Origin: a virus
Strand: one strand, 5' to 3'
Length of the DNA: 24,696 bases
IMG/VR virus record: IMGVR_UViG_3300025652_000517
Location: 1-24,696 of that record
Shown one piece after another: positions 1 through 24,696 of this stretch; position 1 is the first letter of the stretch, and every line of letters starts with the position of its first letter. Position numbers and translations under genes: made by a program. Below the pieces are notes generated by a model. It was not told the DNA's origin, did not search any database, and saw only the letters and a program-made list of their open reading frames with translations.

Positions 1-145
1 CAACACCAATCATGTGCATGGTCTGCTCTCTGGCAATGTCATGTGCTATGTTTCTTGCTTCATCTTCGCAGGTTGCCTCAATCTCAAAGTTGCGGTCATA
101 CCAAACACACAAGTCAATCTTGACGTTGTATAGTTTCTTTTGCAT
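1..145 (-). CDS. Small unknown protein, N-terminal part only (runs off left edge)
   Basis: An open frame of 48 codons starts with ATG at 145 and stays open to the window edge, so the C-terminus is missing. It starts MQKKLYNVKIDLCVWYDRNF and continues with an acidic, Ala/Glu-rich helix. The start is supported by AAGGA about 8 bases upstream. The short beta-strand-like stretch followed by a helix rich in E, D and A resembles many small phage proteins of unknown role, and I do not recognise a named family. It lies downstream of the leftward terminator at 209-246, so it probably depends on its own promoter or on read-through. No clear promoter is visible between 146 and 208. Confidence 0.6.
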   Translation of the reverse strand, partial: MQKKLYNVKIDLCVWYDRNFEIEATCEDEARNIAHDIAREQTMHMIGV

Positions 146-208
146 CAGCTTTATCCTTATGTTGTTTGCGTTGAATTACCCATACGACAAACAAACAGTG
201 CCTGTCAA

Positions 209-246
209 CAAAAAAAAACAGGGGCAACAAATTAATGCTACCCCTG
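209..246 (-). terminator. Intrinsic terminator for the leftward small-gene operon
   Basis: Read on the minus strand, CAGGGG (246-241) pairs with CCCCTG (224-219) across a 16-base loop and is followed at once by nine T residues (218-210). This is a standard Rho-independent layout. It sits 28 bases after the stop of the 85-aa gene, so it would end a transcript carrying the 47-, 68- and 85-aa genes. On the plus strand the A-run precedes the stem, so it should act in the leftward direction only. Confidence 0.8.
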
Positions 247-273
247 CTTTCCACACAACAACATGAAAGGTAC

Positions 274-531
274 TTACGAACTACCAACCTCGTAAGCAAT
301 ACCTAGTTTTAACAGGCGCGGCTTGTTCCTGTCAAGCCATCTTTTGCAATCGGATTCACTTTTTCCGACAAAAACAGTGATTAGTCGTAGGTAATCTACT
401 GCTTGTTTTCTTTTGACAAGATCACGACTGGTCAACCCCATACGAACAGATGATACAGGGGCAACTACTTCCCACCGCCAACGATTAATAATCTGTAGTT
501 CAAGTGGCTTAGTCTTTAGATTCTGTTTCAT
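274..531 (-). CDS. Hypothetical 85-aa basic protein
   Basis: The ATG at 531 is preceded by GAGGAAG at a good distance, and the frame overlaps the end of the ribbon-helix-helix gene by 23 bases, as expected for co-translated phage genes. The product is basic, with many Arg/Lys (for example KRKQAVDYLRL and RNKPRLLKLG) and a single Cys. No membrane segment, signal peptide or catalytic motif is visible, and I do not recognise a family. Its position after a putative DNA-binding regulator suggests an early accessory or regulatory role, but that is inference only. The frame and ribosome-binding site are convincing; function is unknown. Confidence 0.65.
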   Translation of the reverse strand: MKQNLKTKPLELQIINRWRWEVVAPVSSVRMGLTSRDLVKRKQAVDYLRLITVFVGKSESDCKRWLDRNKPRLLKLGIAYEVGSS

Positions 532-715
532 GTTCTTCCTCTAGCACTTCCAAGTAAATATCTATAGCGTCGCGTATAAGATCAGCAACGGCAACCTGTT
601 CTAGTTTAGTCTTTTGCATCTGTTCTGCAATGTATGCTAACCTGTCGTACTGTTCTTCTTTCATCAACAGGTTGTATGTTTTAGTCGGTTCAAGTATTTT
701 GTTTGGTCTTGGCAT
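509..715 (-). CDS. Ribbon-helix-helix (MetJ/Arc/CopG-like) DNA-binding protein
   Basis: The 68-aa product has the order expected of a ribbon-helix-helix protein: a short strand near KTYNLLMKEEQ (residues 13-23), a first helix (YDRLAYIAEQM), then a second helix VADLIRDAIDIYLEVLEEE, a typical CopG-like signature. I chose the ATG at 715, preceded by AGGAAAG at about 9 bases, over the upstream TTG at 784, which has no such signal and would lie inside the 47-aa gene. Members of this fold bind short repeated operators as dimers and often repress their own promoter. The inverted repeats at 879-925, just upstream of this operon, are candidate targets. Homology is inferred from pattern only. Confidence 0.7.
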   Translation of the reverse strand: MPRPNKILEPTKTYNLLMKEEQYDRLAYIAEQMQKTKLEQVAVADLIRDAIDIYLEVLEEEHETESKD

Positions 716-833
716 CAGTAATTTCTTTCCTGTGTAGTTTATCTTTACTAGATTGTCTTTTATCAGGTATAACTTGTTTACCAAACTTAGGTAACTGTTT
801 AGCTATAGGGTTAATTTTATTAATCTTTTTCAT
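690..833 (-). CDS. Small 47-aa Lys-rich protein of unknown function
   Basis: The ATG at 833 opens a 47-codon frame ending TGA at 690. It begins MKKINKINPIAKQLPKFGKQ, continues VIPDKRQ and is strongly basic throughout. AGGGA lies 9 bases before the ATG. The last 26 bases overlap the next gene, whose ribosome-binding site sits inside this frame. From memory, short proteins with a similar KQ-VIPDKR core are common in tailed-phage genomes, without a known function. It is the first gene of the leftward small-gene operon and its start codon abuts the divergent control region. It is easily missed because of its length. Confidence 0.6.
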   Translation of the reverse strand: MKKINKINPIAKQLPKFGKQVIPDKRQSSKDKLHRKEITDAKTKQNT

Positions 834-843
834 AATGGGTTTT

Positions 844-853
844 CCCTATAGGG
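844..853. repeat. CCCTATAGGG palindrome, with a second CTATAGGG at 803-810
   Basis: A perfect 10-base palindrome lies 11 bases upstream of the ATG of the 47-aa gene. The same CTATAGGG octamer recurs 43 bases away at 803-810 inside that gene. CTATAGGG is also the core and initiation site of T7-family RNA polymerase promoters, but the upstream recognition block (TAATACGACTCA in T7) is not matched, so no promoter assignment is made. Confidence 0.4.
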
Positions 854-878
854 TATTTGTTCTTTAGTGGTACGCGAT

Positions 879-916
879 TTGTCAACAGCCGTCAACTACT
901 TTTTTTGTGTTGACAA
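879..916. repeat. Inverted repeat TTGTCAAC ... GTTGACAA (candidate operator)
   Basis: Two exactly complementary 8-base arms (879-886 and 909-916) are separated by 22 bases that contain a further direct copy of GTCAAC (891-896). The right arm is part of the 9-base palindrome GTTGACAAC (909-917). It is too far apart for a strong hairpin, and repeated short half-sites like this fit a protein-binding operator. The ribbon-helix-helix protein encoded 200 bases away is the obvious candidate ligand. Confidence 0.45.
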
Positions 917-974
917 CATTTGTCGTATCGATTAGTTGTTAGTTTGTCTTTGACATTATTGAGGTACACAACGA

Positions 975-1775
975 ATGAAATCACCAGCTTGGTTAGCAGG
1001 GTACGTCGAGTCCCTAGACTTTCCCGCACTGACAAGGTATCGATCTGATTGTCCTGTCTGTGCAAAGAAGAATACGTTTAGCGTATCTGATGACGGATTG
1101 CAACGCATGTGGTACTGTTTTCATGCAGACTGCAACGTGTCAGGTCGGACGGGTATTACGCTGACAAAAGATCACGCTTCAAAGCTGTTTGAAAAACAGA
1201 TGACAAAACAGCCTGATCCAGTGTCTACATCGTTTGAACTGCCTACTACTTTTGTTAGTCTTTCTCGTAGTATAGATGCTGAACTTTATGTAAAACGTGT
1301 ACAGTCTTACGATGCGTACCTTGCTGGTCGTGCTGACATACGGTATGACTTTCAGCGTAACAGGGCTGTGTATTTAATTAAACAGGGTAACAAAGTCGTT
1401 GATGCGGCAGGAAGATCACTGGATGATAGAACACCTAAGTGGTATCGCTATGGAAGTAGTAAGAAACCTTTTATATGCGGAAATCATACTGACGCTGTTT
1501 TGGTAGAAGATTGCGCGAGTGCTAGTGCTATAAGCAACATTGTTACAGGGGTAGCATTGTTAGGAACAAACTTATTACAGCAACACTTAGAATCACTGTC
1601 TAAATACTCTAGACTTTTTGTTGCACTTGACAAAGACGCGACTGACAAAGCTATTGACATGGTACGCATACTTAGGGGTCACATCCCTACAAAATTAATT
1701 ATACTGAAGACTGATTTGAAAAACATGAAAAAGGACGAACGGGATGACTTCATACGATCCTACATCGATAGATAA
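975..1775 (+). CDS. DNA primase, T7 gp4 N-terminal type (zinc finger plus Toprim)
   Basis: The 266-aa protein synthesises RNA primers for lagging-strand replication. It has an N-terminal zinc-binding module, C26-P-V-C29 with C48 and C53, followed by a Toprim catalytic domain. The Toprim glutamate is in AVLVEDC (E178) and the metal-binding DxD is in FVALDKDAT (D219, D221). Spacing fits the primase half of T7 gp4, but no helicase domain is attached. That activity is in the next gene, which starts 32 bases before this one ends. The ATG at 975 follows GAGG in a leader just downstream of the control region, so this is probably the first gene of the rightward operon. Confidence 0.9.
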   Translation: MKSPAWLAGYVESLDFPALTRYRSDCPVCAKKNTFSVSDDGLQRMWYCFHADCNVSGRTGITLTKDHASKLFEKQMTKQPDPVSTSFELPTTFVSLSRSIDAELYVKRVQSYDAYLAGRADIRYDFQRNRAVYLIKQGNKVVDAAGRSLDDRTPKWYRYGSSKKPFICGNHTDAVLVEDCASASAISNIVTGVALLGTNLLQQHLESLSKYSRLFVALDKDATDKAIDMVRILRGHIPTKLIILKTDLKNMKKDERDDFIRSYIDR

Positions 1776-2973
1776 ACAAATACTGGGGTTTTGCCTTAGT
1801 GCTGACTTCTTTTCTAGTGTAGCTAACATTGTCAATCGTGACATGTTTACACGCGAGATGCGTGACGTGTTTGACACGATAAGCTATTCACACACACAGT
1901 ATGCCACTGACATTACGTCGGGTGAGTTGTCTGTTTTGTTTAATGACCGCAATCCTGCTATGCCTGACAGCACACGGGAAAAGGCACAAGAACTGATAAC
2001 AACCCTTGATCGTGGCAACCCTGACAATACGGACATGCACCTAGACATGGTGCGTAACTTTTGGTTGCGTGATCGTGCGCGGGTTATTGGGGAGAAGGCC
2101 ATCGAAATCTTTACGGGTGAAAGTGAAGAGTTTGGTGAGTTGCGTTCACTGATTGAGACTGTAGAAGACGGACGCATCAGTGACAAAACTACCTATACAA
2201 AGGTAGAAGCTGGCATAAGCGAACTGTTAGACAGTCACACGGGGGCAAAGGATTTCCCTTTTGAGTTTGATCTAATCAAAGAACGGGTGGATGGTTTAGA
2301 TCGTGGTAACTTAGGCATACTGTTTGCCCGTCCCGAAGTGGGAAAGACTACCTTCTGTTGTTTTCTTGCCGCGTCTTACATTAGACAAGGCTTCAAGGTT
2401 ACCTATTGGGCTAACGAAGAACCAGCAGAAAAAATAAAATTACGCATCATACAAAGCTATTTTGGTTTGAAGCGTGAAGAACTGGTAGAACAACGTAACA
2501 CACTGCCTATACGGTATGACAATGAGATAGCACCGCTGTTAACAGTCATGGACTCTGTGGGTACATCTATGGAAGAAGCCAATGAGTACGCCAAACTGAA
2601 CAAGCCTGACATAATGTTTATGGATCAGCTTGATAAGTTTCGTGTTGCGGGCGAGTACAACCGTGGAGATGAACGCCTAAAAGAAACGTACGTTCTTGCC
2701 CGTGAGATAGCCAAGCGTAACAACCTGTTGGTGTGGGCTGTTAGCCAAGCAAGTAACGACGCACATGACCGTCAGTTTATTGACTACTCAATGATGGACA
2801 ACTCCAAAACAGGTAAAGCTGGTGAGGCTGACATTATTATAGGCATAGGCAAGACGGGTGCCAGTGACGTAGAAAACATCGTGCGTCATGTGTGTGTGTC
2901 AAAGAACAAGCTGAACGGTTGGCATGGTACAATCAACACACAGATAGATATACAGCGAGGGGTGTACTACTGA
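1744..2973 (+). CDS. Replicative DNA helicase, DnaB/gp4 family
   Basis: The 409-aa protein is a hexameric-type 5'-3' helicase. Residues 1-110 look like a DnaB N-terminal helical domain (opening MTSYDPTSIDKQILGFCLSA). A RecA-like motor follows, with Walker A ARPEVGKT at 195-202, an Asn/Glu after strand 2 (WANEEP, 222-227), Walker B IMFMDQLD at 290-297 and a sensor-like WAVSQAS at 331-337. It overlaps the primase gene by 32 bases, so the two are probably translationally coupled and may act as a split equivalent of T7 gp4. The ATG at 1744 follows AAGGACG. Length and motif order are normal for the family. Confidence 0.92.
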   Translation: MTSYDPTSIDKQILGFCLSADFFSSVANIVNRDMFTREMRDVFDTISYSHTQYATDITSGELSVLFNDRNPAMPDSTREKAQELITTLDRGNPDNTDMHLDMVRNFWLRDRARVIGEKAIEIFTGESEEFGELRSLIETVEDGRISDKTTYTKVEAGISELLDSHTGAKDFPFEFDLIKERVDGLDRGNLGILFARPEVGKTTFCCFLAASYIRQGFKVTYWANEEPAEKIKLRIIQSYFGLKREELVEQRNTLPIRYDNEIAPLLTVMDSVGTSMEEANEYAKLNKPDIMFMDQLDKFRVAGEYNRGDERLKETYVLAREIAKRNNLLVWAVSQASNDAHDRQFIDYSMMDNSKTGKAGEADIIIGIGKTGASDVENIVRHVCVSKNKLNGWHGTINTQIDIQRGVYY

Positions 2974-3218
2974 TGAATCGCAGGGCTAGGCGTCGGCATT
3001 GGCTTGGTAAGTACAAGGTACACAAGGGCTGTTGTGTTTGTGGATACAAAGATCATGCAGTGGCGTTACACTTTGACCACATAGAGCCAAAAATCAAAAG
3101 AGCCGCTATAGCACACATGATGGCGTACTCACTCAAAGCTTTGACTAAAGAAATAAGAAAGTGTAGAGTGTTGTGTGCTAACTGTCACTACGTTAAGACT
3201 GATAGAGGAAGACGATGA
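2973..3218 (+). CDS. Small HNH endonuclease
   Basis: The 81-aa protein is an HNH nuclease of the zinc-ribbon-bearing type. The zinc pairs are C21-x2-C24 and C68-x2-C71, and the catalytic core has D35-H36 in HFDHIEP, then N70 and H72 in CANCH. The N-terminus is very basic (MNRRARRRHW), which suits DNA binding. I chose the ATG at 2973 (TGATG overlap with the helicase stop, GAGGGG upstream) over the ATG at 2892 inside the helicase. It may be a free-standing homing-type nuclease or a phage DNA-processing enzyme, and its place inside the replication operon does not decide between them. Confidence 0.85.
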   Translation: MNRRARRRHWLGKYKVHKGCCVCGYKDHAVALHFDHIEPKIKRAAIAHMMAYSLKALTKEIRKCRVLCANCHYVKTDRGRR

Positions 3219-3364
3219 GCAATCACTACAACGAAGAAATACTAGAGCGTCTGTACGACGAAGAATACCAACGACTCAAAGACAAGTACCCACACATAGG
3301 TGGTGAGTCGTTGGCTGTACTGGCACGGTACTTTGCAAAGAAAAGATTTGAGGAGATGGAATAA
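3215..3364 (+). CDS. Small 49-aa charged helical protein, unknown function
   Basis: The ATG at 3215 overlaps the HNH stop (ATGA), and the TAA at 3362-3364 overlaps the next ATG (TAATG). It therefore fits exactly between two genes, which is strong evidence that it is translated. AGAGGAAG lies just upstream. The product begins MSNHYNEEILERLYDEEYQR and is mostly Glu/Lys/Arg-rich helix. No motif is recognised. It is below the usual length cutoff for gene calling. Confidence 0.65.
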   Translation: MSNHYNEEILERLYDEEYQRLKDKYPHIGGESLAVLARYFAKKRFEEME

Positions 3365-3822
3365 TGTCTGAATCTATGTACACAATGGAAGACATACCCC
3401 AACTTAAAGTGCGTTTAAGAGAAGCTAGAAAACACGCAAAAGAAGAACGGGATAGGGACACAGTAAATAATTGGGGTGAAAGAGAATCAAGTAGATTAAG
3501 CAAGCTTATAGCTTTAATTGAGCATCGTCTTAACATAGAAGACTATGGTAGTGGTACAGTTCTTATAAACGAAAAGTTTGTGGTTAGCCTTATCTCTCCC
3601 AAGTGGAGAGTAAAAGGGAAATCTATTTGGTATAATCACAAGCATGACATAAAGCATTTTGTACACAACTACTTGTTGAAAGAAGAATTTCAGAGTATAC
3701 CTACACCTGAGCAAGAGTTAGACTACTTTGAGGCACGACTAAAAAAATTACTCCAACAAAAACCTGCTTGGCTTATCAGGGAAATACGTGAGGCACTAGG
3801 CAATGAACGTACTGACATTTGA
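3364..3822 (+). CDS. Hypothetical 152-aa protein
   Basis: The ATG at 3364 follows GAGGAG at 8 bases and shares bases with the preceding stop. The N-terminal 60 residues form a charged helical, possibly coiled-coil region (RLREARKHAKEERDRD). A more beta-like middle follows (TVLINEKFVVSLISPKWRV), then a Lys/Glu-rich helical end. There are no cysteines, membrane segments or catalytic motifs that I recognise. It overlaps the exonuclease gene by 20 bases and so is co-translated with the polymerase genes. A role in replication is plausible from position only. Confidence 0.7.
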   Translation: MSESMYTMEDIPQLKVRLREARKHAKEERDRDTVNNWGERESSRLSKLIALIEHRLNIEDYGSGTVLINEKFVVSLISPKWRVKGKSIWYNHKHDIKHFVHNYLLKEEFQSIPTPEQELDYFEARLKKLLQQKPAWLIREIREALGNERTDI

Positions 3823-4384
3823 CGTAGAAACAACACACCTACACAAACCCAACGGTGGTACTACTGCACTGCCTTACTTTGGTAATCGTTTGGTTTCAAT
3901 AGGTTACAAGTGGCTAGATGAAACCCAAGTATTCTACGACTGCTACTACCACGAGACTGAACCACCTTCACCCAACGCCGCAGAAGATTTTCAGACTTCA
4001 CTTAACTACGCAGATGTGGTAGTAGGACAAAACATAAAGTTTGATTTGTCGTGGATACGTGACTGCGGCTTTACCTACACAGGAGAAATCTATGATACTA
4101 TGGTTGCAGAGTATGTTCTATCGAAAGCGCGGAGATGGCCTCTTGGACTTGCTTCTCTTGCAAAAAAGTATGACACAGTGCAAAAAGAGAAAGACCTCGT
4201 TGAGCCGTTTATGGCGAGTGGGAAAACCTTTTACGAAATACCGTGGGAGATAGTAAAAGAGTACGGTGTAGCTGACGTGCTGGCTACAGAACAGATAGCA
4301 CTAAAACAACTAGATGCCTTTGGCATAACATTTGAGGATATATACAATGAACGACTTGGTACCGACACTCAAGCTGTCGCTTGA
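3803..4384 (+). CDS. 3'-5' exonuclease (proofreading subunit of a split family A DNA polymerase)
   Basis: The 193-aa protein is a DEDDy-type exonuclease. Exo I is FDVETT (D7, E9), Exo II is GQNIKFD (N77, D81) and Exo III is YGVAD (Y154, D158). It matches the N-terminal exonuclease domain of T7-like PolA enzymes, but ends at a TGA shortly after the last motif. The polymerase domain is encoded by a second gene in a different frame that begins 38 bases before this stop. All catalytic residues are present, so it should be active and probably works in trans with the polymerase. A sequencing or natural frameshift in an ancestral fused gene is the main alternative. Confidence 0.88.
   Translation: MNVLTFDVETTHLHKPNGGTTALPYFGNRLVSIGYKWLDETQVFYDCYYHETEPPSPNAAEDFQTSLNYADVVVGQNIKFDLSWIRDCGFTYTGEIYDTMVAEYVLSKARRWPLGLASLAKKYDTVQKEKDLVEPFMASGKTFYEIPWEIVKEYGVADVLATEQIALKQLDAFGITFEDIYNERLGTDTQAVA
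4335..4349 (+). promoter_or_regulatory. Ribosome-binding site that decides the polymerase start
   Basis: GAGGA, 8 bases before the ATG at 4347, lies inside the exonuclease gene. It supports independent initiation of the polymerase gene rather than expression only as a frameshift fusion. The TTG at 4332, 15 bases further up in the same frame, has no comparable signal. Confidence 0.6.
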
Positions 4385-5882
4385 AATGACAGACACACTG
4401 TCCCGTATTGAACGCAACGGGATACGTATTAATCTAGACACACTAGATCAAATTGAAAAGCTATACCAAGATGAACTGGACGCATTAGAGTTACGCTTGA
4501 ATGACATGGCGCGGAGTGCAATGGGTGACACACCTATTAGCTTGACTAGCCCTGACGACAGGTCAATGCTGTTGTACTCACGTAAGGTGCGTGACAAAAA
4601 GTCGTGGTCATCTATCTTTAACTTGGGCATGGAGCAACGGGGTGCAACCATGAAGCCAAAGCAACGCACCCGCATGTCAGCAAAAGACTTTCGCATCAGT
4701 GTACGATCTAATACAGACGTGGTGTACAAAACAGTGGGTAGTCAGTGTACAAGTTGTTTAGGTAGTGGGCGTGTTCGTCCCGCACGTAAGGACGGTACAC
4801 CCAGCAAAGCACTGCGTATATGTAAAACATGTGGCGGCAAGGGTGTGTTGTACATGCCCACGTCACAGGTGGCAGGGTTCAAGATTGTACCACGCAACGT
4901 AAGGGACGTGGCATCTGCTGGATTTAAAACAGACAAAGATACACTGGCTGATCGTGAACTAGAACTGTCGGGTGATGCCCGTGAGTTTGCCAGTGCGTAC
5001 GTACGATACAATGCTTTGCGTATGTACTTGGGTACATTTGTAGAAGGAATGAAAAACAATGTCGATGACTACGGTTTCATACATCCAGAATTTATGCAGT
5101 GTGTTACGGCGACGGGTCGCCTTTCGAGCCGCAATCCTAACTTTCAAAATATGCCACGAGGTAACACATTTGAAATACGGAAGGTTGTGGAAAGCCGTTT
5201 CGACAAAGGTAAGATTGTTGAAGGTGACTATTCGCAACTGGAATTCAGAGTAGCTGGCTTCTTGGGTAAAGACCAACAAGCTTACTCCGACGTGGAAGCT
5301 GGCACAGATGTGCATAGCTACACTGCCAGCGTGATTGGTTGTTCTAGACAAGAAGCAAAGGCACACACCTTTAAGCCCTTGTATGGTGGCACTAGCGGCA
5401 CAGAGGCGCAACAACGCTACTACAAGGCGTTCAAAGAGAAGTATGGTGGGGTTACCCTCTGGCACGATGACCTGCAACGAGAGGCCGTAGAAAAGCGCGT
5501 AATCACCCTACCGTCTGGAAGACAGTACGCTTTCCCTGATGCACGGTGGACAAAGTACGGTACGGCTACACACCGCACAAATATCTGTAACTATCCTGTG
5601 CAGGGATTTGCAACGGCTGATCTGTTGCCCGCCGCACTGGTCAGACTAGACAAACTGTTTCAAGAAAATAAATTAAAATCTGTAATCTGCAACACAGTAC
5701 ACGATTCAATCGTACTGGATATGCACCCAGATGAAAAAGACATCTGCATCAAGTTGATGCGGGAAGCTATGCTCTCTTTGCCTGAAGAGACACAACGTCG
5801 ATATGGCGTCACCTACGACATGCCTGTCGAAATTGAAATAAAAATAGGCGATAATTGGCTTGACTTACATGTTGTAAGTTAG
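4347..5882 (+). CDS. DNA polymerase, family A, polymerase part with a DnaJ-like zinc insert
   Basis: The 511-aa protein carries the polymerase motifs of the Pol I family. A conserved TGRLSSRNPNFQNMP precedes motif A, GDYSQLEFR (catalytic D294). Motif B is R334-x3-K338-x7-Y346-G347, and motif C is VHDS (H452, D453). Between the thumb-like N-terminus and the palm lies an insert with two DnaJ-type zinc motifs, C134-x2-C137-x-G-x-G and C159-x2-C162-x-G-x-G. A central DnaJ-like domain in PolA is the reported peculiarity of HMO-2011-type marine podoviruses. Here the exonuclease is a separate upstream gene. The ATG at 4347 is chosen because of its GAGGA signal. Confidence 0.93.
   Translation: MNDLVPTLKLSLEMTDTLSRIERNGIRINLDTLDQIEKLYQDELDALELRLNDMARSAMGDTPISLTSPDDRSMLLYSRKVRDKKSWSSIFNLGMEQRGATMKPKQRTRMSAKDFRISVRSNTDVVYKTVGSQCTSCLGSGRVRPARKDGTPSKALRICKTCGGKGVLYMPTSQVAGFKIVPRNVRDVASAGFKTDKDTLADRELELSGDAREFASAYVRYNALRMYLGTFVEGMKNNVDDYGFIHPEFMQCVTATGRLSSRNPNFQNMPRGNTFEIRKVVESRFDKGKIVEGDYSQLEFRVAGFLGKDQQAYSDVEAGTDVHSYTASVIGCSRQEAKAHTFKPLYGGTSGTEAQQRYYKAFKEKYGGVTLWHDDLQREAVEKRVITLPSGRQYAFPDARWTKYGTATHRTNICNYPVQGFATADLLPAALVRLDKLFQENKLKSVICNTVHDSIVLDMHPDEKDICIKLMREAMLSLPEETQRRYGVTYDMPVEIEIKIGDNWLDLHVVS
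4746..4844 (+). other. DnaJ-like double zinc motif within the DNA polymerase
   Basis: Two CxxCxGxG units (CTSCLGSG and CKTCGGKG) lie 17 residues apart, separated by a basic linker. DnaJ proteins have four such repeats, which bind two zinc ions. Two repeats here could bind one zinc ion. The insert is not part of the standard polymerase fold. Confidence 0.85.
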
Positions 5883-5927
5883 TAATATCTATCTACAACC
5901 CTACTACGAAAAGGAGATCATAGGATC

Positions 5928-6800
5928 ATGGCAGGGACAGAAATCATGGAAATGAATAACGAACTAGACAATATGGTTGCCGCTTTATCAGGCGATAACA
6001 TAGAAGAAATGATGAAGCTAACGGGTCAAGGTGGTGTCACCAACGAACGTGTGGGTCTTCCTCGTTTGAATATCAACTACGATCAGGAAACCGACGATGG
6101 TAACAACCTGACTCGTGGTGACTGGAAGATGTATGTAGATGGACGCTTTGTTTACGCAAAGGAAGTCAAGCTACGTGCGTTACTTCGGATGTATGAGTAC
6201 AGCATGTGGGATCAAGAAGCTAACGAAGGTAAGGGTGGCTTCTCTTGTAAGTCAGTCCAAAAGAATTCCTTTGGCGGTATGTTCCCTGACACGCAAGGCG
6301 GCAACAAGTGTGGTCGTTTGACTCGTGACGAAGAAGATGCAATGGATAAAGATGACATTCGTTATCTGAACTCCCGTGCGGTAGTGTGTAACCAAGTCAT
6401 CTACGGACGCATTAGCGGATCGTTTGTTGAAGGTGATGGTACTCCTGTAGAGATTGTTGATGAGCCAGTGGTCGCTTACTTCAAGCGGTCAGGGTTCAAG
6501 CCTATCTCTGACTTCATCCAAAGCTTGACTAAGCAAAACAAGCTGATGCCACATACTAATATTCTGTTGCGGACTAACAAACAAAAGAAGGGCAGTGTGA
6601 CCTACTGGACACCTATGCCTACGTTTGATAGCACAGTCCAGCTTACTTCAGAGGATCGTGAACTGATGGGAACGTTTGCCGAAACCATCAAAGGTCATAA
6701 CGAAAACGTTATGAAGAGTAACCGTGAAGCACTGAAACTTATTTCAGACGATGGTGATCTAGACCTTGCGGCGGACTTTGCTGATGCTGACGCTGCTTAA
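5928..6800 (+). CDS. Probable single-stranded DNA-binding protein
   Basis: The 290-aa protein has the layout expected of a replication SSB: a central region rich in aromatic and basic residues (for example YKFVYAKEVK-like segments near 65-80, VTYWTPMPTF near 225) and a long acidic tail ending DLDLAADFADADAA. Acidic tails of this kind in T7 gp2.5 and bacterial SSB recruit polymerase and helicase. It sits directly after the polymerase and before the nucleases, where T7-like phages often place gp2.5. Its ribosome-binding site, AAGGAGAT 9 bases before the ATG, is the strongest in the window, which fits a protein needed in quantity. No sequence motif proves the assignment. Confidence 0.6.
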   Translation: MAGTEIMEMNNELDNMVAALSGDNIEEMMKLTGQGGVTNERVGLPRLNINYDQETDDGNNLTRGDWKMYVDGRFVYAKEVKLRALLRMYEYSMWDQEANEGKGGFSCKSVQKNSFGGMFPDTQGGNKCGRLTRDEEDAMDKDDIRYLNSRAVVCNQVIYGRISGSFVEGDGTPVEIVDEPVVAYFKRSGFKPISDFIQSLTKQNKLMPHTNILLRTNKQKKGSVTYWTPMPTFDSTVQLTSEDRELMGTFAETIKGHNENVMKSNREALKLISDDGDLDLAADFADADAA

Positions 6801-6813
6801 CATACAGGACTAC

Positions 6814-7677
6814 ATGTCCAGAGCGTTGCGGGGGGAGACAAGCGTTTCCCCCGCTTCGTTATCAGAATTTACAGATGACTGTAACCACTCCGCAAAGCGA
6901 CAACTAACAGAAAGGCGTGGCGAATATCGCATACGCATGTCTGGATTGGGTCGGCCTCTTTGTCAGCAAGTCCTTGATAAACAAGGGATAAAAGAGTCTA
7001 TGCAGTACAACACACTGTTTAGATTTATGTTTGGTGACATGGTAGAGTCGTTGCTGATGTTGGTCATGCGTGAAGCAGGTGTAGATATAGTTGACTCCCA
7101 ACGACAAGTAGAACTAGAGTTGGGTGGACAAACAATCAAAGGTACACTGGATGTAATCATACGTGACGAACTTGGTGTGGAGAAAGTGTGGGATGTAAAG
7201 TCAGCAAGTGACTGGGCATACAAAAATAAATTCACTGGTTTTGGTGGGTACGATTCCATAAAGGATGACGATCCCTTTGGCTATGTTATGCAGGGCTATC
7301 TGTACTCTGCCGCAACGGGTATGCCGTTTGGTGGGTGGATAGTTGTCAACAAGTCAAGCGGCGAGGTAGCTGTAGTTGAAGCACCAGAGTGGCAAGACGA
7401 CGACAGGGAAGCTTACCTAGCTGATGCCGTAGATCGTGTCAAGTTTTTGACTAACCCTAGTGTCAAACCTTTTAAGCCGTTTCCTGATGAGTATGAAACA
7501 TACAGACGCAAAGGGGAAACGTTGCGAACTGAAAACAAAGTACTATCAAAAGAGTGCAACTTGTGTGGATATAGAAACCACTGTTGGCCTGACGCTACTC
7601 TACATCCAAAGGTAACATCACAAGCAAAGAATCCACCTATGGTATGGTATACAAAGCTAAAGCAAAAGGAACTATGA
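6814..7677 (+). CDS. Cas4/RecB-like PD-(D/E)XK exonuclease with a probable iron-sulfur cluster
   Basis: The 287-aa protein has the nuclease motifs in order: GDMVE (E78), GTLDV (D113), WDVKS (D127-x-K129) and VMQGYLYS (Q160, Y162). Cysteines fit the Cas4/AddB cluster pattern, with one near the N-terminus (C23 in FTDDCN) and three near the C-terminus as C248-x2-C251-x5-C257. I chose the ATG at 6814, which follows AGGA at 5 bases. Upstream ATGs at 6766 and 6784 lie inside the preceding gene's acidic tail. In phages such enzymes resect DNA ends for recombination or degrade host DNA. It takes the place of T7 gp6 exonuclease in this operon. Confidence 0.82.
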   Translation: MSRALRGETSVSPASLSEFTDDCNHSAKRQLTERRGEYRIRMSGLGRPLCQQVLDKQGIKESMQYNTLFRFMFGDMVESLLMLVMREAGVDIVDSQRQVELELGGQTIKGTLDVIIRDELGVEKVWDVKSASDWAYKNKFTGFGGYDSIKDDDPFGYVMQGYLYSAATGMPFGGWIVVNKSSGEVAVVEAPEWQDDDREAYLADAVDRVKFLTNPSVKPFKPFPDEYETYRRKGETLRTENKVLSKECNLCGYRNHCWPDATLHPKVTSQAKNPPMVWYTKLKQKEL

Positions 7678-7678
7678 T

Positions 7679-8059
7679 GTGCCTTATATATTTGTAGAAG
7701 ACTACGAAATTGACCTAATCACTATGAACAAAGACTTGCATCACATCTACATTGAATCCCACAGGGGTGAAGGTGGAGAGCGTAATGCAATACAACTGCG
7801 ACAGAACGAGCGTGGTCTTCCTTTGACTTTGCGTGAGAACTTTACGATGGGTGGTGACCTGTCATCCAACACAGAGAAGCGTGACATCACTACGCTGGAA
7901 CTAGAATTTCAAACAATAGGCAGACTGTCACATGCAGGAGTCAATGTATGCGTCCCATTGAATCGCCTGACAAGCGAACTTTATACAGTAAAAAAACTTT
8001 CCCCCAAAGTGGGAGAGTACGTACTAAAAAGAATGGGATCAATAGGGATGGAACTATGA
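7679..8059 (+). CDS. Hypothetical 126-aa protein, GTG start
   Basis: The frame opens with GTG at 7679, 1 base after the nuclease stop, with AAGGA at 8 bases. ATGs nearby are out of frame, and the first in-frame ATG (7724) lacks a signal. The start MPYIFVEDYEIDLITM and the alternating beta-like middle give no recognisable fold. It ends in ATGA overlap with endonuclease I. A role is not evident beyond membership of the DNA-metabolism operon. Confidence 0.65.
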   Translation: MPYIFVEDYEIDLITMNKDLHHIYIESHRGEGGERNAIQLRQNERGLPLTLRENFTMGGDLSSNTEKRDITTLELEFQTIGRLSHAGVNVCVPLNRLTSELYTVKKLSPKVGEYVLKRMGSIGMEL

Positions 8060-8454
8060 AAAGAAGTTCCGCAAACAAAGCGGGGTTTCGATCTAACTTT
8101 GAACTGGGCATCGCTAGGGCGTTGGGTAACAGTGCAATACCCTACGAGTATGAAAACATAAAGCTGACGTACATACCCAAGCCTCGCACATACACTCCCG
8201 ACTTTCATTTAATAGAACAAGACATACTGATAGAAGCAAAGGGGTTCTTTGACAAGTCAGACCGCGTCAAGATGCAACTGGTAAAAGAACAGTATCCTGA
8301 CTTAGACATACGTATTGTTTTCCAAAATGCAAAGAATAAGATTTACAAGGGTAGCAAAACTACGTACGGTGCTTGGGCTACACGCTACGGATTTGAATGG
8401 GCAGAAGGTAGCATCCCAGAGGAGTGGATCAAAAATGACAATAGACGAAAGTGA
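8056..8454 (+). CDS. T7-type endonuclease I (Holliday-junction resolvase)
   Basis: The 132-aa protein closely follows T7 gp3. It has E16 in the N-terminal helix, YTPDF (D49), ILIEAKG (E60, K62), then LDIRIVFQNAKNKIYKGS and WATRYGF, and PEEWIK near the end, each with a clear counterpart in T7 gp3. T7 gp3 cuts branched DNA and helps to degrade host DNA and mature replicating concatemers. The ATG at 8056 (ATGA overlap with the previous stop) is chosen over 7948, which would run through the preceding gene. Length is near that of T7 gp3 (149 aa), with a shorter C-terminus. Confidence 0.92.
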   Translation: MKRSSANKAGFRSNFELGIARALGNSAIPYEYENIKLTYIPKPRTYTPDFHLIEQDILIEAKGFFDKSDRVKMQLVKEQYPDLDIRIVFQNAKNKIYKGSKTTYGAWATRYGFEWAEGSIPEEWIKNDNRRK

Positions 8455-8770
8455 ATACGAAAAAGCCAGCCTACTACCTAACAGGTGGTACGTCATACTA
8501 CGTAAAGTAGATGAAGATAGCTTTGCCATAGCATCGTACGACACCACACTAGATGACGATCAAGACTTTTACGAAGCAGGTACTGTAGTTACTAACGGAG
8601 TCATGGAGTTGATAGAGTCTGACTTTGAACGTGTGGTGGATGCAGGTCTAGCCCGTCTAGCCTTTAATGAAATAAAAGAAGACATGCTGGCTGACGAAGA
8701 AAACGAAGAAGTGGTAAAGAAGCACGAAGGTAACAACGTAGTTAAGGTAGACTTTGGAGCCAAGCAATGA
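8435..8770 (+). CDS. Hypothetical acidic 111-aa protein
   Basis: The ATG at 8435 follows AGGAG at about 11 bases and overlaps the endonuclease I gene by 20 bases. The upstream ATG at 8315 lies in the middle of that gene and is unlikely. The product is very acidic, with clusters such as TLDDDQDFYEAG and LADEENEEVVKK, and has a beta-like start (NRWYVILRKVDEDSFAIAS). It has no cysteine or membrane segment. It might be a protein-interaction or DNA-mimic type protein, but nothing specific supports a function. Confidence 0.65.
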   Translation: MTIDESEYEKASLLPNRWYVILRKVDEDSFAIASYDTTLDDDQDFYEAGTVVTNGVMELIESDFERVVDAGLARLAFNEIKEDMLADEENEEVVKKHEGNNVVKVDFGAKQ

Positions 8771-9090
8771 CAACGATGAACGACTATCAAGTACAGGCTC
8801 GTAAGACAGCTATCTACCCAGCCAACGCAAAGATAACTTACCCTGCGCTTGGGCTTGCTGGTGAAGCAGGTGAGGTGGCAGACAAAGTAAAGAAGATTAT
8901 ACGTGACGACAAAGACACACCAGAGTACCGCACTGAAATTGCCAAAGAGATAGGTGACGTGTTGTGGTACTGTGCTGTATTGGCTGACGACTTAGGATAT
9001 GACCTTCAACAGATTGCAGACATGAACATTTGGAAGTTGAAAGAGCGTATGACAAGTGGTAAGATACGCGGAGATGGTGACAACAGATGA
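8767..9090 (+). CDS. MazG-like nucleotide pyrophosphohydrolase
   Basis: The 107-aa protein shows the MazG/all-alpha NTP pyrophosphatase signature. LAGEAGEVADKVKK provides the first Glu pair (E33, E36) and EIAKEIGDVLWY the second metal-binding set (E61, D64). Family members hydrolyse (d)NTPs to monophosphates, and phage versions have been linked to nucleotide recycling and to lowering ppGpp. The gene starts by ATGA overlap with the preceding frame and leads into the DUF3310 and ribonucleotide reductase genes, forming a nucleotide-metabolism block. Confidence 0.85.
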   Translation: MTTMNDYQVQARKTAIYPANAKITYPALGLAGEAGEVADKVKKIIRDDKDTPEYRTEIAKEIGDVLWYCAVLADDLGYDLQQIADMNIWKLKERMTSGKIRGDGDNR

Positions 9091-9332
9091 GGCACGAGCA
9101 GTACATGAAAGAGAAAGCAGACAATGTCAACAACCCGCCACACTACAATAAAGCAGGTATTGAGTGCATTGAAGCAATCGCGGCGGCGACAGGCGATGGG
9201 TTCCAATACTACCTGCAAGGAAACATTATCAAGTACCTCTGGCGATACCGATACAAAAACGGAAACGAAGACCTTAAAAAAGCCCAGTGGTACCTAAACA
9301 GATTGATAGAAGAGAGAGATACAAATGAATAA
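9087..9332 (+). CDS. DUF3310 protein (T7 gp1.7-like nucleotide kinase family)
   Basis: The 81-aa protein has the DUF3310 hallmarks: NPPHY (16-20), then GNIIKYLWRYRYKNGN (45-60) and EDLKKAQWYLNRLI (61-74). From memory, the same core occurs in T7 gp1.7, which phosphorylates dTMP and dGMP. This protein is shorter than gp1.7, so kinase activity is not assured. It is joined by ATGA to the MazG gene and overlaps the reductase gene by 8 bases, which supports a role in nucleotide supply. Confidence 0.82.
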   Translation: MRHEQYMKEKADNVNNPPHYNKAGIECIEAIAAATGDGFQYYLQGNIIKYLWRYRYKNGNEDLKKAQWYLNRLIEERDTNE

Positions 9333-11253
9333 TTCACTACCAACACCATACCAAGAGTTTATCCACAAGTCACGTTACGCCCGTTGGAAAGAAGACCAAC
9401 AACGCCGCGAGAACTGGGGCGAGACAGTAGCAAGATACTTTGACTACATGCAGGAGCATCTAAAGAACAACCACGCCTACACCCTTCCTAGCACGTTGCG
9501 TAACGAACTAGAGAACGCGGTGCTGGGACTAGAGGTCATGCCATCTATGCGGGCTATGATGACTTCGGGTGATGCCCTAGACCGTGACAACGTGTGTGGC
9601 TACAACTGTTCGTACATCCCTGTTGACAGCCCCCGTTCGTTCGATGAGTGCATGTACATTCTTATGTGTGGTACAGGTGTGGGCTTCTCTGTTGAGCGTG
9701 AGAACGTAGATAAGTTACCCACCATTTCAGACAACTTCCACGATTCAGACACTGTCATCAAAGTCGGTGACAGCAAGCCCGGATGGGCAAAGGCTTACCG
9801 TGAGTTGATTGCGTTGTTGTATGCTGGGCAGGTACCACAGATAGATGTGTCTGTTGTACGTCCTGCTGGTGAACGCCTCAAGATAATGGGTGGACGTGCA
9901 TCAGGGCCGCAACCGCTGGTCGAACTGTTTAACTTCACTATTGAAACATTTAAAAAGGCACGGGGACGCAAGCTGTTTCCTATAGAATGCCACGACTTGA
10001 TGTGTAAGGTAGGCGAGATTGTAGTCGTGGGCGGCGTACGTCGTAGCGCACTGATTAGCCTGTCTAACTTGAACGATGACCAGATGGCACACGCTAAGTC
10101 AGGTATGTGGTGGGAGAACGAACCGCAACGTGCGTTGGCTAACAACTCTGTAGCCTACAAAGGTAAACCAGAGATGGGTACGTTTATGCGTGAGTGGGTG
10201 TCCCTGTACGAATCTAAGTCAGGTGAGCGTGGTATATTTAATCGTCAAGCTGCTGACATACAGGTAGGTCGCAACGAACGCCGTGAGCAAGGTCACATGT
10301 GGGGAACTAACCCGTGTTCGGAGATAGTGCTACGCCCATACCAATTTTGTAATTTGTCAGAGGTGGTAGTGCGTGAATCAGACAGCTTAGACTCACTTAA
10401 ACGTAAGGTGCGTCTGTCTACTATACTAGGCACGTTCCAGTCTACGCTGACCAACTTCAAGTACCTGCGTAACATCTGGAAAAAGAACACAGAAGAAGAG
10501 CGTCTGCTGGGTGTGTCACTGACAGGCATCATGGATCATGCCGTGTTGTCAAAGAATGTGGACAGCAAAAGATGGCTAGAGGATATGAAGAACGAAGCTG
10601 TCAAGGTAAACAAGAAATACGCAGAAGTGCTGGGCGTACCACAGTCTGCGGCTATCACCTGTGTGAAGCCTAGTGGTACTGTGTCTCAACTTGTCGATGC
10701 CGCCAGTGGTATCCACGCTCGTCACAATCCACACTACATACGTACAGTACGTGGGGATAACAAAGACCCGTTGACACAGTTCCTTATTGATTCGGGTGTG
10801 CCAGCAGAGCGTGACGTGATGAAGCCTGACTCAACAACCGTGTTTAGCTTCCCAATGGAATCACCAAAGGGTGCAGTCACACGCACTGAAATGACAGCCA
10901 TAGAACAGCTAGAGTTGTGGAAGACCTATGCCCTGCACTGGTGTGAACACAAGCCATCCATCACTGTGTCTGTAAAAGAAGAAGAGTGGATGGAAGTGGG
11001 TGCGTGGGTGTACGAAAACTTTGATGTGGCATCCGGTGTGTCCTTTTTGCCATTCAGTGACCACACGTACCAACAGGCACCATACCAAGACATAGAGCCT
11101 GATGACTACCTAGAGTGGAAGGAAAGGATGACGTACGTTAACATTGACTGGTCACGCCTTACTGACTTTGAAAAAGAGGACAACACCACAGGTTCGCGGG
11201 AACTGGCGTGTACTGCAGGTGTGTGTGAAGTGGTTGACCTCAATGCCGCCTAA
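9325..11253 (+). CDS. Class II (adenosylcobalamin-dependent) ribonucleotide reductase
   Basis: The 642-aa protein reduces ribonucleotides to deoxyribonucleotides for phage DNA synthesis. The active-site loop NPCSEI gives the thiyl-radical Cys331 and Glu333. The reducing pair is an N-terminal Cys (C91 in VCGYNC, C95 nearby) and C342. The 11-residue spacing of C331 to C342 equals that of C408/C419 in the Lactobacillus leichmannii monomeric enzyme. The C-terminal shuttle pair is C629-x4-C634. No separate radical-generating small subunit is nearby, in line with a monomeric B12-dependent enzyme. It needs host cobalamin and a thioredoxin, and no thioredoxin gene is in the window. Confidence 0.92.
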   Translation: MNNSLPTPYQEFIHKSRYARWKEDQQRRENWGETVARYFDYMQEHLKNNHAYTLPSTLRNELENAVLGLEVMPSMRAMMTSGDALDRDNVCGYNCSYIPVDSPRSFDECMYILMCGTGVGFSVERENVDKLPTISDNFHDSDTVIKVGDSKPGWAKAYRELIALLYAGQVPQIDVSVVRPAGERLKIMGGRASGPQPLVELFNFTIETFKKARGRKLFPIECHDLMCKVGEIVVVGGVRRSALISLSNLNDDQMAHAKSGMWWENEPQRALANNSVAYKGKPEMGTFMREWVSLYESKSGERGIFNRQAADIQVGRNERREQGHMWGTNPCSEIVLRPYQFCNLSEVVVRESDSLDSLKRKVRLSTILGTFQSTLTNFKYLRNIWKKNTEEERLLGVSLTGIMDHAVLSKNVDSKRWLEDMKNEAVKVNKKYAEVLGVPQSAAITCVKPSGTVSQLVDAASGIHARHNPHYIRTVRGDNKDPLTQFLIDSGVPAERDVMKPDSTTVFSFPMESPKGAVTRTEMTAIEQLELWKTYALHWCEHKPSITVSVKEEEWMEVGAWVYENFDVASGVSFLPFSDHTYQQAPYQDIEPDDYLEWKERMTYVNIDWSRLTDFEKEDNTTGSRELACTAGVCEVVDLNAA

Positions 11254-11386
11254 AGAAAAGAAACCACTTGTTTGGAAGCGGGGAAAGGATTATCTTATCT
11301 ACAATCCACCCCGCAAGTCAGAACAGTGGGACGAGTGGCAACGAGTTAAACAGAAACACGAGGAGAAGCAAAATAATGAAAAGTGA
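11243..11386 (+). CDS. Small 47-aa basic protein, unknown function
   Basis: The ATG at 11243 overlaps the end of the reductase gene by 11 bases and the frame closes with TGA at 11386, overlapping the next gene. The product starts MPPKEKKPLVWKRGKDYLIY and has Trp-rich and Glu/Lys-rich parts (SEQWDEWQRVKQKHEEK). The longer frame starting at 11144 runs inside the reductase and is not credible. No family recognised. Confidence 0.5.
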   Translation: MPPKEKKPLVWKRGKDYLIYNPPRKSEQWDEWQRVKQKHEEKQNNEK

Positions 11387-11579
11387 CACTATAAATATAA
11401 ATGACAAAGAACACAAAGTGGAAGACTTTGATTCAGTACAGAAGTACTATGTGCTACACATCGAAGACTTAGACACTCGTATTCGCAAACTAAACTTTGA
11501 GTTGGATGAGATGCGGGCGGCACGGGAATACTTTGGACAGTCGCTTGCAAATTCTTTGCAGGAACAGACTGATGATTGA
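11376..11579 (+). CDS. Small 67-aa coiled-coil protein
   Basis: The ATG at 11376 is preceded by GAGGAGA, and the frame runs to TGA at 11579. Residues 15-60 form a long charged helix with heptad-like Leu/Ile positions (YVLHIEDLDTRIRKLNFELD), suggesting a dimeric coiled coil. There are no catalytic motifs. It overlaps its neighbours on both sides by a few bases. Function unknown. Confidence 0.6.
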   Translation: MKSDTININDKEHKVEDFDSVQKYYVLHIEDLDTRIRKLNFELDEMRAAREYFGQSLANSLQEQTDD

Positions 11580-12060
11580 AGTCAAGATAACACCTGAACT
11601 GATACAACGCGCACGTAAAAAAACTGCCACTGTAGGTAATCTACAGGGCAGCATTACGGGTAGCCTTAGTCATGTGGTGGGTGCTATAGGCGAGATCATT
11701 GTAGCCGACGCTATAGGTGCAGACGAATCTAACACCTACGACTACGATTTAGTTAGGGACGGGGAGCGTATAGACGTAAAGACCAAACGCTGCAACACCC
11801 GCCCCTTTCCACACTATGACTGTTCGGTGGCTGCACACGGGACCAAACAAGATTGTGACAGTTATGTGTTTGTACGAATCTTGACCGATTCATCACGAGC
11901 GTGGATACTAGGTTCTATTCCAAAACAAGACTTTTACACAAAGGCAACTAAACATAGACGCGGTGACGTAGACCCTGCCAACGGCTTTACATTCAAAGCT
12001 GATTGCTACAACCTACAAATAAGCGAGTTATCTGATGTCAAAAAAAGCATCTCTATTTAA
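11572..12060 (+). CDS. Probable PD-(D/E)XK-type nuclease-like protein
   Basis: The 162-aa protein has a pattern like the PD-(D/E)XK fold: GAIGEIIVADAIG (E41 on a helix), then YDYDLV (D57, D59) and RIDVKTK (D68-x-K70). This motif spacing is typical of small restriction-like or resolvase-like enzymes. Four Cys (C74, C84, C95, C145) and several His (H81, H89, H128) could bind a metal. The ATG at 11572 follows AGGAAC and overlaps the previous stop. It might act in host DNA breakdown or end processing. Assignment rests on motif order only. Confidence 0.5.
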   Translation: MIEVKITPELIQRARKKTATVGNLQGSITGSLSHVVGAIGEIIVADAIGADESNTYDYDLVRDGERIDVKTKRCNTRPFPHYDCSVAAHGTKQDCDSYVFVRILTDSSRAWILGSIPKQDFYTKATKHRRGDVDPANGFTFKADCYNLQISELSDVKKSISI

Positions 12061-12250
12061 ATTTGAAGCAAACCTTTTGCCCAACGGAAAGGTCGAGTTG
12101 CTGTCTGAATCAGTCAAGCCCGAAGAGTTTGAAGCAGTGATGAACAAGGGGATGCCGGAGTACGATGGTTCGCACTCAATAGCATCCCTGTTACGTTATC
12201 TGCAATCGTGGTCTAACGAAGCGTTGGAGAAGTCAACTAGGTACGTCTAA
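12035..12250 (+). CDS. Hypothetical 71-aa protein, last gene of the rightward operon
   Basis: The ATG at 12035 overlaps the previous gene by 26 bases. The frame ends with TAA at 12250, whose bases are shared with the stop of the convergent Met-rich gene. The product has a beta-like start (LFKFEANLLPNGKVELLSES) and a helical end (ASLLRYLQSWSNEALEKS). The ribosome-binding site is weak, so translational coupling is likely. No family recognised. Confidence 0.6.
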   Translation: MSKKASLFKFEANLLPNGKVELLSESVKPEEFEAVMNKGMPEYDGSHSIASLLRYLQSWSNEALEKSTRYV

Positions 12251-12528
12251 CTTTTGCCCTTGCCATCAGCGGCGTAGAACGGAACCATTTTTCCGGCTTT
12301 GTTCTTTACCATCTTTAGGCTACCACCGTCTGCCATCTTCATCATCGGCTTCTGCATCATCTGATTCTGCATCATGTTCTGTTGACCCTGTGTGGATGTC
12401 ATCATGCCCCCCGCTTGTGCTTTCTTGCGGGGTTTTTTTGTTGCCATGCCGCCGTACATCATTGGCTTGCGCTTTGCAGCACCGCCGTACATCATGCCTT
12501 TGCGTTGTCCGTTAGTATATGTCTTCAT
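12247..12528 (-). CDS. Met/Lys/Gly-rich low-complexity protein, unknown virion-linked gene
   Basis: The 93-aa product is 18% Met (17 residues, mostly as MM pairs) and about 20% Lys/Arg with only two acidic residues, so it is extremely basic. GMMYGG recurs in an 11-residue repeat (12-16 and 23-27), followed by QNMMQNQMMQKPMMKM. GGAGAAATCAA just before the ATG at 12528 is a strong ribosome-binding site. It is the last gene of the leftward virion operon, 19 bases after the 1662-aa gene. From memory, similar small MMYGG-type proteins occur in marine phages without known function. It could be a disordered packaged peptide, but that is inference. Confidence 0.75.
   Translation of the reverse strand: MKTYTNGQRKGMMYGGAAKRKPMMYGGMATKKPRKKAQAGGMMTSTQGQQNMMQNQMMQKPMMKMADGGSLKMVKNKAGKMVPFYAADGKGKS
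12409..12439 (+). terminator. Rightward intrinsic terminator, antisense inside the Met-rich gene
   Basis: CCCCGC (12409-12414) and GCGGGG (12427-12432) form a perfect 6-bp GC-rich stem with a 12-base loop, followed at once by seven T residues (12433-12439). It lies about 160 bases beyond the last rightward gene and reads correctly only in the rightward direction. On the other strand the same bases encode the Lys/Pro-rich KKPRKKAQAGG region. Confidence 0.7.
12451..12495. repeat. Direct repeat GCCGTACATCAT, 33-base period
   Basis: The 12-base word occurs at 12451-12462 and 12484-12495. It encodes the repeated MMYGG peptide of the Met-rich gene. The exact 33-base spacing (11 codons) suggests a small internal duplication. 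Confidence 0.75.
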
Positions 12529-12547
12529 TTGATTTCTCCAATTATAT

Positions 12548-15500
12548 TTATTTAAACGGGGTTTTAACAGTATTTATGTCTCGTTTCCTTTTTGGAATTA
12601 GGCTTTTAACAAAGGAACCTACTCCTTTACTTAATTCTACGTTTGATACCCCGCCGGGATTTACTACTATATCTCTACCAATTTCGTCTTTTAATTTTCT
12701 TTCTTCTAGTAAAAGAGCCGCGTCAGAACTGGAAGCAGCTAAAGAATTTGTAAATGCACGTAAAAACAAAGTTTCCTTTTCTGGACTAAAAGGTTTTCCT
12801 GTTCTTATCATCTCCAAAAATAAAGTACCAAACTCAGGATCAAGCATAGCACCCTTTAGCATGTTGTATCTTCTAATTCGTGACTGTTGAATCATGGATT
12901 CTGATGCCAGCCAACGTAATCCAATTGCGTTTCTTTGCCAAGCGTATATTCTACTTACATAAGACTCTACGCTCAACGCTCGTGGCACACCTTGAATAGC
13001 AGTTTTTGCCACCGTAGAAGCATCAAGTTCTGTAATTACTTTAGCTGCAGATTCCCAGACTGTAAATCTTTCATCGCCTATAAGTTCCTTTACAATGCCT
13101 TGTTTTGTAGTGTTGTTTAATCCCAACATTTCATTCAAAACATCTAAATTAACTGCAAATTCCTGCGACAATGTATCTACGTCAGTTATGTTCATCTTTC
13201 TTCCATTAGGGAACACCTTGCTCATCATGGAATCTAGATATACGTTAGCAAGAACACCACTTATTTGGTCATCGGTTAGTTTTGTGTTGTTCTTTAATTC
13301 CTGTCGTAACTCCTGAACAACTAAAGAACCACTGTCTGTAATGGTACCCGCTATAGCTTCGTTGGATAGTTTCTTTCCAGTGTAAGATTCTAAAAACTTA
13401 ACAGCCAGTTTTTTACTTTCTAACCTTTGTACAGCAGGTTTTATTGCACCACCAATGGCAACTTCCAAATCTTTTTCCGCTGTTTTTACTACGTCGTCGT
13501 ACGTGGCTTGTCCTATGGACTTTGCATTGAACGCTTGAACGTCATCTAAAACCTTGCCTACAGAAATCATGGGAACGTCCGTTCCATCTGCTGACTTCAT
13601 GGTAAATATTCTAGACAAGTTGTCTAGTTCTTTAAACGCTTGTCCGGGAATTAGACTGCTCTTTTGCCCCACAATATGTTCTGAAACAGCGGCAGAAAGT
13701 ATTGATCTAAACGCTTCGGTGGTAGTCTCACCTTCTATAAAGGCATACGTTACAACAGAAGGATCAGGGTCACTTCCTTGTACCTTTGTACCCAAAACTC
13801 TAGCTAGATTGTTGTAAAAAGCTTTACCTTCTGTTTGTGAATCCATATTTACTAAGGAGCGTATGTTTAACCACGTCTTTGGATCACCATTTCTGTACGT
13901 TATGTTAAGCGGCACGTTAGTTGCAACTTCTGAACTGGTGTCTCTTTTACCCCAACTCATCCACTTTGGTATTACGCTACCCTTGTCATGCCACTTATTT
14001 TTGTATTCTCCCCATCCTTGATTTGCTTTATTTAAGACATCAGGTACAGACTCTAACATTCCGTCTGTATCTTTTATGAAAAGGGTTTGTGCGGGAAGAA
14101 CACTACCATCTGCAGTCTCTATAGAAAACTGTCCCATTTTACTTGATAATATTGCGCTTACAGTTTTTAAAGTTTTAGCATCTTCTCCATCAATTTTGTA
14201 AGACAATTCAGTTACTGCCCTGTCAAACTCACGCATTTGATTTAAAGACACGTTTAACATACTGTTTAACATAGTTGCTTCAGGAGTATCAGAAGAGTTA
14301 GCTGCTTCTCTAAGGTATCGTATAACTTGAACAGTTTGGCTTTCTTCTTTGTTAAATAATTTACCGCTATTTTTAAAAGATTTAACCAGCCCTTTAACTA
14401 CATCTTCTACAGAATCACCTTCGTCGGCTAAAGCCAAAAAGAATGGTTCTGCTAACTCTTCAAAGATAGCTTCATTAGCTGATCTTTGTCCTTTTGACAT
14501 GCCTGATTTTGCTAGTTGGCGTGACTTTATTACACCTGCTTCTTGCACAGTAAACAACGCATCAAACGCATCACCTATGTTTACAGTAGCCATACCAGAT
14601 GTTACAGGGCTTCCATCTTCCAAGAAAAATTTAGCGGGCTTTGATGGTGTACCTAGTCTGTAGTATGCTTGTTGGGCTATTGCCTTTTGGCTTCCATGTG
14701 ACGCTTCTAAAATCGTAGCCAGTAGTTCTCCTGTTGATTCTATAGAAGATATAAGGACAGGCTGAGAAGCACCCTGTGCTAAAATACCACCCGGATATTG
14801 GGTATCGCTGAAGTCTTTTATTTTTATTTTAGCTGAATCTAGATTGCCTAGTTCTTTAATAACATTTTTAGAAACTTTGTTTACTACTTTTGCAACTTCG
14901 TCAACGACTTTGTTTGCAAGCATTTCAAATTCTGCTTTAGGAAGACCACTTGAAGTAAGTAGATTTTGATCTTGTAAGTTTCTTACGGCTATGTCCACAG
15001 TCTGTTTACTTCTTCCTCCCAAACTTTGTGCCTCTACAAAGGAAAGATTTTGACGTAATTTATCTAATTGAGATGTCACACCATCGGTGTTAATTATGCC
15101 AATCAACTCTGTAAGTTCATCTACACTAGCTTGCCCACCTGTTACAGCTTCTGCAATCATGCCGTAGAACTCATCGTACTGCGCTACTTTAGGTGCGCTA
15201 GGGTCAGGTGCTTGCAAATTAAATAGCACACCACGTAGTGCTTCTATTGTGCGGGTTTTTGCCATCACTACTGTTTGTAGCACTTCAAGGGATTTTTGAT
15301 CCGTTGCCATAGCACCAACACTCATGGTTGCCCGTGTTATATCTTCTAAACCTTGCAGACCTACTAAGTTACTAAGATTCGCAACGCTCATGGATATAGT
15401 GCCTTCATCCAAACCTGCTTTAATCAGGGGTTCAAACGCATTTGATACGTAGTCACCTCGTGCTTGCATAGTTGCTTGCATTTCTGGAGAATATTTACTT

Positions 15501-17536
15501 ATGTGTTTTGCTAAAAACTTTCTGTACCTATCTTTGCCCCCTGCACCCGGAACAGACTTAAACAAAAGCTTACCCACGTCAGAACCCATCACTCTAAAAT
15601 AGGCGGGATTAGATACAGTACGAAGGACATCAAACATTATGCCTCCCCCCAATCCTATAAGTTCACCCATGTAGGTGCTATTCATTACTGAACCATCTTG
15701 ACTGTCTGTCATCTGGAACATGTGTCCTGTAAGACCCATACCCAATACAATAGCACTGTCTGTTCTTTTTACATCCCTAATCCACAGGGGCGTAGCAGAT
15801 CGTACTTCTATAGCTTGTAACTCTGTAGTTGCTTCTGATAGGTCTTTCTTAATTGCTTTAAGAAGTTGTCTATCTTTTATTGTACCAGTCCCGTTTGCTA
15901 TGCGTGTTTCTGCACCTTTTTGTCTATTTTTTAAACGATCCATGTACTTTTTCTGGGCTATGACTTCTGCCCTCTGTAACACAGGATTAGACGCATCCCT
16001 GCTTTGCATGGCTCTGTTAAGTTTTACTTGGGTGCGTAAAGGTCCGAATCTTATTCTTTGGAATATTGACGGGTCTATCTGATCGTCTGTTTCCTCAATC
16101 AAACCAGTCTTTTTGTTAAAGCGTATTTGGGGACGAAGACTAACAAACTTTTTTAAGCTTTCTTCTACTGACCTAGAGGTACCTTCGCTTAATTCTTTAG
16201 CAAAAAACGCATCAAATAGTTGTAATTCTTTTTTGTTAGTAAGTCCGGCTTTGATAACCAAAGCCCTAGAAAAAGGCAACACTTGGGATGCTATGTTTAA
16301 AATGCGAGGTCCTGCTCCTGTGAACGTGTTCATGTACTCTTCTGCTGCTGGAAGGGATATTTCAAATCCTTTTTGTGCCATTGTTGCTATAAACATGTCC
16401 GTAGCTTCAGGCCAAGCATCAGAAAGAATTGATTGACGACGCACACTACTTCTAATATCCCAATATCCTGATTCGTCAGAAGACTCAGCCATTGCCAAGT
16501 TAAAAACTGATAGAACTGAGTCTGTGACTTCTCCTGCACCCCACAACAACATTTGAATGGGGAATCTAACGTTGCCTTCAACGGCGGATTTTTGAATCTT
16601 TTCAAAGTCACCCATTGATATAGAATTTTGTGCGTGTTTTACAACTCCAAGAATTGTGCGAGGATCAGTAACTCCCACTGAATTAAGACGCTTTTTAAGT
16701 ATTTGTGCGTACACAGGAAATGCTTGTTCTTGGTCCAGCATAGATAAAGAAATCAAACTGTTCTTGTTCACCCAAGTTTCTTTTTCTTCAGTAGTCAGGT
16801 CTGACCATTTTACTCTTGACCTAGTTATATCTGAAGTGGAGAACACTCGCAGTTGCTTGGCAAACTCGTCTGTGCTATCTTCTTGTTTTGCTATTGTTAA
16901 TTCAAAATCAGGTACTGTTGTTTCTTTAAGTAGGTACCCGTCCCAATCAAAATCAACTTGAGTGCCACCCTCTGAAACAATACTAACAGCACCAAAGTTG
17001 TTAGCCGCGTTAATGCGCGACATATAATTATCTGGCAACTGGCTAAAGGGAAGGTATTGTCCCTTTGAGTTATACACGCCTTGTGAATTTGCAAAAGCGG
17101 CCTTTGCTTCTGCAGTGTCTAGACTAAAGGGTATGGTTTCCCCAGACGAACCAATCAGATTGTCTACATCTTGTATAAATACATTAGTCTTAATTAGTGA
17201 CGGGTCTTTTACTTTTGCTTTTACATTCTTTTTAATTGCAAAATCAACAATAGGAACAGGAGCAAGTTCCTCCCCGTACTCCTCAATCAATTCAGGGGCT
17301 GGAGATTTAAATACCCCCTTTCCACCACTAGGTTCTAAAGCGGGAAACTTATCTACAGGTTCAGCAGGTACAGTCGTAGAAGGGTAGACTCCCTCGCCTA
17401 CTGTGCGATCACGCGCAGCAGCTTGGTCTGTGTCCAATTTACTGATTTGGTTTTCCCTGTTAGCTTGTGCTTCAAGGTCAGCAGCCCGCTTTTCATCCAT
17501 ACGATTTTGCATGATTGTCTGTAGGTTTTCAGCCAT
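12548..17536 (-). CDS. Very large (1662 aa) probable internal virion/ejection protein
   Basis: This is the largest gene in the window. Its N-terminus (MAENLQTIMQNRMDEKRAAD) is a charged helix, then comes a Pro-rich acidic linker to about residue 90. The body is mostly predicted helix, with moderately hydrophobic stretches near 325-350 and 595-645 (IVLGMGLTGHMF, IGLGGGIMFDVL). The C-terminus is basic (SLIPKRKRDINTVKTPFK). No lysozyme, transglycosylase or protease motif is visible. Size and place at the end of the virion operon, after the 899-aa gene, match T7 gp16 and related ejection proteins, but this is by position and size, not by motif. It is preceded by a 6-base gap and an AGGAAG signal inside the upstream gene. 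Confidence 0.6.
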   Translation of the reverse strand: MAENLQTIMQNRMDEKRAADLEAQANRENQISKLDTDQAAARDRTVGEGVYPSTTVPAEPVDKFPALEPSGGKGVFKSPAPELIEEYGEELAPVPIVDFAIKKNVKAKVKDPSLIKTNVFIQDVDNLIGSSGETIPFSLDTAEAKAAFANSQGVYNSKGQYLPFSQLPDNYMSRINAANNFGAVSIVSEGGTQVDFDWDGYLLKETTVPDFELTIAKQEDSTDEFAKQLRVFSTSDITRSRVKWSDLTTEEKETWVNKNSLISLSMLDQEQAFPVYAQILKKRLNSVGVTDPRTILGVVKHAQNSISMGDFEKIQKSAVEGNVRFPIQMLLWGAGEVTDSVLSVFNLAMAESSDESGYWDIRSSVRRQSILSDAWPEATDMFIATMAQKGFEISLPAAEEYMNTFTGAGPRILNIASQVLPFSRALVIKAGLTNKKELQLFDAFFAKELSEGTSRSVEESLKKFVSLRPQIRFNKKTGLIEETDDQIDPSIFQRIRFGPLRTQVKLNRAMQSRDASNPVLQRAEVIAQKKYMDRLKNRQKGAETRIANGTGTIKDRQLLKAIKKDLSEATTELQAIEVRSATPLWIRDVKRTDSAIVLGMGLTGHMFQMTDSQDGSVMNSTYMGELIGLGGGIMFDVLRTVSNPAYFRVMGSDVGKLLFKSVPGAGGKDRYRKFLAKHISKYSPEMQATMQARGDYVSNAFEPLIKAGLDEGTISMSVANLSNLVGLQGLEDITRATMSVGAMATDQKSLEVLQTVVMAKTRTIEALRGVLFNLQAPDPSAPKVAQYDEFYGMIAEAVTGGQASVDELTELIGIINTDGVTSQLDKLRQNLSFVEAQSLGGRSKQTVDIAVRNLQDQNLLTSSGLPKAEFEMLANKVVDEVAKVVNKVSKNVIKELGNLDSAKIKIKDFSDTQYPGGILAQGASQPVLISSIESTGELLATILEASHGSQKAIAQQAYYRLGTPSKPAKFFLEDGSPVTSGMATVNIGDAFDALFTVQEAGVIKSRQLAKSGMSKGQRSANEAIFEELAEPFFLALADEGDSVEDVVKGLVKSFKNSGKLFNKEESQTVQVIRYLREAANSSDTPEATMLNSMLNVSLNQMREFDRAVTELSYKIDGEDAKTLKTVSAILSSKMGQFSIETADGSVLPAQTLFIKDTDGMLESVPDVLNKANQGWGEYKNKWHDKGSVIPKWMSWGKRDTSSEVATNVPLNITYRNGDPKTWLNIRSLVNMDSQTEGKAFYNNLARVLGTKVQGSDPDPSVVTYAFIEGETTTEAFRSILSAAVSEHIVGQKSSLIPGQAFKELDNLSRIFTMKSADGTDVPMISVGKVLDDVQAFNAKSIGQATYDDVVKTAEKDLEVAIGGAIKPAVQRLESKKLAVKFLESYTGKKLSNEAIAGTITDSGSLVVQELRQELKNNTKLTDDQISGVLANVYLDSMMSKVFPNGRKMNITDVDTLSQEFAVNLDVLNEMLGLNNTTKQGIVKELIGDERFTVWESAAKVITELDASTVAKTAIQGVPRALSVESYVSRIYAWQRNAIGLRWLASESMIQQSRIRRYNMLKGAMLDPEFGTLFLEMIRTGKPFSPEKETLFLRAFTNSLAASSSDAALLLEERKLKDEIGRDIVVNPGGVSNVELSKGVGSFVKSLIPKRKRDINTVKTPFK

Positions 17537-17542
17537 AAAGGT

Positions 17543-20242
17543 CTACTTTCTTCCTAAGATATTGTTTACGTCTTCTTTTGTAGTTTGCCCAGATTGAATA
17601 AGTTGTTCTACGGTAGTTATTGTTGGTTCATTAGGATTACCTGTACCCAGACCCAAATCAAATGGCTTTGCAAATCCCAAGTTAGTTCTGTTGGCTACTA
17701 TGGCATTAAAGTCATCAACACTGTATGGGGCATCTACTGATGGGGATTTACCCTCGTCATCATCTAATGAAAGACCTGATCCCATATCAACACCCGCCGC
17801 TTCCGCAGCTTCAACCATACTAAGTTGTGCGTTTGCACCGGGCAACGATAGTAGTTTTAAAGTTGAAGTGGCTACGTGACCACCCCCTGCTATATTTTCA
17901 GCAATCATAATCTGTTGTCGAACTTGTTTTTGTATGTTTATAAGAACAGCTTCTTCAATTGCAGGATTTGCAATAAACTTGTTGTTGTTAAACGCTTTTA
18001 AGAAGTTAAGAACGTCTTGGTCAGAAATAGTACGACCACCTGTTCCACCTTGTGTAGCACTTGCTAAAGAGTACGCAGTCATAAATCTATAGTAACCACG
18101 CATAGCGTACTTTAATGTTTCTTCGTCACCTTCTGCTTTTGCTGTAATTTCCTTTTGAAACATTGCCTCAAGTTCTGCTCTAGCTTCTTTTTCTTTGGCT
18201 GTAAATTGTTCAAGGGGTACACCTCGTCGTTTAGCTTCTATCCTTTGTTCATCTAAAGACAAGTCAGAAAAGCTAGTAAATGTCCTATTGTCCCCGAATA
18301 CGGATGAAGTCAACTTGTTTCCTAAGTCAGTTCTATCAACAACTTTTTTGGCACCCGGCAATAAGTTTTTAAACATTGGCGATACGTATTCGTCAATCAT
18401 AAACAAAGCACCATCTTTTAGTTGGTAAAGTTCACCAACTCTACTGGCAGCTAACAATTCACCGCTACTGTTGCGGTAAGTAGCAATAAATCCTGTCAAA
18501 TTTTGGTCGGCACTTGTAAATGCTACTGCTTCTGCTCTTTTTTGTTCTTGAAAAGAAACAAAAGATGATTGGTTTTTTAGCATTGTACCAGCGTACATAA
18601 GAGAAGCAGCATTATTTCCCGATATGGTAGGGGTCATCATCATTATAAGGTCTACTTTAGAGTCAAAGTTTTCAGCCGATGATGCACCATCTCGCTCGTA
18701 CATAGCAACAAAATCACCAGCTACTTTTGCTTGGGCTTGATCGTAGGTGGTAGTCGTTGTTTCAAACGCACTTTGTAACACACTAAAAAACGTTCGATCA
18801 GTATTCGCTACCTTATTATCCATAAGGTATTTAATAAAATCTGCTTTAGGTTGATTTTCTGCTACATCCGATAAGTCGGGGGTATACACGTAAACTTTGT
18901 TTTGTATAAAACTGTTTGTTTTGTTTGGATCAACACCTTGCGTAGATTCCAGCGCGGCTGCAAATGCGTTAAGAGGCTTTGTGTGTATTGGTTTTTCAGG
19001 AGTAACAACACTTGCTTTGTCTGCGGTAGTATTAAGCGCAACTTTTTCTTCGTCTGCTATGGGTGTTATTGCATTTCTAGTGTTAAATCCATTTTCGGCG
19101 TTTTTATTTGTTTGCGAAACAATTTGTTTTGTTTTCATTAGACTTAACGATTGTCTAACAGCGTTTGATAAATCGGGAATAACAGCAAACAATGTCGGAT
19201 AATTTGCCTGTAAAAAATCCGGTGTATCAGTCTGCAAAGGCAGTACAACAGTGCTTACGCCAGTTTCTTTACTTACATTTGTATTTGATTCAGCTATGGA
19301 AGAAGCAATGGAACGTATAACAGCCTCTTGCTGATTTAGCGGAACCATGCTCCTAAAGTTATCCGTACTTTTTATGTCACTACCTCTTAGTAGAATCGCT
19401 AACTGATCTAACTCATCTTGTTTAGTTGTTTTGTTGTCAGCAAATACTTTAATACCGGGGCCTACTTTGAGGGGTATTTTAAGTACAGGGGGAACATCTG
19501 CCTCTTTAGCAGCACGGAGTGCGCTAGTTAAGGGTGTAATATTAACAGATGTTTTTTTACCACCCTTTTCGTCTGTAGAAGTTGTAGTAATTACCCTGCT
19601 TATACTGGGATTTAAACCTGCTTCTTCTAATAGTTTTTTTATATTTGGGTCATTTAACGCTTGCGCTGCTTCTACTTCGGTGCCATAGCTAACATCCCCT
19701 ACGGGGATTTTAAAGGTAACAGAATCTTTGCTAATAGCAGGGGTAACATCATCCTTTGGGAACACCCTGTCTAAGATGTCCTTGTCATAAAAAAAGTTTT
19801 TATTTGAAGTGGTATCATAATTTCCAACCTGTTTAAATTCTTTTGCGGCCTCTACATCTTCAGGCAATTCTTTGACTACATTTCCGGCTGCGTTCATATA
19901 TATAGGAGCAAATTTTCCTGCGGATGCTACTGGTGTTATTGGCCCCGTAGTTCCAATTTTTCTGTGCGTATCCTGCCAGTTTCTACCCGCCTCATCTGTA
20001 TCAGGATTAAAGGCTCTAAGAGGACTTGTAGCATCCCCTGCTTCATTAATAGAAGTGCCAAAGTTAAACACTGTGTTAGCATCGCTAATATTTTGTTGAC
20101 GTACAACTTCAGCATCAGAAAGCCTTTGTGTGCGTTCACGGTCTTTATCCTCAAGCTGTTGTCTGCGAACCTCTTTAGCATTCTGGGCATCCTTTTTTGA
20201 CTTAAAGGATTTGGAGGCAGCGTATATCAGTAGTGGCAGCAT
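17543..20242 (-). CDS. Large (899 aa) probable internal virion protein
   Basis: The protein starts with a short hydrophobic stretch (MLPLLIYAAS) followed by a highly charged coiled coil to about residue 55 (KEVRRQQLEDKDRERTQRL). The rest is Ala/Thr/Asn-rich and mainly helical, with no cysteine-based or catalytic motif that I recognise. GAGGAAAAG stands before the ATG at 20242. It lies between the 181-aa and 1662-aa genes, where T7-like phages place gp15. A similar size (T7 gp15 is 747 aa) supports the guess, but no sequence similarity can be claimed. Confidence 0.55.
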   Translation of the reverse strand: MLPLLIYAASKSFKSKKDAQNAKEVRRQQLEDKDRERTQRLSDAEVVRQQNISDANTVFNFGTSINEAGDATSPLRAFNPDTDEAGRNWQDTHRKIGTTGPITPVASAGKFAPIYMNAAGNVVKELPEDVEAAKEFKQVGNYDTTSNKNFFYDKDILDRVFPKDDVTPAISKDSVTFKIPVGDVSYGTEVEAAQALNDPNIKKLLEEAGLNPSISRVITTTSTDEKGGKKTSVNITPLTSALRAAKEADVPPVLKIPLKVGPGIKVFADNKTTKQDELDQLAILLRGSDIKSTDNFRSMVPLNQQEAVIRSIASSIAESNTNVSKETGVSTVVLPLQTDTPDFLQANYPTLFAVIPDLSNAVRQSLSLMKTKQIVSQTNKNAENGFNTRNAITPIADEEKVALNTTADKASVVTPEKPIHTKPLNAFAAALESTQGVDPNKTNSFIQNKVYVYTPDLSDVAENQPKADFIKYLMDNKVANTDRTFFSVLQSAFETTTTTYDQAQAKVAGDFVAMYERDGASSAENFDSKVDLIMMMTPTISGNNAASLMYAGTMLKNQSSFVSFQEQKRAEAVAFTSADQNLTGFIATYRNSSGELLAASRVGELYQLKDGALFMIDEYVSPMFKNLLPGAKKVVDRTDLGNKLTSSVFGDNRTFTSFSDLSLDEQRIEAKRRGVPLEQFTAKEKEARAELEAMFQKEITAKAEGDEETLKYAMRGYYRFMTAYSLASATQGGTGGRTISDQDVLNFLKAFNNNKFIANPAIEEAVLINIQKQVRQQIMIAENIAGGGHVATSTLKLLSLPGANAQLSMVEAAEAAGVDMGSGLSLDDDEGKSPSVDAPYSVDDFNAIVANRTNLGFAKPFDLGLGTGNPNEPTITTVEQLIQSGQTTKEDVNNILGRK

Positions 20243-20244
20243 GT

Positions 20245-20790
20245 TTACTTTTCCTCACCCATTGTTAAAAACGAAGGAGCCTGTTGCATTTCAATAGCGG
20301 GGGCTTGTTCTTGTTCCGCCACTACTTCGTCTAGTTGTTGTCTTTCCATCTTGTTTAGTTCTTCTAGCATACCAGAAAACAACTCAGGGTTACGCTCTTT
20401 CATAACGGTAAACAAGTTTTCATCTGTAAACTGGCCTTTTACTTCAGAAGTGTCTACAAACATCTGGGGTTCAAATCCTTCGTTAACAGCCATATCAACC
20501 AAGAATACACCCAAAGCTGGTTTAATAAGTTCCGCCACGTCAGGAGTAAACGCCCCAGACATAAATCCTTTAAAAGAAATTTGCTCCACCAGTTCTTCTA
20601 CAGTAATTCCTGCGAACATCATCTTGAGCATGTCCTCACGGGCAGTGCCGTTACTAATCATATCTATAGCGTGATCTATGGCATCGTCAGGATTAGCAAA
20701 CTGCGAGGGTTGTTCCCACGCCCATTTGCCGGGAGCATCTGTAAGGGAGTTGCCCGGTGGTGCGCCTAACGCTGTAATTTTATCCATCAT
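20245..20790 (-). CDS. Hypothetical 181-aa acidic protein of the virion operon
   Basis: The protein opens MMDKITALGAPPGNSL and has a compact helical core (DAIDHAIDMISNGTAREDML, then FAGITVEELVEQISFKGF and TPDVAELIKPALGVFLVDMA). It ends with a Glu/Gln-rich tail (EVVAEQEQAPAIEMQQ). It looks soluble, with one hydrophobic stretch near residues 88-101. Two adjacent ATGs (20790 and 20787) are both possible, as the upstream signal is weak. It lies 2 bases before the 899-aa gene. A small structural or assembly factor is likely from position; no family is assigned. Confidence 0.6.
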   Translation of the reverse strand: MMDKITALGAPPGNSLTDAPGKWAWEQPSQFANPDDAIDHAIDMISNGTAREDMLKMMFAGITVEELVEQISFKGFMSGAFTPDVAELIKPALGVFLVDMAVNEGFEPQMFVDTSEVKGQFTDENLFTVMKERNPELFSGMLEELNKMERQQLDEVVAEQEQAPAIEMQQAPSFLTMGEEK

Positions 20791-20800
20791 AATATATACG

Positions 20801-21409
20801 TTACCCTGTCATTGATTTATATGATCTACGTTTACCCGCAGTAGATGAACTTAGTGAAGCAGCAGAAGAAAGAGTTACATTAGGTAGACCTTGTCTACTA
20901 GGAAGACCCATCATACGGACTTGTTTTGCCAAGTACATCTGTGTGTTAGTGTTAGCTAAAGCGGAACCCACTTGACCACCGCTTCCAATTGGAATCATGT
21001 TAGCCCTAGACAGTTGAAAGTTAGTGTCGCTGCGGATTGCACCGGGGAGTCTGTTTTCAGAGACTGAAGGTAAAGGTCTTTGCTGTTCACCTCGTTGTGC
21101 AGCCCCTAAAACGTTTGCTAATGCCCTTGTTCCCCCCAAATCTGCTGGGCGTAAAAATTCAACGGCGGGACTAAGGAACGAACCTACGGCTGTTTCTGAA
21201 AAAGGAGTAACATCTGCATCTCGTAAAAAATCAGTAACAGAGTTACCCCCAGTATATGTTGCGCCTATACGACCAAACCCACCCGGTCCAGAAGTGTCGT
21301 ATACAGGAGTCGTTTCCCCCCAAACGTACTGGCTACCCGCGTAACCTGCCGCTGCTACTGCTGCTAATTTAAGCGTGTTTCCACCTACAAGTTTAGAAAG
21401 CCAACTCAT
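20801..21409 (-). CDS. Hypothetical 202-aa protein with N-terminal hydrophobic segment
   Basis: The ATG at 21409 overlaps the previous stop as TAATG. The TTG four codons upstream has no advantage. The N-terminus (MSWLSKLVGGNTLKLAAVAA) leads into a hydrophobic Ala/Gly stretch of about 18 residues, possibly a membrane segment or fusion-like peptide. The rest is Gly/Ser/Ala-rich, low in charge and probably extended, and ends with a basic KRRSYKS tail. Its place among probable ejection proteins suggests a virion component that meets the host membrane, but there is no diagnostic motif. Confidence 0.6.
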   Translation of the reverse strand: MSWLSKLVGGNTLKLAAVAAAGYAGSQYVWGETTPVYDTSGPGGFGRIGATYTGGNSVTDFLRDADVTPFSETAVGSFLSPAVEFLRPADLGGTRALANVLGAAQRGEQQRPLPSVSENRLPGAIRSDTNFQLSRANMIPIGSGGQVGSALANTNTQMYLAKQVRMMGLPSRQGLPNVTLSSAASLSSSTAGKRRSYKSMTG

Positions 21410-22731
21410 TATCCACCCCAAATGTTGTCGATTACTTCTAACACTAAGTAATCATCAAATTTTTCATCATACGCATCCGCGTTTGCTGCTATTGCCGCAG
21501 ACTGCATGGCAGCGTTGTGTGCGCGATCTTTAGCGTTTTCAGAAATTTTCATTACCCACGCAGCTTTGTCACGATAACGTTGCCACAAGTTGTTTAGTGC
21601 ATTTTGTTGAATGCCCAACAAGTTCTGGGCGTTCACTCTGTTAGCATCGTTTTGCGCTGCAGTGTTACGTGTGTTTACTGTACGACGCCACACTGCGTTA
21701 CTTTGATCTATTTCAAGGCGCATGTTTGCGTTAAACTGCTCTGTAGATGTTTCCATCTGGGCGTTGTACTGTTCTATTGCTATCTTTTGATTTGAATTAA
21801 ATTGTTTTACTGCTATGTCGCGGTTAATATTTGCCGATTCAATCTGTGATCCCATTTCTGCAAAGAACGTGTTGATTTCATTTTCAGACTTTGCGTTAAA
21901 CTGTTTTGCTGCGTTTGATGCAGCTTGGTCAGATAGCAGAGTCTGTAGTTTGCCTTGATAAGTAATCGTGTTGGACTGCTGTTCGTTAGTTACATTTTGC
22001 ATGTCCATAGACAGAAACGCTTTAGCGTTGTTGACTGCAGCTTGTTGGCGATTGTTAAGGTTTGCCATGTCCATCTGCAATACAGCAGCAGCGTTTTGTA
22101 GTGTGGCTTGCTGTTGGTTGTTTAGGTTTTGCAATTGAATCGTAGCGTACTTCTGCGCGTCCTGTGCGGCAATGGGTATGCCCGACTCCATCATCGCTTG
22201 CATTGTAGCGGCTGCTGCCATTGACGATGATCCCAAACCACGCTGCTGCATTATAGCTGTTACTTTGCGTACAGCAGGTGCTGCCCACGCGGGGGGTGGG
22301 CTACCTTCTTCTACGCCTTTAAACAATTCTGCAAGTTGGTAACGTGTGGTTGCCTTTTCGTCTAGTTCTTGAGTGGCTGCTGTAGCAAGCGCACCTTCAG
22401 AAACAGTACCCTGCGCGGCGTCCATAATTGCACCTTCAGATACAGTGCCAGTAGCCGCAGTAGCTGTGCCGGAATCTGCCGCGTCAGTAGAAGTGTAACT
22501 AGCGGAATCAAACGTAGTGGGATCAGTTTGGTCAGTAGAAGTTATAGCAGTGGGAGTTTCTACTTTTGTGGGAGTGCTAATAGTTTTAGCGTCCGTGCTT
22601 ATCACTTCATCATCTGTTACTTCTTGATCTGTAGCAGTGTATTCAGCACCAGTTGGAAGTTCAGAATCAATGGACTGATCTTCCATAGCCTTAATAGCAT
22701 CTTTATCTTTTTGGGTTATGTTTTCTGCCAT
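21409..22731 (-). CDS. 440-aa Asn/Gln/Ala-rich rod-like virion protein (gp14-type candidate)
   Basis: Residues 1-120 are Thr/Asp/Ser-rich and disordered, with two copies of GTVSEGA. A globular part follows (YQLAELFKGVEEGSPPPAWA, IMQQRGLGSSSMAAAATMQ). Residues about 200-385 form a very long helical region rich in Asn, Gln and Ala with repeated units such as NLNNQQQATLQNAA and NLNNRQQAAVNNAK, then QFNAKSE, QFNSNQK and QFNANMR. The C-terminus is DNIWGG. The repeats point to an elongated coiled-coil or trimeric rod. It precedes the 899- and 1662-aa genes as gp14 precedes gp15 and gp16 in T7. Assignment is by order and composition. Confidence 0.6.
   Translation of the reverse strand: MAENITQKDKDAIKAMEDQSIDSELPTGAEYTATDQEVTDDEVISTDAKTISTPTKVETPTAITSTDQTDPTTFDSASYTSTDAADSGTATAATGTVSEGAIMDAAQGTVSEGALATAATQELDEKATTRYQLAELFKGVEEGSPPPAWAAPAVRKVTAIMQQRGLGSSSMAAAATMQAMMESGIPIAAQDAQKYATIQLQNLNNQQQATLQNAAAVLQMDMANLNNRQQAAVNNAKAFLSMDMQNVTNEQQSNTITYQGKLQTLLSDQAASNAAKQFNAKSENEINTFFAEMGSQIESANINRDIAVKQFNSNQKIAIEQYNAQMETSTEQFNANMRLEIDQSNAVWRRTVNTRNTAAQNDANRVNAQNLLGIQQNALNNLWQRYRDKAAWVMKISENAKDRAHNAAMQSAAIAANADAYDEKFDDYLVLEVIDNIWGG
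22391..22449. repeat. Imperfect direct repeat, 39-base period, within the 440-aa gene
   Basis: GCACCTTCAG followed by AAACAGTACC (from 22391) recurs as GCACCTTCAG followed by ATACAGTGCC (from 22430), with two mismatches in 20 bases. It encodes the two GTVSEGA peptides 13 residues apart in the disordered N-terminal part. Confidence 0.7.
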
Positions 22732-22732
22732 G

Positions 22733-22933
22733 TTAATTCATTCCCATAAATACTGTAACGACCATAGCCACTACCATTACTGTGCTACCCATTATCATTG
22801 CTTCCAGACGCCACATGCGCTTATCCAGCCCATCTAGTTTACCGTGTACCAACTCGCGGAACATAGCGCATTCTTTTTCGTGGGCGTCAAGTTCCATCTG
22901 TACCTTCAGTGCAGGTTCCATTGTCATCTTCAT
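22733..22933 (-). CDS. 66-aa C-terminally membrane-anchored protein (XhlA/holin-like candidate)
   Basis: The product has an amphipathic helix rich in charged residues (MELDAHEKECAMFRELVHGK, then LDGLDKRMWRLEAM) followed by one strong C-terminal membrane segment (IMGSTVMVVAMVVTVFMG). This order, a coiled coil then one transmembrane helix at the end, is that of hemolysin XhlA-type phage proteins linked to lysis. I take the ATG at 22933, which overlaps the stop of the fibre gene as TGATG. A TTG one codon upstream is possible. It may be a holin or a small membrane-tethering virion protein. No endolysin gene is in the window to support lysis. Confidence 0.55.
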   Translation of the reverse strand: MKMTMEPALKVQMELDAHEKECAMFRELVHGKLDGLDKRMWRLEAMIMGSTVMVVAMVVTVFMGMN

Positions 22934-24207
22934 CAACTAGCTTCAATTGCCGTAATACGTGCTTCTAATTCAAGTATGGTTTTACAAAGCAATGGGACGA
23001 GTTTGGACTGGTCTATCCCCTGCGGTTTAATTTGTGGTTCAGTTTTTACATCGCCAACATTTTTTCCGTCAGGGATTTCATCGCCATCAACATAAAGAAC
23101 CGCATCAGTCATTGCGTCTTTAGTGCCACTAACCGCTTCGGGAATTACGCTTGAAACTTCATGAGCTAAAAATCCATCCACAGTTACAGCATCATCACCA
23201 TCGCTAATCCAATCAAATCTAGCTGGCTTGAGTTGTTTCAGCCTACTTGTTGCGTCCCAATCGTATGAAACATTGGTTTTTAAGCGATAGTCTGATGATG
23301 TGTTGTAGGCTGTGGCATTGTTTGTATTTTGTATATGGCCTGTCAAAGCATAACCATCACTGTCATTACCACGATAGAACAAAAGTAGATATTCGGATGA
23401 AGAACCAGCGTGTTGTTGTACAACTGAAATTGGATTTTCATTATCTCCGTCTGCATCAACTACAAGCCTACTGCCACCAATATTCGTTGTCCTGCCAATA
23501 CATAATGTGCCTTTGTCGCTTGGAGCAGCAATAAGCCTCATTCCTTCGGCACCAGCATTGTAAAACTCCAATTGTTGAGCTGATGAACTTACTCCAATTC
23601 TCGCCCTGTCAGTGTTACCTTCGTAGTCAAATCGCAACATTGCATCGCCGGAGCCACCGTTATTGATAATAAGAGTGCCATCATTGTCACCAGATGAGCC
23701 TGTTGCTCCGACGCGAACAGACGTAGAGCCAGTCTGTGTAACATCTAAATTATGCGCTGGTGACGCAGTGCCAATTCCTATGCGGTCATTACCAGCATCA
23801 ACATATAAAAGGTTTGCATCACCGTTGCCTTCAACGCGAAAGTCTACGTCTACGCTGTCTTCGTTAAATACTGTTTCCGTCGGTGTCATGCTAAAGCGAT
23901 TTACTGATGCACCTGCTACGAGTGTATTTACATCAAATTTAGCATCTTCAGTGCCATCCGTAACGTCAGCACTTCTAGTGTTAATACGCACGTAGTTTAT
24001 AACTTCAGAGGCACTATTTTCACCCCTAAAATCTATAGTTCCCATAGCGTCATCATCTGCTGGACTGGAACTATCTCTGTGTAATTGTAATAAAGGACCA
24101 GTACTCGCATCTGCATCTGTAGATTTTAAAATAAGCTGTGCGGTGTTGTCGGCAGTGGTAATTGTTACACCAGCTAACAGGTCTGCTATTTCTTGCGCTC
24201 TACTCAT
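22933..24207 (-). CDS. Tail fibre with C-terminal S74 intramolecular chaperone
   Basis: The 424-aa protein has a beta-rich body with fibre-type repeats, including DRIGIGTASPAHNLDV near residue 145. Its end is a peptidase S74 chaperone domain. The autocleavage site is at S305-D306 in SSDYRLKTNV, followed by LKPARFDW, GFLAHEV and a final coiled coil (LVPLLCKTILELEARITAIE). Such domains drive trimer assembly of the fibre and then cut themselves off. The N-terminus (MSRAQEIADLLAGVTITTAD) is short, so a separate adaptor may attach it to the tail. GGAGGAATAG before the ATG at 24207 is a very strong signal, consistent with high expression. Confidence 0.88.
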   Translation of the reverse strand: MSRAQEIADLLAGVTITTADNTAQLILKSTDADASTGPLLQLHRDSSSPADDDAMGTIDFRGENSASEVINYVRINTRSADVTDGTEDAKFDVNTLVAGASVNRFSMTPTETVFNEDSVDVDFRVEGNGDANLLYVDAGNDRIGIGTASPAHNLDVTQTGSTSVRVGATGSSGDNDGTLIINNGGSGDAMLRFDYEGNTDRARIGVSSSAQQLEFYNAGAEGMRLIAAPSDKGTLCIGRTTNIGGSRLVVDADGDNENPISVVQQHAGSSSEYLLLFYRGNDSDGYALTGHIQNTNNATAYNTSSDYRLKTNVSYDWDATSRLKQLKPARFDWISDGDDAVTVDGFLAHEVSSVIPEAVSGTKDAMTDAVLYVDGDEIPDGKNVGDVKTEPQIKPQGIDQSKLVPLLCKTILELEARITAIEAS

Positions 24208-24224
24208 CTATTCCTCCAACGCTG

Positions 24225-24515
24225 TTAAATTGATGCGTCATCTCTTGCTTTACGATTTTTATAATCACCACGCGCAATCACAAGCGCAACAAAGTCAGCT
24301 TGATTTGATGGAATAGCGTCGGTGAAGCTAGTGTCATTCATCAGCTTTGTTGCCCACTCCTGTTGAAATCTTTTCCAACAATTAGCAATCTTTCCATCTA
24401 TTGCCCCTTGTATCCAATCATCAAGACCTGCATTGTCGCTGCCGTTGTATAAATCGTTTGATAGGATTTGCTGTTGTAGGTCAGTCAGTACGACTGATTT
24501 AGTATGATTTGCCAT
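24225..24515 (-). CDS. Hypothetical 96-aa protein between two fibre genes
   Basis: The ATG at 24515 follows GAGGAGACACAAA. The product is soluble and helical, with SVVLTDLQQQILSNDLY, DDWIQGAIDGKIANCWKRFQ and a basic end (GDYKNRKARDDASI). It contains one Cys and three Trp. It lies 17 bases before the S74 fibre gene and just after the probable receptor-binding gene. Small proteins in this position are often fibre connectors or chaperones, but I recognise no family. Confidence 0.65.
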   Translation of the reverse strand: MANHTKSVVLTDLQQQILSNDLYNGSDNAGLDDWIQGAIDGKIANCWKRFQQEWATKLMNDTSFTDAIPSNQADFVALVIARGDYKNRKARDDASI

Positions 24516-24551
24516 TTTGTGTCTCCTCTATGACAGGGTTGTTTCACCCAA

Positions 24552-24696
24552 TTAACCAAGCAAGTAGCCGCTAAAATTAGAGTAATGTCTTGCACCAATA
24601 ATATCACTTTGTGATGTGCCGCCTTGCTGTGTGATTTGAACTTGAGCAGTGTCATTGGCGTCCATATCTTGAACTATTGTGACCTGTAATGTTAGA
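24552..24696 (-). CDS. C-terminal end of a probable receptor-binding/tail fibre protein (runs off right edge)
   Basis: The last 47 codons of a leftward gene are visible, ending TAA at 24552-24554. They read as alternating beta strands (LTLQVTIVQDMDANDTAQVQ) and finish RHYSNFSGYLLG. An aromatic-SGYLL ending is typical of C1q/TNF-like beta-sandwich heads found at the tips of phage and bacterial fibres, as the last strand of the fold. The N-terminus and start are outside the window. The 36 bases between its stop and the next start hold only the following ribosome-binding site. Confidence 0.6.
   Translation of the reverse strand, partial: LTLQVTIVQDMDANDTAQVQITQQGGTSQSDIIGARHYSNFSGYLLG

Follow-up and report, generated by a model that had tools for sequence, protein, structure and literature searches.

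The closest described systems are the HMO-2011-type phages (Puniceispirillum phage HMO-2011, pelagiphage HTVC033P and roseophages CRP-1, CRP-2, CRP-3 and CRP-235), whose isolates are the nearest named relatives of the sequence analysed here, a 24,696-base IMG/VR virus record that we call the window. A hallmark of this type is a partial DnaJ domain lying between the exonuclease and the polymerase within one polypeptide (PMC9038755, PMC6918029), and its polymerases range from 540 to 779 aa (PMC9038755). The isolates and the window have in common a family-A polymerase, a DEDDy exonuclease, a DnaJ-type zinc insert and a gene neighbourhood of primase, helicase, DNAP, two further genes and DUF3310. 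The window polymerase is 49% identical to that of HTVC033P and 38-43% identical to the others, and HTVC033P is collinear with the window in its replication genes and in two structural genes. The isolates, however, encode the enzyme in one gene of about 680-705 aa, whereas the window has two overlapping genes. Apart from DNAP, the hallmark genes of HMO-2011-type phages are those for the capsid and TerL, neither of which was identified within this 24.7 kb fragment.

Family-A polymerases made from two ORFs are already known. In the OM43 phages MEP401 and MEP402 (Zobellviridae), as in most genomes of their group, a marine phage family-A polymerase comes from two ORFs, as it does in the window (PMC10580990). 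In those phages it is the polymerase domain itself that is interrupted, a small ORF separates the two pieces, and an intron is suspected (PMC10580990); in the window the break is at the exonuclease-polymerase boundary, the genes overlap and nothing is inserted. Another break position is found in a related group, where the polymerase region of Vibrio phage ICP2_2013_A_Haiti is annotated as two adjacent CDS (1766-2965 and 2975-3859; 399 and 294 aa) with the TGTGRLSS motif on one side of the break and motif A on the other. YuA, considered as a candidate precedent, gave no support.

Exonuclease-subunit families are known as well. PHROG 403 and 192 are both named 'DNA polymerase exonuclease subunit', and window protein P0001 matches PHROG 403 at 1.9e-12, a comparison made with the family profiles, which are longer (321 and 397 positions for the two families). 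P0001 scores better still against a DNA polymerase family, PHROG 17, its top PHROG match (3.5e-25). In bacterial Pol III, a separate proofreading subunit, epsilon (DnaQ), works with the polymerase subunit alpha, an arrangement that is standard for that enzyme. The epsilon fold is similar to that of the window exonuclease, but Pol III joins a family C polymerase to a DEDDh exonuclease and the window has a family A polymerase with a DEDDy exonuclease (Y154 is invariant). We found no report of a gene split at the exonuclease-polymerase boundary in HMO-2011-type phages among the open-access papers searched.

Exonuclease and polymerase in two reading frames

A preliminary description of the window had placed a proofreading exonuclease and a polymerase in two overlapping frames, and we recovered this layout in every particular. 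Both genes are on the plus strand. The gene for the 3'-5' DEDDy exonuclease (exo) occupies 3803-4384 and encodes 193 aa, and the gene for a family-A DNA polymerase lacking an exonuclease domain (pol) runs from an ATG at 4347 to 5882 and encodes 511 aa. The frames are +1 apart and overlap by 38 nt counting the exo stop (4347-4384), a dual-coding stretch that specifies the Pol N-terminus in one frame and the Exo C-terminal tail and TGA stop in the other. The Shine-Dalgarno (SD) core of pol, GAGGA, lies within the exo coding sequence at 4334-4338, 8 nt 5' of the pol ATG.

The catalytic residues are divided between the frames as the preliminary description had proposed. The DEDDy signature (D-x-E, D and Y-x3-D) is complete in the exo frame as D7, E9, D81, Y154 and D158, all invariant in 146/146 exonucleases. 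The pol frame holds motif A (D294), motif B (R334, K338, F342) and motif C (H452, D453), including the catalytic Asp residues of a family-A DNA polymerase. In Pfam, DNA_pol_A_exo1 (PF01612) matches the exo product only (3e-12) and DNA_pol_A (PF00476) the pol product only (4.5e-49). Alignment to Klenow takes in D81 and the Y154-D158 region of Exo and, for Pol (8e-27), motifs A to C. Eight checked residues of motifs A to C, together with four cysteines, are invariant in 144/144 polymerases. Median dN/dS between close relatives is 0.057 for pol, and 0.071 and 0.063 for two portions of exo that do not overlap pol. Comparison with relatives shows purifying selection on both proteins and intact active sites, and both products look functional.

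The four cysteines (Cys134, 137, 159 and 162 of Pol) belong to a DnaJ-type zinc insert at 4740-4850, whose two CXXCXGXG-type repeats, CTSCLGSG and CKTCGGKG, were absent from the preliminary description. The DnaJ central domain scores below the curated Pfam cut-off here (PF00684, 0.0024). The insert occupies the corresponding position in fused relatives, and its two repeats place the enzyme with the HMO-2011-type polymerases, where exonuclease and polymerase are likewise separated by a partial DnaJ domain bearing two CXXCXGXG motifs. Because the exonuclease on the one hand, and the insert and polymerase on the other, are not one polypeptide here (193 aa and 511 aa, in two frames), we file the window enzyme as a derived split relative rather than a standard member of the type.

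Distribution and ancestry of the split

IMG/VR was scanned with the window polymerase, the window exonuclease and a 67%-identical relative as queries. All 230 loci with both domains, the window itself among them, are split with the identical +1 offset. The 230 include many near-duplicates, reducing to 146 unique exo-pol pairs and to 67 at <90% nucleotide identity, and some contigs are counted twice under different locus ids. The recurrence of the split across 230/230 relatives with both domains is far beyond chance. Among the groups sampled, fused genes were found only in the more distant ones. Scans with fused relatives as queries returned 256 contigs from four other groups, every one of them fused: 80/80 HTVC033P-like, 80/80 HMO-2011-like, 16/16 CRP-235-like and 80/80 L429-like. 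The polymerase genes of four isolates are likewise open in one frame, as are those of 7/7 MAG contigs. A scan of bacterial genomes for hosts gave fused copies on marine MAG contigs as its best matches and yielded no host information.

The polymerase tree comprised 69 sequences: one outgroup and the 68 that were left after dereplication at 85% identity. Split sequences form a single clade (SH-aLRT 100), so that one change suffices on this tree; the comparison shows a single origin. Split and fused polymerases are at most 52.6% identical, and the lowest identity within the split clade is 62.7%. The likely direction of change is fission of a fused ancestor rather than fusion, a polarity that falls short of proof because the root of the tree rests on a very distant, long outgroup. 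Extra modular exchange of the exonuclease was considered and rejected: the correlation between exo and pol distances is weak, but just as weak in the fused groups.

Proposed association of the two products

We think it probable that the window encodes a fissioned replicative PolA of the HMO-2011 type, a family-A enzyme whose separately translated proofreading subunit re-associates without a covalent link. One ancestral gene for exonuclease, zinc insert and polymerase would have been broken once, at the exonuclease-polymerase linker, and the two overlapping genes would have been maintained ever after. A single mRNA would then support two translations: Exo would be made from 3803, where its gene has a separate start, and Pol from the internal SD and ATG (4334-4347), which presumably serve as its start in vivo. 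Since these signals precede the exo stop, the two products would be translationally linked. Exo and Pol would most likely join non-covalently and be arranged as in Klenow, Exo serving as a separable subunit for proofreading.

Structure models are consistent with this reading. AlphaFold2 modelled Exo alone with a mean pLDDT of 87.6 and a pTM of 0.85; the tail overprinted on the pol gene (residues about 182-193) is predicted to be disordered (pLDDT 40-54). Foldseek placed Klenow at the top of its matches to the Exo model, with Pol III epsilon in fifth place. To stand in for the complex, and solely for folding, we translated the window sequence straight across the junction by introducing a single four-base step (protein P0007). 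AlphaFold gave this proxy a mean pLDDT of 93.4 and a pTM of 0.88, with the lowest block (pLDDT 69) at residues 171-180, adjoining the split. The proxy aligns to the Klenow fragment 1kfd as a single body over model residues 1-689 (Z 32.7, 505 residues, 3.0 Å) and to Bst polymerase with Z up to 34.0. As one chain with a linker, folded from an alignment that includes fused relatives, it is biased to the fused arrangement and does not establish that unlinked chains bind; nor do the conserved adjacency of the genes and their conserved active sites amount to proof of association. Read in this way, the modelling shows that the two products could fit together as a Klenow-like complex, and it makes plausible the two-subunit PolA that we infer.

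The same models bear on the possibility that both genes are real and the exonuclease has an independent role, in DNA turnover or repair for instance, leaving the polymerase to replicate without proofreading. Separate translation would permit this, the Exo model is confident without Pol, and it resembles stand-alone DEDD exonucleases in addition to Klenow. We nevertheless consider a solitary role improbable: the genes are adjacent and overlapping in 230/230 loci, the best fold matches of Exo are the exonuclease domains of polymerases, and the read-through proxy docks in Klenow-like fashion with high pTM.

If the products do form a two-subunit PolA, the phage may be able to tune proofreading separately, as the preliminary description proposed. 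A stronger version, which we offer tentatively and regard as rather doubtful, is that this is an obligate two-subunit family-A polymerase of a widespread marine lineage, in which a non-stoichiometric proofreading subunit sets the mutation rate through the subunit ratio. Such an arrangement is not known to have been described for family-A replicases.

A polymerase that is generally studied as a single piece comes naturally in two in this lineage of uncultured marine phages. Family A here offers a natural and conserved case in which proofreading is separate from polymerisation, so that the long-standing question of how the two sites cooperate can be put to the test by combining two proteins rather than by mutating a single one. 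A published survey of HMO-2011-type polymerases required a coverage of 80% or more and a length of >540 aa (PMC9038755). At 511 aa, or 75% of the 680 of HMO-2011, the window polymerase would be expected to fail these filters. Length-filtered surveys of this abundant marine polymerase probably miss the whole split lineage.

The junction and its surroundings

Initiation signals for pol are conserved across 100 distinct junctions, in counts that, like those for exo termination below, treat sequences without regard to shared ancestry. An SD core (GAGGA, GAGGAG, AAGGA or AAGGAG) lies 7-8 nt 5' of the start in 99/100, and the start codon is ATG in 86, GTG in 11 and TTG in 3. The SD spans two exo codons, and AGG(A) is kept in 145/145 readable sequences, through the codon pairs GAG-GAN (134), AAG-GAR (7) and GAA-GGA (4). 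GAG makes up merely 53% of Glu codons, yet the SD bases are constant; the amino acid varies and the SD does not.

Termination of exo is similarly constrained. The overlap measures 35, 38, 41, 44, 62 or 68 nt, each length leaving a remainder of 2 on division by 3, with indels in multiples of three, and exo ends in TGA in every junction. The first T of this TGA is the third base of a pol codon, and that base is T in all cases, although CTT accounts for 24% of Leu codons and TTT for 49% of Phe codons. Synonymous constraint reaches 2.9-3.7-fold in the final codons of exo and 1.9-fold in codons 6-20 of pol; the corresponding linker of the HTVC033P group, whose gene is fused, shows about 1.0-1.2-fold. 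These patterns indicate that the initiation and termination signals are under selection at the DNA level. The preliminary description had preferred a genuine split, with a separate start of translation for pol, to an error, and that judgement is borne out: the close relatives are all split, and the SD, start and exo stop are conserved at the DNA level. Neither of the two refutations it had named, an indel error or relatives that are all fused, agrees with the relatives compared here.

The conserved start also weighs on a second possibility, namely that ribosomes undergo a programmed +1 frameshift within the overlap, shifted translation giving a fused, Klenow-like polymerase and unshifted translation giving free Exo. 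The offset is +1 without exception, as such a mechanism would have it, and CTT TGA, the slippery codon pair of bacterial prfB, ends 6 of the 100 distinct junctions. Frameshifting would not need the conserved SD and start, however. The last sense codon varies (GCT in 67/100), one subgroup has its stop displaced by some 27 nt, and the junctions have no X XXY YYZ heptamer or other conserved slippery site. The variable codon before the stop, the moved stop and the absence of a heptamer make programmed frameshifting quite unlikely, although, given the six CTT TGA junctions, frameshifting may still occur at a low level.

A sequencing or assembly indel in an ordinary fused gene can be dismissed as having almost no chance of being correct, for all that isolates of the wider group are fused and such errors do occur, because an indel error would not recur across 230/230 loci and 100 different junctions, four other contigs carry the exact window junction, and the SD and stop are conserved at the DNA level. 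One contig of the split clade, IMGVR_UViG_3300030101_001006 (L032 and L121), has a frame break inside pol, where the match ends near residue 55 and restarts near residue 59 in the adjoining piece; this looks like an assembly error unconnected with the conserved split.

Several other explanations for the junction were rejected. Conserved RNA structure is not indicated, the unpaired probability from SD to start being 0.49 vs 0.45 at other ATGs. As an internal promoter, the sigma-70-like match at 4320-4348 can be set aside: such matches are about as frequent as chance predicts (5 found against 4.7 expected), and transcription from this one would begin beyond the pol ATG. An intron or intein was rejected since the genes overlap with nothing inserted between them, and Rfam gave no match over 3300-6000 with E up to 1. 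Shortly 5' of the SD, the synonymous sites of GCC TTT GGC (4314-4326, exo codons 172-174) are almost fixed; the small hairpin that these codons could form is no better than background.

A second constrained tract lies further inside exo, at 4133-4200 (about codons 111-131), near TGGCCTCTTGGACTTGCTGCTCTTGCAGAAAAGTATG. Synonymous sites there are almost invariant in the split clade, with windows of up to 0.87 same-codon, 2.5-3.2-fold above expectation; at the corresponding place in two fused groups the excess is about 1.4-1.6-fold. Rfam returned no match for the tract. An overlapping gene at this position is ruled out by interruptions of the +1 frame in some relatives, and a small +1-frame gene within exo was rejected because it is interrupted in several.

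Upstream, between the helicase gene and exo, a free-standing HNH endonuclease gene (2892-3218) overlaps the end of the helicase gene. A similar HNH gene is found upstream in only part of the relatives' loci, which argues against a link to the split or to the conserved tract. On the minus strand, 12548-17536 and 17543-20242 encode proteins of 1662 and 899 aa that have no PHROG match; from their position they are probably virion proteins. The window also encodes, at 9325-11253, a ribonucleotide reductase with a B12-dependent (class II) insertion domain, and ribonucleotide reductase is often reported in HMO-2011-type phages.
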